The notes beneath the pieces were generated by a model. That model was not told the DNA's origin, searched no databases, and saw only the letters and a program-made list of their open reading frames with translations. A stretch of 64,000 nt of DNA from positions 1 to 64,000 of the forward strand of contig DUNX01000074.1 in the NCBI GenBank assembly GCA_012839115.1, given 5' to 3'. Source of the DNA: Bacillota bacterium. GTDB lineage: Bacteria; Bacillota; UBA4882; UBA10575. A program made the position numbers and the translations under genes. Shown here in pieces: positions 1-64,000 of the stretch (within the stretch, counting starts at the first letter, position 1; each line of letters starts with the position of its first letter).

Positions 1-93
1 CCCCTGCAGGCATATTCAAAATCTGTATGCCTATATATGATTACGGCAAAAAACAAGATTTTCCTGCAAAAGAAATGGGGGCGACATGGCGCG

Positions 94-1230
94 CTACATT
101 TCCCCAGTAATGCTCTGGCCATACTCTGCAACTACCTCCCAAATCTCCGGGTCTTCATCACCCAACCGCCAGAAGGTAATCCCTTTCACCAGATGGCGGT
201 ACTTACTGATTAACTCCAACCGGGCTCTGGTGGCTGCGGCGTCCTGGTAATAGACGATATGTTTCTTACCGGCTTCTTCGTAGATGAAATAAGGTTCGAC
301 ATTAATGGAAAAATTGCAATTGCAGGGGTAATGCCGGGTGTTATCTCTTTTGACTTCACTCTTCTTCTTGTTCTGCAAATCAAGGGCACTTTCGTACATG
401 GCCTCCGTGGCGGTAGAACCAGGATTATCAGGCGATTCCCATGCCTCCCAGTCCAGTCCGTAAAGGGGGAGGCCGACAATAAGTTTCCCCTTAAGCTCAG
501 GGAAACCCTGGGCGTATTCCAAGACATCCTCCAGCCAGTCCAAAGGGGCGAGCGGACCGGGATGCTGCGTGCACCAGTGGTAGTCATAGCCCATGAGTTT
601 CAGCGAATCGGCATGTTTGGCCAGTTCCGCCCAGTTTTGCGCCCCGGCGCCGGACCATGTGGCATCATAAGTTTTGGCATAAACGGCTACGGAGAGAAGC
701 TTGTCCACTTCATGTAGTGCCGTGCCCAGTTCGGCGATGAAAGCGGAGAAGTCCTCCCGCGCGCTGGCGCGCAGGGCTTCGTAATCGATGTCGATCCCGT
801 CGTAGCCATTCTCCATAACCAGGTTAACGATTTCCTGGACATGTTTAGCCCGTTTTCCGGGGTCTTGGATAATCGCTGCGAGCACCTGGTCGTCAAAATT
901 GTTTTCTCCCCAGTTCTGGATGGAAGGAACAAGTTTAATCCCGTGTGCCCGCGCCAAGCCGGCGATCTCTTCTTTGTTTTGTTGCGCGTTATATGTAGGT
1001 TCAAAGGGGTCTTGTCCGCTGGTAAAATAATACTTATTCAGGTTATACCAGACAGGATTGATCTCAGCAAAGAGCCAATAGTGTTCTTTAAGGGTCTCAT
1101 AACCACTGGGAGCATATGCCGCGTACCAGGCGGCAACATAGAGATCGCCCTTTATGCCCACAGGGGGCTTGGTCGAGAAACAACCGGGAATAACCAATAA
1201 TAACAAGAGGAAAAAGACAAGTCGTATCAT
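94..1230 (-). CDS. GH18-family glycoside hydrolase, predicted lipoprotein
   Basis: The 378-aa protein begins with a hydrophobic signal peptide ending in the lipobox VIPGC (Cys17), so it is probably a lipid-anchored protein on the outer face of the membrane. The GH18 signature DGIDIDYE lies at residues 144-151, with Glu151 as expected catalytic acid. Other family-typical stretches are KLVPSIQNW near 100 and LMGYDYHW near 215. GH18 enzymes hydrolyse chitin, peptidoglycan or N-glycan GlcNAc linkages, and several spore-former members (YaaH/YdhD types) act on cortex or wall. No LysM, SLH or chitin-binding domain is visible, so the substrate is unknown. The ATG is preceded by GGAG on the minus strand. 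The gene is monocistronic. Confidence 0.88.
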   Translation of the reverse strand: MIRLVFFLLLLLVIPGCFSTKPPVGIKGDLYVAAWYAAYAPSGYETLKEHYWLFAEINPVWYNLNKYYFTSGQDPFEPTYNAQQNKEEIAGLARAHGIKLVPSIQNWGENNFDDQVLAAIIQDPGKRAKHVQEIVNLVMENGYDGIDIDYEALRASAREDFSAFIAELGTALHEVDKLLSVAVYAKTYDATWSGAGAQNWAELAKHADSLKLMGYDYHWCTQHPGPLAPLDWLEDVLEYAQGFPELKGKLIVGLPLYGLDWEAWESPDNPGSTATEAMYESALDLQNKKKSEVKRDNTRHYPCNCNFSINVEPYFIYEEAGKKHIVYYQDAAATRARLELISKYRHLVKGITFWRLGDEDPEIWEVVAEYGQSITGEM

Positions 1231-1387
1231 GGTTTCATCTCCGTTATGGCAAATTTAAGCTAAGAATATTGCAATAATTTAATTCAACGTTTACCTGGCT
1301 TTTTCCTTTGGATAATGTAACCACTTCGCTGGTAGTTGCCTGCAACTTTAAACCTGCGGCTCCTGGACCCCCAGTCTAGTATGGGGC

Positions 1388-1413
1388 CACGCGCGCGCAT
1401 GCATGCGTGTATG
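1388..1413. repeat. Perfect alternating purine-pyrimidine tract (26 bp)
   Basis: Every step from 1388 to 1413 alternates pyrimidine and purine, with CG, CA and TG dinucleotides only plus GCATGC cores. It lies in the gap between the GH18 gene and the 3' end of the patatin gene. Such DNA can adopt the Z form under negative supercoiling. It is one member of a series found through the window. Confidence 0.85.
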
Positions 1414-1427
1414 CCAAGTGCAACCGG

Positions 1428-2435
1428 TTATTTGCCTTTTCTGCGTATCGTCGCGGTTAACCGCCGCCACGGGTTCCTGAGGGAGGAGATCTCTTTTTTC
1501 AGTTGTGGCAATTCCTTATGGCCCCGGGTGTCTTTTTCACCCAAAGTGATGAGTTGGGCTATGCGTTCCGGGGAAAAGTCAAAGAGGGCTTTGATATTGC
1601 CCATTTGCAAAATTTGCTTTGAAGGACGGATCTCCACCACCTTGACACCGGGCCAGTCCTTGGGGTCCAGGCGGCTGCTGTTTTCGAGGATAACGGCGAT
1701 AATGTGTGTACAGCCACAGGCGATAAGAGGCTCGATGGGGATATTTCCCCGGTTCCGGCTGCCAAGGCTCCCGTCCCGGTAGTACCGGCCGTTGATCTGC
1801 TGGGCTGGAAAAGCCAGGGGCACCGCGGCGCTGGCCTTTAGAACCGTAAGGATCTTATCCGGGGAAAGGGATTGAATATGGAAGAATTCCGATTTACCCC
1901 TGGCCAGGAGCCAGTAAAAGAGATCGGCCACAGCCCCGGTCAACCCTTGCGAGCCGGGAAACGCAGAGGCATAAAACTCTTTTCCTCTGTATAGACGTTT
2001 GAGGTTTATTGCCGAATTGATTATGTTGTCCAAAGGAGTTTCGTCGTAGATGGCAAAGGCTTTGTCCGTCAAAAGCTGCCGGAGGCTGCTGAAAAAATCG
2101 CCTGTTGTTTCCGGTGGGCTGATCTTGGCCGGCCGCCGCAGGCGCAGATGCCCCCGGCGGATGCCCGCAGGGCGTACAGTTTTGACCGGGAGAGGCCGTT
2201 GCCGCGGTTGCAAGACTTTTTCCGTGTATAAGTCCAGCCAGATCTTTTCCAGACGGGCGGCGGCTTTTTTTATTCTGAAGGCAGACACTACCGCACCGTT
2301 TAGCGCGCCGATGCTGGAACCGGCAACCGCCCGGGGCTCAAAGCCCATTTTTGCCAGGACTTTGATGGCGCCTACCTCATAAGCGCCGCAGGCGCCGCCG
2401 CCCGAAAGGGCAAGACCTAATTTAACCTTTTCCAC
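1428..2435 (-). CDS. Patatin-like phospholipase family protein
   Basis: This 335-aa protein has the patatin layout: an oxyanion-hole motif SGGGACGAYE at 11-20, the nucleophile elbow GSSIG at 39-43 (Ser41) and the second catalytic residue Asp221 in YYRDGSLG. Patatin-like enzymes are cytosolic or membrane-associated serine acyl hydrolases acting on phospholipids or other lipid esters by a Ser-Asp dyad. There is no signal peptide or membrane segment. The closest general type is the bacterial YqhO/RssA group. Start is ATG with a GGAGAA site upstream on the minus strand. Neighbours do not suggest a pathway. Confidence 0.88.
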   Translation of the reverse strand: MEKVKLGLALSGGGACGAYEVGAIKVLAKMGFEPRAVAGSSIGALNGAVVSAFRIKKAAARLEKIWLDLYTEKVLQPRQRPLPVKTVRPAGIRRGHLRLRRPAKISPPETTGDFFSSLRQLLTDKAFAIYDETPLDNIINSAINLKRLYRGKEFYASAFPGSQGLTGAVADLFYWLLARGKSEFFHIQSLSPDKILTVLKASAAVPLAFPAQQINGRYYRDGSLGSRNRGNIPIEPLIACGCTHIIAVILENSSRLDPKDWPGVKVVEIRPSKQILQMGNIKALFDFSPERIAQLITLGEKDTRGHKELPQLKKEISSLRNPWRRLTATIRRKGK

Positions 2436-2715
2436 GAAGAATTCTCCTTTCTTACCGTGTCTAGCAATATTTTATCAGAAAAAGCCGGGGGAAGTAAGGT
2501 ATTTATTTCCAGAAAAAAGATTGCGTAGGGGCGAAAAGCGGCGCCCACCAAAGATTGGGACCACAGCAGCGCAGCACACACCGGAGATTTGGGCCACGGA
2601 AAAAGGAGGATTGCGGGCGGTGCGAGAAATAGTTAGATCAAAAACAATAGCGGAATGATATAAAAAATGACATTAAAAAGCGGATTGTGGGGAGAGCAAG
2701 GAAAGGGAGGGGATA

Positions 2716-3270
2716 ATGATAAACTTTTTGGAATTGGTGAAAAAGAGGTACAGCGTTCGGAGGTATACCGGGCGTCCGGTGGCCAGGGAGAAGATCGAAC
2801 GTTGCCTGGAGGCGGCGCGTCTTGCACCGTCGGCTTGCAACGCCCAGCCCTGGCAGTTCATTGTCGTTGATGAACCGGAGTTAAGGGAGGAAGTGGCGAA
2901 AACCACCTTTGGGCCGTTGGCCCCCTTTAACAAGTTTTCTTTACAAGCCCCGGTCCTGGTGGTTGTCGTCCTTGAGAAATCGAACCTTTTGGCGCAGGTT
3001 GGCGGTTTTTTGCGGAAGAAGGAGTTCAACCTGATCGATCTGGGGATTGCCGCCGAACATTTTTCGCTCCAGGCGGCCGAGGAAGGCCTGGGCACCTGTA
3101 TCCTGGGATGGTTTGACGAAAAGAAAGTAAGAAAAATCCTGGGGATCCCCTCCGGGAAAAGGCCGGGCCTCATTATTACCCTGGGTTACCCGGAGAGCGG
3201 TGAAATACCGGAGAAGAAGCGGAAACCCCTCTCCGCGTTCAGGTTCTACAATAGGTACGGTTCGGGATAA
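2716..3270 (+). CDS. Nitroreductase-family FMN protein
   Basis: The 184-aa product opens with the nitroreductase N-terminus (ELVKKRYSVRRYTGRPV) containing the FMN-phosphate-binding Arg-Tyr-Ser-x-Arg-Arg pattern. It continues with RLAPSACNAQPW, where the PSxxNxQPW-type loop contacts FMN, and ends with LIITLGYP. Members are homodimeric NAD(P)H-dependent flavoproteins that reduce nitro compounds, quinones or enones; the physiological substrate cannot be read here. ATG follows a strong AAGGGAGGGG site. The gene is convergent with the GltB-like gene and has a 137-bp spacer. Confidence 0.88.
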   Translation: MINFLELVKKRYSVRRYTGRPVAREKIERCLEAARLAPSACNAQPWQFIVVDEPELREEVAKTTFGPLAPFNKFSLQAPVLVVVVLEKSNLLAQVGGFLRKKEFNLIDLGIAAEHFSLQAAEEGLGTCILGWFDEKKVRKILGIPSGKRPGLIITLGYPESGEIPEKKRKPLSAFRFYNRYGSG

Positions 3271-3406
3271 GCTTTGCCTGCCATACCTGGCAGGACAGGA
3301 ACAGGACCGGGGCCAAAAACAGACCCAGGCAGGGTGTTATTTGTCGGGCAAATACCGGGCCGCACGTCACCTCCTTTGCTTGGGTAACACGGATCAAACT
3401 TCCGGC

Positions 3407-4813
3407 TTATTGGAGGCTTTTTTCCGCCCCCGCTTTTTCTTCCCCGGCTGTCGCCTGCGGGTGGTGAGGCATTCTTTCCCGGTAGGCCGGAGCCACGCCG
3501 GTAACCGTCGCCGCGTACGGGGTCAGGGCGCAAAGGTCTTCGCGGTTGATGGCGCGGAGATCCTCCTTTCCCAGGGCAACTGCGCCCAAGACCATCTCGG
3601 CAACGCAGGAACGGAGGAAATTGGTCAGGCTTTTGGCGGCCAGTTCCACGTCAAGTTCCTCCTTGAGTTTTCCCGAATAGAGGGCTAGTTGGGTGGGGGG
3701 TTCCATGGGTGCGGTTTTTGCCATTTGCGTATGGATCATGGCCATTACCGCCACTGTACCCAGATAAACAGCGTCGGCCCCCAGAGCCATGGCTTTGAGG
3801 AAATGGCCGGGCGTAAACAAGCCGCCGCCGGCAACCAGGGAGACCTTTTCTTTTACGCCTTTCGCCTCCAAATAGTCGGCCGCCCGTACCAGCGCATGCA
3901 TGGTCGGAAGACCAAAATCATCTTCCAGCAGCGGTTGACCAGCGTGGGTGCCGGCTTCCGCCCCGTCGACGACGATCACATCCACCCCGGCGGAGAGGGC
4001 AATCTCCATCTCTTTCTCCAGGTAGTGGGTGGCGGCAAATTTGTAAGCCACCGGCACCCCGCCGGTTTCTTCCTTCAAACGGAAAACCAGGTTTTTCAGA
4101 TCCTTTTTCGATTCTACTTCCGGCAGGCGCGCGGCGATCACCGCATCCTCCCCTTCCTTCAGGCCGAAAATCTCCCGGAGTTCCTCGTCGATTTTCTGTG
4201 CCGGGGTGGTTTGGGGGGTTGAAGCCTGGGCGCCCTGTCCCAATTGGATTTCGATCATATCGGCCAGGGAATAAAATTCCCGTTTGTTCCCGTGGGGCCA
4301 CCGGCCCCGGTGGTACTGGTAGATGTACCGGGTTGCGCTTTCCCTTTCCTCCGGGATAAAGGCGCCTTCTCCCGTATTGACGGCTGTTCCGGCGGCAGTT
4401 GCCGCCCGGGCCAGGGCAATCCGGGCTTTTTTGCTTAGAGCACCGCCGTAGGACATACCGGTGATCATAAGGGGGATCTCCAGTTTTAGCGGTTTCTTGG
4501 CCGCAGGGCCAATAGTCACCTGGGTTTTGACCATTTTTTCCTCCCGGACCGGCAGGCGGTAAAGATGAACGGGGTTAAACATCAGTTCCTGCCAGGGTGA
4601 AAAATGGTAGACACTGCCAAAGGGGCGGCCCAACGGTTTTCCTTTTTCCGCCCGGAGAACAGTCTCCATTAAGTGCAAAGGGGTGACTTTCATAGTGGTG
4701 GCAATTAATTCCCAGAGGTTTTCCACGTAGGGATCTCTCATCAGACGAAAAAGAAAATTGTCGACCATATTATCGGCAACCTGCCGGACAACTTTTTCCA
4801 CCAGGCCGGACAT
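3407..4813 (-). CDS. FMN-binding glutamate synthase-like protein
   Basis: The 468-aa protein matches the central glutamate-synthase (GltB FMN/synthase) domain as a stand-alone unit: MITGMSYGGALSKKARIALA near 115-135, NTGEGAFIPEE, QLGQGAQASTPQTTP, and DVIVVDGAEAGTH near 280. It lacks the glutaminase (Gln amidotransferase) domain of bacterial GltB and any adjacent gltD, so ammonia-dependent glutamate synthesis is not assured. Archaeal and clostridial stand-alone members are often annotated GltB2-like and may be oxidoreductases of another kind. Start ATG has GGGGGA nearby on the minus strand. It is monocistronic. Confidence 0.82.
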   Translation of the reverse strand: MSGLVEKVVRQVADNMVDNFLFRLMRDPYVENLWELIATTMKVTPLHLMETVLRAEKGKPLGRPFGSVYHFSPWQELMFNPVHLYRLPVREEKMVKTQVTIGPAAKKPLKLEIPLMITGMSYGGALSKKARIALARAATAAGTAVNTGEGAFIPEERESATRYIYQYHRGRWPHGNKREFYSLADMIEIQLGQGAQASTPQTTPAQKIDEELREIFGLKEGEDAVIAARLPEVESKKDLKNLVFRLKEETGGVPVAYKFAATHYLEKEMEIALSAGVDVIVVDGAEAGTHAGQPLLEDDFGLPTMHALVRAADYLEAKGVKEKVSLVAGGGLFTPGHFLKAMALGADAVYLGTVAVMAMIHTQMAKTAPMEPPTQLALYSGKLKEELDVELAAKSLTNFLRSCVAEMVLGAVALGKEDLRAINREDLCALTPYAATVTGVAPAYRERMPHHPQATAGEEKAGAEKSLQ

Positions 4814-4864
4814 GGCAATCCCCCTTTTGGGTGTATTCTTAATTTGAGCGCCTCTTAATTAGCG

Positions 4865-4924
4865 AATCTGAATTCGCGTAATCTGAATTCGTGTAATCTG
4901 AATTCGTGTAATCTTAATTAGGGT
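4865..4924. repeat. 15-bp tandem repeat, four units
   Basis: Units start at 4865, 4880, 4895 and 4910. The core reads AATCTGAATTCGTGT; the first copy has CGCGT and the last is degenerate (AATCTTAATTAGGGT). It sits in the divergent gap between the GltB-like gene and prc, where promoters for both are expected. The remainder of this 311-bp gap (4925-5124) has alternating-type motifs (ATGCATGC near 5056, ATGCGCGATGC near 5090) and no gene that I can support. Confidence 0.85.
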
Positions 4925-5124
4925 GTAAGCATGTGCGAATTTTCTTAAAAGTTTTTTCCGGAAGGAGTTCCGGGATAACTGTAAAATTATTATAAACATG
5001 TTCCCGGCATTTCATGCCGCATTTTCTGCGGTAAGTATTCACAAGCATTGCCCCCATGCATGCAGCATTCGTGACGTAGGCGTAAGACATGCGCGATGCT
5101 TGTGCGAGGAGAAGGAGCGAAATA

Positions 5125-7218
5125 ATGCGAAGGTATTTTTTTAGGCTTTTTTGCGGCTTGATCGTAATCCTCTCGTTAGCCTCGATCACTTTCGGCTGGG
5201 CTGTTAACCGCTCCCAGGTGTTAACGAGTTTAACCTGGAGGATTTTACAGGAATGGCATTACTCCCCCAGAGGACTGGATGACCAGTTTTCGCAGGATAC
5301 TTTTGCCTTATACCTTGAGAGCCTGGATCCGGATAAGCGTTTTTTTACCAAAGCCGATCTGGAAAAATTGCAAGAGTATGAACAGGCAATCGACGATGAA
5401 ATCCAGGAAGGAAGCAGCCGCCTGGTGGAACTTTCCTCCTCGTTACTGAGCAAGCGTATTCAAGAAGTGCAGGCCATGGCCGGAGAGATACTGGCGGAGC
5501 CTTTTGATTATTTCAGCGATGAGGACCTGGAGATTGATGCCAAAAAAAGAGATTATACCAATGATACCGGAGAATTACGGGAATTGTGGCGTAAAATGCT
5601 TAAATACCAGACAATCCTTACTTATCTGGATTTAGCGGCTACCGGAGAAGAAGAGGTTGGGCGCGCGAACCTGGAAGTCATTGATAAGGAAAAAGAAGCG
5701 CAGGCTAGGGAGAAAGTGGCGAAAAATCTCCGGAGCATCCTGGAGCGACTGCTCGAGGATAGTAGAGAAGAGGCGTTTCACCGCTACCTCAATGCTGTGA
5801 CCAAGAGTTTTGACCCTCATACCACCTATTTGACCCCGGAAAAGAAAGAGGATTTTGATATAGAGATGCGGGGGACGCTTGAGGGGATCGGCGCTTTGCT
5901 TCAAGAGGAAGGGGAATATATTAAAATCGTGGAAATCATCCCCGGCGGCGCGGCTTGGCGCCAGGGCGAGCTGAAGCCGGGCGACCTTATTCTCCAAGTA
6001 GCCCAGGGAGAAGGGGAAGAAGCGGTCGATCTCTATAATATGCGGGTTACTGAAGCGGTCAGGTATATCAGGGGAAAGAAAGGCACTGAGGTCCGGCTGA
6101 CAGTGAAGAAGCCGGACGGGCAGATCGTCACCATTCCCATTATCCGCGATATCGTGGTTTTGGAAGAGTCTTATGCCCGGCAGGCTTTGCTTTCCCCTGC
6201 ACGGACGGGGGAAGAGACAGCGAAGAGGTTCGGGTATATTTATTTGCCCTCTTTTTACCGGGACTTCGCCGATCTAGACGGGCGCAGCGCCGCAATGGAC
6301 CTGAGGAAAATTTTAGAACAGATCAATGGGGAAGAGGTTGACGGGGTCATTTTGGACCTGCGGAACAACGGCGGCGGCTCTCTTGACGATGCCTTGAAAA
6401 TTGCCGGTTTCTTTATTCATAGCGGGCCTTTGCTTCAGGCTAAAGGGCGGGAAAAAACCAATGCTTTCTGGGATTCGGAAAAAGGCGTCATTTACAACGG
6501 TCCGCTTTTGGTTCTGGTCAACAGCTTTACCGCCTCAGGGGCGGAGATCTTAGCCGCCGCGTTACAGGATTACGACCGGGCAGTGATCGCCGGGAACAGG
6601 ACTTTTGGTAAAGGGAGCATCCAGACAATTCTCGATTTGGACCACTTTTTACCGTTGGATTTGCGAGGCCTCAAACCTCTCGGTTCTATGAAACTGACTA
6701 TTCAGCAGTTTTACCGGGTGACCGGGGAACCCATTCAATACCATGGCGTGGTTCCGGATATCACCCTTCCTGACCCGTACGGCTATATTGAAGCCGGCGA
6801 GAGGACGCTGAAGCATACTTTGCCGGAGGAACGTTTGGCTTCTCTGAACTACTCGAAATGGGAAACGCCCGCAGATTTAAGGATGGTACAGACCAAAAGC
6901 AGCCGGCGTGTGGCGGTTAACAAGTCATTCCAGCAGATCAACGAGTATGTAGAGAAAGTCAATAAGGAACGGCTGGAGACCCGGCAATCGTTGCATCTGG
7001 CAAAAATCCACCGCCAACAGCAGAAGCGGAAGAATGAGCTGAAACAGTTTGAAGAAGCACAAGCCAGTGTAGAGATTTTTCTGGAAGTCAGTACGTTAAC
7101 AGGCGACAATGCTTTGCCCGAAGAGAAACTCCGGGAGTGGTATGACCAGATCCGAAAGGATGTAATTATCGGCGAGGCTGTACAGATACTCGAGGATTTA
7201 CTGGCTGCTTCTTATTAA
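5125..7218 (+). CDS. prc: Carboxy-terminal processing protease Prc/Tsp (S41A)
   Basis: The ATG at 5125 is chosen because AAGGAG lies just upstream and the protein then starts directly with basic residues and a membrane or signal segment (MRRYFFRLFCGLIVILSL). The 697-aa protein has the Tsp N-terminal helical region (DQFSQDTFALYLESLDPDKR), a PDZ domain around 240-330, the S41 core, and a C-terminal helical extension rich in K/E/Q. The catalytic dyad is Ser471 in NSFTASGAE and Lys496 in TFGKGS; the 25-residue spacing matches E. coli Prc (Ser452/Lys477). It should cleave envelope proteins from their C-termini. Length and flanking domains resemble the long proteobacterial Prc type rather than short CtpA/CtpB forms. 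Confidence 0.93.
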   Translation: MRRYFFRLFCGLIVILSLASITFGWAVNRSQVLTSLTWRILQEWHYSPRGLDDQFSQDTFALYLESLDPDKRFFTKADLEKLQEYEQAIDDEIQEGSSRLVELSSSLLSKRIQEVQAMAGEILAEPFDYFSDEDLEIDAKKRDYTNDTGELRELWRKMLKYQTILTYLDLAATGEEEVGRANLEVIDKEKEAQAREKVAKNLRSILERLLEDSREEAFHRYLNAVTKSFDPHTTYLTPEKKEDFDIEMRGTLEGIGALLQEEGEYIKIVEIIPGGAAWRQGELKPGDLILQVAQGEGEEAVDLYNMRVTEAVRYIRGKKGTEVRLTVKKPDGQIVTIPIIRDIVVLEESYARQALLSPARTGEETAKRFGYIYLPSFYRDFADLDGRSAAMDLRKILEQINGEEVDGVILDLRNNGGGSLDDALKIAGFFIHSGPLLQAKGREKTNAFWDSEKGVIYNGPLLVLVNSFTASGAEILAAALQDYDRAVIAGNRTFGKGSIQTILDLDHFLPLDLRGLKPLGSMKLTIQQFYRVTGEPIQYHGVVPDITLPDPYGYIEAGERTLKHTLPEERLASLNYSKWETPADLRMVQTKSSRRVAVNKSFQQINEYVEKVNKERLETRQSLHLAKIHRQQQKRKNELKQFEEAQASVEIFLEVSTLTGDNALPEEKLREWYDQIRKDVIIGEAVQILEDLLAASY

Positions 7219-7272
7219 GAAACCGGCTTTGGCACTCAAAGCGATAGGCCAGAGAGTGATAAGGCTGGAAAG

Positions 7273-7311
7273 GGAGAGGGCAGATGACGGCTGTGCACCC
7301 CTCTCCTTTTT
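7273..7311 (+). terminator. Rho-independent terminator after prc
   Basis: GGAGAGGG (7273-7280) pairs with CCCTCTCC (7299-7306), followed directly by five T. It lies 55 bp after the prc stop. Confidence 0.75.
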
Positions 7312-7412
7312 GGTAGAAAACGATCAGTGCCGGAGAAGTGGATTTGCTGGGGGACGGATGCGGGTTAGGAAAAAGAAATGAAAGAAGGAAACGCCGGAAG
7401 GAATTTATAAAC

Positions 7413-7482
7413 AGCAGCCTGCAGGAGATTTCTTTTCAGGGGTCTCTTTGAAATATTTTCACAGGCTGCTATTAATTTTTTA
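7413..7482 (+). promoter_or_regulatory. Inverted repeat and possible promoter upstream of degV gene
   Basis: AGCAGCCTG (7413-7421) is the inverse of CAGGCTGCT (7462-7470). A possible -35 TTGAAA (7448-7453) and -10 ATTAAT (7471-7476) with 17-bp spacing overlap the right arm, which is followed by a T-rich run. It could be an operator over a promoter or an attenuator. The rest of the 330-bp gap 7219-7548 holds the prc terminator and no gene I can support. Confidence 0.35.
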
Positions 7483-7548
7483 TAAAAAAAGGAATTAAAG
7501 GAGAAGACGCGAATAAAGAAGCAATCATCACGCAAAGGAGGAAATGCG

Positions 7549-8442
7549 TTGCACAAAATTGCCTTAGTGACGGATACCAGTTGCGACCTGCCGCCGGAAG
7601 TCCGTAAGGACCATAATATTTTCCTGGCCAGTATGAAGGTGCACTTTGGGGAAGAGGAATATACCGATCAGGTGACCATCACTCATGAAGAATTTTATCG
7701 GAAAATGGCGGAAAACCCGGATATCCTCCCCAGGACAACGCAACCGCAGGCGAAAGATTTTATCGAGCTTTACCAGCATATGTATAGAGAAGGCTACAAC
7801 ACTGTGCTTTCCTTACATATTTCCAGTAAAATGAGTGGAACAATCCAGGCGGCCGGAGTCGCCGCGGAGATGATGAAAGAAAAAGAGATCGAGATTATTC
7901 CGGTTGATACGGGTCAGGTTGGACCACCGCTTGGGCTTTTCGTCTATTTGGTGGCGGAAAAGATCAGGAGGGGAGAGAGTAAAGAAAAGGTCAAGAATTT
8001 CATTGGGAAACTGGCGCGGCAGAAGGACCTCATCTTTGTGGCCTTTACCGTAAATACCATGGAATACTTGGTGAAAAACGGCAGAGTGGGCAAGGCCAAG
8101 GGTTTTGCCGCCGGGCTGCTGAATATCAAGCCTATTTTAACCCTTGATGAGGGGGAGATCACCCCATATGATCAGGTCCGGGGAACTAGAGCGTTACAGG
8201 AAAGAATGACCACCATTATTCTGGAGAAAATGAAAAAATGTAAGAAACCCCTGGTATATTTGGCCTGGGGTGATGATGCCATGAAAGAAATTGTCGGAAA
8301 AATTCAAAAAACTCTTGAAACGGAATACGATCGTCCTTTTCAGCTTTTCCAGGGGAATGTGGCGCCAACCATCGGCTGTCATACGGGGCCGGAACTTTTT
8401 GCGCTGGCTGTGACGGATCTGGCCTTACTCGAAGCGGATTAG
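7549..8442 (+). CDS. DegV family fatty-acid-binding protein
   Basis: The 297-aa protein has the DegV layout: ALVTDTSCDLPPE at the N-terminus, LPRTTQPQAKDF near 65, a SLHISSKMSGT loop near 90 and the G-R-x-G-K motif (KNGRVGKAKG) near 180. DegV/FakB proteins bind a fatty acid and present it to the FakA kinase for phosphorylation; no fakA is nearby. The TTG start is preferred because AAAGGAGG is correctly spaced; an overlapping ATG seven bases upstream is in another frame. Confidence 0.92.
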   Translation: MHKIALVTDTSCDLPPEVRKDHNIFLASMKVHFGEEEYTDQVTITHEEFYRKMAENPDILPRTTQPQAKDFIELYQHMYREGYNTVLSLHISSKMSGTIQAAGVAAEMMKEKEIEIIPVDTGQVGPPLGLFVYLVAEKIRRGESKEKVKNFIGKLARQKDLIFVAFTVNTMEYLVKNGRVGKAKGFAAGLLNIKPILTLDEGEITPYDQVRGTRALQERMTTIILEKMKKCKKPLVYLAWGDDAMKEIVGKIQKTLETEYDRPFQLFQGNVAPTIGCHTGPELFALAVTDLALLEAD

Positions 8443-8523
8443 TTGTGTTCCGGGTCAAACCGGAAAAATAGGCATTGCCGGCGTATCCAAAAAGTAGCAC
8501 GGTGGAAAGGAGACTGGTCTTTA

Positions 8524-9828
8524 GTGATTTGGAACTTGGAGTATGAAAGTATGTCCCGCCCGCGCCTGGCGGATCTGCAGTCGAAAAGGCTACAGGAGAT
8601 CGTTGCCAAAGTCCACGCAAAGGTTCCCTATTACCGGCAGAAGATGGAAGAAGCCGGGATTAAGCCGGAAGATATCCGGAGCCTGGATGATCTGGTGCAC
8701 CTTCCTTTCACCACCAAAGAGGATCTGCGGGAGAATTATCCCTTCGGTCTCTTTGCCGCGCCCATGGAGGAGGTGGTCCGGATCCACGCCTCTTCCGGAA
8801 CCACCGGCAAGATGACGGTAGTGGGGTATACACGGAACGACATCAACATTTGGGCACAGGTGATGGCAAGAACTCTGGCTTGTGCCGGGGGAACCGCTAA
8901 TGACCGGATTCAGGTGGCTTACGGGTACGGGCTTTTCACCGGCGGGCTTGGCGTTCATTATGGCGCCGAAATGATGGGTGCTACCGTTATCCCGATCTCC
9001 GGCGGCAATACCAAACGGCAGATTCAGATTATGAAAGATTTTGCCGCCACCATCCTGGCTTGTACCCCTTCTTACGCGCTTTACCTTGCTGAAGGCGCCG
9101 CCGAAGAAGGGATCGATCCGAGGGAATTGCCGCTCAGGGCGGGGATCTTTGGCGCGGAACCCTGGTCGGTAAATATGAGAAAAGAAATCGAGGAAAAACT
9201 AGGGATTACCGCCATTGATATCTATGGTCTTTCCGAGGTCATCGGTCCGGGAGTGGCCAGTGAATGTTTGGAACAAAACGGGCTGCATGTTTTTGAAGAC
9301 CATTTCTTCGTGGAAGTCGTTGATCCGGAAACAGGGAAGCAATTGCCTCCTGGAGAGAAGGGGGAATTGGTCTTTACGACCTTGACCAAAGAGGCCTTTC
9401 CGGTTATCCGTTACCGGACAAAGGACATAAGTATATTATACCCGGAGCCGTGTGCTTGCGGGCGAACCATGACAAGGATGCACCGGATCTTGGGGCGCAC
9501 GGACGATATGTTGATCATCAGGGGTATTAATGTCTTTCCCACGCAGATCGAGAGCGCCCTTTTGGAAATTGGCGAGACCGAGCCCCATTATATGCTGGTG
9601 GTGGATCGGCAAAAGCAATTGGACGAGTTGGAAGTCTGGGTGGAGGTCTCGGAGGATCTCTTCTCGGATGAGGTGCGAAAGATGGAGCACCTGGAGAGCA
9701 GGATTAAGCAGAAAATCGAAAGCAGCCTGGGCATTGGTGTCCGGGTCAAACTGGTTGAGCCCAAGACTATTCCCAGAAGTGAAGGGAAGGCCAAACGAGT
9801 GGTGGACCGGCGGGATATTTACGGTTGA
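8524..9828 (+). CDS. paaK: Phenylacetate-CoA ligase
   Basis: From the GTG at 8524 the protein is 434 aa, the family length, and begins with the usual (V/M)IWNxEYExMSR opening; AAAGGAG lies 11 bases upstream. The AMP-binding signature [14 protein letters not shown] is near residue 90, [11 protein letters not shown] near 235 and the C-terminal ATP-grasp-like PaaK domain carries [15 protein letters not shown]. The enzyme activates phenylacetate or related aryl acids to CoA thioesters with ATP. The ACT-domain gene follows at once, a pair common in anaerobes that ferment aromatic amino acids or arylpyruvates; here no indolepyruvate:ferredoxin oxidoreductase is adjacent. Confidence 0.93.
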
Positions 9829-9864
9829 TCATGACTCCGGAAAAGGAATAAGGGGGGATTGTCA

Positions 9865-10293
9865 ATGGTAAAACTCAAGCAGATCTCCGTGTTTCTGGAG
9901 AATAAGTCGGGAAGGCTTTCTGAACTCACTCGGGTTTTGGGGGAACACAACATTAACATCCGGGCCCTTTCGATTGCTGACACTGAAGACTTTGGTATTT
10001 TACGTTTGATCGTCAATGATCCGGAAGAAGCCTGGAAAGTCTTGAAAGAACGGGGTTTTACCGTCAGTGAGACCCGGATCATCGCTGTGGAGATTCCCGA
10101 CGTGCCCGGTGGGTTGGCAAAGGTTTTGGAGATTTTGGAGGCCCATGCCATCAATATTGAGTATATTTATGCTTTCGTCAGTAAAAGCCAGGACAATGCC
10201 GTAGTGGTCTTCAGGGTAGAGGATATTGACAACGCGGTTAAAATTTTGCAGGAGAAAGGCTTTCATTTGCTGAACGGGGAAGAGATTTACTAA
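9865..10293 (+). CDS. ACT domain protein paired with PaaK
   Basis: This 142-aa protein contains two ACT-type modules: [20 protein letters not shown] at the N-terminus and [20 protein letters not shown] in the second half. ACT domains bind amino acids or similar small ligands as regulatory sensors. The gene starts 36 bp after paaK behind a run of G (GGGGGG) with ATG at 9865. A role sensing aromatic amino acids for the ligase step is inferred from the pairing. Confidence 0.88.
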
Positions 10294-10310
10294 GAAACCT
10301 TTTGGCAACC

Positions 10311-10361
10311 GGCTAACCGGGGATAACCGGCTAACCGGGGATAACCGGTTAAACCGGGGGG
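10311..10361. repeat. 18-bp tandem repeat between ACT gene and reductase
   Basis: GGCTAACCGGGGATAACC occurs twice in tandem (10311-10328 and 10329-10346) with a degenerate third copy running into the ribosome binding site of the next gene. It is likely a local slippage product. Confidence 0.85.
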
Positions 10362-10375
10362 AAGGAAGTGAAAAG

Positions 10376-10963
10376 GTGAAAGTCGTGGCTTTTAACGGGA
10401 GCCCGCGCAAGAACGGGAACACCGCCATTCTTCTCCGCCAAGTCTTGCAGGAACTGGAGAAAGAGGGTATCCAAACCGAACTTGTGCAGGTGGGCGGCCA
10501 GCCCGTCCGGGGATGTATGGCTTGTTACCAATGCCGGGAAAGGAAGGACCGCCGCTGTATATACCATGACGACATGGTTAATGAGTGGATCGGGAAGATG
10601 CTGGCGGCCGATGGCGTGCTTATAGGCTCTCCCACCTATTTTGCGGGTTTGACTCCGGAAACAAAGGCCTTGATCGACCGGGCCGGTTTTGTTTCCCGGG
10701 GAAACGGCAATATTTTCCGGCGTAAAGTGGGCGCAGCCGTCATCGCCGTCCGGCGGAGCGGGGCGCTGAACGTCTTTAATGCGATTAACGCCTTTTTTCT
10801 GATTAATGAGATGATCGTCCCCGGATCGGTCTACTGGAACCTGGGCCTGGGCGGCGGCATAGGTGAAGTGCAAGAGGATGCCGAAGGCATAAGAACCATG
10901 AAAAAGCTGGGGAAGAATATGGCTTGGTTATTGAAGAAACTCAATACGGATAAAGAAATCTAA
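10376..10963 (+). CDS. Flavodoxin-fold NAD(P)H-dependent FMN reductase
   Basis: The 195-aa protein has the flavodoxin-like phosphate-binding loop [11 protein letters not shown] at the start, a cysteine cluster [16 protein letters not shown] near 43-58, and IGSPTYFAG near 83. This matches the iron-sulfur flavoprotein/FMN-reductase family that moves electrons between ferredoxin or NAD(P)H and small acceptors. Cys spacing suggests a possible Fe-S site but is not proof. It starts with GTG (GGAAGG upstream). No partner gene is evident. Confidence 0.85.
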
Positions 10964-11042
10964 GACGGATTGCGGAGACTTTATACACTTGCAGAGGGAA
11001 GTTTGCAGTTTTCCGCAGAGCGCGGCAGAAAGGGGCAAGTTC

Positions 11043-11810
11043 ATGACCTACCGGAGGATTATCCCTTGCCTGGATGTGAAGGACGGGCGTTTGGTCAAGG
11101 GGGTTAATTTTTTCAACCTGAAAGATATCGGCGACCCGGTGGAGAGCGCCGCGGCTTATAGCGCCATGGGCGCCGATGAACTGGTGTTTTTGGATATAAC
11201 CGCCACTGCCGAAAAGAGAAAGATCCTCCGGGCAACGGTGGAGAAGACAGTGGCTGCGGTGACCATCCCTCTGACCGTCGGCGGCGGGATTGCCGCGCTT
11301 GAGGATATCCGGGAACTGTTGGCGCTCGGGATTGCCAGGGTTGCCGTGAATACCGCAGCTGTCCTTAACCCGGAATTAATCCGCCAGGCGGCTCTTGAAT
11401 TTGGCGGTGAAAAGATTGTCGTTGCCATTGATACCCGGCGCTCCGCAGGAATGCCCTCGGGTTTTGAGGTCATGATCCGCGGCGGCAGGGAAGCGACGGG
11501 GATCGATGCGGTGGCGTGGGCGAAAAAAATGGAAGAACTGGGGGCGGGCGCCCTTTTGCCCACCAGTATGGACAGGGACGGGAGCCAGGAAGGGTACGAC
11601 TTGCCAATGCTCCGCGCTGTGACACAGGCGGTAAAGATCCCGGTGATTGCCTCGGGAGGCGCCGGGAAACTGGAGCATTTGTATGCAGCCATTGTTGAGG
11701 GGGGAGCCGACGGGGTGCTGGTGGCTTCCATCGTCCATTATGGTAAATATACAATCCGGCAAATGAAAGAATACCTGGCGGAACGGGGTGTGTCTGTACG
11801 CTTGGCGTAA
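11043..11810 (+). CDS. hisF: Imidazole glycerol phosphate synthase subunit HisF
   Basis: From the ATG at 11043 the protein is 255 aa, the normal HisF length, opening MTYRRIIPCLDVKDGRLVKG. Asp11 and the aspartate in VVAIDTRR near 130 are the general acid/base pair of this (beta-alpha)8 barrel. Two phosphate-binding glycine loops (GGGIAALEDI and ASGGAGKLEH) are present. HisF joins PRFAR with ammonia from HisH to give ImGP and AICAR. No other his gene occurs in this window, so it is an orphan here and its HisH partner must be elsewhere. Confidence 0.95.
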   Translation: MTYRRIIPCLDVKDGRLVKGVNFFNLKDIGDPVESAAAYSAMGADELVFLDITATAEKRKILRATVEKTVAAVTIPLTVGGGIAALEDIRELLALGIARVAVNTAAVLNPELIRQAALEFGGEKIVVAIDTRRSAGMPSGFEVMIRGGREATGIDAVAWAKKMEELGAGALLPTSMDRDGSQEGYDLPMLRAVTQAVKIPVIASGGAGKLEHLYAAIVEGGADGVLVASIVHYGKYTIRQMKEYLAERGVSVRLA

Positions 11811-11857
11811 GACAGGGGGCAGACAGGGAATCGTCCCCAGTCCCTTACGGAGAAAAA

Positions 11858-12928
11858 ATGGAGATTAGAAATATTGGCGAATTCCAACTAATAGCGAGGC
11901 TGACCGCTGGTAAGGGATATGACCCATCGGTGCTTCTGGGGATCGGCGACGACGCCGCCGTTTTCCAGGCGCCGGCCGGCGGTTCTTTGCTGGCCTGCAC
12001 TGATATGCTGGTGGAAGGGGTCCATTTTCTCCGGGAGAAAACACCCCCGGCAGCCCTGGGCCACAAGGCGCTGGCCGTCAACCTCAGTGATATTGCGGCC
12101 ATGGGGGGAATACCCCGCCAGGCTCTGGTCGCTGTTGGCTGGCCGCCCGATTGTCCCCTGGAATATGCGGAGGGTGTCTACAAGGGGTTATATGCCCTGG
12201 CGGAAGAGTATGGAGTGAATATTATCGGCGGCGATACGGTGCGCGCGCCGGTGGTAACCATAAATATTACCGTCATCGGGGAAAGCCGCGGGAAAGCCGT
12301 GGGCAGAAACGGGGCCAGGCCCGGCCACCTGTTGGCGGTTACCGGCCGGGTGGGAGCTGCCGCTGCCGGCTTGGCCCTTCTCCGCGCGGGTATGGAAGAG
12401 GGTACAGGAGAGAGTACAAAAAAGGGTACGGCAGAGGCGGGTGCGGAGGGAAACGAAAACAGCGGGCTACCGGCGGCGGTGAAAGAGGATCTGATCCGGG
12501 CGCAACTGTTCCCAGTGCCGTGCCTGCGGGCGGCGGCCGTCTTGACAGCGGCCGGCGCCGTGACGGCCATGATCGACCTCAGCGACGGGCTGGCCGGTGA
12601 TCTCCGGCAGCTGGCTGACGCCAGCGGGGTGGGCGCCCTGCTTTACGGGGACGCTCTGCCCATCGACAATCATACCAGAGCGGCGGCGGCCTTCTTACAA
12701 GAGGACGCCCTCCGGTGGGCCCTTTACGGCGGTGAAGATTACGAACTCCTGGTGGCCCTGGCGCCGGAAAAAACTGCGGCAGCCCGGGAAAAAATGAAGG
12801 CCGCCGGGGTCGCGTTTACCGTGGTTGGCGAGATCACGCCGGCAGCCGAAGGGCTCAGGATTTTACAGGAGGGGAGAATTGCCCCTCTTAAGGCCCGGGG
12901 GTTTGATCATTTTTCCCCTTCTTCATGA
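11858..12928 (+). CDS. thiL: Thiamine-monophosphate kinase
   Basis: The 356-aa protein shows the ThiL N-terminus GIGDDAAVF, the TDMLVEGVHF metal and substrate loop, and KALAVNLSDIAAMGG. It phosphorylates thiamine monophosphate to the diphosphate coenzyme. It belongs to the PurM-like ATP-binding fold (with C-terminal GGEDYELL). A hydrophilic insert of about 30 residues around 183-215 (MEEGTGESTKKGT onward), encoded by a purine-rich degenerate repeat, is unlike the compact family and probably a surface loop expansion. The 3' end overlaps the convergent folE2 by 22 bp. Confidence 0.93.
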   Translation: MEIRNIGEFQLIARLTAGKGYDPSVLLGIGDDAAVFQAPAGGSLLACTDMLVEGVHFLREKTPPAALGHKALAVNLSDIAAMGGIPRQALVAVGWPPDCPLEYAEGVYKGLYALAEEYGVNIIGGDTVRAPVVTINITVIGESRGKAVGRNGARPGHLLAVTGRVGAAAAGLALLRAGMEEGTGESTKKGTAEAGAEGNENSGLPAAVKEDLIRAQLFPVPCLRAAAVLTAAGAVTAMIDLSDGLAGDLRQLADASGVGALLYGDALPIDNHTRAAAAFLQEDALRWALYGGEDYELLVALAPEKTAAAREKMKAAGVAFTVVGEITPAAEGLRILQEGRIAPLKARGFDHFSPSS

Positions 12929-13701
12929 CGGGCAAAGGCGTTGTGGTTATGGATGGATTCATAACTCTCCACTTCCACCTGGAACCAGGTGACCCGCTCC
13001 TCGCCGCGGAGGACCAAAACGCAGTCTCTAAGGATATCTTCGACAAATTTCGGGCGCTGGTAGGCCTCTTCGGTGACGAATTTCTCGTCTTCCCTTTTTA
13101 GCAGGGGGTAAACCCGTGAACTCCCTTGTTCCTGTAAGAGACTGATTAATTCCTCCAGCCAGAGATAACGGCCGGGGCGGCAGCGGATCCGGGCCCGGAT
13201 CATTGCCCGCTGGTTGTGGGCGCCGAAGTCGGAAATCTCTTTACTGCAGGGGCAGAGGGAAATGACGGGGATCTCCACACCCATTTGGTAATCATAGACA
13301 AGATCGGTCCGGGTATTTGTGAGGCGCCCGTGGAATTCACAGGAGTAGTCCAACGGCGAAGAGATCTTGCTGACCGGCGCTGTGACCGGCAGGAAATATC
13401 GGAAAGCTAGGGCGATCTCTGCGGAAGAGGCCGCCAAGCGGCTGCAGATCTCCTTGAGCACGAGTTTAATCTCCCGGCCGGAAATGGGTTTCTGGCTCCA
13501 TTCCGCCAGGATTTCAATGAACCGGCTCATGTGCGTACCCTTGAATTCCCGGGGCAGATTGGCGGAGGCGGTTATCCTCCCCAGCACTTGCTGGAAAGAA
13601 CCGGACTGGGTAACGATGAGGACCGGCAGGTGAAAGTCTTTTACCCCGACTTGTTGAATTTCGATTCCACGCTGGTCCGGATAGTTTTGAATATCTTTCA
13701 T
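12907..13701 (-). CDS. folE2: GTP cyclohydrolase FolE2 (type IB)
   Basis: Start ATG at 13701 is preferred because GGAGGGG lies just upstream on the minus strand and the family N-terminus (MKDIQNYPDQRGI) follows; this gives 264 aa. Conserved stretches are QVGVKDFHLPV, SRFIEIL, and PVISLCPCSKEISDFGAHNQR, which holds the metal-binding cysteine and the active-site region of the COG1469 family. It makes dihydroneopterin triphosphate from GTP, the first step of folate synthesis, and can use metals other than zinc. folP and folK follow 8-9 kb away; the C1 operon beside it consumes folate. Confidence 0.95.
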   Translation of the reverse strand: MKDIQNYPDQRGIEIQQVGVKDFHLPVLIVTQSGSFQQVLGRITASANLPREFKGTHMSRFIEILAEWSQKPISGREIKLVLKEICSRLAASSAEIALAFRYFLPVTAPVSKISSPLDYSCEFHGRLTNTRTDLVYDYQMGVEIPVISLCPCSKEISDFGAHNQRAMIRARIRCRPGRYLWLEELISLLQEQGSSRVYPLLKREDEKFVTEEAYQRPKFVEDILRDCVLVLRGEERVTWFQVEVESYESIHNHNAFARHEEGEK

Positions 13702-13912
13702 CGGATCCCCTCCAAGAACCTGCATTCACGTGCCTGTAGACGGGCCCACGGGGCGTGAATGATCACCAATTCGTGAAAGATCCCCCTGAATCCTCTTGGA
13801 GTTTTTTTATTACTCCCCGCACTACTCATTTGTATCCGCACGCATGCCCGGGCAGGGCTATGCTCGAGAGGGAGCTTGCCGCCCCCGCCTCGTGGAGTTG
13901 TTTTTTTGTTAC

Positions 13913-14794
13913 TTATTTACCCTCTGTGATCGCCAGGACCTTCTGCAGCCTTTTGGCGGTAAAGATCATGCTATAGTAAAGCCGCCGTTCGGGGTAGGTC
14001 TCCCGGATGACTTTGAGGTTTTCATCCGGGGAAAAATTGCCGAAATCCACCTCAAAACCGATACATTCCGGGATCAGGTAGGCCAGTTTTACCGACATCC
14101 AGGCCCCGAGAATGACCTGAACGCCTTGGTCGTCGGCGTATTTCATCATCTGGTGGAGGTTGTTGTTGGCAGTGGTCAGTGCCGGGTCGCCCGACTCGAT
14201 TAAGACCACCGGTTGGGTGATGATGAAAACCGCTCCCGCCGCGATTTTTTGCCGGAGTTTCTCCATTTCTGCTTCGAGCGGTTCATATTGGTTAAAAGCC
14301 GTACCCAGGGTAAAGACCCCCGGATACGCCCGGCCAAGATACTCCAATAACTGCACTGAAGTGACGGTCTTGGTCTTTTCCGGGTCGTAGCCGAGGTCTT
14401 CCGGTTGCAACCGGGGGAGCCGTTCGCTGCCGTCACCGGAGACACAGAGCAAGTACTTTATGCCCAAGGCCGCAGCGTGTTCCACGAGAATATCGAAATC
14501 CTGTTCGTTCTGGTCCTTTGCCGGGTCGTATTTTTCGTCCGTCTTCCGGTGAAAAGTATTCAAATGCAGAACAAAACTTTCCGGTTCGACCGGTAATTCC
14601 AGCGCTTCAATCATTTCCGTGCCCATATACGAGATGTTGCTCATGGGGTTGTCGGGAATACAGATTGCCATGGTGTTTTCTAAAAAAAGCTGGTAGCGTT
14701 CGGCAAATTCCTCCATCTCCCCCTCGAGATCTGTTGTGCTTTGTTTGGGGGTAACCAACTCGATCAGTTCTTTATTTATCCTTGTTGCAACCAT
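13913..14794 (-). CDS. Methylenetetrahydrofolate reductase-like protein
   Basis: This 293-aa protein looks like a divergent MTHFR barrel: DNPMSNISYMG, LHLNTFHRKTDE, KYLLCVSGDGSERLP and the FIITQPVVL strand near 200, which corresponds to the FFITQ strand of MetF. The usual MetF N-terminal SFEFFPP is missing. It is the last gene of a leftward set after the methyltransferase and fhs, so a step in folate-bound C1 chemistry is likely. No MetV or electron-transfer subunit is adjacent. Reductase activity is inference from family and context. Start is ATG with GGAGAG upstream. Confidence 0.68.
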   Translation of the reverse strand: MVATRINKELIELVTPKQSTTDLEGEMEEFAERYQLFLENTMAICIPDNPMSNISYMGTEMIEALELPVEPESFVLHLNTFHRKTDEKYDPAKDQNEQDFDILVEHAAALGIKYLLCVSGDGSERLPRLQPEDLGYDPEKTKTVTSVQLLEYLGRAYPGVFTLGTAFNQYEPLEAEMEKLRQKIAAGAVFIITQPVVLIESGDPALTTANNNLHQMMKYADDQGVQVILGAWMSVKLAYLIPECIGFEVDFGNFSPDENLKVIRETYPERRLYYSMIFTAKRLQKVLAITEGK

Positions 14795-14875
14795 CCGTGT
14801 CTCTCCTTAAAGCGCGTGGGGGCGCGTCACCTTGATTTATTGCAATATTGTAATAATTTATAATAATCTAATTCC

Positions 14876-16648
14876 TTAAAAAAGCCCTGTAACCCGCCGG
14901 GTGGTTAAATCCACATCAATTTTCCGGTAAGACGGGTCGGAAGCAGTGCCCGGCATTAGTTTTATCTCCCCGGTTACCGGGACCACCAGGCCGGCGCCGC
15001 GATAAATCAAGACGTCTTTAACCGGCAGTTTCCAGCCCTGGGGCCGGCCTTTCGCCGCCGGATCGTGGGAAAGGCTCAGGTGGGTCTTGGCCATGCAGAC
15101 ATCGAAACCGGACAGCTCTTGATCCGCCGCTACTTGCGCCAGTTTTTCCTCACTCTCCGGGGTAAAGGTGACCCCGTCGGCGCCGTAAATCTCTGTGGCA
15201 ATCCGCAGGATCTTCTCTTTCACTGGCAGGTCTTCCGGGTATAAAAACGTAAAGGAGGCGCCGGATTTTTCCTGGCAGGCCTCAACCACCGCCTCCACCA
15301 GCTCAAGTGCGCCCTCACCTCCTTTTTCCCAGTGCTTGGAGACGGCGACTTTGGCGCCGGCGGCTTCCGCCGCTCTTTTGACCAGGGCAACTTCTTCCTT
15401 TGTATCAGTGTAAAAGTGATTTATACAAACAACCGGTGTTATCCCGCTTTTCTTGACAATTTCAACATGGGCCATCAGATTTTCCAGGCCTTTTTCCACA
15501 TAAGCCGGGGCCGGTTCGGTGTAGACCTTGTCCAGTGGTTTGCCCGGTTTTACCTGCGGTCCGCCACCATGCATCTTCAAAGCGCGGATGGTGGCGACAA
15601 TTACTGAACATGACGGGGTTAACCCACTATGCCGGCATTTGATATTCCAAAACTTCTCAAAGCCGATGTCCGCACCGAAGCCGCTCTCCGTGACCACATA
15701 ATCCGCCAGCCCCATCCCGACCAGGTCGGCAATGATTGACGACTGGCCAATGGAGATATTGGCAAAAGGACCGGTGTGGACCAGTACCGGCTGTCCTTCC
15801 AGGGTCTGCAGGAGGTTGGGGCAGAGGGCGTTTAGGGTTAAGGCGGTCATCGCCCCGTCCACCTCCAGGTCGGCGGTGGTAACCGGCCGTCCGTCTTTGC
15901 TGTAGGCAACGACAATTTGCCCCATACGTTTCCGGAAATCCGCCAGGCTGGTGGTGATGGCGAGAATCGCCATGATCTCCGAGGAAACGCTGATCTGAAA
16001 ACCGCTTTTCATCATCAAGCCGTTATTTTTTCCGCCCAACCCGATAATGATTTCCCGCAGCGCTTGGGCGCAGAAGTCAATCGCCCAGTTCATAGTGGTA
16101 TTGCGCGGGTCGATATTCAGCCGTTTCAGGTTCTTTTTCTGCAAAACCTCATCGTTATAATTGAATTCATGTTGCATCCGGCTGGTCAACGCAACCATCG
16201 CCAAGTTGTGGGCGTTGGTGACCGCATCGATATCACCGGTCAGGCCCAAACTGAAGGAAGACAGGGGAATACATTGGCTGAGACCGCCGCCGGCCGCCGA
16301 ACCTTTGAGATTAAAGGTGGGACCGGAGGAAGGCTGCCTGATGGTGCCCAGCGCCCTTTGGCCCATTTTCCCCAGGCCTTGGATCAGACCAATGGTTGTG
16401 GTGGATTTTCCCTCGCCCAGGTGGGTGGGGGTGATGGCTGTTACTTCCACATATTTGCCCCGGGGGTTCTCTTTGGTCCGCTCGAGGATCCGGGCATAAT
16501 CAAGCTTCCCGGTGTAATGCCCGTAGGGTTGTAGCTCATATTTCTCAACCCCCAGTTCCTCCGCCAACTGGAAAACGGTTTTCATCTTTTTCTCCGCGGC
16601 TTCCGCGATCTCCCAGTCTTTCATAGACAATGGATTTAACTCTGCCAT
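14876..16648 (-). CDS. fhs: Formate-tetrahydrofolate ligase
   Basis: The 590-aa enzyme has the P-loop-like TPTHLGEGKSTTTIGL near 75, RQPSSGPTFNLKGSAAGGG near 105, FANISIGQSSIIADL, and the C-terminal GEIKLMPG region. It makes 10-formyl-THF from formate, THF and ATP, the first folate step of the Wood-Ljungdahl methyl branch. It is about 30 residues longer than the usual 557-aa form, partly an N-terminal extension. It begins 12 bp after the methyltransferase stop, so the two are cotranscribed. folD and fchA are not nearby. Confidence 0.97.
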   Translation of the reverse strand: MAELNPLSMKDWEIAEAAEKKMKTVFQLAEELGVEKYELQPYGHYTGKLDYARILERTKENPRGKYVEVTAITPTHLGEGKSTTTIGLIQGLGKMGQRALGTIRQPSSGPTFNLKGSAAGGGLSQCIPLSSFSLGLTGDIDAVTNAHNLAMVALTSRMQHEFNYNDEVLQKKNLKRLNIDPRNTTMNWAIDFCAQALREIIIGLGGKNNGLMMKSGFQISVSSEIMAILAITTSLADFRKRMGQIVVAYSKDGRPVTTADLEVDGAMTALTLNALCPNLLQTLEGQPVLVHTGPFANISIGQSSIIADLVGMGLADYVVTESGFGADIGFEKFWNIKCRHSGLTPSCSVIVATIRALKMHGGGPQVKPGKPLDKVYTEPAPAYVEKGLENLMAHVEIVKKSGITPVVCINHFYTDTKEEVALVKRAAEAAGAKVAVSKHWEKGGEGALELVEAVVEACQEKSGASFTFLYPEDLPVKEKILRIATEIYGADGVTFTPESEEKLAQVAADQELSGFDVCMAKTHLSLSHDPAAKGRPQGWKLPVKDVLIYRGAGLVVPVTGEIKLMPGTASDPSYRKIDVDLTTRRVTGLF

Positions 16649-16660
16649 CTTCTCCTCTCC

Positions 16661-17539
16661 TCAAGAATAGAATTCTTTAATCTTCAATAAGGCGTCAAAC
16701 CCGTCCAATTCTAAATATTCGTTCAGACAGACCATGGCCGGGTGTCCGGCGGGAAGGATTTCGTATTTTCTGGTCACTGACCCGATAATCATATCCAAAC
16801 CCAAAGGCATTGCCTTGGTTAAGAAAGCGCTTTCCAGGGCGCTTTTTACCGGAGTCCCGTCGGCTCTTTTCGAAGGAAGCATCACTGTGAAGTTGCTCAA
16901 GCCCACAGAGATATGGACGCCATTTAAATCCGGATCCTCATGGATTAATAATAAAGCGTCCAGCAGCCGTTTTAGATTGCCGTCCAAATCGGTGCCGACA
17001 GGGGCGATGCCCGGGTCAATGATACATTGTTCAACCGGAATCCCCCGGGTTGCGGCTTTTGCCACCATTTCCTTGGTGGTTTGGTAGGTTTCTTCCGCAT
17101 TGCGCGTGGGTTTCCGTTCCCCGTCTTCCATACGTTCGGAGACAAGCAGAATCGGGATGAACGGTTGTATTTGGTAAAGGTCAAACATCTCCAGGCGCAA
17201 AGGAGAGATGGAATTAAGGATCGGCAGAACACCGCCGGGTTTTTGCGGGTGCACGCCCGCGGGTTTATAGGCTTTCAGGCCCGCGGCCGCCAACTCCGGA
17301 TCGGGAGTGTCGATGGAAAGCGGCCTGTCAACCACTTTTTGGATCTCCTCCACCAGATAGGTCATGAACTCCGGCGGCTGCCGGCCGACGTTTACATCAA
17401 TATAGGCGGCGCCTTTTTCCGCCTGGCGCACGGCCAGTGCCTTTAAACCTTCGATGTCCTCGTTGACAAAGAGTTGGTGGGTGGAAGGTACGGAATCATT
17501 GATTGATTCGCCGATGATAGTTAACCCCTCAATTGCCAT
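16661..17539 (-). CDS. Methyltetrahydrofolate methyltransferase (AcsE/pterin-binding family)
   Basis: The 292-aa protein has the DHPS-like pterin-binding barrel: LTIIGESINDSVPST at the start, AAYIDVNVGRQ near 45, PLSIDTPDPE near 75, IIDPGIAP near 168 and HISVGLSNF near 200, the loop with the conserved Asn of methyltransferases. It lacks a cobalamin or homocysteine domain, so it probably moves the methyl of CH3-THF to a separate corrinoid protein, as AcsE does or as in methylamine-type systems. It is the first gene of the leftward C1 operon, downstream of the promoter at 17664-17692. Confidence 0.88.
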   Translation of the reverse strand: MAIEGLTIIGESINDSVPSTHQLFVNEDIEGLKALAVRQAEKGAAYIDVNVGRQPPEFMTYLVEEIQKVVDRPLSIDTPDPELAAAGLKAYKPAGVHPQKPGGVLPILNSISPLRLEMFDLYQIQPFIPILLVSERMEDGERKPTRNAEETYQTTKEMVAKAATRGIPVEQCIIDPGIAPVGTDLDGNLKRLLDALLLIHEDPDLNGVHISVGLSNFTVMLPSKRADGTPVKSALESAFLTKAMPLGLDMIIGSVTRKYEILPAGHPAMVCLNEYLELDGFDALLKIKEFYS

Positions 17540-17663
17540 ATGGTTAAATCACCCTTTCCTTAATTGTTAAATGTATTCGCCCACTAATGGTAGTGGCTAA
17601 TTTTTGCTAATCTAGTGGCTTTACTTTAATTTAATCTTAATTATAGAGCAAAGCAAGGCTTTT

Positions 17664-17692
17664 ATATATAATTTTTTTATGATTTATGGCAA
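17664..17692 (-). promoter_or_regulatory. Predicted sigma-A promoter of the C1 operon
   Basis: On the minus strand, TTGCCA (17692-17687) and TATATA (17669-17664) are separated by 17 bp in an AT-rich stretch 125 bp upstream of the methyltransferase start. A direct repeat TAGTGGCT (near 17590 and 17611) lies in the leader. Confidence 0.55.
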
Positions 17693-17706
17693 TATTTAAC
17701 CTTCTA

Positions 17707-17837
17707 CCCGTGGACGGGCTCCCCGCCTAGAGGTGGTCTCCCCGCCTAAAGGCGGGTTTCCTATCTTAAGGCGGGATCCCTGCCATAACAGCAGGCTTTC
17801 CGCCTAACGGCTGGCTTCCCGCCCTTAGGCGGGGGCC
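17707..17837. repeat. Tandem series of about seven small GC hairpins
   Basis: Seven units of 15-21 bp follow each other, most with a self-complementary core like CCCGCCTAAAGGCGGG (17741-17756). Others are compensated variants, for example CTGCCATAACAGCAGG (17780-17795). Several units keep pairing although their bases differ, which points to conserved structure or gene conversion. The array fills the 394-bp divergent gap 17540-17933 together with the AT-rich C1 promoter. It resembles REP/bacterial-interspersed mosaic elements in form, but no family can be named. Confidence 0.8.
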
Positions 17838-17933
17838 GTTCTTTACCAACCGGCCGGCGGATGGCAGCGGGGAATAAAGGCCGGTTTTTCTGTGCAGACT
17901 TTTTGCAGAAGAGTTTTTAGGAGGAAGAAGGAA

Positions 17934-19187
17934 ATGCGCCCGTTAACAACAGAAGAAAAGCGCAGGCGTGGGCGGCATGGGCCGGCGCAGCGTGTAGATT
18001 CGCGGCAGCGCACATATTCGCGGTGGCGATGGGCAAGGGTCATCCTGGCCGTCCTCATTATCCTGAACACGGCGGGTTGGGCCGGTGCGGCTGACGCGGA
18101 TGGGCTGGTCCTCCGCTCGGAAGCGGCGGTTTTAATGGAGTACAGCACCGGCGAAGTTTTGGTGGAAAAAAATCCGCACCGGCAATTGCCCCCGGCAAGT
18201 ATTACCAAGATGATGGTGATGCTTCTGGTGATGGAGGCGGTGGAAGCGGGTGAAATAAAACTATCCGATGTGGTGGTAACAACCCCCGAAGCGGCCAGGA
18301 TGGGCGGGTCCCAGATTTGGCTGGAACCCGGCGAGGAGATGACGGTCGCCGAATTATTGAAGGCCGTCAGCATTGTCTCGGCAAATGATGCCAGTTATGC
18401 CCTGGCTGAGCATGTGGCCGGTTCCCATGAATTGTTTGTGGAGATGATGAATAAGCGTGCCCAGGAGCTGGGTTTGGCCAACACCCGGTATGCAAATGCC
18501 ACCGGCCTTGAACCGGACGGCGGGGGAGAGGGGAACATCACTACTGCTTATGATATGGCGGTTTTAGGTCGTGAGCTTCTCAAACACCCGACCATCCTCC
18601 AGTGGACAGGGACTTGGATCGATAGTCTCCGCGGTGGGGAGTCCTTCCTCCGTAACACCAACAATCTGGTGCGTTTTTATGAAGGATGCGACGGCCTTAA
18701 GACCGGCTACACGGATGAAGCCGGTTATAGCCTGGTGGGGACGGCGCAAAGAAGCAACGTCCGGGTGATTGCCGTGGTGATGAAGGCGCCAACTTCCGCG
18801 GTACGGAACAGTGATATTACCAAACTCTTTAACTACGGGTTTAGCCGGTTCAAGGCATTGCCCGTGGCCAAAAGCGGGGATCCTGTTGGCAAAATCCGTG
18901 TAATTAAGGGAGAAACCCGGGAAGTAGAAGTATTGGTGGGAAAGGACCTGATCCTGGTAGTAAAAAGGGAAGAACAAGGAGAACCGGAGGTCGAGATTAC
19001 CCTGCCTCCCCATGTAAAAGCGCCGCTGGCCCGTGGGGAAAAAGTCGGTGAAGCCTTGGTCAAGATGGGCGGAGAGGTTAAAGCCCGGGCTGATTTGGTG
19101 GCCGCCGCCGACGTGGCGGAAGTGGGGTTCTTCCGTTTCCTGCTCCAGATCACCAGGGATTTTTTTGGCGGATTTTTCGGTGGCTAG
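17934..19187 (+). CDS. dacF: D-alanyl-D-alanine carboxypeptidase (DacF-type PBP)
   Basis: From the ATG at 17934 (AGGAGGAAGAAGGA upstream) the 417-aa protein has an unusually Arg-rich cytosolic N-terminus, a signal-anchor segment at about 34-52, and the S11 motifs Ser89-x-x-Lys92 (PASITKMM), Ser149-Ala-Asn151 and Lys256-Thr-Gly. A C-terminal PBP5 domain and a short amphipathic tail follow. It trims pentapeptide stems in peptidoglycan. It sits directly before spoIIAA-spoIIAB-sigF as in Bacillus subtilis, where dacF is forespore expressed; here a terminator separates it from spoIIAA. Confidence 0.95.
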   Translation: MRPLTTEEKRRRGRHGPAQRVDSRQRTYSRWRWARVILAVLIILNTAGWAGAADADGLVLRSEAAVLMEYSTGEVLVEKNPHRQLPPASITKMMVMLLVMEAVEAGEIKLSDVVVTTPEAARMGGSQIWLEPGEEMTVAELLKAVSIVSANDASYALAEHVAGSHELFVEMMNKRAQELGLANTRYANATGLEPDGGGEGNITTAYDMAVLGRELLKHPTILQWTGTWIDSLRGGESFLRNTNNLVRFYEGCDGLKTGYTDEAGYSLVGTAQRSNVRVIAVVMKAPTSAVRNSDITKLFNYGFSRFKALPVAKSGDPVGKIRVIKGETREVEVLVGKDLILVVKREEQGEPEVEITLPPHVKAPLARGEKVGEALVKMGGEVKARADLVAAADVAEVGFFRFLLQITRDFFGGFFGG

Positions 19188-19317
19188 GCGGGGTTAGGTA
19201 GGATTTTTTGAGGCCAGTATTCGCGTACACGCTTATGTGTGCGCCAATTTACCTGGTCTTTACTGGAGAACCTGTGGCGTTGTTTGCGCTGCGTACAGAT
19301 GAGTGTGTGCACAACCC

Positions 19318-19342
19318 AAACCGGCGATAGCCGGTTTTTTTT
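19318..19342 (+). terminator. Rho-independent terminator after dacF
   Basis: AAACCGG (19318-19324) pairs with CCGGTTT (19331-19337), followed by a T run. It separates dacF from the spoIIA genes. The sequence before it (19200-19315) carries two more alternating-type motifs (GCGTACACGC, GTGTGTGCAC). Confidence 0.85.
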
Positions 19343-19443
19343 GCCCAATGATTTTTCCGGTTTGACTTTTCGTTTCCGGCAGGAAAAAAAGGAAAGATGC
19401 CGAAAGTTTATGCCAAAAGATGTAAAAGTAAGGAGGAAGTTGG

Positions 19444-19782
19444 TTGACGATCGATCTGACCCGGGCCGGTTGTATCCTGGTGGTTAAAGTCCAAGGGGAA
19501 TTGGACTTATCGACTTCGCCGGTTTTCCGTGATAAAATTGAGACGGAATTAGCACGGGATGAAAACATCCGCCATCTCGTCCTGGACCTCAAGGATGTTT
19601 CTTTCATTGACAGCTCCGGTTTAGGCGCTGTTTTAGGACGGTTTAAAAGCATTTCCCAGCGGGGTGGTAAACTGGTGGGGGTGGAGGTCCCGCTGCATCT
19701 GGAGAAGTTGTTTGCCTTATCCGGATTGCTGAAGATTATGATCATCTGTCCGACAGTTGAGGACGCCCTCAATACGCTTTGA
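19444..19782 (+). CDS. spoIIAA: Anti-sigma F factor antagonist SpoIIAA
   Basis: The 112-aa STAS-domain protein starts with TTG behind AAGGAGGA. The phosphorylation loop is VSFIDSSGLG, with Ser58 at the same place as in B. subtilis. Unphosphorylated SpoIIAA displaces sigma F from SpoIIAB, and SpoIIE reactivates it by dephosphorylation. A possible sigma-H-like element (AGGAAAAA near 19380 with GAAAG downstream) precedes the gene; I rate it weak. Confidence 0.95.
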   Translation: MTIDLTRAGCILVVKVQGELDLSTSPVFRDKIETELARDENIRHLVLDLKDVSFIDSSGLGAVLGRFKSISQRGGKLVGVEVPLHLEKLFALSGLLKIMIICPTVEDALNTL

Positions 19783-19798
19783 GGAGGCCTTAGAGAAG

Positions 19799-20245
19799 AT
19801 GAAAACCAACTATTTTCAGGTTAAATTTCCCAGCCTGCCGGAGAATATCAGTCTTTCCCGGGTTATTGTGGCTTCGTTTGCCGCGCAACTGGATTTTACC
19901 CTGAACGAACTGGAAGAGATCCGGGTCGCGGTTTCTGAAGCTGTTTCCAACTGTATTATTCACGGATACCCGGAAAACCGCGAAGGTGAAATCAGCCTGG
20001 AACTTACGATTGACAATGGAATACTTGATATTGTGGTTGTTGATTATGGCCGCGGGATCGCAGATTTGGACCTGGCCAAGACTCCCGCATATTCCACGGA
20101 TCCGGAACGGATGGGTTTAGGGCTTGTTTTTATGGAATCATTTATGGATGAGATGATTCTTGAGTCGGAACCCGGAAAAGGAACCCGGGTGGTGATGAGA
20201 AAAAAACCGGAACGGGGTAAAGGCCATGGTGGAAACAGGGAGTGA
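19799..20245 (+). CDS. spoIIAB: Anti-sigma F factor and serine kinase SpoIIAB
   Basis: The 148-aa GHKL kinase begins at ATG 19799, 16 bp after spoIIAA. N-box EAVSNCIIHGYPE, G1 box DYGRGIADL and G2 box MGLGLVFMESFMDE are visible. It binds sigma F and phosphorylates SpoIIAA in the predivisional cell and forespore. Its 3' end overlaps sigF by 20 bp. Confidence 0.96.
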   Translation: MKTNYFQVKFPSLPENISLSRVIVASFAAQLDFTLNELEEIRVAVSEAVSNCIIHGYPENREGEISLELTIDNGILDIVVVDYGRGIADLDLAKTPAYSTDPERMGLGLVFMESFMDEMILESEPGKGTRVVMRKKPERGKGHGGNRE

Positions 20246-20990
20246 TCGTGCCGTCCCCCGCCTGCTTTCCGAGGAAGAAACCAGATCTCTGATTGCGCTG
20301 GCCCGTGACGGCGAGGCTGAAGCCGCGGAAAAGCTCCTTAAACATAATTCCCGCCTAATCAGGAGTATTGTTTTACGCTTTGAAGGCCGGGGCGTTGAAT
20401 TCGACGATCTCTTTCAAATCGGTTCCCTCGGTATGCTGAAAGCGATTGATCGTTTTGACCCGGAGAAGGGTGTGAAGTTCTCCACTTACGCTGTGACGGT
20501 GATTATGGGTGAAATCCGGCAGTACCTGCGGGAATACGGAGTAATAAAAACCAGCAGAAGCTTGAAGGAACTGGCAGGGAAGGTTTACAAAGCACGACAG
20601 GAGTTTTTTGAACGTTACGGGAAAGAACCGACCATTTCCGAACTGGAAGAGACGACAAAGCTTACCCGGGAAGAGATCGCGGCCGCTTTGGAGATCGCCC
20701 AGCCCGTCTCTTCTTTGCAGGAGATTGTCCATGGCAACGACGGGACCGCCATCACCTTGGAAGACCGGGTAGGCGAGGAGCCGGAAGAAAAGTGGATGGA
20801 AAGCCTTTCCCTCCGGGAAGCGCTGGGACGGTTGGATCCGCGGCTCAGATTGATTGTGGAAGAACGGTTTTTCCGCGAGAAAACCCAGGAAGAAATCGCC
20901 GCCAGGGTTGGGATCTCCCAGGTCCAGGTGAGCCGGTTGGAAAAAACCGCCCTCAAACTCCTCCGCGAGATGCTCCGTGAGGAGATATAA
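20226..20990 (+). CDS. sigF: RNA polymerase sporulation sigma factor SigF
   Basis: The 254-aa protein has the region 2 core (RFEGRGVEFDDLFQIGSLGM and FSTYAVTVIMGEIRQYLR), region 3 and a C-terminal HTH (TQEEIAARVGISQVQVSRLE). It directs early forespore transcription. The ATG lies within the end of spoIIAB, so translation is probably coupled. Confidence 0.97.
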   Translation: MVETGSDRAVPRLLSEEETRSLIALARDGEAEAAEKLLKHNSRLIRSIVLRFEGRGVEFDDLFQIGSLGMLKAIDRFDPEKGVKFSTYAVTVIMGEIRQYLREYGVIKTSRSLKELAGKVYKARQEFFERYGKEPTISELEETTKLTREEIAAALEIAQPVSSLQEIVHGNDGTAITLEDRVGEEPEEKWMESLSLREALGRLDPRLRLIVEERFFREKTQEEIAARVGISQVQVSRLEKTALKLLREMLREEI

Positions 20991-21029
20991 CTCCCTCTGA
21001 CGGCGCCGGGAACCAAACCCCGGTGCGCT

Positions 21030-21183
21030 GTTCTCTCCCGCGCGCGCCCGCGCGCACGAACGCCGGCTGGACCGGACCGGTACACGTATATTCCCGGTTC
21101 TCTCCCGCGCGCGCCCGCGCGCACGAACCTTCTCACTCAATCCTACGCCCAACCATTGAGCGTTCTCTCCAGCGCGCACGAAC
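21030..21183. repeat. Three spaced GC-alternating direct repeats after sigF
   Basis: Identical 32-bp units lie at 21030-21061 and 21097-21128; a shortened third is at 21162-21183. Each begins GTTCTCTCC, has a CGCGCGC-type centre and ends GCACGAAC. Unique spacers are 35 and 33 bp. The period (65-67 bp) and GTTC/GAAC ends mimic a CRISPR array, but no cas genes are in the window and the core is the same alternating GC type seen elsewhere. The 313-bp gap 20991-21303 holds no gene I can support. Confidence 0.85.
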
Positions 21184-21303
21184 CTGCCCCAGCTTGCGAT
21201 CGCCGCTTTGAAAAGGTTTCAATTTCCGGAGAAGCATTGTATAATAGAAAACTAGAATGGAAAATAACCGGCGGTACGCTTTCCGATGGGAGGCCTTTTA
21301 TCG

Positions 21304-22509
21304 ATGGGGTTTAACCTTCGTTTGCTTTCTGTTACAACCCCCGGGGAACTTGTAGGCGAGCTTGAAGCGATCAATGTCAGCCCCGAAGGGGTAAAGATCA
21401 TGGAGCCAAAAGCCGATTTTATCTTGGTTAAGGTTGAAGGGCTCTCACCCCAGGCTGCCAATATCCTCAAACAGGAGATGCTGGCCAAAGGCGGGGAAGT
21501 GGCGGTAAGCTGGGAACATGCCCGCCTTGAAGGCGGCAGCGGTCCGGCGATCATCATGGGGACCAGGGCCCAGTATGAGCGGCTTTTGGCCGTCCTTCCC
21601 CGGCAACCCTTTGACCTGCCGGCACTGGCGGAAGAATTGAGAGTCCTCTTTGCCGCCCGTAACACCCCCCCGGCCCCTTTAACGATAAAGGGAAAGAGGT
21701 TTGTTTGGGGAGAGAGAACCTATATCATGGGGATTATTAACCTCACCCCGGATTCGTTCTCCGGGGACGGCCTACTAAGAGCGGGCAAAACGGTGGAATC
21801 CGCCCTCAGGCAAGCCGAAAGGTTCCTTGAAGAAGGCGCGGATATCCTGGATCTTGGGGGTGAATCCACCCGGCCCCGGGCCACACCGGTTTCTGCAGAA
21901 GAAGAAAAAAGACGGCTCTTCCCGGTGGTTGAAGCCTTGGCCAAACACTCGCCACTGCCAATTTCAGTAGATACCTACAAGGCGCCGGTGGCCCAAGCCG
22001 CCTTGGAGGCCGGGGCCGATTTGATTAACGACGTCTGGGGTTTGCAATTTGACCCGGAGATGGCGGCGGTGGTCGCCCGTTTCCAGGCGCCGGTGATTGT
22101 GATGCACAACAAGACCGCCCCCGGTTATCAGGACCTCATGGGGGAAATTGCCGGGTTTTTGCGGCAAAGTATTAACCTGGCGACAGCCGCCGGATTGCCC
22201 AGGGAAAAAGTGATCATCGATCCGGGCATCGGGTTCGGCAAGACCAGCGAAGATAATCTTCAGGTCATCGCCAGGCTGGAGGAGTTAAAATCCTTGGGCG
22301 CGCCCATCCTGTTGGGGACATCCCGCAAGTCCGTAATCGGACTGACCCTGGGTTTACCCGTCACGGAGCGGCTGGAAGGGACCGCGGCCACAGTGGCGGT
22401 GGGGATCAGCAAAGGAGCGGATCTCATCCGTGTGCATGATGTTAAAGAGATGGCCCGGGTCGCCCGGATGACCGATGCGCTTATTCGCGTTCACGCGTAT
22501 ACGGGGTGA
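21304..22509 (+). CDS. folP: Dihydropteroate synthase with N-terminal extension
   Basis: From ATG 21304 (GGGAGG nine bases upstream) the protein is 401 aa. The DHPS core starts near residue 135 with YIMGIINLTPDSFSGDG, then DLGGESTRPRA, the DTYKA loop, INDVWG, VIVMHNK and LLGTSRKS. It joins 7,8-dihydropterin pyrophosphate with p-aminobenzoate. The first 130 residues form a separate domain (LRLLSVTTPGELVGELEAI to ELRVLFAARN) of unknown role found in some Firmicutes DHPS. folK follows; folB is missing between them. Confidence 0.94.
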   Translation: MGFNLRLLSVTTPGELVGELEAINVSPEGVKIMEPKADFILVKVEGLSPQAANILKQEMLAKGGEVAVSWEHARLEGGSGPAIIMGTRAQYERLLAVLPRQPFDLPALAEELRVLFAARNTPPAPLTIKGKRFVWGERTYIMGIINLTPDSFSGDGLLRAGKTVESALRQAERFLEEGADILDLGGESTRPRATPVSAEEEKRRLFPVVEALAKHSPLPISVDTYKAPVAQAALEAGADLINDVWGLQFDPEMAAVVARFQAPVIVMHNKTAPGYQDLMGEIAGFLRQSINLATAAGLPREKVIIDPGIGFGKTSEDNLQVIARLEELKSLGAPILLGTSRKSVIGLTLGLPVTERLEGTAATVAVGISKGADLIRVHDVKEMARVARMTDALIRVHAYTG

Positions 22510-22611
22510 GACAGGACGCCTGCGCATTCATGGGGACAAGCACCCAGGGGCATAGGTTTATGTCCCGGTTATCGCACGCAGGCGCGCGCTCTATGACAAG
22601 GAGGGGTCTTA

Positions 22612-23100
22612 TTGTTTACCGTTGCCATTGGCCTTGGTTCCAATTTGGGTAACCGGAAGGAGAACCTGCGGCAGGCCGGCGAATTCTTGCGAAAACTCCT
22701 CACCGGCAAAGTAACCTTCTCCCCGCTTTATGAGAGTGAACCCGTAGGGTATTTGGAACAACCATGGTTTCTCAATCAGGCTTGTATGGGTGAGACCAGA
22801 CTCCCTCCTTTACAATTGCTTTTCCGGTTAAAAGAGTTTGAACGGAAAATGGGGCGCGAGCCCGGGGGACCGCGTTTCGGCCCGCGCGGCATCGATCTGG
22901 ACCTGCTGTTTTATGCGAATTGGGTCTTCAAATCGCACCTTTTGACCGTCCCCCATCCCCGTATGGGTGAACGTTCTTTTGTCCTTCTCCCCCTGGTGGA
23001 GATGGGAACGGATTGGGTCCACCCGGAGTTGGGCCTCACTATACAGGAGATTTGGGCGGCAAAAAAGGAGACCCTGGCGCCTTCCGTACGCCTGGACTGA
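22612..23100 (+). CDS. folK: HPPK, 6-hydroxymethyl-7,8-dihydropterin pyrophosphokinase
   Basis: The 162-aa protein starts at TTG behind AAGGAGGGG. It has AIGLGSNLGNRKENL, SPLYESEPVGY and the HPPK signature GPRGIDLDLLFY. It supplies the pyrophosphorylated pterin to FolP. The 102-bp spacer after folP contains alternating motifs (CGCACGCAGGCGCGCGC). Confidence 0.95.
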   Translation: MFTVAIGLGSNLGNRKENLRQAGEFLRKLLTGKVTFSPLYESEPVGYLEQPWFLNQACMGETRLPPLQLLFRLKEFERKMGREPGGPRFGPRGIDLDLLFYANWVFKSHLLTVPHPRMGERSFVLLPLVEMGTDWVHPELGLTIQEIWAAKKETLAPSVRLD

Positions 23101-23389
23101 CCGTTGCCTGCCGCAACCGCTTGATTTTTCTGCTGCTATCGGCAAAGACCGTCGAAAAATGGAGTTTTCCCGGCGAAGTGGGGCATAACGGGAGGAAGGT
23201 TCGCACATACGCGGGCGTATGCGCGGGGGTGGACACAGCCTGGAAAAAAGCTTTACAGGAAGTTAAAAATATTCGCGCAGGGCATAAAAGAAGTATTACA
23301 GAATATTTACTTACCCGGTTGCAAATTGTCCGGGCCGGGCTGGAGAAGGATTCTGACCGGGCAAAGGTTATTTCCTGCTGATACCGGCA
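23101..23389. other. Gap between folK and the hydrogenase promoter
   Basis: Part of a 463-bp gap. It holds an alternating-rich motif (CACATACGCGGGCGTATGCG near 23205). A possible 50-codon reading frame, GTG 23232 to TGA 23382, encodes a helical peptide with no family I recognise and no good ribosome binding site. I do not call it a gene. Confidence 0.4.
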
Positions 23390-23418
23390 TTGACCAAGAG
23401 AAAAGAAAGAGGTATAAT
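23390..23418 (+). promoter_or_regulatory. Consensus sigma-A promoter of hydrogenase operon
   Basis: TTGACC (23390-23395) and TATAAT (23413-23418) have a 17-bp spacer. The leader to the first gene start is about 140 bp and contains a second TATAAT-like run at about 23428. Confidence 0.75.
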
Positions 23419-23563
23419 TGCGTCAGAGTATAATATGGCGAGGGTTAGGAGCTGGTTTAAGAGGGTGAGGTGGCCGCTGGTTCCGGCGCCTGTTTTTTGA
23501 ACCGGCTTTGTGAAAATTAGAACAATCAAGAACGACACGATTGGAAAAGGAGGAGGATATAAG

Positions 23564-23929
23564 GTGAAATCCCTCGATGAACTGGCCAAGATTAGAGATG
23601 AAGCCAGAAAAAAGATGGAGATCCGCGCCGGTGAAAGCGGGGAAAAAACAAAAATAATCGTGGGGATGGGAACCTGTGGGATCGCTGCGGGCGCCCGGGA
23701 GACTATGGGAGCTGTTCTTCAGGAACTGGAGAAGCGCAACCTTGATAATGTTTTGGTCACCCAAACCGGGTGTGTGGGTCTGTGCGAACAGGAACCCATT
23801 CTTGAGGTGGAAATACCGGGCCAACCGCGGATTAGTTATGGCAAGGTATCGGCGGAAAAAGCCCGGCAGATTATTGCCAGGCATGTAGTGAACGGTAACA
23901 TTATTGGCGAGTGGGTTATTAACCGTTAA
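23564..23929 (+). CDS. Hydrogenase-associated [2Fe-2S] thioredoxin-like ferredoxin (HndB-like)
   Basis: From GTG 23564 (AAAAGGAGGAGGAT upstream) the product is 121 aa. The thioredoxin-like ferredoxin fold carries GMGTCGIAAGA near 34 and TGCVGLCEQEP near 68, giving four cysteine-type ligand positions (Cys at CG, C and C..C). It corresponds to HndB in NADP-reducing hydrogenases. It is the first gene of the operon, 21 bp before the NuoE-like gene, and probably relays electrons in the complex. Confidence 0.88.
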   Translation: MKSLDELAKIRDEARKKMEIRAGESGEKTKIIVGMGTCGIAAGARETMGAVLQELEKRNLDNVLVTQTGCVGLCEQEPILEVEIPGQPRISYGKVSAEKARQIIARHVVNGNIIGEWVINR

Positions 23930-23950
23930 AAGACATTGGAGGTGAAACCG

Positions 23951-24424
23951 GTGCCGGTTAAATCTTCTACCGAACCGAAAAAGAGTCTTCGTCAGGTGAT
24001 TGCGGAGCACAACTCCGATCCCGGAGCCTTATTGGATATCCTCCGTGATGCCCAAGAGATTCACGGTTACCTTTCCGCGGCGGTTATGGAAGAGATCGCC
24101 GACGAACTGGATATTCCTGTGAGCCGTGTTTATGGGGTGGCCACCTTTTACACCTTGTTGGCCACGAAACCAAAAGGGGAGCACATTATCAGGGTTTGCG
24201 AGAGCCCGCCCTGTCATATCCGGGGGGCGGTCAACATCCTGGAAACCCTTAAAGAGGTGTTGGGGGTTAACCCCGGCGAGACCACAGAAGATAAGAAATT
24301 CACCTTGGAGCTCACTAGTTGTCTCGGGGTCTGTGGCGTTGCCCCGGCCATGATGATCGGGGACCAAGTATACGGCAATTTAACTCCTGAACGGGTGAAG
24401 GAGATTTTGAAAACCTACGCGTAG
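23951..24424 (+). CDS. hydC: NuoE-like hydrogenase subunit (HydC/HndA)
   Basis: GTG 23951 is chosen because GGAGGTGAAACC precedes it; 157 aa. The NuoE fold shows VYGVATFYTLL and the [2Fe-2S] ligands CESPPC and CLGVC (C-x4-C ... C-x3-C). In bifurcating hydrogenases HydC sits with HydB and passes electrons to HydA. Second copy at 57156. Confidence 0.93.
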   Translation: MPVKSSTEPKKSLRQVIAEHNSDPGALLDILRDAQEIHGYLSAAVMEEIADELDIPVSRVYGVATFYTLLATKPKGEHIIRVCESPPCHIRGAVNILETLKEVLGVNPGETTEDKKFTLELTSCLGVCGVAPAMMIGDQVYGNLTPERVKEILKTYA

Positions 24425-24456
24425 AGGGAAGAGATTATTTGTGAGGAGGCGTATCC

Positions 24457-26094
24457 ATGAGTTATTTCCGCGCTCATGTTCTGGTCTGTGCCGGGACACC
24501 CTGTATGCTGAAGGGTGCCGGGGCGGTAAAAGACGCGCTCTGCCGGGAGATCGAACGCGCCGGTTTACAGGAAGAGGTCCGGGTCGTGGAAACCGGATGC
24601 CTGGGTCCATGCGATGACGGGCCGGTGATCGTTGTTTACCCGGAAGGAGTTATGTATAGCAAGTTAAAACCGGAAGAGATGTCCAGAATTGTCCAGCAGC
24701 ACCTCTTAAAGGGCCGGGTGGTTGAAGACCTGGTTTACCGGGCAGAGAAAGAAAAAGCCAAGCCAGTGGTTTCTTTGGAAGAACAAGGTTATCTGGACCG
24801 GCAGTACCGGATCGTTCTCCGTAACTGCGGGCGGATTGACCCCGATTCCATTGAAGAGTATATTGCCAACGGCGGCTATGAAGCCCTTGGCAAAGCCCTG
24901 ACCACCATGACCCCGGAACAGGTGGTGGCAACGGTAAAAGATTCCGGTCTCCGCGGCCGGGGAGGAGCCGGTTTTCCCACCGGCCTCAAGTGGTCTTTTA
25001 CCGCCCCGATTGCCGCGGATCAGAAATATATCATTTGCAACGCTGATGAAGGGGAACCGGGAACATTCAAGGACCGGTTGATCCTGGAGGGAGATCCCCA
25101 TTCAATTATTGAGGCCATGGCCATTGCCGGCTATGCCGTCGGGGCGGATCAGGGTATAGTCTATATCCGCGGGGAGTATCACCTTTCCATTGAGCGTTTA
25201 CAGAGGGCGGCCGCCCGCGCCCGGGAGTTGGGGCTGCTTGGGAAAGATATTTTCGGCACCGGTTTCAATTTCGACCTGCAAATCCGTACCGGCGCCGGTG
25301 CTTATGTTTGCGGCGAAGAGACCGCGCTCATTGAATCCCTGGAGGGGAAGAGGGGAGAACCGCGGTTGAAACCGCCCTACCCCGGAGTAGCCGGTTTGTG
25401 GGGGAAACCGACGGTGGTTAATAACGTGGAGACCTTGGCCAATATCCCCCCGATTATTCTGAAGGGCGCCGAATGGTTCCGCGGTATCGGCACGGAAAAG
25501 ACTCCGGGGACCAAGGTTTTTACGATGTTAGGCGATATTACCAACCAAGGGTTGATTGAGGTCCCCATGGGGATAACCCTGCGTGAGGTGATTTACGGTG
25601 TCGGTGGCGGCATCCCCAATGGGAGAGGGTTTAAGCTGGCCCAGACCGGAGGGACCTCCGGGGGCTGCCTCCCGAAAGAATTTCTTGACTTGCCTATGGA
25701 CTACGACTCACTGGCGGAGGCCGGTTCCGCTCTTGGTTCCGGAGCATTGCTGGTGATCGATGATTCCCATTGCATTGTCGATGTTTTACGTTCCTTTATG
25801 AAATTCTTCCAGCACGAATCCTGCGGTCAGTGTACGCCTTGCCGCGAGGGGACGGCCCGTCTTTATCAATTGTTTTCCGACCTGGCCGCCGGTAAAGCCG
25901 GCCAGGATGCGGTCCAACTCATCAAGGAGCTTTGCCAGACCATGCAACTCTCATCCCTTTGCGGCCTGGGACAATCTGCCCCGAATGGGGTTGTCACCGC
26001 CCTCCAGTATTTTGAGGAGGAAATCCAGAAGCATGTAGCCGGGGAGTGCCCGGCCGGGGTCTGCCGGATTTCCATGGGCTCCCGGGCGGTTTGA
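24457..26094 (+). CDS. hydB: NuoF-like diaphorase subunit of [FeFe] hydrogenase (HydB/HndC), without C-terminal ferredoxin
   Basis: The 545-aa protein has an N-terminal [2Fe-2S] thioredoxin-like domain (CAGTPC, CLGPC), then the NADH/FMN domain with GLRGRGGAGFPTGLKW and CNADEGEPGTFKDR, and the SLBB region. The 4Fe-4S site is ESCGQCTPCREG plus SLCGLGQSAP. It oxidises or reduces NAD(P)(H) on FMN. It ends at GECPAGVCRISMGSRAV, so the C-terminal 2[4Fe-4S] ferredoxin domain of typical HydB is absent. The paralogue at 58468 has that domain. Confidence 0.95.
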   Translation: MSYFRAHVLVCAGTPCMLKGAGAVKDALCREIERAGLQEEVRVVETGCLGPCDDGPVIVVYPEGVMYSKLKPEEMSRIVQQHLLKGRVVEDLVYRAEKEKAKPVVSLEEQGYLDRQYRIVLRNCGRIDPDSIEEYIANGGYEALGKALTTMTPEQVVATVKDSGLRGRGGAGFPTGLKWSFTAPIAADQKYIICNADEGEPGTFKDRLILEGDPHSIIEAMAIAGYAVGADQGIVYIRGEYHLSIERLQRAAARARELGLLGKDIFGTGFNFDLQIRTGAGAYVCGEETALIESLEGKRGEPRLKPPYPGVAGLWGKPTVVNNVETLANIPPIILKGAEWFRGIGTEKTPGTKVFTMLGDITNQGLIEVPMGITLREVIYGVGGGIPNGRGFKLAQTGGTSGGCLPKEFLDLPMDYDSLAEAGSALGSGALLVIDDSHCIVDVLRSFMKFFQHESCGQCTPCREGTARLYQLFSDLAAGKAGQDAVQLIKELCQTMQLSSLCGLGQSAPNGVVTALQYFEEEIQKHVAGECPAGVCRISMGSRAV

Positions 26095-26146
26095 ATAAGC
26101 CCTTTTTGCGCAGGATGTTCTTAAATCAGGAAAGGAAGTGACCTGT

Positions 26147-27892
26147 ATGGAAATGGTTAAAGTAACCATCGACGGTCGTGAAGTACAAGTACCGAAGAAC
26201 AGCACTATTCTCGCGGCGGCCCGGGCTGCCGGGATTGAGGTTCCCACCCTTTGTTATAACGAAGACCTGGATGTTAAAGGGATGTGCCGGGTCTGTGTGG
26301 TGGAGGTTGAGGGCAGCCGGACGCTGCAGACCGCCTGTTCCCAGCCGGTCAGTGACGGAATGGTAGTTCACACCAATTCACCCCGGGTGCGGCAGGCCCG
26401 CCGGGTCAATGTTGAACTTCTGCTCTCCAACCACCCCCAGGACTGTCTGGGCTGTGTCCGGAACCAGCGCTGTGAGTTACAGACCCTTGCCGATCAGTTG
26501 GGAATCCGTGAACTAAGATTTCCCCGGCAGGTCAAGTCGGAACAGAAAGATATTTCCACCCCGGCCCTGGTGCGGGATCCGTCCAAATGCATCCTTTGCC
26601 GCCGTTGTGTAGAGGTTTGCCACCAGGTGCAGGGAGTAGGGGCATTATACCCGGTAAACCGGGGTTTTGACACCACCATTGCCCCGGCCGGCGGTGTTGA
26701 TCTGGGAGATGTGGCCTGTGTCCAATGCGGCCAGTGCTCTCTGGTCTGCCCGGTCGGCGCCATTTACGAGCAGGACCATACCGAACGGGTCTGGGCGGCC
26801 CTGGCCAACCCTGATAAACATGTGGTGGTCCAGACGGCGCCGGCCATCCGGGTCTCCATCGGTGAAGAGATGGGGCTGGAGCCGGGCGAGGTGACCACCG
26901 GGCAATTGGTGGCCGCCTTGCGCCGCTTGGGCTTTGACCGGGTCTTTGATACCGATTTCAGCGCGGACCTGACCATCATTGAGGAAGGCCACGAACTGCT
27001 GAAACGTTTGGAAAACGGGGAAACCATGCCGATGATTACCTCCTGTAGCCCCGGTTGGATCAAATATATTGAGCACTTTTATCCGGATCTTTTGCCGCAC
27101 CTTTCGACCTGTAAATCGCCGCAACAGATGTTTGGCGCCTTGGCCAAGACCTATTACGCAGAAAAGGCGGGAATTGACCCGGCGAATATTTATGTGGTTT
27201 CCATCATGCCGTGTACAGCCAAGAAATTCGAGTGCGGACGCCCGGAGATGATCGATTCGGGTTATCCGGATGTGGATGCGGTCTTAACCACCAGGGAACT
27301 GGGGCGGATGCTCCGGGAGAACGGGATCAAATTCAGTGAGCTGCCTGAGGAAGAGTATGACGCCCCCCTCGGGATCTCCACCGGCGCCGGGGTTATCTTT
27401 GGCGCCACCGGCGGGGTAATGGAAGCGGCTTTGCGTACAGTTTACGAGGTGGTCACCGGAGAAACCCTGCCTTCCCTGGATTTTACCGCCGTCCGCGGGT
27501 TGGAAGGGATTAAAGAAGCAGAGGTCGATTTAAAAGGGAAAAAGGTCAAAGTGGCGGTCACTCACGGGCTGGGGAACGCCCGCAAATTGCTGGATCTGAT
27601 TAAAGCAGGGAAAGCCGATTACCAGTTTATTGAGATTATGTGCTGTCCTGGTGGTTGTATCGGCGGCGGCGGGCAGCCGATTCCCACGACCAAGGAGATC
27701 CGGCAGAAACGGATCGACGCCATCTACCGGGCGGACGCCGGGATGCCGCTGCGTAAATCCCACGAGAACCCGGCGGTCCAAACACTTTACAAAGAATTCC
27801 TCGGCGAGCCGCTGGGCGAAAAATCCCACGAGCTTCTGCATACCCAATACACCAAGCGCGAAAAGTACCCGGAAAAAGCGGCGGATATGTAG
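26147..27892 (+). CDS. hydA: [FeFe] hydrogenase catalytic subunit HydA/HndD
   Basis: The ATG at 26147 gives 581 aa. In order: N-terminal [2Fe-2S] domain (Cys36, 47, 50, 64), His96/Cys100/103/109 cluster, two [4Fe-4S] sites (Cys148-158 and Cys191-201), and the H-cluster domain. The H-cluster motifs are TSCSPGW (L1, Cys300), MPCTAKKFE (L2, Cys356) and IMCCPGGCIGGGGQP (L3, Cys500 and 504). L1 has Ser after Cys where TSCCPGW is standard and L3 has an extra Cys. It makes or consumes H2 with HydB/HydC. It is the last gene of the operon. Confidence 0.97.
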   Translation: MEMVKVTIDGREVQVPKNSTILAAARAAGIEVPTLCYNEDLDVKGMCRVCVVEVEGSRTLQTACSQPVSDGMVVHTNSPRVRQARRVNVELLLSNHPQDCLGCVRNQRCELQTLADQLGIRELRFPRQVKSEQKDISTPALVRDPSKCILCRRCVEVCHQVQGVGALYPVNRGFDTTIAPAGGVDLGDVACVQCGQCSLVCPVGAIYEQDHTERVWAALANPDKHVVVQTAPAIRVSIGEEMGLEPGEVTTGQLVAALRRLGFDRVFDTDFSADLTIIEEGHELLKRLENGETMPMITSCSPGWIKYIEHFYPDLLPHLSTCKSPQQMFGALAKTYYAEKAGIDPANIYVVSIMPCTAKKFECGRPEMIDSGYPDVDAVLTTRELGRMLRENGIKFSELPEEEYDAPLGISTGAGVIFGATGGVMEAALRTVYEVVTGETLPSLDFTAVRGLEGIKEAEVDLKGKKVKVAVTHGLGNARKLLDLIKAGKADYQFIEIMCCPGGCIGGGGQPIPTTKEIRQKRIDAIYRADAGMPLRKSHENPAVQTLYKEFLGEPLGEKSHELLHTQYTKREKYPEKAADM

Positions 27893-27916
27893 AAAGACTC
27901 CTGGCTCGGCCAGGAA

Positions 27917-27953
27917 AAAGCCCCGGCGGATTTGCCGGGGCTTTGTTTTTTTT
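27917..27953 (+). terminator. Rho-independent terminator of hydrogenase operon
   Basis: AAAGCCCCGGC (27917-27927) pairs with GCCGGGGCTTT (27934-27944) and is followed by G and eight T. Confidence 0.93.
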
Positions 27954-28052
27954 CCTTTTCATTGAGGTTTGCCTGGATTCGCCTGCAGCCTGCGGGCAGC
28001 CGGGGGCGCGCGTTGAGCCGGTTGATGGAAAAAAAAGACAGGTCCAGGGCGG

Positions 28053-28195
28053 AAAAAAGACCACCGCGTAGGTGGTCAATAGTGTAAACTTTGTTTCCCT
28101 TCTCTGACTGCCGGCGTGGTCAAGAGAAGCGAGCGGCTACTCGGTCGCTGGCGCCTGCGCGTTGTAACGCTCCACCTTGAAATGATTTCAAGGTG
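28053..28195 (-). ncRNA. Candidate unannotated small RNA, about 143 nt
   Basis: A self-contained transcription unit lies antisense in the 591-bp gap between hydA and tRNA-Val. Its promoter is at 28230-28202. The predicted RNA starts near 28195 with a perfect 10-bp inverted-repeat hairpin (28194-28174) and continues with a GC-rich multistem centre. Next comes a bulged 10-bp stem with left arm CTTCTCTTGAC and right arm GTCAGAGAAG, then an unpaired GGGAAACAAAG stretch. It ends in a terminator (GACCACC / GGTGGTC, 28077-28059) followed by six T at 28058-28053. No reading frame with a ribosome site is visible. It does not match tRNA, SRP, 6S, tmRNA or RNase P signatures that I can recognise. Confidence 0.6.
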
Positions 28196-28201
28196 ATATC
28201 A

Positions 28202-28230
28202 ATTATAACATATAAAAAAAAATAATGCAA
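28202..28230 (-). promoter_or_regulatory. Consensus promoter for the candidate small RNA
   Basis: On the minus strand, TTGCAT (28230-28225) and a perfect TATAAT (28207-28202) are 17 bp apart within AT-rich DNA. The next minus-strand gene is far away, so the promoter makes sense only for the small RNA. Confidence 0.65.
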
Positions 28231-28373
28231 GGGTTTTTTAAAAAAAATTTTACAGGTGATAAAACCTAGTTTAGCAGGGATTTTTCTTTAATCCACCGGT
28301 AAACAAGGAAAAAATTTTGAAATTATAAATTTTACTTAAACCGGGCAAGCAAAAATTTTTCCCCTCTCATAGG

Positions 28374-28427
28374 TGACATTTTACCAGAATAGGTTCAACA
28401 TGACATTATCATAGAATAACTACAGTA
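28374..28427. repeat. Two 27-bp repeats resembling insertion-sequence ends
   Basis: TGACATTTTACCAGAATA (28374) and TGACATTATCATAGAATA (28401) begin two adjacent 27-bp units. Such multiple TGACATT repeats occur at the ends of some IS21-like elements. No transposase is in the window, so at most this is a relic. It is part of the AT-rich stretch 28200-28440, in which I see no gene. Confidence 0.35.
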
Positions 28428-28441
28428 AAAAATTTCTTTTC

Positions 28442-28470
28442 TTGACGGCGGTACAACCTTGTGGTAAAAT
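28442..28470 (+). promoter_or_regulatory. tRNA-Val promoter
   Basis: TTGACG (28442-28447) and TAAAAT (28465-28470) with a 17-bp spacer, 13 bp before the mature tRNA end. Confidence 0.85.
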
Positions 28471-28483
28471 AAATAAGACCGCT

Positions 28484-28560
28484 GGGGGAGTAGCCCAGTT
28501 GGTTAGAGCGCTACGTTGACATCGTAGAGGCCAGCGGTTCGAGTCCGCTCTCCCCCACCA
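28484..28560 (+). tRNA. tRNA-Val (anticodon GAC)
   Basis: A 77-nt cloverleaf folds fully: acceptor GGGGGAG / CTCCCCC, D-arm GCCC..GAGC, anticodon stem CTACG / CGTAG around loop TTGACAT (anticodon GAC, codons GUC/GUU), T-arm AGCGG TTCGAGT CCGCT. The 3' CCA is encoded. Confidence 0.96.
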
Positions 28561-28577
28561 TATTTTGCCATCAGTAG

Positions 28578-28611
28578 CAGGCCCGCTTTTGTGAAGCCGG
28601 CCTGTTTTTTT
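28578..28611 (+). terminator. Terminator after tRNA-Val
   Basis: CAGGCC (28578-28583) and GGCCTG (28599-28604) close an imperfect hairpin followed by seven T. Confidence 0.7.
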
Positions 28612-28642
28612 ATACAACGAGAGGTTGGCATAAGAAGGGGAC

Positions 28643-28671
28643 TTGTAAAGAGAAAATGCTTGTGCTATAAT
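28643..28671 (+). promoter_or_regulatory. Promoter upstream of yqzL-like gene and T-box
   Basis: TTGTAA (28643-28648) and a perfect TATAAT (28666-28671) with a 17-bp spacer. It could drive both the small gene and the T-box-controlled pheST. Confidence 0.65.
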
Positions 28672-28720
28672 GGAAAAAAGAAAGGGTGGCTCGACCGAGT
28701 ATAAAAAGAAGGGGAGGGAC

Positions 28721-28822
28721 ATGATGATCCTTTCCGCCGAGTTTTTTTGGAAACTCTTTAAGATTACCGGGTCGATTTCAGCCTATTTAGTATATAAAGA
28801 ATTTCTTAACCGAGTGAATTGA
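28721..28822 (+). CDS. YqzL-like small protein
   Basis: A 33-aa reading frame starts at ATG 28721 behind GGGGAGGG: MMILSAEFFWKLFKITGSIS and on to the end YKEFLNRVN. The F-W-x-x-F-x-x-T-G-S-I-x-A-Y-L-x-Y-K-E pattern is that of the YqzL family, small conserved proteins of spore formers with unknown function. It is too short for routine gene calling. It lies just before the pheST T-box. Confidence 0.72.
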   Translation: MMILSAEFFWKLFKITGSISAYLVYKEFLNRVN

Positions 28823-28837
28823 CTATTCATAAAAATG

Positions 28838-29129
28838 CAAAGACAAGGAAAGAGAGAGTAAACCGGAGCAAACGGCACAGAGAGGAGTGGGGGCTGCGAG
28901 CATTCCCCGGGAGCCCGGTTGAAGTTCACTCTGGAGTCGCAGGCTGAACAAGCGCAAGAGCGCGGTAAGTAGGCCGGGCCGGAACTCCACCGTTAATGGA
29001 GAAGACGCACATGTGGGAAGACCGGAAAGAACCGGGCTCAATCCTGCATGCTATCGAGGAGAGCCTTTGCCGGCTAAAAAGGGTGGTACCGCGGAGATCC
29101 TTCGTCCCTTATCAGGCGAAGGTTTTTTT
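28838..29129 (+). promoter_or_regulatory. T-box leader of pheST
   Basis: The T-box sequence AGGGTGGTACCGCG is at 29080-29093, followed by the terminator hairpin CCTTCG (29099-29104) / CGAAGG (29117-29122) and seven T. Stem I sequences run from about 28838; a TTC at 28925-28927 in a stem I loop is a plausible Phe specifier. Uncharged tRNA-Phe binding would favour the antiterminator and raise pheST expression. Confidence 0.93.
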
Positions 29130-29226
29130 ATTATCTGCTTATTGAGGTTTACTTAAGGTTTGCCCTGTTGCGGGCAAGGTGATGCGCTCGCAGGCGCCGG
29201 ACGCGGCAGGGGAGGGAGGTAGAGCA

Positions 29227-30246
29227 ATGCGTGAAGAATTACGGAAAATGGCGGAAGAGGCACGGGAAAAGATTGCGGGTATCTCTTCAACAGCTGAGTT
29301 AAACCAGGTCCGGATCGACCTCTTTGGCAAGAAGGGAACGATTACTCAGCTTTCCCGTAGGTTGAAAGAGTTCCCCCCGGAAGAACGGCCGCTTTTTGGC
29401 AAATTAGTGAATGATTTGCGCCAGGAACTGGCCGGGGTTCTTGAAGAGAGGGAAGAGGCCATCTCCCGGCGGGAGAAAGCAGCCCGTTTGCAAGAGGAAC
29501 GCATCGATGTGGAACTTCCCGGCAGAAAGCCGCGGCGGGGGCGGTCGCATCCCATGCTGATGTTGATTGATGAGATCACCGGTATTTTTATGGGGATGGG
29601 TTTTGATGTGGCTGAAGGGCCGGAGATCGAATGGGATTATTATAACTTCGAAGCCCTGAATATTCCTCCGGAACACCCGGCCCGGGAGATGCACGACAGC
29701 CTCTATATCACCGAGAAAATACTCTTGCGGACCCATACCTCCCCGGTTCAGATCCGGACCATGGAAAAACTCCGTCCGAAACCGGTCCGCATTATCGCCC
29801 CCGGCCGGGTTTACCGCCGGGATGCGCTGGATGCGACCCATTCGCCGCTTTTTTATCAGATTGAGGGCCTGGCGGTAGATGAGGGGATTACTTTTGGGGA
29901 TCTCAAAGGGGTTTTGACGGTTTTTGCCCGGAAAATCTTTGGCAAGGACCGGGAAGTCCGTTTCCGCCCCAGCTTTTTCCCGTTTACCGAACCCAGTGCG
30001 GAGGTGGATGTCTCCTGTGGCTGCCAAGGAGCAGGGTGCCGGGTCTGTAAAAACACCGGCTGGCTCGAGATTTTGGGCGCCGGCTCCGTTGACCCCCGGG
30101 TATTGGCCATGGCCGGCTATGATCCGGAAAAATATTCGGGGTTTGCCTTTGGGATGGGAGTGGAACGGATCGCCATGTTACGTTATGGGATTCCGGATAT
30201 TCGCTATTTTTATGAGAACGATTACCGCTTTTTGGCGCAGTTTTAG
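29227..30246 (+). CDS. pheS: Phenylalanine-tRNA ligase alpha subunit
   Basis: ATG 29227 follows GGGAGGT and gives 339 aa, the usual length. It has the N-terminal coiled coil for tRNA binding ([15 protein letters not shown]), class II motif 2 region ([21 protein letters not shown]) and motif 3 ([17 protein letters not shown]). It forms the alpha2beta2 enzyme with PheT. Confidence 0.97.
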
Positions 30247-30274
30247 GGTTTCTCTTAGCGCTGCTGTCGACAGG

Positions 30275-30315
30275 AGGCGGAACCGGATTTCGTCCGGACG
30301 GAAGCGGTTCCGCCT
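30275..30315. other. Long hairpin and 24-bp duplication between pheS and pheT
   Basis: AGGCGGAACCG (30275-30285) pairs with CGGTTCCGCCT (30305-30315). No T run follows, so it is more likely an RNA processing or stability element than a terminator. Next to it, TTTTACATCAGT is repeated at 30326 and 30350, again a local tandem duplication. Confidence 0.7.
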
Positions 30316-30383
30316 TTGGCTAAGATTTTACATCAGTATGGATAAGAATTTTTACATCAGTTTGAATAAGGAGGCCGGAGAAG

Positions 30384-32795
30384 ATGCGAGTTCCTTACAA
30401 CTGGTTGCGTGAATATGTTCCCGTGGAACTGGATCCTCACGAATTGGCAGATAAAATGACCATGGCCGGAATCGCCGTGGAGGAACTGGAAGATCCTAGC
30501 GCCCCTTACCGGGCGCTGCGGGTGGGTGAGGTCTGCGGCCTGCAACCGCATCCTCAAGCAGAAAGACTTCTCATCTGCCGGGTCAGGCTTAGCGACGGCG
30601 AGATCACCGTTGTCACCGCCGCCCGGAATCTCAAGACCGGGGATAAAGTACCGGTGGCCCTGCCCGGAGTGGGGCTGCCCGACGGTACGGTAATTGCGGA
30701 GGTTGATTTTCAAGGCGTGGTCTCCCAGGGGATGCTTTGCTCCGAAGAAGAATTGGGGTTAAGCCGGGAGGCGGAAGGGATTATGGTTTTGCCCCCGGGA
30801 ACCGCCTTAACGGACAATCTTCCCACAATACTTGGGCTTGACAGCCCTGTGCTGGTGCTGGAGCTTACTCCCAACCGGGCCGATTGTTACGGAGTGTTGG
30901 GCGTAGCCCGGGAGGTTGCAGCCTTGACCGGTTGCCCGCTTAACCTGCCGGAATTGACGGTGGCGGAGGAGACGGACCGCGGGATCAAAGACTTTGCCGG
31001 TGTAGAACTCTGCGATCCCGAGCTTTGTCCCAGATATACGGGGAGGGTCTTTTTCGATCTGCAGGTGGGCGAATCGCCTTTATGGCTGAAAACTCGGCTG
31101 CTCGCTGCCGGGATGCGGCCGGTCAACAATGTGGTTGATCTGACCAACTACGTTATGTGGGAGTTAAACCAGCCCTTACATGCTTTTGACCTGGACCGGA
31201 TGGCCGGGAAGAAGGTTCTGGTGCGCCGGGCCGGAGATGGAGAACGCCTGATCACCCTGGACGGAGTAGAAAGGGTTTTGACCCCGGAAGATCTGGTGAT
31301 TGCCGATGCGGAAAAAGCCCAGGGGATCGCCGGGGTAATGGGGGGCGAGGCCAGTGAGGTCTCGCCACAAACACGCACGGTTTTCCTGGAGTCCGCCTAT
31401 TTTTCCCCGGTAAATACCCGGCGGACCGCCCAGAACCTTGGCCTCCAGTCGGAGGCGGCGCTCCGTTTCGGAAAAGGACTGGATCCGGAAGGGCCGCCGG
31501 TTGCTCTTGACCGCATGGCCCATCTGGTAACCAAGATCGGCGCCGGCCGCACAGCCGCGGGGATAATTGACGAATACCCCCGGCCGGTACCAGCCAGGAA
31601 GGTCCGTTTGCGGGCGGAGCGGGTAAACAACCTTCTCGGCCTGGACCTTGAGGCCGGTTATATGGAAGAGATCCTCCGGCGGCTCAATTTTGGGATCAGT
31701 AAAGAAGAAGAACGGGTTTTTCAGGTAGGGATCCCTTCATACCGCCAGGATATTGAGAACGAGGCGGATCTGTCCGAAGAGATCGCCCGGATCCACGGGT
31801 ACGACAAGATCCCGCCGACTTACCCGGCGGCAAGACGTCCGGGGGCCTTTACCCCGAGGCAACTGTGGGAGAAACAGATCCGTGATTTAATGCAGGGTTA
31901 CGGTTTCTCCGCGGTTGTGACCTACAGTTTCCATGGGGAAAAAACCTTTGACCGCTTAAACCTGCCGGCAAACGATCCTTTGCGCCATGCCGTCCGTTTA
32001 AAGATCCCCCTTAGTGAAGAGGGCTCCCTGATGCGAACCACGTTGCTCGGTGGTGTGCTTGAGGTTTTGAGTTACAATGCGAAAAGGAAAACCGATAACC
32101 TGTGCCTCTTTGAACTGGCCCGTGTCTACCTACCGGCCGGGGACGAAGACTCCTTGCCCCAGGAAGACCTCCATCTAGCCGGAGGCTTGATGGGCTTGAT
32201 CAATGAAAAAGCCTGGAACCAGCTGGCGAGACAGGCCGACTTTTATGATGGGAAAGGGGTTTTGGAGGCACTCCTGGCCGAATTGAAGGTTAAAGATTGG
32301 AGCTTCGAAAGGGGTGAGCACCCCGCCCTGCACCCCGGGCGGACCGCTTTCCTGACCGTTCAAGGGAAGAAGGCGGGGGTGATCGGGGAGATCCATCCCG
32401 AAGTCAAAGAGGCCTTTGGTCTGAATTCCCCGGCGATCCTCTTTGAACTGGATATCGAAAGGATCTGGCCGGCGGTGGAAAGCGGAGTTATCCAGGTAAA
32501 ACCGTTGCCTAAATTCCCGCCGGTCCTGCGGGATATCGCACTGGTCCTGCCGGCCAATATCCCCGTGGCAGAAGTCATGGGTCTGGTGCAGACCACCGGC
32601 GGCCAGATCCTGGAAAAAGTCGAGCTTTTTGATGTCTACAGCGGCGGGACAATTCCAAAAGACCGGCGCAGCCTGGCCTTTTCCCTGATTTTCCGCCGGC
32701 CGGAACGGACTTTACAAGATGATGAAGTCAATAAGGTGCTTGAAAAGATCCTTGACCGGTTGGCCGCGGAGTATGATGCCGAGATCCGCCGGTGA
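30384..32795 (+). CDS. pheT: Phenylalanine-tRNA ligase beta subunit
   Basis: The 803-aa protein starts MRVPYNWLREYVPVELDPHEL. It has the N-terminal tRNA-binding OB domain (residues about 40-150), B3/B4 editing domain (NNVVDLTNYVMWELNQPLHAF, with editing-pocket residues), B5, the catalytic-like core and the C-terminal anticodon-binding FDX-ACB domain (PLPKFPPVLRDIALVLP). Start has GGAGGCCGGAGA upstream. Confidence 0.97.
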   Translation: MRVPYNWLREYVPVELDPHELADKMTMAGIAVEELEDPSAPYRALRVGEVCGLQPHPQAERLLICRVRLSDGEITVVTAARNLKTGDKVPVALPGVGLPDGTVIAEVDFQGVVSQGMLCSEEELGLSREAEGIMVLPPGTALTDNLPTILGLDSPVLVLELTPNRADCYGVLGVAREVAALTGCPLNLPELTVAEETDRGIKDFAGVELCDPELCPRYTGRVFFDLQVGESPLWLKTRLLAAGMRPVNNVVDLTNYVMWELNQPLHAFDLDRMAGKKVLVRRAGDGERLITLDGVERVLTPEDLVIADAEKAQGIAGVMGGEASEVSPQTRTVFLESAYFSPVNTRRTAQNLGLQSEAALRFGKGLDPEGPPVALDRMAHLVTKIGAGRTAAGIIDEYPRPVPARKVRLRAERVNNLLGLDLEAGYMEEILRRLNFGISKEEERVFQVGIPSYRQDIENEADLSEEIARIHGYDKIPPTYPAARRPGAFTPRQLWEKQIRDLMQGYGFSAVVTYSFHGEKTFDRLNLPANDPLRHAVRLKIPLSEEGSLMRTTLLGGVLEVLSYNAKRKTDNLCLFELARVYLPAGDEDSLPQEDLHLAGGLMGLINEKAWNQLARQADFYDGKGVLEALLAELKVKDWSFERGEHPALHPGRTAFLTVQGKKAGVIGEIHPEVKEAFGLNSPAILFELDIERIWPAVESGVIQVKPLPKFPPVLRDIALVLPANIPVAEVMGLVQTTGGQILEKVELFDVYSGGTIPKDRRSLAFSLIFRRPERTLQDDEVNKVLEKILDRLAAEYDAEIRR

Positions 32796-32900
32796 CCGGC
32801 GGAAGGTAAAGGCGGTAATGGTCTGGTAAGCATCAGGCCGCAAGGAACGTAACCCGGGTAATATTAAACCCCTCCAGACTCATATAGATAAATGGGTTCT

Positions 32901-33140
32901 CATGAAGGAGGGGTCCCCTCCTTCTTATGGAGATGAGCATGGGGGAGGAGGGGGCCCCTCCTTCTCGTAGGTAAAAGACTCAGGGAGGAGGGGGCCCCTC
33001 CTTCTCGTAGGTAAAAGACTCAGGGAGGAGGGGGCCCCTCCTTCTCGTAGGTAAAAGACTCATGAAGGAGGGGTTCCCTCCTTCTCATGGAGATGAACAT
33101 GGGGGAGGAGGGGTTCTCCTTTGCATGGAGGCAAAAGTCT
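32901..33140. repeat. 40-bp tandem array in register with the next gene's start
   Basis: Six units begin at 32901, 32941, 32981, 33021, 33061 and 33101. The next boundary, 33141, is the start region of the following CDS (ATG 33142). Units at 32981 and 33021 are identical. Each contains a purine-rich then pyrimidine-rich inverted repeat such as AGGAGGGGGCCCCTCCT and Shine-Dalgarno-like GGAGG. The units at 32901 and 33061 also contain CATGAAGGAG, identical to the gene's first codons. The array appears to have grown from the translation initiation region. It fills the 346-bp gap after pheT. Confidence 0.9.
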
Positions 33141-33141
33141 C

Positions 33142-34035
33142 ATGAAGGAGAGGTTTTACATTTCCCCGGAAAAGAAGGAACGGGTAGCCCTTTCTTTCTT
33201 GGCTGTAGTACAGCTTTGGGCCTTATGGGCCAGATCTTATCTGTATCCCTTACTATTTTTCACCCATTTTACCTGGGATTACAGCCTGCGGCTCCTCTTT
33301 TTTCTGTTGATTTATACCGGCCGGTACCATATTTTTCGGGAATACCGGCGCCCGGGAATACTGGCGGCGGCTTTTATGACCGGTTTTGCCGGGCCCTTCT
33401 CCTTTTACCTCATTTTTTCGCGGCCACCCGGTGAAGAATGGTACCTGGCGGGTTTGGCCTTAATCGACTATGCGGTATTAGCGGTTTATTACGGGATTAT
33501 CATTGAGTTTGTTGTCGCGATCACGGGAGAGCTTTGGAAAAAAGAAAAACCCTTTGGCTGTGACCTTACTTTGCCGGGGCAGAGGTTCTTCGCGGCTGAA
33601 AAAGGGGTGACCACCCATGTACGGCTTACCCTCTATTTAATTCCCCTGCTTTGCCTGGCCCTCTATGCTTTGCATACTCGTTATCTCTTTGATTGGATCT
33701 TCTATAGCCATGCGGCGGTTATCCTTCTTCTCCTCTTTTTCTTCTGGCCCCTCCTCCGGCTGCAAGCCCGGTTGCGGGAAGCAGCCGCTCCGGAACGACA
33801 GGTGATTGCCGAAAAATTAAACCGGCTCTATCTGCGGTCGTGCGCGGCATCCTCTCTTCCCCCGTCTTCTGCCGCCGGTTGCTGTGAAGAAATTATCACG
33901 CTCTGTATCTACCATGATTTTCTTCTCTCCTCAGCCGCCCTCCCTTGGCGCTGGGATAATCTCCTGCCTCTCATCGGTGGTTTTCTCTTCCTCTTTTCCC
34001 AACCCGCCCTTGCCCGGTTATTCTTGACAAGCTAG
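33142..34035 (+). CDS. Polytopic membrane protein of unknown function
   Basis: I do not recognise this 297-aa protein. ATG 33142 (MKERFYISPEKKERV) has GGAGG 10 bases upstream; a TTG 21 bases earlier is in frame but less likely. There are about seven hydrophobic segments, for example LLFFLLIYTG, LIDYAVLAVYYGIIIEFVVA, LTLYLIPLLCLALYAL and AVILLLLFFFW. A charged loop (LREAAAPERQVIAEKLNRLY) and a Cys-containing stretch (CAASS..GCCEEIITLC) precede the last segment. It lies between pheT and zapA, normally adjacent in Firmicutes, so it is an insertion in a conserved neighbourhood. Confidence 0.75.
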   Translation: MKERFYISPEKKERVALSFLAVVQLWALWARSYLYPLLFFTHFTWDYSLRLLFFLLIYTGRYHIFREYRRPGILAAAFMTGFAGPFSFYLIFSRPPGEEWYLAGLALIDYAVLAVYYGIIIEFVVAITGELWKKEKPFGCDLTLPGQRFFAAEKGVTTHVRLTLYLIPLLCLALYALHTRYLFDWIFYSHAAVILLLLFFFWPLLRLQARLREAAAPERQVIAEKLNRLYLRSCAASSLPPSSAAGCCEEIITLCIYHDFLLSSAALPWRWDNLLPLIGGFLFLFSQPALARLFLTS

Positions 34036-34046
34036 TTTGAAAATCC

Positions 34047-34130
34047 CTGCCTGCCTTTGGCGGTCTTTGGCAGCTTTGGAACCTTTGGTGTCCTTTGCCG
34101 ATCCTTTGGTGGCCCTTCCTTTGGTGCAGG
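34047..34130. repeat. Degenerate CCTTTGG(T/C)G short repeats
   Basis: CTTTGG occurs seven times with spacing of about 9-15 bp between the membrane-protein gene and zapA. Read through in the zapA frame it would give an FG-rich peptide, but the ZapA domain does not need it. Confidence 0.75.
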
Positions 34131-34212
34131 AGTTTTCAATCTTTTGCCTAATATTTTAATGATGCCGGGCTCGCAGAGGCGTAAAACACCCCGGCCGTGG
34201 GTGGTGGAGATA

Positions 34213-34491
34213 TTGCTGACCAGGAAAGATGAGAAGCAGGGAGAAAACCGGGTGACAGTGCAGATAATGGGTGACGAATACACGATTGTCGGCTCCGCAA
34301 CAGATGATTATATTAATGATCTCATCAAAAATGTCGAAGAAAGGATCAGAGCGGTTTCTACTGCTCATGGCGATGCCAAATTATCCAAAACCCAACTTGC
34401 GGTCTTAGTTGCTTTACAGGTAACCGATGAATTACAACAGCTTCGTATGGAACACGAAAAGATGGTAAAATTATTACAAGAAGCAAAATAA
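34213..34491 (+). CDS. zapA: Cell division protein ZapA
   Basis: The ZapA domain is clear: NRVTVQIMGDEYTIVGSATDDYINDLIKNVEERIR and a C-terminal coiled coil (VTDELQQLRMEHEKMVKLL). It would bundle FtsZ protofilaments. The start is uncertain. TTG 34213 gives 92 aa of normal size but its GGAG is close; ATG 34159 or GTG 34198 would add an unconserved N-terminus. Position after pheT is conserved in Firmicutes. Confidence 0.88.
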   Translation: MLTRKDEKQGENRVTVQIMGDEYTIVGSATDDYINDLIKNVEERIRAVSTAHGDAKLSKTQLAVLVALQVTDELQQLRMEHEKMVKLLQEAK

Positions 34492-34554
34492 TGGCGGGTA
34501 CACAACGACAAATAACGCAATGATTTCCCGGCGGCAAGGGGGAACCGATTAATC

Positions 34555-35415
34555 ATGAACGGCTTGGACTGGGCTATTATTATCTCCCTGCTTATATCTG
34601 TCTACCGGGGCTTTAGAAGCGGCCTTGTCCAGCAGCTTTTTGGCTTAGGCGGGTCAATTCTCGCATTGGTGCTGGCTTTTCGTTATTGTTCAGGACTGGG
34701 AACCGCTTTGTCCGGTTGGCTCAATGTCTCAGAAAACCTCGGCAATATCCTGGCCTTCATTGTCTTGGTTGTCGGCATAAGCTCAGTAATGGCTTACCTT
34801 GGTTTCCGGTGGCAGGAGACGACTGTATCATCCCCGGTTTTTTTTATTGACGGGGTGGCCGGATCGCTCTTTGGCGGTTTGAAGGTCCTGGTGATCTGGG
34901 TCCTCATTCTGTTGTTAATGGCCTCCCTGCCCTGGGATGTACTGAAGAAACCCTTATACGAGTCGGATTTGGCTGAAGATGTCCTAAAGATTACGCCGTT
35001 TTTCTATTTTCTCCAGGAAGAAGTCTTGCCGGCAGAAGTGCCCCGCATTTTTGTCACCCCGGAAGGGGTACAAATCCGGAGAATAAGATATGAAGATCTG
35101 GACGGAAGCACCTGTATCGCCTGTGGCGGCATGGTCCGGTATCAAGGAAAGGAAGGACAGGGCGCATTTCATTTCCCCCGTTTCCAGTGTATTTCCTGTG
35201 GGCGGGTCAGTGACGGGTGTTTAACCTTTGAGGGCTACCATCTTTTTTACCGCCGCTGTGTTTGGGATAGTAAAGGCACTGTGACCGGTATCAACTGTCA
35301 GGTTTGGCCCGAGCCGTTTCCCGTCTACCCGGTGCTGCCCTGTCCTGTCTGTGGCAAAAGCCGGCCGGAGGGATTCGGGATTTTTCCCGGGGTACCCGGG
35401 CATTACGGGTATTAA
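34555..35415 (+). CDS. CvpA-family membrane protein fused to a cysteine-rich zinc-ribbon-like domain
   Basis: Residues 1-160 match CvpA (LDWAIIISLLISVYRGFRSGL at the start, four hydrophobic segments). From about 180 to 286 follows a soluble domain with CIACGG, CISCGR and CPVCGK and more single cysteines, which looks like one or more zinc ribbons or rubredoxin-like knuckles. CvpA proteins are usually 160-180 aa without such a tail. The tail should face one side of the membrane as a metal- or nucleic-acid-binding module. Start ATG; GGGGGAACC upstream is weak. Confidence 0.82.
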   Translation: MNGLDWAIIISLLISVYRGFRSGLVQQLFGLGGSILALVLAFRYCSGLGTALSGWLNVSENLGNILAFIVLVVGISSVMAYLGFRWQETTVSSPVFFIDGVAGSLFGGLKVLVIWVLILLLMASLPWDVLKKPLYESDLAEDVLKITPFFYFLQEEVLPAEVPRIFVTPEGVQIRRIRYEDLDGSTCIACGGMVRYQGKEGQGAFHFPRFQCISCGRVSDGCLTFEGYHLFYRRCVWDSKGTVTGINCQVWPEPFPVYPVLPCPVCGKSRPEGFGIFPGVPGHYGY

Positions 35416-35448
35416 CTGCGTATATTACCGGCTGCTATCGGTTTACAT

Positions 35449-35464
35449 TGCGCGCGCGTGCGCA
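35449..35464. repeat. 16-bp alternating GC tract
   Basis: TGCGCGCGCGTGCGCA alternates perfectly and is nearly palindromic. It lies between the CvpA-like stop and the NIF3-like start. Confidence 0.85.
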
Positions 35465-35487
35465 AACTAGAAAGAGAGGCGAAGGGA

Positions 35488-36456
35488 TTGAAACTAAAAG
35501 ACCTGTACCAACTGGCGATTAAGACCGGGATCGAAAAGGATCCCCGTCCCCGTGAAGATGTCCAACGGGTTCTTGATGAAGCCCAAAAAAGCTGGGAGGA
35601 GTGCAAACCGGCACAAAAAGACTTTTTTGACCTGGACAGCCTGGAAAACCCTTATGCGGATACCCGGATTCTGGCGGGTGACCCTGACCGGGAAGTAAGA
35701 CGGGTTTTGGCCGGAATCGATATTGATGTGGGCGAGGTACTTTTGGCGGAACGCCTGGCCGACAAGGGGAAGCCGGTGGATCTCTTGCTCTCCCACCATC
35801 CGGCCGGACGGGCTTTAGCCCAGCTTTATAAGGTTATGCCGCTACAGCAGGACTTTATGGCGGCTTACGGGATCCCCATCAACCTGGCGGAGGGGGTTTT
35901 GGCCGACCGGATTCAAGAGGTAAGAAGGGGTCTTTTGCCCAAAAACCACAACCGGGTGGTCGACGCCGCCCGCCTGTTGGATTATATGTTGATGTGTGTC
36001 CATACCCCGGCGGACAATTGTGTCGCCTCTTATCTCCAGGCGTTTCTCGACAGGGAACAACCGAAGACGGTGGGCGAGATCGTTGAAGCCCTGTTGACAA
36101 TCGCCGAATACAAGGAAGCCGCCAAGTTGGGTGTGGGCCCGCAGCCCCTTGATCCCGGCGGTGAAAAGTTAAGAGCCGGGAAGATTGTGGTGGAGATGAC
36201 CGGAGGGACCGGCGGCTCACCGGAGATGTTCGCCCAATGGGCCAAAGCCGGTGTTGGCACCCTGGTCTGCATGCATCTGAGTGAAAAGAACCGGAAAGCG
36301 GCCAAGGAGAATCATATCCGGATTGTGATTGCCGGTCATATTGCCAGTGACTCACTGGGGTTGAACCTTTTCCTTGACCAACTCGCCGCTGCCGGTATTG
36401 ACATTATTCCTTGTTCCGGGTTGTTGCGGGTGGAAAGAAATGGAGAAACAAATTAA
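35488..36456 (+). CDS. NIF3-like protein (NGG1p-interacting factor 3 family)
   Basis: From TTG 35488 (GAGAGGCGAAGGGA upstream) the protein is 322 aa, MKLKDLYQLAIKTGIEKDPR. Motifs include GIDIDVGEVLLAERL, LLLSHHPAGRAL with a metal-binding His pair, MCVHTPADNCVASYL, and CMHLSEKNRKAAKENHI followed by VIAGHIASDSLG. It fits the clostridial NIF3-type proteins, which bind two metals; the biochemical role is unsettled. It overlaps the U32 gene by 17 bp. Confidence 0.82.
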   Translation: MKLKDLYQLAIKTGIEKDPRPREDVQRVLDEAQKSWEECKPAQKDFFDLDSLENPYADTRILAGDPDREVRRVLAGIDIDVGEVLLAERLADKGKPVDLLLSHHPAGRALAQLYKVMPLQQDFMAAYGIPINLAEGVLADRIQEVRRGLLPKNHNRVVDAARLLDYMLMCVHTPADNCVASYLQAFLDREQPKTVGEIVEALLTIAEYKEAAKLGVGPQPLDPGGEKLRAGKIVVEMTGGTGGSPEMFAQWAKAGVGTLVCMHLSEKNRKAAKENHIRIVIAGHIASDSLGLNLFLDQLAAAGIDIIPCSGLLRVERNGETN

Positions 36457-38959
36457 GCCTGAACTTTTGGCCCCGGCCGGTGACGAAGATTCCTTACGGG
36501 CGGCGGTCGCCGCCGGCGCCGATGCGGTCTATTTGGGCGCCAAGGCCTTCAGTGCCCGCCGTTATGCCCTGAATTTCGACCGTGAGCAAATGGCCCGCGC
36601 CGCCGATTATTTGCACGTCAGGGGGAAAAAATTATACGTTACCGTCAACACCCTGATTAAAGAAGCGGAATTACCGGCGGTGTTGGAAGAGATAAATCAT
36701 CTTTACAGTTTAGGAACGGATGGGATAATCATCCAGGATTTGGGCGTTGTTGCCCTGGCCCGGAAGTTATGGCCGGACTTGCCCCTGCATGCCAGCACCC
36801 AGATGACCATTCATGATGCGGCAGGGGTTCGTTTTTTGCAGAATTCCGGCTTTACCAGGGTTGTTCTGGCCCGCGAGCTTTCCCTGGCGGAGATTGGGGC
36901 GATTAAGGAAGCAACCAGTTTGGAACTGGAGGTTTTTGTCCACGGCGCCCTTTGTGTTTGTTACTCCGGGGCCTGTCTTTTCAGCAGTATGGTCGGGGGA
37001 AGGAGCGGCAACCGCGGCGCCTGCACCCAACCCTGCCGGATGGAGTATGATTTGCTCCAGGACGGGCAGGCCATTAAAGCCCCCCAGGGCGTACGCGGTC
37101 CGTTTTACCCCTTGTCAACCAAGGACCTTTTCCTCTTGCCGCACCTGGCGGAGGTGGTCGCAGCCGGGGTAAGAAGTTTGAAAATTGAAGGACGGATGAA
37201 AAGCCCCCAGTATGTAGCGGCGGTTACGCAGATTTACCGCCGGGCCCTGGACCGCCTGGCGGAAGACCCCCAAGCCTTCCGGGTCTTACCGGAGGAGGAA
37301 AAAACGGCTTTTTCCGTTTTTAACCGGGGCTTGTCCCCCGGGTATCTGAAAGGGGACCCCGGTCCGGATTTGAGCGCTGCCAACCGCCCAAGTAACCGGG
37401 GGTTCTTTGCCGGCCGGGTAAAAGAATATGACCGGGAGGACAGGTCTTGCCGGGCAGCCCTGGTTGAGGAGTTGGCGGAGGGGGATGAGATCGAGATCTG
37501 GACCAGTAAAGGGGGGCGGCGGCGGGTGCTCCTCCGGGAACTCGTCTTTAAGAATTGGGAAGAGAAGACAGAGGCAGTTTTTCGCCTGGCGGAACCGGTG
37601 CAACCGGGAGACCGGATCTTTCTTGTCAATTCCCGCCGCCGCCAACAGGCGCTGCAGCGCCTGTTACGGGACGAGTCCGGTCCCGGCAAGGTTGAATGCC
37701 GGATGACCGCCCGGGTGGCGCCGGGCGTCCCCCTTACGGTTACCATCGATGATTACCAGGGGCACAGGGTGACCGTAAACTCTGCCGAACCGGCGCAGGC
37801 AGCGCGTAAACACCCCTTAACCCCTGAGGTTTTAAGAGAGCACCTCTGCCGGTTGGGGGATACCCCCTTTGTGGTCAAGGAGTTCTACCCGGAAATAACC
37901 GGCGAGCCGATGCTTGCCTTTGGCCGGCTCCACCGGGTGCGAAGAGAGGCGGCAGCGGCCTTAAGTACAACAAGGTTGGCCGGAAGTCAGCGCCTCCCGC
38001 TTCCGCGGGAGACGTGGGCAGAAGCGGTGGCCTGGGAGAAGGGCCCGGTCCGGAGCGGTCCTTCTTCCCTGGTGGTCTTTGCCGGCGACCTTGAGACTGT
38101 CGAGGCCGCCGCCGGCCTAGGCCCGGGGGTTGCGAGGATAATCTTTGGCGGCGAAAGTTTTCTCCCCGGCGCCATCTGGGACGAAACCTCCCTGGCCCGG
38201 GCAGTGGTTGCCTGCAGGCAAGCTAAAATCAGTCCGGTACTGGCCCTGCCGCGGATTACCCGGGAAAGGGAGGCGGAGCGGGTAGAAACCTATCTGGAGA
38301 TTAGCCGGCGTTACCCCCCCGACGGGGTGCTGGTCTCCCATCCCGGCAGTTACCAGTTGGTAAGAGAAGAAACCGGTCTGCCCCTTTATATAAATTACAC
38401 CCTCTATACCTTTAACACAGCTGCCGGTTTCTTTTGGGCCGGTGACCCGAGGGTTCGCGGGTTCACCCTTTCTCCGGAACTCTCCGCTGTGGAGCTTGAA
38501 CCTTTTTTTACCGCCCGGAGGTTTTCCGGATTGGAACTGGAGATCCTGGTTTTCGCCTCTTTGGAACTGATGGTCTCCCAATTTTGCCCGGTGGGCGCTT
38601 TCTGCGCCCAGCGCCCCCCGGCCGCTTGCAGCCGGCCTTGCCGCCATGCCCGGTATGAATTGCGGGATAAAAAAGGCTATGTTTTTCCTTTGGTTTGCGA
38701 TGAGTTTTGCCGCAGTCACCTGATAAACAGCCACGATCTTTCTTTGCTTGGCGAGTTACCGGCTTTGCAGGAAAAAGGCGCCGGGCTCCGTTTGGATCTC
38801 CGCTTTTACCGGGCGCCGGTTGCGGCCCGCCTGATTACCCTTTTTCATAAGGCGCTGCAAACCGGGGCTCGCGACCAACGCGGCGAGCTCTGGCAGGAGG
38901 TAGCGGCAATTACAGGGAGGAAAACAACCCGCGGTCATTACCACCGGGGAGTGGAATAA
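36440..38959 (+). CDS. U32 family protein with DUF3656 (RlhA-like)
   Basis: ATG 36440 gives 839 aa. The N-terminal U32 barrel reads LLAPAGDEDSLRAAVAAGAD, then the Cys site VHGALCVCYSGACLFSS and RSGNRGACTQPCRMEY. DUF3656 follows (GGRRRVLLRELVFKNW and on), then a second half-site CSRPCRHARYEL plus FPLVCDEFCRSHLINSHDL. E. coli RlhA, of this architecture, hydroxylates C2501 of 23S rRNA; the Cys set is thought to hold an Fe-S cluster. The link to 23S rRNA here is family knowledge, not shown by the sequence. rpsO and pnp follow. Confidence 0.88.
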   Translation: MEKQIKPELLAPAGDEDSLRAAVAAGADAVYLGAKAFSARRYALNFDREQMARAADYLHVRGKKLYVTVNTLIKEAELPAVLEEINHLYSLGTDGIIIQDLGVVALARKLWPDLPLHASTQMTIHDAAGVRFLQNSGFTRVVLARELSLAEIGAIKEATSLELEVFVHGALCVCYSGACLFSSMVGGRSGNRGACTQPCRMEYDLLQDGQAIKAPQGVRGPFYPLSTKDLFLLPHLAEVVAAGVRSLKIEGRMKSPQYVAAVTQIYRRALDRLAEDPQAFRVLPEEEKTAFSVFNRGLSPGYLKGDPGPDLSAANRPSNRGFFAGRVKEYDREDRSCRAALVEELAEGDEIEIWTSKGGRRRVLLRELVFKNWEEKTEAVFRLAEPVQPGDRIFLVNSRRRQQALQRLLRDESGPGKVECRMTARVAPGVPLTVTIDDYQGHRVTVNSAEPAQAARKHPLTPEVLREHLCRLGDTPFVVKEFYPEITGEPMLAFGRLHRVRREAAAALSTTRLAGSQRLPLPRETWAEAVAWEKGPVRSGPSSLVVFAGDLETVEAAAGLGPGVARIIFGGESFLPGAIWDETSLARAVVACRQAKISPVLALPRITREREAERVETYLEISRRYPPDGVLVSHPGSYQLVREETGLPLYINYTLYTFNTAAGFFWAGDPRVRGFTLSPELSAVELEPFFTARRFSGLELEILVFASLELMVSQFCPVGAFCAQRPPAACSRPCRHARYELRDKKGYVFPLVCDEFCRSHLINSHDLSLLGELPALQEKGAGLRLDLRFYRAPVAARLITLFHKALQTGARDQRGELWQEVAAITGRKTTRGHYHRGVE

Positions 38960-38981
38960 CTACAGTGGAATAATCTAAATG

Positions 38982-39010
38982 TTTACACTTCCCGCAAACT
39001 ATGATAAAAT
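38982..39010 (+). promoter_or_regulatory. rpsO promoter
   Basis: TTTACA (38982-38987) and TAAAAT (39005-39010) with a 17-bp spacer, about 95 bp before the rpsO start. Confidence 0.75.
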
Positions 39011-39023
39011 CTTTCTAGTAGTG

Positions 39024-39079
39024 CTTTGCCAACCTTTGGCTGGGATTACCGATCCTCCGCCGGTTTTCTCGGGCAAAGG
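39024..39079 (+). promoter_or_regulatory. Structured rpsO leader, possible S15 autoregulatory element
   Basis: CTTTGCC (39024-39030) pairs with GGCAAAG (39073-39079), enclosing two smaller stems. rpsO leaders of many bacteria bind S15 to shut translation, with non-homologous structures. The element sits just before AGGAGGTG. S15 binding is inferred. Confidence 0.5.
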
Positions 39080-39104
39080 CTGAAAAACAGGAGGAGGTGA
39101 AAAA

Positions 39105-39374
39105 ATGGCTTTAAGCCAAACAGGTAAGCAACAGTTGATTGAGAAGTACCGGATCAATGAGAATGATACGGGTTCCCCTGAGGTCCAGATCGCAATTTTG
39201 ACCGAACGGATAAATCAATTGACCGAGCATTTGAAGGTTCACAAGAAAGATTTCCATTCCCGCCGGGGTCTCCTGAAAATGGTGGGTCAACGCCGGGGAT
39301 TACTCAATTACCTGCAAAAGAAAGACATCCAGCGCTACCGGGCGATCGTCGAACGCCTTGGACTGCGGAAATAA
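39105..39374 (+). CDS. rpsO: 30S ribosomal protein S15
   Basis: The 89-aa protein is a full S15: [41 protein letters not shown], ending [12 protein letters not shown]. It binds 16S rRNA helix 22 early in assembly. AGGAGGTG precedes the ATG. Confidence 0.98.
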
Positions 39375-39376
39375 CC

Positions 39377-39404
39377 AAAAGCGGGAGGTCCCGCTTTTCT
39401 TTCT
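39377..39404 (+). terminator. Terminator after rpsO
   Basis: AAAAGCGGG (39377-39385) pairs with CCCGCTTTT (39390-39398), then CTTTCT. Beyond it, CACCGG/CCGGTG arms (about 39437 and 39466) form another hairpin in the pnp leader, where pnp mRNAs are commonly processed. Confidence 0.8.
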
Positions 39405-39505
39405 ATACAACTCAAAAATGGTAAATAATAAAGAGTGCACCGGCCCCTTTTTTTGGCGGGTCCTCCGGTGAAACTTACTTTTTTGTAAAGGGAGGTTTTG
39501 ATGAG

Positions 39506-41611
39506 TTGGAAAAATTCCAAATCGATCTGGCTGGCAGGCCGTTGATTTTAGAAATAAATAAAGTAGCCAAACAGGCCAACGGTTCGGTCATGATCAGGTA
39601 CGGAGATACGGTTTTGCTGGTTACAGCTGTCGTCGCCGCAGAACCCAGGGAAGGAGTGGATTTTCTACCCCTCCTGGTCGACTATGAGGAGCGGCTTTAT
39701 TCCGTTGGGAAGATCCCCGGCAGCTTTTTACGGCGGGAAGGAAGGCCGCCGGAAAGCGCTATTTTGGCGGCGCGGGCCACTGATCGCTCAATCCGTCCGC
39801 TCTTTCCAAAGGATTTTGCCAGAGATATCCAGGTTGTGGTGACAGTATTGTCTGTTGAACCCGATTGCCCTTCCGACACCACCGGACTGATCGGGGCATC
39901 GGTCGCTCTTTCGCTTTCGGAGATTCCGTTTGCCGGTCCGGTGGCTGCGGTGCACGTCGGCCGGGTTAACGGCGACTTTGTGATTAACCCCACTTCAGAG
40001 CAGAGTAATGAGAGTGATCTCGATCTGATTGTCGCCGGGACCAAAGACGCCATAATTATGGTTGAGGCCGGGGCCAAGGAGGTAGCGGAAGAAGTAATCC
40101 TTGATGCGATCTTCTTTGGCCACGAAGAGATCAAAAGGATCGTGGCTTTTCAGGAAGAGATCGTAGAGAAGTACGGGCACCAAAAAATTGAGCCGGAAAC
40201 AGCCGGGCCGGATGAAGAGATCGCAGCAGCAGTGCAAGAGTACGCCACCCCCAAACTGCTGGCCGCCTTAAAAACTCCGGAAAAACTGGAACGCGAAGCC
40301 AAATTGGAGGAGGTCAAAAAAGAGACCCACGACTATTTCCAAGAAAAATTGGGCGAAGAAGAGTACGCTGCCAAAACAAAGGATATTTCCGGGGTTTTGG
40401 ATACCATCATTAAAGATGAAGTTAGAAAGATGATCTCTCTGGAAGGGGTCCGCGTGGATGGGAGAAAACCGGAGGAGATCAGGCCGGTCACCTGCGAGGT
40501 AGGGTTGCTGCCCCGGACCCACGGTTCAGCGCTTTTTACGCGCGGGCAGACCCAGGTTCTTTCCATTGTCACCCTGGGCCGGATCAGCGAAGAGCAGATC
40601 TTGGACGGGCTGGGAGAAGAAGATTCCAAACGTTATATCCACCACTATAATTTCCCGCCTTACAGTGTTGGCGAAGTGCGGCCAATGCGGAGCCCCGGGC
40701 GGCGGGATATCGGCCACGGCGCTTTGGCGGAAAGGGCGTTGCTGCCTGTTATCCCTCCGGAGGAAGACTTCCCCTATACCATAAGGGTGGTCTCGGAAGT
40801 CCTTGAATCCAACGGTTCCAGCTCGCAAGCGAGTGTCTGCGGGAGTTCTTTGGCTTTGATGGATGCCGGGGTAAACATCAAAAAACATGTGGCCGGTATA
40901 GCCATGGGCTTGATTAAGCACGAGGAGCGTTTTACCATTCTCTCCGATATTCAGGGGATGGAAGACCATCTAGGTGATATGGACTTCAAGGTGGCAGGGA
41001 CCAAAGACGGGATCACCGCCATCCAAATGGATATCAAGATCGCCGGGATCGAAAAGGAAATTCTCCAGCAAGCCTTGGAACAGGCGAGAAAGGGCCGGTT
41101 GTTTATCATGAGCAAGATGGAAGAGGCGATCGCCCAACCCCGGCCTGACCTTTCTCCATATGCACCGCGGATGATCACCATGGAGATCGATCCCGACCGG
41201 ATCCGGGATGTTATTGGCCCCGGTGGCAAGACGATCCGGAAGATTATTGAGGAAACAGGAGTAGAAATTGATATTGAAGATGACGGGCGCGTTTTCATTA
41301 CCGCCATTGAACAGGAGGCCGGCGAAAAGGCCCGGAGCATCATTGAGCTATTGACCAGCGATGTGGAGGTGGGTAAAACCTACCTTGGTAAAGTGGTCAG
41401 GCTGATGAATTTTGGCGCTTTTGTCGAAGTCCTGCCGGGCAAGGAAGGACTGGTGCACATCTCACAACTGGCCAAAGAAAGAGTGGCCAAGGTGGAAGAT
41501 GTGGTCAAGCCGGGAGATGAGATCCTGGTGAAGGTGGTCGAAATCGACCGGCTGGGGCGGATAAACCTTTCACGAAAAGCCGCAATCCTTGAAGCCGAAA
41601 AGGCCCAATAA
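39506..41611 (+). CDS. pnp: Polyribonucleotide nucleotidyltransferase (PNPase)
   Basis: The 701-aa protein begins at TTG 39506, [20 protein letters not shown], with GGGAGG upstream. It has two RNase PH-type domains joined by a helical domain, the second with [15 protein letters not shown] (acid residues for catalysis), then KH ([19 protein letters not shown]) and S1 ([23 protein letters not shown]). It degrades RNA phosphorolytically in the degradosome. Confidence 0.98.
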
Positions 41612-41645
41612 AAGAAGGAACCGGGAAAACTCGGTTCCTTCTTTT
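41611..41645 (+). terminator. Terminator after pnp
   Basis: AAAGAAGGAACCG (41611-41623) pairs with CGGTTCCTTCTTTT (41632-41645). Confidence 0.9.
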
Positions 41646-41670
41646 ATGCTCCCCTCATATAATATACTGT

Positions 41671-41850
41671 TATGCGCGGACCGCGCCGGAGAAGATCGCG
41701 CGCGCACGCGGCTACAGATGCGGTATGCCAGCCCCTTATTAGGGAGGGGCTCGCGTGCAGGTGCAAACCGTAAGCGCATGCGCTTATGCACCACGCACAA
41801 GCGTACGTGCGTCGTGAGCACACGCGCGGCAAGCGTACGTGCCTGAGCAC
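41671..41850. repeat. Alternating-rich region with internal duplication
   Basis: About 180 bp is dominated by GC/CA/TG steps: GCGCGCGCACGCG near 41698, the palindrome AAGCGCATGCGCTT (41772-41785), and AAGCGTACGTGC twice (41799 and 41830) each followed by TGAGCAC. It is translatable over long stretches but yields only R/A/T/H/C-rich peptides. It fills the gap between pnp and the next small gene. Confidence 0.8.
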
Positions 41851-41875
41851 GACTAAGTTGAAGGAGGAGGAGCAT

Positions 41876-42040
41876 TTGCACCCCTTTTTTCATTTCCGCC
41901 GGATAGAGAAGGTTGTCTATCTGGTCATCACCGCTCTCGTCTTGATTAAGTGCCTCTTTTACCCGAACGCCCTGGATGTCTTGATCCTGGCCGGCTTATT
42001 GGTACTGGTGATTTTGGAGGCAAACGGTAAAAAATTTTAA
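41876..42040 (+). CDS. Small two-helix membrane protein, unknown
   Basis: TTG 41876 follows AAGGAGGAGGAG. The 54-aa product has KVVYLVITALVLIKCLFY and LDVLILAGLLVLVILEA, so two membrane segments are likely. I do not recognise a family. An upstream in-frame ATG at 41786 would add a peptide coded by the alternating tract and is unlikely. Confidence 0.55.
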   Translation: MHPFFHFRRIEKVVYLVITALVLIKCLFYPNALDVLILAGLLVLVILEANGKKF

Positions 42041-42083
42041 ATAATAAGAATTTTAAGATTTTACTTATTAACCATTGAATAAT

Positions 42084-42108
42084 AAAGCCTTTAGCGGGCT
42101 TTTTTTTC
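42084..42108 (+). terminator. Terminator before the dcw cluster
   Basis: AAAGCC (42084-42089) pairs with GGCTTT (42097-42102), then more T. Confidence 0.65.
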
Positions 42109-42147
42109 TTTTCCCGCCTGAAATGGAGAAAAAAATGCAAAAAAGAC

Positions 42148-42176
42148 TTGACAAAAGAGGAAAAATGGAGCATTAT
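42148..42176 (+). promoter_or_regulatory. Promoter of the mraZ operon
   Basis: TTGACA (42148-42153) and CATTAT (42171-42176) with a 17-bp spacer. The MraZ-type boxes start 18 bp downstream of the -10. Confidence 0.6.
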
Positions 42177-42193
42177 GAATAGTAAGCGGTACC

Positions 42194-42220
42194 GAGTGGA
42201 GTGAAGTGGAGGAAAGTGGA
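42194..42220. promoter_or_regulatory. Probable MraZ operator
   Basis: AGTGGA occurs three times at exactly 10-bp intervals (42195, 42205, 42215), the last inside AAAGTGGA. Known MraZ boxes are short G-rich direct repeats (TGGGN in E. coli; AAAGTGK in mollicutes) spaced about one helical turn. The position just upstream of mraZ fits autoregulation. Confidence 0.7.
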
Positions 42221-42240
42221 GAAGACGAGGTGAAGCCAGC

Positions 42241-42672
42241 TTGTTTATGGGCGAATACCAACATTCCCTGGATGAAAAAAGCCGGCTCATTATCCCGGCG
42301 AGGTTCCGGGATGATCTGGGGGAGAAGTTTGTGCTCACCCGCGGTTTGGATCGTTCACTTTTTCTCTACCCCCTTTCGGAATGGAAGACTATTGAAGAAA
42401 AGATGAAGACCCTTTCTACTACCCAGGCGGATGCAAGAGCTTTTGTCCGCCTGTTTTTTTCCGGAGCGGTTGAATGTGAACCGGACAAGCAGGGCCGGAT
42501 CTCCATTCCACCTCATCTCCGGGAACATGCGGGTATCCAAAGGGATTTGTATATTTTAGGGGTTTCAACACGGATTGAAATTTGGGCGCGGGAGGTCTGG
42601 GAAGAATACGCGAAGAAGGCGGAAGAATCCTACGAAACGCTGGCGGAAAAGATTATTGGGATCGGGATTTGA
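42241..42672 (+). CDS. mraZ: Transcriptional regulator MraZ
   Basis: The 143-aa protein has two SpoVT/AbrB-like halves, MFMGEYQHSLDEKSRLIIPARFRD in the first and SGAVECEPDKQGRISIPPHLRE in the second. TTG 42241 is chosen since family members start MFMGEY; ATG 42247 is the alternative. It represses or tunes the dcw operon. Confidence 0.96.
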   Translation: MFMGEYQHSLDEKSRLIIPARFRDDLGEKFVLTRGLDRSLFLYPLSEWKTIEEKMKTLSTTQADARAFVRLFFSGAVECEPDKQGRISIPPHLREHAGIQRDLYILGVSTRIEIWAREVWEEYAKKAEESYETLAEKIIGIGI

Positions 42673-42720
42673 TCCGGCTCTTTTCTTGGGTGCCACTTGT
42701 TAAGGAGGAAAAATGGTAAT

Positions 42721-43659
42721 ATGGACCCTGTTGTTCATATTCCAGTTTTACCCGGAGAAGTCATGAGGTATCTCTCCCCGGCAGCAGGTGAAGTCTTTGT
42801 TGACGGCACCATCGGTCTGGGCGGCCATGCCTCGCTGCTTGCCGGGAAATTGGGTCCTTCAGGCACTCTCCTTGGGATCGACCTGGATGCATCAGCCCTG
42901 GCCAAGGCCGGGGAAAATTTATCTTTTTTCCCCGGACGTTTAATTCTCCGGCAAGGGAACTACCGGGATCTCCCAGTTTTTCTTGAGGAAGAAGGGTTGC
43001 CTGCTCCCGACGGTATTCTTCTCGACCTCGGGGTCTCCTCATTACAGCTGGACCGGGGGAACAGGGGCTTTTCTTACTGGGAAGATGCGCCTTTGGATAT
43101 GCGGATGGATCCTTCGCAAAATTTTACCGCCGCAGACCTGGTGAACAGGGCCAGCCGGGAAGAGTTGTGCCGGATCATCCGGAAATACGGGGAAGAACCC
43201 TGGGCGGCAAGGATCAGTCAATTTATCGTCAATGAACGGCGGAAAAACCCGATTTTAACCACCCACCACCTGGTGAAGGTGATTAAGGCGGCGGTTCCGG
43301 CAGGAGCCCGCCGGCGGGGCCCGCATCCGGCCCGGCGAACCTTTCAAGCCCTGCGGATTGCTGTCAATAAAGAACTGGAGTCGTTGGAAGCAGGTTTGAC
43401 GGCAGGCATCAGGCGCCTGGCTCCCGGGGGGAGAATGGCCGTAATTTCCTTTCATTCCCTTGAAGACCGCCTGGTGAAACAGACCTTTCAAAAAATGGCC
43501 CGTAAGTGCACCTGTCCACCGGGATTCCCGGTTTGTTGTTGCGGCGGTGGCCCCGGGGTTGAGATCCTGACCAGCCGGCCGGTAACACCGTCAGCAGAGG
43601 AAAAAGTGGAAAACCCCAGATCCCGCAGTGCAAAACTGAGGGCCATCCGTAAACTCTAG
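42721..43659 (+). CDS. rsmH: 16S rRNA (cytosine1402-N4)-methyltransferase RsmH
   Basis: ATG 42721 gives 312 aa starting MDPVVHIPVLPGEVMRYL. SAM-binding VDGTIGLGGHASLL is near 29, and the catalytic-site motifs GILLDLGVSSLQLD and GGRMAVISFHSLEDRLVK follow. A C-terminal Cys-rich loop (CTCPPGFPVCCCGG) is common in the family. Confidence 0.97.
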   Translation: MDPVVHIPVLPGEVMRYLSPAAGEVFVDGTIGLGGHASLLAGKLGPSGTLLGIDLDASALAKAGENLSFFPGRLILRQGNYRDLPVFLEEEGLPAPDGILLDLGVSSLQLDRGNRGFSYWEDAPLDMRMDPSQNFTAADLVNRASREELCRIIRKYGEEPWAARISQFIVNERRKNPILTTHHLVKVIKAAVPAGARRRGPHPARRTFQALRIAVNKELESLEAGLTAGIRRLAPGGRMAVISFHSLEDRLVKQTFQKMARKCTCPPGFPVCCCGGGPGVEILTSRPVTPSAEEKVENPRSRSAKLRAIRKL

Positions 43660-43690
43660 ATGGTCTACCACCGGATGAGGAGGCATAAAA

Positions 43691-44269
43691 ATGTTAGCAG
43701 CGGCAAAGAATGGAGAGACGTATCGTACGCACCCGTATGCATCGTCGTACACGCACGCACGTGCACATGTGGGTACACACGCAGAATACGCACGCGTTCA
43801 GGGGGCGAACTTGGCTCCGCACAGGGTGAAAAAGATCCGGAAAGTCTACAGGATGAGAATAAACAAAAAGAAACTGCTGACCCGGGTTCGCTTCATCGCG
43901 ATCTTACTCCTTTTGATGGCTGCTAATATTTTGGTCCAGGCTATGCTCGCCCAGACCCAGCACCGGTTGGCGATGGTCCGTGGTGAAATTAGGGAGCTGG
44001 AGAAAGAGATCGGCCGGCTCCAGTATGACCTGGCGTATCTAGGTTCCAGTGAACGGGTTGAAGTTGTGGCCGTTAATGCTCTGGGGATGAAACCCGCAGA
44101 AAACGACGGCCGGCAGGTGCTGGCATATTCGCCGGCACTTCCGGAAACGCCGGAGATCACCCTGTTCATGCAGGCTCCCCGTTCCTTGGGGGCGGAGAGG
44201 GGAGTGCTGCAAAGGGTGGCGGACTGGTTTTCCGGGGCCGGGCGGGTTATGGCTGTCCCGGGCTATTAA
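43691..44269 (+). CDS. ftsL: FtsL-like septum protein with tract-coded N-terminus
   Basis: The 192-aa protein sits between rsmH and the PBP gene, the usual ftsL position. A single membrane segment is at 68-87, then a coiled coil (GEIRELEKEIGRLQYDLAYL) and the small C-terminal motif seen in FtsL/DivIC proteins. Residues 11-37 (YRTHPYASSYTHARAHVGTH and on) are encoded by an alternating purine-pyrimidine region, so the cytosolic N-terminus has been lengthened in frame. GAGGAGG precedes ATG 43691. FtsL joins DivIB/DivIC and the PBP at the septum. Confidence 0.85.
   Translation: MLAAAKNGETYRTHPYASSYTHARAHVGTHAEYARVQGANLAPHRVKKIRKVYRMRINKKKLLTRVRFIAILLLLMAANILVQAMLAQTQHRLAMVRGEIRELEKEIGRLQYDLAYLGSSERVEVVAVNALGMKPAENDGRQVLAYSPALPETPEITLFMQAPRSLGAERGVLQRVADWFSGAGRVMAVPGY
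43747..43771. repeat. 25-bp alternating tract inside ftsL
   Basis: The tract alternates perfectly (GTACACGCACGCACGTGCAC and on) and lies in codons 19-27. Looser alternating sequence surrounds it from 43722 to 43801. Confidence 0.85.
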
Positions 44270-44292
44270 AGGGTTTTGGGGGTTATACTGGG

Positions 44293-46416
44293 GTGAATTT
44301 GAAAGGGGTTCTGATTCTAAAGCGAAGAATCACCATCCTTTTTTTGTTGGTCTTTGCTGGTGTCACCGTGTTGACCGGGCGTCTTTTTTTCATCCAGGTC
44401 ATACGGGCCGGTTATTACCAGCAAATAGCTGAAGACCAGCGTTTACGGGATATTCCCTTACAACCCAAACGGGGGGTTATTTTCGACCGTAATCACCGGC
44501 CTATGGCCATGAGTTTTGATGCCGACTGTATCTACGCAATCCCGGCACAGGTCAAAGAATCGAGAGAAACGGCAAAGATTGTCGCCGGGATTTTGAATAT
44601 GCCCGAGAAAAAGGTTTATAATCTCCTCACACGGAATCTCTCCTTTGTCTGGCTACAGATGAAAGCCACCCCGGAAGAAGCGGAGTTGATCCGCCAAGCC
44701 CGCCTGCCGGGGATCAAGGTGATCCCAAAAGCGCAACGGTTTTATCCCCAGGGGAAACTGGCCGCCCAGGTTTTGGGGTTTGTTGGCATTGACAATCAGG
44801 GCCTGGAAGGACTGGAAAGGTTTTACGATACACACCTGCGGGGCATTCCCGGAAGCCAACAGGCGGAATTTGACTCCCGGGGGCAGAGTATTCCTTTGGG
44901 AGAACGGCGCTACATCCCGCCCCAGGACGGGGCCAGCATCGTTCTGACAATCGACGATCGCATTCAACACATTGCCGAACGGGAATTGGAAAAAGCCGTT
45001 TTGGAGCAGGGGGCGAAACGCGGGACGATTATTGTTATGGACCCCATGAACGGGGAGATTCTGGCCATGGCTTCGTTCCCCGGGTTTGATCCCAACAACT
45101 ATCAGGAGTACCCGGCCGCCCTCTGGCGGAACTGGCCGGTAACCGACCAGTATGAGCCGGGATCTACCTTTAAGATCCTTACCGCCGCCGCTGCTTTGGA
45201 AGAGGGGATTGTCCGGCGGAACTCGGAGTTCTTTGATCCCGGTTATATAATGGTTGATAAAACCCGCTTGAGCTGCTGGCGGGCTGGCGGCCACGGCCGG
45301 CAGACTTTCCTTGAAGCCACAGAAAATTCTTGCAATCCCGTCTTCGCCACTTTAGCTTTACGCCTGGGGAAAGAGAAATTCTTCTCCTACCTGGAGGCTT
45401 TTGGCTTCGGCGCCCGCAGCGGCATCGATTTTCCCGGTGAAGGTCGGGGGATCGTCCCCCCGTTGGCACGGGTGAAAAATGTCGAATTGGCAACGTTCGG
45501 TTTTGGCCAGGGAATCTCCGTTACTCCTCTCCAATTGATCCAGGCCTTGTCGGTAATTGCCAACGGTGGTTATTTCCTCCAACCCCGGCTGGTCCGGGAA
45601 GTCCGTTCCCCCGAAGGAAAAGTGGTGGAAAAATACGAAAAGAAGGTAATCCGCAGGGTGCTCTCGCAAGAAACCGCCAAAGAAACCGCTTTGCTCCTGG
45701 AATCCGTGGTTAAGCATGGGTCGGGGAACCGGGCGCAGATCCCCGGTTACCGGGTGGCGGGGAAAACCGGTACCGCCCAAAAACCGGTGGGCGGCGCCTA
45801 CGGGGCAGAACGCGTGGCTTCGTTTTTGGGTTTCAGCCCGGTGGAGAACCCCCGGGTGGCGGCTGTGGTTATCTTTGATGAACCGCAGGGACCGGTTAAG
45901 TACGGGGGGGTGATTGCCGCTCCGGTATTTGCCGCCGTAGTCCGTGATACCCTTTACTATCTGGGCGTACCCCCGGAAGTCCCCCAAAAGCAAACAAGCC
46001 CGGAAGGAGCCCCGCGGGAGGAGACCGTGCTCAGGTCTGTCCCCAATCTACTCCGCCTTACGCGGGGGGAAGCCAGAAGGATCCTTACCCGCACCAATCT
46101 TTCTTGGCGGGAATTGGGAGAAGGAGATTACGTAATGGAGCAGAATCCTAAAGCAGGGGCGATGGTGCCGCCAGGAACAACGATTCTCCTTTATTACAAT
46201 GAAAAGGCAAAGTACAATGTGAAGAATGAGCCATTGGTTCTGGTACCCGATCTGACCGGGCTCTCGGTGGAAAAGGCCGGCAAGGTCTTAAAGGAGATGG
46301 GCTTAAAAATGGTTCCCCACGGCGCCGGTCTGGCGGTAAAGCAGGTTCCGGCGGCCGGAACCCGCTTAAGTTTGGGTATGACAGTTAACGTTTATTTCCT
46401 GGAAGTTGGAATGTAG
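44293..46416 (+). CDS. Class B penicillin-binding protein with two PASTA domains (FtsI/SpoVD)
   Basis: GTG 44293; 707 aa. A membrane anchor at about 12-30, PBP dimerisation domain (RGVIFDRNHRPMAMS), then the transpeptidase with Ser291-x-x-Lys294 (GSTFK), Ser-Cys-Asn (ENSCNPVF) and Lys491-Thr-Gly. Two PASTA domains span about 575-640 and 645-705. It cross-links septal or spore cortex peptidoglycan; PASTA domains and dcw position fit either PbpB or SpoVD of Firmicutes. Confidence 0.93.
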   Translation: MNLKGVLILKRRITILFLLVFAGVTVLTGRLFFIQVIRAGYYQQIAEDQRLRDIPLQPKRGVIFDRNHRPMAMSFDADCIYAIPAQVKESRETAKIVAGILNMPEKKVYNLLTRNLSFVWLQMKATPEEAELIRQARLPGIKVIPKAQRFYPQGKLAAQVLGFVGIDNQGLEGLERFYDTHLRGIPGSQQAEFDSRGQSIPLGERRYIPPQDGASIVLTIDDRIQHIAERELEKAVLEQGAKRGTIIVMDPMNGEILAMASFPGFDPNNYQEYPAALWRNWPVTDQYEPGSTFKILTAAAALEEGIVRRNSEFFDPGYIMVDKTRLSCWRAGGHGRQTFLEATENSCNPVFATLALRLGKEKFFSYLEAFGFGARSGIDFPGEGRGIVPPLARVKNVELATFGFGQGISVTPLQLIQALSVIANGGYFLQPRLVREVRSPEGKVVEKYEKKVIRRVLSQETAKETALLLESVVKHGSGNRAQIPGYRVAGKTGTAQKPVGGAYGAERVASFLGFSPVENPRVAAVVIFDEPQGPVKYGGVIAAPVFAAVVRDTLYYLGVPPEVPQKQTSPEGAPREETVLRSVPNLLRLTRGEARRILTRTNLSWRELGEGDYVMEQNPKAGAMVPPGTTILLYYNEKAKYNVKNEPLVLVPDLTGLSVEKAGKVLKEMGLKMVPHGAGLAVKQVPAAGTRLSLGMTVNVYFLEVGM

Positions 46417-46550
46417 TAGGCCCTGTGCAGGAGAAATAGCGGAGGAGCCTTCCATGCTTTTCCCGTAGCGGTTTTCGTCTCTGTACGGAAACCCACTCAT
46501 AAAATGCTAAATTGTGGTAAAGATATATACGGAAATCGGGTGTGGTCGGT

Positions 46551-48059
46551 ATGAAGCTAAAAGTTTTACTGGAGCAACTGCCGGTTGTGGAGTTCCGGGG
46601 CGACGCGGAGGTTGAGATCACCTCGGTAGAATATGACTCACGGCAGGTCTCCCCGGGTGCGCTCTTTATCGCCCTGCGCGGGAGCAGGGCCGATGGCCAT
46701 GACTATTTACGGGAGGCGGTGGCCCGTGGCGCCGTCGCCGTTCTGGCCGAAGAGCCCAGAGGGGTGGAAAAGACGGCCAACCTTATTTTGGTGGAAGACA
46801 CCCGGAAGCTCCTGCCTGCCATCGGCCGGATTTTTTATGATGATCCCGCCGCCCGTTTGCAGTTGTTGGGGGTGGTAGGTACCAACGGGAAGACTACCTC
46901 CACTTTTTTTCTCCGTTCGATCCTGGAAGCGGCTGACCGGCCAACGGGGTTGGTCGGAACCATCCATCATCTTTTTGGCGGGAAGGCCGAAACCTCCGGT
47001 AATACCACCCCCGGCCCCCTGGACCTGCAGCGCCTTTTTGCCGGGATGCACAAAGCGGGAATAGAAAGTGTGGTAATGGAGGTTTCCTCCCACGCCCTGG
47101 CCTTGGGGCGAGTGGCAGGGCTGACCTTTGCCGGAGGGATTTTTACCAACATCACCCCGGATCACCTGGATTTTCACAGGAGTTTTGACGAGTATTTACA
47201 GGTAAAGACCGGCTTTTTTACGCATCTCCCTCCGGAAGCCCCGGCGGTGATTAATATTGATGACCCCCACGGCCGGTATATTTTGGACCGGACAAGCGGA
47301 CGGAAGTTCACCTACGGCCTTTCGCCGGCGGCCTTAATCCGCGCGGAAGAAATAGAGATGACTATGAAGGGCAGTGCTTTTTCGGCTACTACGCCCTGGG
47401 GGAAAAGGCGCATAAACTTGAAGTTACCCGGGAGGTTCAATATTTATAATGCCCTGGGCGCTTTAGGCCTGGCCCTGGCTTTAGGCGTGGACTTGGAAAC
47501 AGCCGGCCAGGGGCTGGAAAAGTTGACCGGGGTTCCCGGGCGTTTTCAATTAATCCCGGGGGCGGACGATTTCTCGGTAGTGGTGGATTATGCCCACACC
47601 CCCGACGGCCTTGAGAACCTTTTGCGGACGGCGCGGGCTCTGACGAATAACAGGTTATTGGTGGTTTTTGGTTGCGGCGGCGACCGTGACCGGGGTAAAC
47701 GTCCGGAAATGGGCAGGATTGCCGCGCGCCTTTCTGATCTGGCCATTATTACCAGTGATAACCCGCGTTCGGAAGACCCAGTGGAGATTGCCAGGGAAAT
47801 CGAGGGCGGTTTCCGGGCGGAGGCGCGGGCGTTAGGACGCGATTCGGTCCAAAGCTGCAGGGTGATTATTGACCGGCAGGAAGCGATCCGGGAGGCGGTT
47901 TTTACCGCCCGCCCCGGAGATATGCTGGTCATAGCAGGAAAAGGCCATGAAAACCGCCAGATCTTTCATGACCGGACGGCGCCTTTTGATGACCGGGAAG
48001 TGGCAGCCGCCGCACTACGCGCACGGGCGCAGGGGTTAAAGGAGAGAGTAGATGGCTGA
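46551..48059 (+). CDS. murE: UDP-MurNAc-tripeptide synthetase MurE
   Basis: ATG 46551, 502 aa. P-loop VGTNGKTTSTFF, the carbamylated-lysine region, DYAHTPDGLENLL and FGCGGDRDRGKRP. The substrate motif is DNPRSEDP; DNPR is typical of meso-diaminopimelate enzymes. So the wall probably contains mDAP. It overlaps murF by 8 bp. Confidence 0.97.
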   Translation: MKLKVLLEQLPVVEFRGDAEVEITSVEYDSRQVSPGALFIALRGSRADGHDYLREAVARGAVAVLAEEPRGVEKTANLILVEDTRKLLPAIGRIFYDDPAARLQLLGVVGTNGKTTSTFFLRSILEAADRPTGLVGTIHHLFGGKAETSGNTTPGPLDLQRLFAGMHKAGIESVVMEVSSHALALGRVAGLTFAGGIFTNITPDHLDFHRSFDEYLQVKTGFFTHLPPEAPAVINIDDPHGRYILDRTSGRKFTYGLSPAALIRAEEIEMTMKGSAFSATTPWGKRRINLKLPGRFNIYNALGALGLALALGVDLETAGQGLEKLTGVPGRFQLIPGADDFSVVVDYAHTPDGLENLLRTARALTNNRLLVVFGCGGDRDRGKRPEMGRIAARLSDLAIITSDNPRSEDPVEIAREIEGGFRAEARALGRDSVQSCRVIIDRQEAIREAVFTARPGDMLVIAGKGHENRQIFHDRTAPFDDREVAAAALRARAQGLKERVDG

Positions 48060-49467
48060 GTTTACCGTCGATGAGATCCTCGAAGCAACCGGAGGAAAGC
48101 TTTTGGCCGGCAAACCCGGCGCCCGCGCTTCCGGCGTGGGGACGGACAGCCGGAACATCCAGCCGGGAGAAGTCTTTTTTGCTCTCCGGGGTGAAAAATA
48201 TGACGGGCATGATTTTACGGCCCAGGCAGCGGCCGGCGGCGCCGGCGTCCTGGTGGTGGAGGAAAAACCGGAGATTGCTTTCCCGCCCGGGGTAGCAGTG
48301 GTCCAGGTGGCGGATACCCTGGAGGCGCTGGGGAAGCTCGCCGCCTGGCACCGGCAGCGGTTTTCCATACCAGTAATCGGGGTCACGGGCAGCAACGGGA
48401 AAACCACCACCAAAGAGCTTCTCGCCGCTCTTTTGGCCCAGAGGTACCGGGTGGTAAAAAATGCCATGAACTATAATAATGAGATCGGATTGCCTTTGAC
48501 TTTATTGACGGTGGACAGTGATACGGAAGTTATCATCCTGGAAATGGGGATGCGCGGGGAAGGGCAGATTGCTTACTTAGCCAGGATCGCCCGCCCGACA
48601 GCGGGTGTGATCACCAATGTCGGCCACAGCCATCTTGAACTTCTGGGTTCCCAGGAAGCCATCGCCCGGGCGAAGGGGGAACTCATTGCCGCCCTGCCCC
48701 GGAAGGGGCTGGCGGTTTTGAACGGGGACGACCCGCGGGTGCACACGATGAACCGGCTTTTTCCCGGCGTCTCTCTCTTCTATGGCCTCGAAGCGGACGG
48801 GCTGGATCTCCGGGGAACCGCCCGTCCTGTTACCGGCGGGCAGGAAGTGACGGTTACCGGAAGGTGGGGGGATTTCACCTTCTTCCTTCCTCTCCCCGGC
48901 CGGCACAATACAGCCAATGCCCTGGCCGCAACCACGGTTGCGCTTTCTTTTGGCCTGACCTCCCGGGAGATCGCCACGGGTATGCAGAACCTGCCGCCCC
49001 TGGAAAAAAGGTTGCGGGTTATGGAGAAGTGTGGTTTGACAATTATTGATGACACGTATAACGCCAGCCCCCAGTCGGTTCAAAATGCCCTGGAAGTGCT
49101 GGACGGTATGGAAGGCAAGCGGAAGATTGCCATTCTCGGCGATATGCTGGAGTTGGGGGAGTTCAGCGCCGGCGCCCACCGGAAAATCGGAGAAATCCTT
49201 GGCGATTATGGCTGCTCGGCTCTTTTTGCCTATGGGCCCAAGTCGGCTGAGACCGCAGCCGCGGCTGCGGCTGCCGGGGTTTTTAGCCGCCATTATCCAG
49301 AACAGGAAGCCCTGATCCGGGATTTGCAGGCTTATGTGGCCAAGGGCGATATTCTCCTGGTAAAGGGTTCCCGGGGAATGAAGATGGAGAAAGTAATCAA
49401 GGAATTGCTCGAACAATTGGTGTGCGCGCGCGCGCGGGAAAGCTTCAGGGAGGAAGAGAAGAGATGA
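48052..49467 (+). CDS. murF: UDP-MurNAc-tripeptide-D-Ala-D-Ala ligase MurF
   Basis: 471 aa with P-loop TGSNGKTTTKELLAALL, AMNYNNEIGLPLTLL, and IDDTYNASPQSVQNAL. The last 16 or so residues (VCARARESFREEEKR) are coded by an alternating GC tract and overlap the mraY ribosome site, so the C-terminus has been extended. The gene ends in an ATGA overlap with mraY. Confidence 0.97.
   Translation: MAEFTVDEILEATGGKLLAGKPGARASGVGTDSRNIQPGEVFFALRGEKYDGHDFTAQAAAGGAGVLVVEEKPEIAFPPGVAVVQVADTLEALGKLAAWHRQRFSIPVIGVTGSNGKTTTKELLAALLAQRYRVVKNAMNYNNEIGLPLTLLTVDSDTEVIILEMGMRGEGQIAYLARIARPTAGVITNVGHSHLELLGSQEAIARAKGELIAALPRKGLAVLNGDDPRVHTMNRLFPGVSLFYGLEADGLDLRGTARPVTGGQEVTVTGRWGDFTFFLPLPGRHNTANALAATTVALSFGLTSREIATGMQNLPPLEKRLRVMEKCGLTIIDDTYNASPQSVQNALEVLDGMEGKRKIAILGDMLELGEFSAGAHRKIGEILGDYGCSALFAYGPKSAETAAAAAAAGVFSRHYPEQEALIRDLQAYVAKGDILLVKGSRGMKMEKVIKELLEQLVCARARESFREEEKR
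49420..49436. repeat. 17-bp alternating GC tract at the murF 3' end
   Basis: GTGTGCGCGCGCGCGCG codes VCARA and sits about 30 bp before the murF stop. Confidence 0.85.
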
Positions 49468-50441
49468 AACTGCCATGGATGAATTTTTTTGCCGCGGGGT
49501 TAACCTCTTTTGCCCTTGTGGTTCTCGCCGGACCTCCTGTCATCAGGTTCCTGAAAAGAATTAAAGCCGGGCAGAATGTGCGGACGGATGCTCCCCGCAC
49601 CCATTATGTCAAATCCGGGACGCCAACGATGGGCGGAGTTTTGATCCTCAGCGGGCTTTTGGCCGGGATCATCGCAGGCACAGGCCGGTCCTGGGACCCG
49701 GCGCTCCGGTGGGCTCTTTTTATTACTTTCGGCTATGGTCTGATTGGTTTTCTTGACGATCTTTTAATCATCATCCGCCGGCGCCCCCTGGGGCTTAAAG
49801 CCAGGCACAAACTGTTTTTCCAGGTATTTTTCGCCGCCCTCTTGAGTATCTATGTCATCAGGTCCGGGGTGATGGAGAGTCTACAGTTCCCCTTCTTTTC
49901 CTGGCGGCTTTCTCTTCTCCATCCCCTGGCGGCTTCGTTCTTTATCATCTTTGTCGTGGTGGGCGCCTCCAATGCGGTCAACTTCACCGACGGACTGGAC
50001 GGATTGGCGGCCGGAAGCTGTGTCACCGCCGGCCTGGTCATGGGTGTTTTAGCCGTTCTCCAGGGTGAGACGGGGCTGGGGATTTTTGCCGTTGCCCTGG
50101 CCGGCGCTTGTGCGGGCTTTATCTGGTTCAACTGCCCACCGGCCCAGGTTTTTATGGGTGATACCGGTTCCCTGGCTTTGGGCGCGGCTTTGGGAGCGGT
50201 GGGGGTCCTTTCCGGAACCGCCCTCTTTCTCCCGGTGGCCGGCGGGATCTTTGTTGCCGAAGTCCTTTCCGTTATTATTCAGGTGCTTTCTTTCCGGTTG
50301 ACCGGGAAAAGGGTCTTCCGGATGAGCCCATTGCATCACCATTACGAATTGGGGGGAATGGTCGAAAGCAAAGTGGTGATCAGATTCTGGCTTGTCGGGA
50401 TCCTTTTGGCCTTGCTGGCGCTGGCGGGTTACAAACCATAA
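49464..50441 (+). CDS. mraY: Phospho-MurNAc-pentapeptide transferase MraY
   Basis: ATG 49464 behind GGGAGGAAGAGAAG, 325 aa. Ten hydrophobic segments; active-site sequences FLDDLLIIIRRR, NAVNFTDGLDGLAAG, FMGDTGSLALG and the MSPLHHHYEL loop. It makes lipid I. It is followed 18 bp later by ftsW rather than murD. Confidence 0.97.
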   Translation: MKLPWMNFFAAGLTSFALVVLAGPPVIRFLKRIKAGQNVRTDAPRTHYVKSGTPTMGGVLILSGLLAGIIAGTGRSWDPALRWALFITFGYGLIGFLDDLLIIIRRRPLGLKARHKLFFQVFFAALLSIYVIRSGVMESLQFPFFSWRLSLLHPLAASFFIIFVVVGASNAVNFTDGLDGLAAGSCVTAGLVMGVLAVLQGETGLGIFAVALAGACAGFIWFNCPPAQVFMGDTGSLALGAALGAVGVLSGTALFLPVAGGIFVAEVLSVIIQVLSFRLTGKRVFRMSPLHHHYELGGMVESKVVIRFWLVGILLALLALAGYKP

Positions 50442-50459
50442 GCATCCGGGGGTGAGGTT

Positions 50460-51560
50460 GTGAAAAAACAGGGACCGGATCTTCTGCTCTTGTTAACCAC
50501 CATTTTTTTGCTGGTTATTGGCGTAATTCTGGTTACCAGTGCCAGTGCCCCCAGGGCTTTAAGCCAGACCGGCGGGAAAGACCCGTTTTTTTATGGGAAA
50601 AGGCAGGCTGTCTACGCCTTGCTTGGGTTTCTCCTGCTCTTGGCCACACTGCGGGTGGATTATCGCCGGCTGCGCAGGTTCACCGGGCTTTTTGCCTTTT
50701 TGGCGCCCCTTTTTTTACTGGTTGTCCTTTTCGTCGGTGAAGAGATTCAAGGAGCACGGCGGTGGGTTAATTTAGGCCTTTTTACCTTTCAGCCTTCGGA
50801 GTTCGCCAAATTGTCTTTAGTCTTTGTTCTCGCCCATTACCTTGCGGAGTTGGGTTCCGGAATAAGAAACCTTGTTACCGGGATCTTACTGCCACTGGTT
50901 TATACAGGCATCATTGGCCTGTTGATTATCTTGGAACCGGATCTTGGCACCATGGTAGTGGTCTTCGGGATCTTCTTTATTATGCTCTTTGCGGCCGGCG
51001 CCCGTCTTTTCCATCTTTTCCTGGTTGGGCTTTTTGGGGCCGGAGCCGGTGTTGGGCTAATTCTCAAAGAGCCCTATCGCCTGCGGCGGTTATTCTCCTT
51101 TCTTGACCCGGCGAGTGACCCGACAGGGGACGGGTGGCAGATTAACCAGGGTTTGATGGCCCTTGGTTCCGGCGGGCTTTTCGGTGTCGGGCTGGGACGG
51201 AGCAGGCAAAAATTCTTTTATCTCCCGGAATCCCATGCGGATTATATCTTTGCCATCATCGGCGAAGAGTTGGGGCTCATTGGGACCATATTTCTCTTGT
51301 TCCTGTTTTTTATAGTCGCCTGGCGGGGTTATAAAATCGCCCTGACGGCGCCGGATCGTTACGGCAGCCTGTTGGCGGTAGGGATAACTTCATGCATTGT
51401 TATTCAGGCTTTGATCAATATCGCCGTAGTGACCGCCACCATTCCTACGACCGGAATCACGCTTCCCTTGATTAGTGCCGGCGGTTCCTCATTATGGATT
51501 ACCCTCATCTCCATCGGCATTTTATTGAATATTTCGAAAGAAACAGGTGGAAGCGGTTAA
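50460..51560 (+). CDS. ftsW: SEDS-family peptidoglycan glycosyltransferase FtsW/SpoVE
   Basis: GTG 50460; 366 aa with ten membrane segments and SEDS signatures GARRWVNLGLFTFQPSEFAK and ILLEPDLGT-like IILEPDLGTM, then LPLISAGGSSL. Works with the class B PBP at the septum (FtsW) or in cortex synthesis (SpoVE). Confidence 0.94.
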   Translation: MKKQGPDLLLLLTTIFLLVIGVILVTSASAPRALSQTGGKDPFFYGKRQAVYALLGFLLLLATLRVDYRRLRRFTGLFAFLAPLFLLVVLFVGEEIQGARRWVNLGLFTFQPSEFAKLSLVFVLAHYLAELGSGIRNLVTGILLPLVYTGIIGLLIILEPDLGTMVVVFGIFFIMLFAAGARLFHLFLVGLFGAGAGVGLILKEPYRLRRLFSFLDPASDPTGDGWQINQGLMALGSGGLFGVGLGRSRQKFFYLPESHADYIFAIIGEELGLIGTIFLLFLFFIVAWRGYKIALTAPDRYGSLLAVGITSCIVIQALINIAVVTATIPTTGITLPLISAGGSSLWITLISIGILLNISKETGGSG

Positions 51561-51707
51561 GAGCGCGCGCTCTCTCATCCGGGCGAGGACAAGCCTGTTG
51601 GCATATGCGTCCGGTGTCACTAAAAAACGGATTATGCATAGAATATCTACTGTCTCACGCGGCAACGAAAAAACCAATTGTTGCGGCGGCCTTGGAGGTG
51701 AAAACAG

Positions 51708-52970
51708 GTGGAACGCTTGCAGATTAAGGGCGGTTACCCTTTGCGGGGTGAGGTCCCGGTCAGCGGAGCAAAAAACGCGGTTTTAAAATTAATGGCCGCT
51801 TCGCTCCTGGCTGAAAATGAATGCATCATCAGAAATGTTCCCCTGATCAAAGACGTATTAACCATGATCGAGGTTTTGCGCAGCCTGGGGGCGGAAGTTA
51901 CCTGGGCTGATCACGCGGTTTTACGGATAATTCCCCGGAAAGATTTGGACTTTTCCGCCCCGGATGAACTTGTGCGGGAGATGAGAGCTTCTGTACAAGT
52001 CATGGGCCCTTTACTCTCCCGGGTGCGGAAGGTCAAGCTATTCCAGCCCGGCGGGTGCGTAATTGGGCAACGCCCAATTGACCTCCATTTAAAGGGATTT
52101 CAGAGTCTGGGTGCGGAAGTGGTGGAGGAACATGGTTATATTTATGTTCAAGCCGACGAACTCCACGGGGCCGATATCCATCTGGACTTTCCCAGTGTGG
52201 GGGCGACGGAGAATATCATGGCCGCCGCCATTTTGGCCGACGGCGTTACGGTGATCCGTAATGCCGCGAAAGAACCGGAGATTATTGAGGAACAGAACTT
52301 TTATAACCGTTTGGGTGCGCATATCCGGGGGGCCGGGACGGATATGATCCGGATCGAAGGGGTTAAAGCCCTGCGTTCCATCCCCATAGATTACACGGTG
52401 ATTCCCGACCGCATTGAAGCCGGCACCTTTATGCTGGCGGCGGCGATTTCCAGAGGCGAGGTCCGCCTGAAAGAGATTATCCCGGAACACTTGGAATCAT
52501 TGACAGCTAAATTAAAAGAGGCCGGTGTGGAGGTACAGGTAAAAGAGGAGAGCATAGAAGTTAAGGCCGGTAAACGCTTGCGGGCGGTGGATGTTACTGT
52601 CCTCCCTTACCCTGGTTTTCCTACGGACTTGCAACCGCAGATGACCGCCGCCCTTTCCTTGGCTGAAGGGACCAGTCTGTTGACGGAGAATGTTTTTAGC
52701 GGCCGTTTCCGTTATGTCGATGAGTTGGTGCGGATGGGCGCCAATATCAGAGTGGAGGGGAGGAGCGCCGTAGTAAAAGGAGTGCCCTGTTTTACCGGGG
52801 CCGCTGTGGTCGCCCCGGATCTCCGGGCTGCGGCGGCAATGGTTTTGGCGGGTTTGGCCGCCAAAGGCGGGACCATTGTCGAAGGGGTGGATTTATTGGA
52901 CCGTGGCTACGAAAAATTTGAAGAAAAGTTGAGCTCCCTTGGGGCGCGGATCGCGCGCACGCGCGCGTAA
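51708..52970 (+). CDS. murA: UDP-GlcNAc 1-carboxyvinyltransferase MurA
   Basis: GTG 51708 behind GGAGGTG, 420 aa. Lys22 lies in VSGAKNAVLKLM and the PEP/fosfomycin Cys117 is in QPGGCVIGQRP. It starts UDP-MurNAc synthesis. The C-terminus LGARIARTRA is coded by an alternating tract. Genes normally found here (murG, murB, murC) are absent. Confidence 0.97.
   Translation: MERLQIKGGYPLRGEVPVSGAKNAVLKLMAASLLAENECIIRNVPLIKDVLTMIEVLRSLGAEVTWADHAVLRIIPRKDLDFSAPDELVREMRASVQVMGPLLSRVRKVKLFQPGGCVIGQRPIDLHLKGFQSLGAEVVEEHGYIYVQADELHGADIHLDFPSVGATENIMAAAILADGVTVIRNAAKEPEIIEEQNFYNRLGAHIRGAGTDMIRIEGVKALRSIPIDYTVIPDRIEAGTFMLAAAISRGEVRLKEIIPEHLESLTAKLKEAGVEVQVKEESIEVKAGKRLRAVDVTVLPYPGFPTDLQPQMTAALSLAEGTSLLTENVFSGRFRYVDELVRMGANIRVEGRSAVVKGVPCFTGAAVVAPDLRAAAAMVLAGLAAKGGTIVEGVDLLDRGYEKFEEKLSSLGARIARTRA
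52952..52969. repeat. 18-bp alternating GC tract spanning the murA end
   Basis: CGCGCGCACGCGCGCGTA alternates perfectly and ends inside the murA stop codon. The following gap to 53177 shows no gene I can support. Confidence 0.85.
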
Positions 52971-53143
52971 GCGTTTAAAAACTGAACAACTATATAACAA
53001 TAGGGGAATCAGGTGGTCGTCATTATGTTTTCTTCTTGAAGGGGACAAGTTGCCGGCTGTGCGTCCGCGCGGCGCCCGTTCCGGGTGGGATAAGTTTAAG
53101 GAATATTTTCCGGACGGGATCGTAACATTTATATAGAAGGTGG

Positions 53144-53160
53144 GTATACGCGCGCGCGCG
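53144..53160. repeat. 17-bp alternating tract before the SPOR gene
   Basis: GTATACGCGCGCGCGCG followed by AACAG, just upstream of the GGAGGG site of the next gene. Confidence 0.85.
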
Positions 53161-53177
53161 AACAGTAAGGAGGGAGC

Positions 53178-53657
53178 ATGATGGATAAACGCCGGGAAAA
53201 AACAAAGGCCTTGACAACCCTGTTGACCAAGATCGCCGGTCTTGTTTTCATGGCATTTCTTGCGATTTCAGTAGGGGTGATCTTTGGCACCCTTTATTAT
53301 GATTGGGTGCGGGAAGGGCCCTTGACTCCGGTCCAAAGTTGGAATGAACAGGTCCAAACCCCGCTGGCGTTTGAATTACCGGAAAGCGAAGGAGTTTATG
53401 AAGAAATCTATACAGCGCCGGAAACTGTTTTGGAGACGGTGACAGTAAGATATAAAGTGCAAGTCGGCCCCTATCAAGTGCGGGATGAAGCGCTGAAGAC
53501 CGCCGCCGAACTGGAAGAGCAGGGCTATCCGGTATTCGTTAGTCAGGATCTTCCCTGTTACGTTCAGGTTGGGGCTTTTGCCAACCCGGTCAATGCCGAC
53601 CGGTTAAAGCGGGAGTTGGGAGATAGGGGTTACCGGGCTTATATTAAAGAAGAATAG
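53178..53657 (+). CDS. Membrane-anchored SPOR-domain protein
   Basis: 159 aa: short basic N-terminus, one membrane segment (IAGLVFMAFLAISVGVIFGT), a linker, and a C-terminal SPOR domain (RYKVQVGPYQVRDEALKTAA and YVQVGAFANPVNADRLKREL). SPOR domains bind denuded septal glycan. It lies at the end of the dcw cluster, so a division or sporulation septum role is likely. ATG 53178 or 53181 both fit AAGGAGGG. Confidence 0.85.
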   Translation: MMDKRREKTKALTTLLTKIAGLVFMAFLAISVGVIFGTLYYDWVREGPLTPVQSWNEQVQTPLAFELPESEGVYEEIYTAPETVLETVTVRYKVQVGPYQVRDEALKTAAELEEQGYPVFVSQDLPCYVQVGAFANPVNADRLKRELGDRGYRAYIKEE

Positions 53658-53688
53658 TTTTTACTTAAATTTATCATAATTTATTGTT

Positions 53689-53732
53689 CGACAATTCTCC
53701 TGCCTGAGAAGGTATTTTCCGGGGAATTGTCG
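53689..53732. promoter_or_regulatory. 12-bp inverted repeat between SPOR gene and DRTGG cluster
   Basis: CGACAATTCTCC (53689-53700) and GGGGAATTGTCG (53721-53732) match except for one G-T. No T run follows directly, so it may be an operator or a weak terminator before the redox cluster. Confidence 0.5.
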
Positions 53733-53773
53733 TATCTATTTTATAGAGGCGTTTATTAAGATGAGGTGTTTGC

Positions 53774-54142
53774 ATGAACCTGCGAAAAATCCAACAACTC
53801 TTGGCAGCAGAAATCCTATGGGGGGAGGAGTTTCTCGACAGCATTGCGCCCAGTTACGCTTGTGGTTCAGATCTGATGAGCGATGTCTTGGCTTTTACCA
53901 AAGAAAAAACCCTCCTTTTAACCGGCCTGACCAATGCACAAGTGATCCGGACCGCAGAGGTGATCGATCTCAGCGGGATTATTTTTGTGCGGGGGAAAAG
54001 GCCGCCGCAAGAAGTAATTGCCATGGCTAAGGAACGTAATCTGCCGCTATTGATGACGGAATTGCCGCTTTACGAAACCTGCGGGGTTCTGTATTCAGCC
54101 GGCTTGGAAGGTTGCAGTGGTTTGCCTTCCCGCAGGAGGTGA
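53774..54142 (+). CDS. DRTGG-domain protein (first copy)
   Basis: The 122-aa protein fits the small DRTGG-domain family: SYACGSDLMSDVLAF at 26-40, LLLTGLTNAQVIRTAEV, then VIDLSGIIFVRGKRPP and LPLLMTELPLYETCGVLY. DRTGG domains occur with CBS pairs and phosphotransacetylases and may bind nucleotides; no biochemical role is proven. It opens a cluster of redox and HATPase genes and is 4 bp before the next gene. Confidence 0.78.
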   Translation: MNLRKIQQLLAAEILWGEEFLDSIAPSYACGSDLMSDVLAFTKEKTLLLTGLTNAQVIRTAEVIDLSGIIFVRGKRPPQEVIAMAKERNLPLLMTELPLYETCGVLYSAGLEGCSGLPSRRR

Positions 54143-54146
54143 AGTC

Positions 54147-54575
54147 ATGACAACCCCCGGGATGGTTTTGCACTTCTCGGTGGAGGGCGGGGATTTTGCC
54201 GCTGCGGGTGAAGCGGCGAGCAAAATTAAGAAGGCGCTAAGAAAAATCGGAATTGACGCCGGAGTTATCAGAAGGGTGGCCATCGCTGCCTACGAGGCGG
54301 AAATGAATATTGTTCTTCACGCCCGCCGTGGACGGCTGGTCCTGGAGGTTGCCGAGGACAAGTTACAGGTGATTGCCGAAGATGAAGGGCCGGGAATTCC
54401 CGATGTCAACCAGGCGATGCAGGAGGGCTTTTCCACCGCTTCCGATCTGGCCAGGGAGATGGGTTTTGGCGCCGGGATGGGCCTGCCGAATATGAAAAAG
54501 TGTTCCGATACGATCACCATTGAAAGCGTAAAGGACCGGGGAACGAAAGTCGTCATGGGCTTTGATCACAGATGA
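54147..54575 (+). CDS. RsbW/SpoIIAB-type HATPase (first copy)
   Basis: ATG 54147 behind AGGAGGTG, 142 aa. N-box AAYEAEMNIVLHA, G1 box EDEGPGIPD and G2 box GFGAGMGLPNMKK define a stand-alone GHKL ATP-binding domain like anti-sigma serine kinases. No STAS or sigma gene is adjacent; instead a hydrogenase-like Fe-S protein follows. The likely job is phosphorylating or sequestering a partner of this cluster. Confidence 0.85.
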   Translation: MTTPGMVLHFSVEGGDFAAAGEAASKIKKALRKIGIDAGVIRRVAIAAYEAEMNIVLHARRGRLVLEVAEDKLQVIAEDEGPGIPDVNQAMQEGFSTASDLAREMGFGAGMGLPNMKKCSDTITIESVKDRGTKVVMGFDHR

Positions 54576-54590
54576 CCATGAGGTGACGCC

Positions 54591-56003
54591 ATGAAAATCA
54601 GATACCATTCGGTCGTCCTGGATGAAGAGAAGTGCCAAGGCTGTACCAATTGTATTAAGAATTGCCCGACAGAAGCGATCCGGGTCCGGGGAGGAAAAGC
54701 CGTAATCTTAACAGAGCGCTGTGTTGATTGCGGCGAATGTATCCGGACCTGTGAAAACCATGCTAAAAAAGCCCTCAGTGAGACCCTTGATGATCTGAAG
54801 AACTTCCGTTACCGGATAGCCCTGCCTGCTCCCAGCCTGTATGGGCAGTTTAAGCAAGGTGTGATGCCCCGTGCTGTACTGGCCGCCCTCCGGCAGATTG
54901 GTTTTGATGAGGTTTATGAGGTGGCGGCCGCGGCGGAGTTAACCACCTATGCGGTCCGCACCTACCTGGAAGAATATACCGCAAAAAACGACCGGAAGAA
55001 CTTGCCGCTAATCTCTTCTTCCTGCCCGGCGGTGGTCCGCCTGATCCAAGTGCGCTTCCCGGGTTTAATCCCCCGGATCATTCCGGTTGAACCCCCTTAT
55101 GTAACAGCGGCAAAGATGTTCTACCGTGAGCGCCTGCCTGAATTGGAATATTCCCCGGATCAGATCGGGCTTTTTTTTATCACCCCATGCCCCGCAAAGA
55201 TCACGGAGATCAAAACAGCTATTCAAGCCGGGTACCATGTGGACGGCGCCATTCCTTTTCTCTCAATCTTTGGCAAACTCCAGGAACAGGTGGAAGCCGG
55301 AGAAAAGGTCGATGCCCATCCACAAAGCACCGGTGTGGGGATTGGCTGGGCCCGGGCGGGCGGCGAAAGCGTCGCGGTAAAATGGGAGAATGCCTTGTCT
55401 GTTGATGGTATTCATCATGTGGCTGCGCTTTTGGAAGAGATTGAAATGGATAAGTTAAATGATATCGACTATATAGAGGCGATGGCCTGTCCCGAAGGGT
55501 GTGTCGGCGGCGCGTTAACAGTGGAGAATCCTTTTGTCGCCCGGGTCAAAATCAGGAAACTGGCGGAAGCGGCCAATGACAAAGAGTTACCGCCGGAGGT
55601 GGCGGCCTTGGGTGCGAAACTCTATTCCGAGGACTTTTTCAGGTCACAACAGGATTTGCCGGCCATCCCCGCTTTGCAGCTTGATAAAGATCTGGGTGTC
55701 GCCATTAAAAAGCTGGAGCAGGTTGAAGGGTTGATGACCAAATTGCCGGGACTGGATTGCGGGGCCTGCGGTTCACCCACCTGCCGTTCGCTGGCTGAGG
55801 ATATAGTACAGCAAAACGCCCAATTATCCGATTGTATCTTTATCCTCCGGGAAGAACTGGAGGAATTGGCCAGCAAATTATTGCTTCTCTCGCAGAAGCG
55901 TCCCCCTGCCTTGGGTCAAACCGGCAGTGAAAAGGAGGTCGCAAAGAGTGAATCTCAAGAAAGTCTTGGAGAAAACAGAAGCCCGGATGATCACCGGGAA
56001 TGA
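54591..56003 (+). CDS. [FeFe]-hydrogenase-like Fe-S protein (sensor-type)
   Basis: 470 aa: two ferredoxin sites (CQGCTNCIKNCP and CVDCGECIRTCEN), then an H-cluster-like domain with SSCPAVVRLI, FFITPCPAKITE and AMACPEGCVGGA. All four H-cluster cysteines are kept but other L1-L3 residues differ from HydA. The C-terminal LDCGACGSPTCRSLAEDI is a further 4Fe-4S site of the ACS/CODH-like type. This architecture resembles proteins regarded as redox or H2 sensors rather than turnover hydrogenases; no PAS domain is seen. The last 56 bp overlap the next gene. Confidence 0.82.
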   Translation: MKIRYHSVVLDEEKCQGCTNCIKNCPTEAIRVRGGKAVILTERCVDCGECIRTCENHAKKALSETLDDLKNFRYRIALPAPSLYGQFKQGVMPRAVLAALRQIGFDEVYEVAAAAELTTYAVRTYLEEYTAKNDRKNLPLISSSCPAVVRLIQVRFPGLIPRIIPVEPPYVTAAKMFYRERLPELEYSPDQIGLFFITPCPAKITEIKTAIQAGYHVDGAIPFLSIFGKLQEQVEAGEKVDAHPQSTGVGIGWARAGGESVAVKWENALSVDGIHHVAALLEEIEMDKLNDIDYIEAMACPEGCVGGALTVENPFVARVKIRKLAEAANDKELPPEVAALGAKLYSEDFFRSQQDLPAIPALQLDKDLGVAIKKLEQVEGLMTKLPGLDCGACGSPTCRSLAEDIVQQNAQLSDCIFILREELEELASKLLLLSQKRPPALGQTGSEKEVAKSESQESLGENRSPDDHRE

Positions 56004-56289
56004 GGAGACAGCCCGGGAATGCCGGGGGTTCTATGTCTCGGATTTATTAAGCGATGTGATGGGACATGCCGGGGAGGGAGAGGTTTGGCTGACTATTCAG
56101 ACCCACAGCAATGTTGTGGCTGTGGCGTTGCTTTTAAACTTGGCCGCTGTACTTTTTACTGCGGGCGCCGTCCCGGATTCCGCCACCATTGAAAAAGCCC
56201 GTGCCGAAGGGGTTGTCTTACTTAGTACTTCCCTGCCGACTTTTGAAGCGGCAGGCCGTTTATACCGGGCATTAACGGAAGAAGAATGA
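55948..56289 (+). CDS. DRTGG-domain protein (second copy)
   Basis: GTG 55948 behind AAAGGAGGTCG, 113 aa. It shares with the first copy the layout RGFYVSDLLSDVMGHAGEGEVWL, and VVLLSTSLPTFEAAGRLY at the end. It starts inside the Fe-S protein gene and ends in an ATGA overlap with the PHP gene, so the genes are translationally coupled. Confidence 0.78.
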   Translation: MNLKKVLEKTEARMITGNEETARECRGFYVSDLLSDVMGHAGEGEVWLTIQTHSNVVAVALLLNLAAVLFTAGAVPDSATIEKARAEGVVLLSTSLPTFEAAGRLYRALTEEE

Positions 56290-57008
56290 CAAGCCTGCTT
56301 TTTCCTGCGGATCTCCATATTCATACCACTCTTTCCCCCTGTGCCGAAAGGGAGATGGACCCGCCGCGGGTCTTTGCCCGGGCCCGGGAGGCGGGACTCA
56401 GGATCATTGCCATCACCGACCACAATAGCACGGCCAATCTCCCGGCTTTTTTGGCTTCCCCCCCAAAAGATCTTTGGGTGATTCCAGGGATGGAAGTCCA
56501 GACTAAAGAAGAGGTCCACATGGTCTGTGTTTTTCCCGGTTTGGATGAGGCCATGGAGTGGGGGGAGTTGGTGAAGAAACACCTGCCGCCGGTGAAAAAC
56601 CGGCCGGAGTTCTTTGGCGAACAGACAGTGGTGGATGCGGAGGGAAACAGCATTGGCGAAGAGGAGATTTTGCTGTTAAACTCCGTCTCCCTTAGCCTGG
56701 AGGAAGTAGTGAAGATGGTTACGGAGAGGAAGGGCCTGGTTTATCCGGCCCATTACCGGAGGCCTTCCTTCAGCATCTATTCGCAGCTGGGGGTTGTTCC
56801 GTCTTGTTTACCCCAAAAGGTCCTGGAGATTAGTCCGGGAGACGATAAAACAGCCCTGGAAAAGGAATACCCCGGCTACCGGTTTATTTGTTCCTCCGAT
56901 GCCCACCGGTTGGCGGAGATTGGCCGGGGAAGGACAATTTTCCCTTTTTCCGGCGCCCGTTGGAGCGAGTTGGTACGCTGGACAGAACTGGCAATATATG
57001 ATTATTAA
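56286..57008 (+). CDS. PHP-domain phosphoesterase
   Basis: 240 aa with PHP metal motifs DLHIHTTLSPC near 9, AITDHNS near 42, YPAHYRRP near 160 and SSDAHR near 205. The family hydrolyses phosphoesters (histidinol-P, oligonucleotides, 3',5'-pAp). Overlapping ATGA with the DRTGG gene. A nucleotide second-messenger hydrolase role in this cluster is inference. Confidence 0.86.
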   Translation: MTSLLFPADLHIHTTLSPCAEREMDPPRVFARAREAGLRIIAITDHNSTANLPAFLASPPKDLWVIPGMEVQTKEEVHMVCVFPGLDEAMEWGELVKKHLPPVKNRPEFFGEQTVVDAEGNSIGEEEILLLNSVSLSLEEVVKMVTERKGLVYPAHYRRPSFSIYSQLGVVPSCLPQKVLEISPGDDKTALEKEYPGYRFICSSDAHRLAEIGRGRTIFPFSGARWSELVRWTELAIYDY

Positions 57009-57155
57009 TAGCCCTATAACCTTTACTGTTAACATTTTTCTTACAAAGTGATGACCAGAGTTTAATTGTACCTGCGGGTAAAAAGTGTTACTCTGAAGGG
57101 GAAAACAGATAAAAACAGGAGAATGGGTGGAAAAAAGGCAACAGGAGGCAAAAAT

Positions 57156-57653
57156 ATGACGGCCAGTTCTTGCCGGGCGTCTGCGCACGGGTGTGACGGG
57201 AAGTACCGGAAACTAGAGGAAATATTGCAAGAGTACAAAGGGGTACCGGGCGCTTTAATCCCCGTACTGCACCAGGCGCAACTGCTCTTTGGTTATCTGC
57301 CCCATGACGTTCAGGTGCGAATCGCCGAAGAGTTGGACCTGCCTTTAAGCGAGGTTTACGGGGTCAGCAGTTTTTACTCGTTTTTCTCGCTGAAACCACG
57401 GGGCAAGTATACAGTTAGTGTCTGTATGGGCACGGCCTGTTATGTTAAAGGGGCGCCGGCCCTTTTGGAGAAGATTAGAGAGACCTTGCAGATTGAAGAT
57501 GGCGAAACAACAGAAGACGGTCTTTTCACCCTTGACACCACCAGATGTGTGGGGGCCTGCGGGTTGGCGCCGGTGCTTACCATTGGCGATGACGTTTACG
57601 GCCGGCTGACCCCGGAGAAGGTCCCGGAGATTTTAGAACGCTATCGCCAGTGA
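57156..57653 (+). CDS. NuoE-like subunit (second copy)
   Basis: ATG 57156 behind CAGGAGG, 165 aa. VYGVSSFYSFFSLKP, CMGTAC and CVGACG give the [2Fe-2S] ligands. It parallels the HydC at 23951 and pairs with the NuoF-like gene at 58468. Confidence 0.92.
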   Translation: MTASSCRASAHGCDGKYRKLEEILQEYKGVPGALIPVLHQAQLLFGYLPHDVQVRIAEELDLPLSEVYGVSSFYSFFSLKPRGKYTVSVCMGTACYVKGAPALLEKIRETLQIEDGETTEDGLFTLDTTRCVGACGLAPVLTIGDDVYGRLTPEKVPEILERYRQ

Positions 57654-57674
57654 TTTTTTTCTGCTTTCCTTTGT

Positions 57675-57812
57675 GAAAAGAAGCACAAACTAAGAGGTAT
57701 AAACTAAGCAGCACAAACAAAAGGCACAAACTATAAGTGGAAACGAAGAGGCGTAAGCCAGGGGCGCCAACCCAGAGGCGTAAACCATAGGCAGAAACTA
57801 TAGGTGGGAACC
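57675..57812. repeat. Degenerate 13-16-bp tandem repeats
   Basis: About ten units of the form (A)GAGGCGTAAACCAT or AAGCACAAACTA lie between the NuoE-like gene and the second HATPase. Copies diverge strongly, so the array is old. Confidence 0.75.
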
Positions 57813-57816
57813 GGCG

Positions 57817-58356
57817 ATGAAAGATCTTGCCCTGCATATTTTGGATCTGGTCCAGAACTCCCTGCGCGCCGGAGCGCAGTTGATCGAAATTCACCTGGTG
57901 GAAGAGGCGGGAAAAGATCTCCTCCATGTTACGGTAGAGGATGACGGGAAGGGGATTCCTGCCGGCACTTTGGAGAAGGTTATGGATCCCTTTTATACCA
58001 CCCGTACCAGCCGCCGGGTGGGTCTGGGCCTGCCTCTTTTTGAAGCCGCCGCCCGCCGGAGCGGCGGCAGTCTTGCGGTAACCTCCACCCCCGGCCGCGG
58101 GACCAGGTTGGAGGCGACCTTTCAACTCCGGCATTGGGACAGGCCGCCCCTGGGGGATATGGCGGAAACTATCTTGACTTTGCTTGCGGCCAATCCGGAG
58201 GTGGATTTTGTTTACCGGCAGAAATTGAGCGGGAAGGAATTCACCTTTGATACCAGGCAAATAAAGGCGGTTTTAGATGAGGTGCCGATTAATCATCCGG
58301 AAGTAATCGGTTATTTGCGCCGGGAATTACGGAACAACGTGAATGAAGACGGGTAA
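57817..58356 (+). CDS. Histidine-kinase-like HATPase (second copy)
   Basis: 179 aa; N-box LDLVQNSLRAGAQLIEI, G1 EDDGKGIP, G2 VGLGLPLFEAAARRSGG. No dimerisation or phospho-acceptor domain, so it is an isolated ATP-binding module with about 60 extra C-terminal residues (LLAANPEVDFVYRQKL). Members are conserved beside NuoE/NuoF hydrogenase genes in anaerobes, where their role is unknown. Confidence 0.85.
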   Translation: MKDLALHILDLVQNSLRAGAQLIEIHLVEEAGKDLLHVTVEDDGKGIPAGTLEKVMDPFYTTRTSRRVGLGLPLFEAAARRSGGSLAVTSTPGRGTRLEATFQLRHWDRPPLGDMAETILTLLAANPEVDFVYRQKLSGKEFTFDTRQIKAVLDEVPINHPEVIGYLRRELRNNVNEDG

Positions 58357-58412
58357 ACGGTTTGCGCCTGCTTCACGCGAGCAAATATTACAGCCAGCAT
58401 TTTTAAATACCA

Positions 58413-58450
58413 CTAGACTGCCAGGGCCAAGACTGCCAGATCTAGACTGC
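58413..58450. repeat. AGACTGCCAG short repeats
   Basis: AGACTGC(C/T)A occurs three times (58417, 58431, 58446) just before the NuoF-like ribosome site. Confidence 0.75.
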
Positions 58451-58467
58451 TAGGTGGGGGAAGACAA

Positions 58468-60267
58468 ATGAAACTGTTTCGAGCCCATGTTCTGATTTGT
58501 GGAGGCGCCGGCTGTATCTCCTCCGGCTGCCATGCGGTTAAAGAAGAGTTTATCCGGGAATTGCAAGCCAAAGGATTGCATGATGAGATCCAGCTGATCG
58601 AAACCGGCTGCGTCGGCTCTTGCGATCTGGGGCCAATCGTCATTATCTACCCGGAAGGTGTCTTTTACCAGCACGTTACTCCTGAGGATGTGCGGGAGAT
58701 CGTCAGTGAACACCTGCTGAAGGGGAGATATGTCAAGAGAAAGATGTACCGGCACCCCTCCTCCGGGGAACCGGTCGTCACCAGCAGGGAGATGGATTTT
58801 TTCCGTCACCAGACGCGAATTGCCCTGCGTAACTTAGGATTGATTGACCCGGAGAGGATAGAGGAGTATATTGCCAGGGACGGCTATTTTGCCTTGGGAA
58901 AGGTCCTGAATGAGATGACCCCGGAAGAGGTTATCCGGGAGATTAAAGACTCCGGTCTCCGGGGCCGCGGCGGAGCCGGCTTTCCAACGGGTTTGAAATG
59001 GGAGTTGACACGCGAGGCCGGTGGCGCGCGCGGGGAGAAATATGTGGTTTGCAACGCCGATGAAGGCGACCCCGGCGCCTTTATGGACCGCAGTATCCTT
59101 GAAGGCGATCCGCATTCGATTATTGAGGCCATGGCCATTGCCGCTTATGCCATCGGCGCCGGTCAGGGCTATATTTACGTGCGTGCCGAATATCCTTTGG
59201 CTGTTGCCCGGATGAAACAGGCGATTACGAAAGCGCGGGAGTATGGCCTTTTGGGGAAGAATATCATGGGTACCGGCTTTTCTTTCGACCTGGAGATCCG
59301 GGTCGGCGCAGGGGCTTTTGTTTGCGGTGAAGAAACAGCCCTGATCGCCTCGATCGAAGGCAAGCGGGGCGAACCACGGATGAAACCGCCGTTCCCGGCC
59401 ACGGCCGGACTGTGGGGAAAACCGACGCTCATCAATAATGTGGAAACCTATGCCAATATCCCGGTGGTTATCCTCAAAGGGGCCCAGTGGTTCTCCAGGA
59501 TCGGGACGGAAAAGAGCAAAGGGACAAAGGTTTTTGCCATTGCCGGGAATATAAACAATACCGGTCTGGTGGAAGTACCAATGGGGACAACCCTGCGCAA
59601 GATCATTTTTGACCTGGGGGGAGGCATCCCCAACGGGAAACGGTTCAAAGCAGCCCAAACCGGCGGGCCTTCCGGGGGATGCTTGACTGAGAAGGATCTG
59701 GATACGCCCGTTGATTATGAATCCTTAAAAGCTGCCGGTTCGATGATGGGATCCGGCGGGCTGATTGTCATGGATGAAGATACCTGTATGGTTGATGTCG
59801 CTCGCTTCTTTTTAGAATTTACCCAGGACGAATCCTGCGGCAAGTGTGTCCCTTGCCGGATCGGAACAAAGCATATGCTGGAGATCCTGACGCGGATCAC
59901 GGAAGGTAAGGGAGAAGAAGGCGACCTGGAAACCCTGGAGGAATTGGCGGAAGTAATTACCTCCTCTTCCCTCTGCGGTCTCGGCCAGTCGGCGTCAAAT
60001 CCGGTCTTAAGCACACTGCGGAATTTCCGCGACGAGTATGAGGCCCACATCAGGGAAAAGCGGTGCCCGGCCGGTGTCTGCACTGCTTTGAAGCGGTATG
60101 AAATTATTTCTGACCTGTGCAAAGGTTGCGGTCTTTGTGCCCGGGTTTGCCCGGTACAGGCGATTTCCGGCGTCCTCAAGGAGCCTTACCTAATTGACCA
60201 GGAGACCTGCAGCAAGTGCGGTTTGTGCCTGAGCAAATGCCCGTTTAAAGCAATAGTGATGAAATAA
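58468..60267 (+). CDS. NuoF-like diaphorase (second copy, with C-terminal ferredoxin)
   Basis: 599 aa: N-terminal [2Fe-2S] domain (CGGAGC, CVGSC), FMN/NADH sites GLRGRGGAGFPTGLKWE and CNADEGDPGAFMDR, 4Fe-4S site ESCGKCVPCRIG plus SLCGLGQSA, and a C-terminal 2[4Fe-4S] ferredoxin (CKGCGLCARVCP, CSKCGLCLSKCP). This is the full HydB form. It would link NADH to ferredoxin or to a hydrogenase. No hydA follows; the cluster ends here. Confidence 0.95.
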   Translation: MKLFRAHVLICGGAGCISSGCHAVKEEFIRELQAKGLHDEIQLIETGCVGSCDLGPIVIIYPEGVFYQHVTPEDVREIVSEHLLKGRYVKRKMYRHPSSGEPVVTSREMDFFRHQTRIALRNLGLIDPERIEEYIARDGYFALGKVLNEMTPEEVIREIKDSGLRGRGGAGFPTGLKWELTREAGGARGEKYVVCNADEGDPGAFMDRSILEGDPHSIIEAMAIAAYAIGAGQGYIYVRAEYPLAVARMKQAITKAREYGLLGKNIMGTGFSFDLEIRVGAGAFVCGEETALIASIEGKRGEPRMKPPFPATAGLWGKPTLINNVETYANIPVVILKGAQWFSRIGTEKSKGTKVFAIAGNINNTGLVEVPMGTTLRKIIFDLGGGIPNGKRFKAAQTGGPSGGCLTEKDLDTPVDYESLKAAGSMMGSGGLIVMDEDTCMVDVARFFLEFTQDESCGKCVPCRIGTKHMLEILTRITEGKGEEGDLETLEELAEVITSSSLCGLGQSASNPVLSTLRNFRDEYEAHIREKRCPAGVCTALKRYEIISDLCKGCGLCARVCPVQAISGVLKEPYLIDQETCSKCGLCLSKCPFKAIVMK

Positions 60268-60392
60268 TCCTGTAGACTTCATGGGCGGGAAGCTCTCACC
60301 TCTTTCTCCGGCTTGTCATATCATGTACCAGAAGAAAACCGTCCCGTTCGCGCGCGCATTTTAAAAGGACGGTTGGAGAGGAGGAAGGGCAG

Positions 60393-60638
60393 ATGGCTCA
60401 GTTACCAAACACTCATCGACCCGGTCCTCTTGAACGGTTGAGCCCAAGGGAAAGGGAGATCCTGCCTTTGGTGGCCGCTGGTAAAGACAACCGCGAAATT
60501 GGACAGCTTTTATTCATTAGTGAAAAAACGGCAAAGAACTATGTCACCAGTATCCGTAAGAAACTTGAGCTAAAAAACAGGACGCAGATTGCCCTCTTTG
60601 CCCTGAAAGAGGGGATTATTAAGTTGGATGATCTTTGA
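60393..60638 (+). CDS. GerE/LuxR-type HTH regulator
   Basis: 81 aa, almost only a LuxR-type HTH: RLSPREREILPLVAAGKDNR, then EIGQLLFISEKTAKNYVTSI and RKKLELKNRTQIALFAL. Size and simplicity recall GerE, the late mother-cell regulator of B. subtilis (74 aa). GAGGAGGAAGG precedes the ATG. GerE identity is plausible given the CAP and SPOCS genes next door, not proven. Confidence 0.85.
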   Translation: MAQLPNTHRPGPLERLSPREREILPLVAAGKDNREIGQLLFISEKTAKNYVTSIRKKLELKNRTQIALFALKEGIIKLDDL

Positions 60639-60651
60639 CGAGGAAGACTAA

Positions 60652-60684
60652 TTTATTAATTAATCTGTTTAATTAATTAATAAA
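60652..60684. promoter_or_regulatory. 13-bp perfect AT inverted repeat
   Basis: TTTATTAATTAAT (60652-60664) is the exact inverse of ATTAATTAATAAA (60672-60684), loop of seven. It lies 14 bp after the GerE-like stop, next to a GC palindrome (60695-60711). It may be an operator or a transcript-end structure. Confidence 0.55.
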
Positions 60685-60747
60685 TTTGAAAGAGCCGGGG
60701 GCCGGCCCCGGGATACGGCAAATTGCGACTTACAGCAATTACGATTT

Positions 60748-60777
60748 ACAGCCCTGATTACCAGGGCTGTATTTATT
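60748..60777 (+). terminator. Terminator-like hairpin upstream of the CAP gene
   Basis: ACAGCCCTG (60748-60756) pairs with CAGGGCTGT (60762-60770), followed by a T-rich stretch. Beyond it, CCCGCA (60793-60798) pairs with TGCGGG (60831-60836) in the 180-bp CAP leader. Confidence 0.6.
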
Positions 60778-60949
60778 TACATAAAGGGTTTTCCCGCAGG
60801 GCAATGAATAAAAAAAATAGCCGAAGTGGTTGCGGGTTGTCTTTAAAAGGAGGTGTATGGGCGGACAACCACCGGTTTCTCCAAACAACGCAGAAATCGT
60901 CGTTGCAACTTTCTCACCGAAAAGGGCAGTAATGAAAGGAGAGTATTCG

Positions 60950-61696
60950 ATGTCCGCGTTACTTTCTTTACGCGCCCGATTCGTTGGTAGTTTACTCGTC
61001 GCCGTCGCTCTAGTATTCGCAGTAATCCTTCCAGCATCAGCCGTTGTCTACTATTTCGTTGGTGGGTCGTCAAGCCCATATTATTGCTCTACCGGTGCTG
61101 GGAGCCAGTGCGGCACATTTAGCTATTCAACGAAGCAATCATCGAACTACTCATCATACTACTCAACGCGGAATAATTCTACCAGCCAACGCAGTTACTA
61201 TCAGATCATTGTACCGCAGAAACCAAGCGCTCCGGCGCCTGCTCCACAACCTCCGGGTTCCACCAACCCGCCATCTCCATCTCCATCTCCTTCTCCTGCT
61301 CCGAGCGGGAGTATCACTTCCAAGGAGCAGCAGATGGTGAGCTTGGTGAACCAGGAAAGATCGAAGGCTGGTTTACAGCAGTTGCAGGTGGACATGTCCC
61401 TGGTGGAACTGGCCAGGAAGAAGAGCCAAGACATGATTGACCGCAACTACTTCGGTCATAATTCACCAACCTATGGGTCGCCCTTTGATATGATGCGGCA
61501 GGCCGGTGTTAAATACACCACTGCCGGTGAAAACCTGGCCGGCGCCGCTTCTGTCACTTCGGCCCATAACAATCTGATGGCCAGTTCCGGTCATCGCGCC
61601 AATATTCTGAGCCCGAGATATAATTACTTCGGGGTTGGGATTGTCGAAGGCGGTCCCTATGGAAACATGTTCACCCAGTTGTTCGTGGGTAGATAA
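60950..61696 (+). CDS. Secreted CAP-superfamily (SCP-like) protein
   Basis: ATG 60950 behind AAAGGAG gives 248 aa. A signal peptide runs to about 30 (VFAVILPASAVVYY), then a Ser/Tyr/Asn-rich stretch, a Pro-Ser linker (SPSPSPSPAPSG), and a CAP domain from about 125: EQQMVSLVNQERSKAGLQQL, DRNYFGHNSP, GENLAGA and SGHRANILSP, with the conserved His residues. Spore-former CAP proteins (YkwD/YlbC-like) are secreted or spore-associated; function unknown. Wall binding through the linker is not evident. Confidence 0.92.
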   Translation: MSALLSLRARFVGSLLVAVALVFAVILPASAVVYYFVGGSSSPYYCSTGAGSQCGTFSYSTKQSSNYSSYYSTRNNSTSQRSYYQIIVPQKPSAPAPAPQPPGSTNPPSPSPSPSPAPSGSITSKEQQMVSLVNQERSKAGLQQLQVDMSLVELARKKSQDMIDRNYFGHNSPTYGSPFDMMRQAGVKYTTAGENLAGAASVTSAHNNLMASSGHRANILSPRYNYFGVGIVEGGPYGNMFTQLFVGR

Positions 61697-61750
61697 AAAA
61701 AAAGACCCCTTTTCGGGAGAGGGTGCGACACCGCCCCCCTCCGATGAAAT

Positions 61751-61776
61751 AGCGCCCGGCAAGGGCGCTTTTTTTT
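61751..61776 (+). terminator. Terminator after the CAP gene
   Basis: AGCGCCC (61751-61757) pairs with GGGCGCT (61763-61769), then eight T. Confidence 0.9.
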
Positions 61777-61825
61777 GCAAAGACTGAGGAAAGATTGCAG
61801 CTATAAGCACCTCCGGCGCCGGCGG

Positions 61826-61833
61826 CATATAAT
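61826..61833 (+). promoter_or_regulatory. Possible mother-cell sigma -10 element
   Basis: CATATAAT resembles the sigma-E/sigma-K -10 (CATAnnnT) and also contains TATAAT. No -35 is convincing. It is about 105 bp before the SPOCS gene, which makes a sporulation promoter sensible. Confidence 0.3.
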
Positions 61834-61938
61834 GTACTAGATCTGGATGTCCATCCGGATTTGGTGCGGTGACCGGCAGCTTATTAGGGTTTTGGTAACA
61901 GCTGTCCGGAAACTGGCGGGAGAAAGGAGGGTGCGTTG

Positions 61939-64000
61939 ATGGAGTTTGAGGAGAAGGATGCGGCGCGTGGACCGGAAGAGAACCAGCCGCAAGCTGAAGA
62001 TAGAATTATCCCGGACGGAAAGGAAGAACCGGCAGCGCGCGCGAGCGCGCGAACTGTTGTCCCAGAAGAACCGGAAGCTGCGGTAGAAGAACCAGGAGCA
62101 ACGGCGGAAGAACCGGAAGTAACAGCAGAAAAAGCAGAAAAAGAAGAGAAGAAGACAAAAACCACGCGGCCACGGAAGAAACGGAAAAATCGCAGCGCCG
62201 GGCAGGAAACTACAGAAAGAGAGAAAACAGAGGCAAAAGAGGCTGAGCAGGAAAAGGCCGCAGCGGAACCGGAAGAGGTAGAGGTTGTTGTAAGAAAAAA
62301 GAAAAAAAAGGCGCGCGAAGATGAGACCGGGGAAGAGGCGCCTCCAGAGGCGGCAAAGAAGATTGTCATGCCAACAAGGGTACAGGTGAAGGCGAGCTCG
62401 AGTACGGACGGGGAAACGGAAGGAGAGTCCCTTGCGGAGTATGATCCCAATCTGGTAAAGATCAAAGTCAATAACTCCAGTATTGAAGAGACTGAGGAGA
62501 TGGAAGCCGACGCAGGGGTGGCAACGGCTTTTCAAGGCGCCCAGGTACGGGTGGGTGAAGCTAGAACCCGAGTCGCCCCGGCCATACCGGTTACCCGGCT
62601 GCCGGCGGCGGCGGTGAAGATACGGAATATTACCGGTGAGATCAGGGATATTACAGCGGAGATCATCCCCGACAAAGTGATCATCCAGGGGACTATTCAT
62701 AAACAAGTATTCTTCGTTGGCACTGACGGTGTAATCAGGCATTTTGCAGAAGATATCCCTTTCAGTACCTTTATTGATCTCCCCGGGGCAGAGCCCGGCA
62801 TGAACGTACAGGTGCACCCGGTTATTGAAAAGATCCTTTTCCGTTTGGCTGCGGACGGGCGGTCTGTATTACAAAAAATCATCCTGGAGATCTTTGTCAA
62901 GGTAACCGAGTTTGTCCAGGTGGGGTTGGAAATAAATGAAGGCCCGTTGCTGCTTTTACCCTCTGTGGTTGGCGAAGCCACCAAACAACACTTGATCGAA
63001 GAAACAGTGGAGCTTGATCCGCCGGCAGAAAAGGTTGATGAAATCCGGGGAGAACTGCGGGATCTCCAGGTGGAAATTATTCCCGACAAAGTAATAGTGC
63101 AAGGGATAATCCACAAACAGATCTTTTTTGTCGACCGGAACAACCTCGCCCGCCACCAGGAAGAAGAGGTTCCCTTCAGTATGTTCCTGGATCTTCCCGG
63201 GGCGGAACCGGGCATGGATGTGCAGGTACACCCGGTAATTGAGAAGATCTTTTTTGAACTCGTCTCCCCGGTAGAACTGCAGCAAAAGGTGATCATTGAA
63301 GTCTTTATCAAGGTAACTGAGAAGATTCAGGAACGTGTCCGTACGGGCGAAGGACCATTGTTCAAAGTGGAACAGGTGATTGGCGAAGGCCAGGAACAGC
63401 TCTTGAAAGAGTCCGTCATTGAACTGGAACGGCCGGCCATCAAAATCCGGGAGATCGTGGGCGAGGTGCGAAATATCAGTGCCCAGGTGATACCGGATAA
63501 AGTGATTATCCAAGGAATTTTGCATAAACAGATCTTCTTTATCACCACGGATAATGTTGAACGCCACCAGATGGAAGAGGTTCCTTTCGGACTTTTTATT
63601 GATATTCCAGGCGCGGCCCCGGGTTTAAATACCAATGTGAAAATCCTCATCGAACAGATAATTTTTCACTTGGATGATGACCGTATCCTACGGCAAAAAG
63701 TGATCCTTCAAGCCAGGGTCGTGGTGACAGAAACGATCCAGGCCCGCTTGGCGACGACCGATTTTCCCATCTTCAAGTTGGAACAGGTCATCGGGGAAGG
63801 AATCCGGCAATTGCTCGTGGAAAAGGTGGAAGTCATTCCCGAAATAGTCCGCGCTGTGCGGGTGGTCCGGGTCGTACCCCAGCCCGTCGCCGTCACCGGC
63901 GAGCAGCAGATAATTGTGGAAAATGTTGTAGAACTGCCGGAAAAAGCAATTAAGATCCGGGAAGTAAGAGGGGAGATCACCGACCTCCGGGCCCGGATCA
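61939..64000 (+). CDS. Multi-SPOCS (DUF3794) protein, cut by the window end
   Basis: ATG 61939 behind GAAAGGAGGG opens a frame that runs without stop to the window end (687 codons). Residues 1-190 are highly charged and repetitive in E, A, K and R, with a tract-coded AARASARTVV near 34-43. SPOCS repeats begin near residues 226, 366, 501 and 671 (EIIPDKVIIQGTIHKQ in the first, VIPDKVIIQGILHKQ in the third). SPOCS proteins such as SipL bind SpoIVA and build the spore coat. No LysM is reached in this window; the C-terminus is missing. Confidence 0.88.
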   Translation, partial: MEFEEKDAARGPEENQPQAEDRIIPDGKEEPAARASARTVVPEEPEAAVEEPGATAEEPEVTAEKAEKEEKKTKTTRPRKKRKNRSAGQETTEREKTEAKEAEQEKAAAEPEEVEVVVRKKKKKAREDETGEEAPPEAAKKIVMPTRVQVKASSSTDGETEGESLAEYDPNLVKIKVNNSSIEETEEMEADAGVATAFQGAQVRVGEARTRVAPAIPVTRLPAAAVKIRNITGEIRDITAEIIPDKVIIQGTIHKQVFFVGTDGVIRHFAEDIPFSTFIDLPGAEPGMNVQVHPVIEKILFRLAADGRSVLQKIILEIFVKVTEFVQVGLEINEGPLLLLPSVVGEATKQHLIEETVELDPPAEKVDEIRGELRDLQVEIIPDKVIVQGIIHKQIFFVDRNNLARHQEEEVPFSMFLDLPGAEPGMDVQVHPVIEKIFFELVSPVELQQKVIIEVFIKVTEKIQERVRTGEGPLFKVEQVIGEGQEQLLKESVIELERPAIKIREIVGEVRNISAQVIPDKVIIQGILHKQIFFITTDNVERHQMEEVPFGLFIDIPGAAPGLNTNVKILIEQIIFHLDDDRILRQKVILQARVVVTETIQARLATTDFPIFKLEQVIGEGIRQLLVEKVEVIPEIVRAVRVVRVVPQPVAVTGEQQIIVENVVELPEKAIKIREVRGEITDLRARI

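Follow-up and report, generated by a model that had tools for sequence, protein, structure and literature searches.

The minus strand of the gap downstream of the hydrogenase gene hydA in the window (the whole 64,000-nucleotide stretch of Bacillota DNA analysed here) carries a small RNA gene that, by sequence comparison, belongs to a previously uncatalogued family, and its product probably pairs with a second copy of itself. Taken as a whole, the observations are best explained by a new family of stand-alone non-coding RNAs acting as homodimers or oligomers through symmetric kissing loops, an account that we hold to be rather probable. The most informative feature of the RNA is a pair of self-complementary hairpin loops, which an earlier sequence-only reading of the locus had missed.

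The unit runs from 28230 to 28053 on the minus strand and consists of a promoter, a 5' hairpin (P1), two internal hairpins (H2 and H3), a 21-nt A/U-rich linker and an intrinsic terminator followed by six T, with a predicted minus-strand transcript of about 143 nt, the size given in the sequence-only reading. Direct reading places the putative promoter at 28230–28202, where TTGCAT (−35, 28230–28225) and TATAAT (−10, 28207–28202) stand at the exact 17-bp spacing previously claimed, with an A/T-rich stretch upstream (28231–28260). A generic promoter scan did not list this pair because TTGCAT agrees with TTGACA at only three of six positions. Among relatives, TTGC-type −35 boxes recur at about 17 bp from the −10 box, and comparable boxes with 16–18-bp spacing are found across 40 relatives, for example TTTACA/TATAAT in the distant family f5. 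We infer a transcript start near 28194–28197.

P1 (28195–28173) is the perfect 10-bp 5' hairpin already noticed, with the loop UCA, and appears both on reading and on folding. A Fur-like 7-1-7 operator in its palindrome, TTGAAATcATTTCAA, was ruled out, since relatives keep the 5' hairpin with unrelated sequence. H2 (28172–28131), supported by the minimum free energy fold and by covariation, is an irregular hairpin of GAGCG/CGCUC, UUAC/GUAG and CGC/GCG pairings whose apical loop, A-GGCGCC-A, holds the self-complementary hexamer L2 (GGCGCC, 28155–28150). The bulged 10-bp stem of the sequence-only reading corresponds to H3 (28129–28099), with a bulged U at 28122 and the loop CAC-GCCGGC-A, within which lies a second self-complementary hexamer, L3 (GCCGGC, 28115–28110); reading, folding and covariation agree on this hairpin. 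The terminal hairpin and its T run were likewise recognized correctly: the putative terminator GACCACCUACGCGGUGGUC occupies 28077–28053, with its stem at 28077–28059 and the six T at 28058–28053. Predicted folding energy for the transcript is −51.3 kcal/mol, against −37.3 ± 3.6 kcal/mol for dinucleotide shuffles (z = −3.9), and in this fold the 5' and 3' ends sit in separate hairpins.

We read 40 full copies across the members, which range from about 140 to 240 nt. All 40 have a 5' hairpin of 9–18 bp, the first 10 nt of which average only 37% identity, and in all 40 H2 begins with GAGC or GAGT and ends in a GCUC-like sequence; the H3 hairpin is also present throughout. An A/U-rich linker of variable length separates H3 from the terminator, which was recognized in every copy read except one and mostly has the stem CCACC/GGUGG, as in the window. 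In the exception (L018, G016:C37), no recognizable intrinsic terminator follows within 190 nt after H3. The linker is long in copy L144, and in some f5 members it is U-rich with repeated G(G)UUUUU runs, compared with 21 nt in the window; such a long U-rich linker might be a stretch bound by a protein (Hfq). The claim of a structured stand-alone RNA is thus borne out by homologues that keep the promoter, the 5' hairpin, the two internal hairpins and the terminator, with covariation.

To measure covariation, 28 copies were aligned by sequence with MAFFT (alignment A4). Across H2, H3 and the L2 self-pairs, 86% of pairs were standard and 22 of 29 had changed on both sides; within H3 alone the figure was 9 of 11 modelled pairs. 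The covariation score was 0.347; shuffles gave 0.192 ± 0.012, and sliding the partners gave no more than 0.138. Because the sequences are related, the shuffle count should not be read as a probability, and the structure itself was derived from them. The effect is nonetheless large, and this, together with the slid controls, makes the covariation convincing to us. The strong covariation of H2 and H3 in relatives, a check that the sequence-only reading had called for, shows by comparison that this is a real RNA gene family whose two internal hairpins are maintained by selection.

The family is confined to one class of Bacillota in the genomes searched. A DNA search of 61 genomes found its core in 18, among them the genome of the window; a covariance model raised the count to 23 of 29 genomes of the class, and a second model added three more from family f5, whose copies were confirmed by reading. 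Genuine members were thus present in 26 of the 29 class genomes and in 21 of the 22 of good quality (completeness of 90% or more, contamination of 5% or less). Two copies, types A and B, are present in most genomes of the window's family, and one in those of f5. Two overlapping sets drawn from the phylum, of 299 and 397 genomes, gave no genuine copy outside the class in scans whose stricter filters could miss weak relatives; 17 genomes of a sister class gave no match, and plasmid and phage records held no similar sequence. Three model hits, L170 (G063), L187 (G017) and L188 (G328), were placed outside the family, as they have neither the pair of palindromic loops nor the promoter-to-terminator architecture.

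Known families did not account for the RNA. Rfam 15, which we take to include the OLE, GOLLD and ROOL families, at its gathering thresholds matched only T-box and tRNA over the whole window and nothing on the minus-strand unit; a permissive scan of the gap gave no minus-strand match within the unit, and at 12 loci with divergent members only neighbouring T-box and tRNA sequences matched, none over the RNA itself. No OLE, GOLLD or ROOL homology was detected in the window, the gap or these 12 loci. This agrees with the sequence-only reading, which had assigned no family and proposed the Rfam check. The 6S RNA model RF00013 was considered and rejected: it matches another locus (G000:C69:41163-41342), and the architecture here, ending in separate hairpins, differs from the long closed hairpin with central bubble of 6S RNA. 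6S RNA is a separate gene in genomes that carry the new RNA; in two f5 genomes (G019:C76 and G022:C62) it lies on the same contig, about 9 kb away. Our literature search found no self-dimerizing small RNA of this kind, nor one near nrdR or sigK.

Evidence for self-pairing comes from the two loops, the only unpaired sequence that is conserved in the RNA. The L2 hexamer is self-complementary in 39 of 40 copies: GGCGCC in 26, GGGCCC in nine, GACGUC in three and GGUGCC, through G–U pairing, in one. The sole exception has GACGCC (L108, G018:C417); its ten-base H2 loop, GACGCCGGCG, contains GCCGGC, the palindrome of L3. At L3 itself all 40 copies have GCCGGC, while the flanking bases vary (CAC_A, GAUC_A, AUCAA_A, UCUA_U and others), variation that is seen in f5. 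When a six-column frame was slid along the alignment through 54 positions, self-complementarity stood out only at L2 (96% of rows) and L3 (100%); the other 52 averaged 3%.

On a tree built without the hexamer, and of weak resolution, L2 changes at least four times, six by parsimony, and all but one outcome is self-complementary. Among random changes of GGCGCC, self-complementarity survives 3 of 18 single ones and 15 of 135 double ones. On the strictest count (four events, three kept) the chance is about 1%, and lower with six events, figures to be read with the small number of independent changes and with the G+C-only loops of most members, which make chance palindromes less unlikely. The two central bases of L2 change together although, as direct neighbours, they cannot pair with each other in a single chain, which points to self-assembly. 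Because L3 is invariant, its palindrome lacks support from covariation and might instead serve to bind something else. Homodimerization through L2 is therefore supported by evolution, and through L3 less directly.

Predicted energies are consistent with like-with-like contacts. Self-pairing is predicted at −12.5 to −7.2 kcal/mol for L2 and −11.7 kcal/mol for L3; an L2 hexamer with an L3 hexamer reaches −6.0 to −0.9 kcal/mol, and that pairing is not conserved. An intramolecular pseudoknot between L2 and L3 (GGCG/CGCC) is possible in the window and was rejected because members with GGGCCC or GACGUC do not keep it. Across most genomes of the window's family, L2 reads GGGCCC in type A and GGCGCC in type B; the window's own genus has GGCGCC in both. 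Like pairs of GGGCCC and GGCGCC are predicted at −12.5 and −11.7 kcal/mol, respectively, and the mixed pair at −6.4 kcal/mol, so that types with different palindromes would each prefer themselves at L2.

Together these observations give good support to a homodimer or higher oligomer as the inferred state of the RNA. In the mechanism we propose, a gene with a promoter and terminator of its own, inherited throughout one class of Bacillota, would yield the RNA; L2 would join the H2 loops of separate copies by kissing and GCCGGC would do so for the H3 loops, with the 5' hairpin and the terminator capping the ends. With two self-complementary contacts on each molecule, the product could be either a dimer closed with two-fold symmetry or a polymer in which the contacts alternate. 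We advance more tentatively, and at slightly less than even confidence, the fuller proposal that the two different symmetric kissing loops yield closed dimers, or linear polymers where the contacts join different partners, and that paralogues diverge by palindrome change until each pairs only with itself. Since nothing unpaired beyond the self-complementary loops is conserved, a weaker suggestion is that the assembled RNA may serve some protein or RNA partner as a scaffold or a platform for binding, and may not be an antisense RNA of the ordinary kind.

An antisense role is the first of the readings to be weighed against self-assembly. A trans-acting small RNA, probably Hfq-dependent, could use L2 and L3 as seeds that kiss loops in target mRNAs; sequence signals for its own promoter and for a terminator with a U-tail would suit it, as would the standing of the loops as the most conserved unpaired parts and the presence of an Hfq gene in all nine class genomes examined, with which an Hfq-linked role would agree. 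A changing seed, however, need not stay self-complementary, yet L2 does, and the H3-loop motif elsewhere in the genomes is only mildly more frequent than its reversed control in one case (G002, 226 versus 165) and near parity in the other three; we consider this reading unlikely. Still less probable, in our view, is an RNA platform for a sequence-specific protein that recognizes GCCGGC together with the H2 loop, with self-complementarity a by-product of a dimeric protein or of a preference for G+C motifs. The invariance of GCCGGC in 40 of 40 copies between free flanks is what a protein contact could produce, but contact alone does not explain the symmetric double changes at L2 from GGCGCC to GGGCCC or GACGUC.

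The remaining readings concern the locus rather than the loops. Several copies lie upstream of a gene on the same strand (a PHP gene or nrdR–nrdD), as a cis-acting leader or attenuator of that gene would, but the same RNA precedes different genes, an extra open reading frame separates it from nrdR in some genomes, and nearly all copies carry their own terminator; in the window it meets only the convergent 3' end of hydA and no gene follows. No downstream gene is consistently shared among copies (hydA 3' end, PHP gene, nrdR and others), which marks a stand-alone RNA and leaves the leader very improbable. As for hairpins that fell together by chance in an A/T-rich gap, terminator-like sites are indeed common in the region (six found, 4.9 expected), but conservation across the class with covariation makes this scarcely credible.

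In the window, the neighbours are hydA (plus strand, 26138–27892), a gene for a group A6 NADH-dependent [FeFe] hydrogenase that is convergent with the RNA, and tRNA-Val (plus strand, 28484–28560). A strong terminator of the hydrogenase operon (plus strand, 27917–27944) faces the RNA terminator about 110 bp away, and a T-box leader (plus strand, 28837–29112; RF00230, 101.8 bits) precedes pheS–pheT; at locus L003 a tRNA and a T-box also adjoin a copy, on the opposite strand. The position beside hydA and tRNA-Val pointed out in the sequence-only reading is thus correct for the window, but it does not hold as a meaningful tie: the hydA-side location is confined to the window's genus and one other, and copies elsewhere adjoin other genes, so the hydrogenase neighbourhood is uninformative about function. 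Type A copies otherwise lie near a PHP-domain gene or pheST. Type B copies of the window's family lie between a SAM-recycling cluster (ahcY, an amidohydrolase gene and others) and nrdR–nrdD, sometimes with a flavoprotein gene between, and f5 copies are found downstream of sigK, which encodes a sporulation sigma factor, with the order sigK, RNA, nrdR, nrdD in one genome. The type B location is likely ancestral, and type A a duplication.

Few natural RNAs are known to self-assemble without protein, and those bacterial examples with a solved structure to date are large. The present family would add an uncatalogued RNA of uncultured anaerobic Bacillota, found in nearly every sampled genome of a class and with clear evolutionary evidence. 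If the proposal is true, a 143-nt RNA would offer a minimal natural system in which to study the assembly of RNA homo-oligomers by bacteria and the reasons for it, with loop swaps already made by evolution (GGCGCC, GGGCCC and GACGUC).

Several known RNAs share parts of this design. 6S RNA (RF00013) is also stand-alone, of similar length and often present in two copies in these genomes, but it has another architecture and occurs there separately. Kissing-loop antisense RNAs, such as plasmid copy-number RNAs, use G+C-rich loop–loop recognition with a complementary partner RNA, whereas the loop of the new RNA complements itself. The dimerization initiation site (DIS) of HIV-1, a retroviral hairpin whose loop holds a 6-nt G+C palindrome with a few unpaired flanking bases, shares the palindromic-loop form; it differs as a viral genome packaging signal with one palindrome rather than two, and there is no relation by descent. 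OLE, GOLLD and ROOL are likewise stand-alone bacterial RNAs, and in their symmetric kissing loops, seen directly by cryo-EM (PMC12286853), a loop on one chain pairs with its counterpart on another; for the new RNA such an oligomer is a proposal. The same argument from covariation of adjacent bases was applied to the symmetric kissing loops of OLE and GOLLD (PMC12286853), and loop palindromes kept by such covariation are what we find at L2. Palindromes switch in OLE L9.3 (GGCC/GAUC/AGCU) and GOLLD L21a, and loops are highly conserved in GOLLD L21b and ROOL L18 (PMC12286853); L2 resembles the former pair and L3 the latter. Compared with these ornate RNAs, which are longer (about 600 nt for OLE) and have structures known from cryo-EM, the new RNA, at about 140–240 nt and with no Rfam match, would set two such loops, one switching and one invariant, in a smaller frame.
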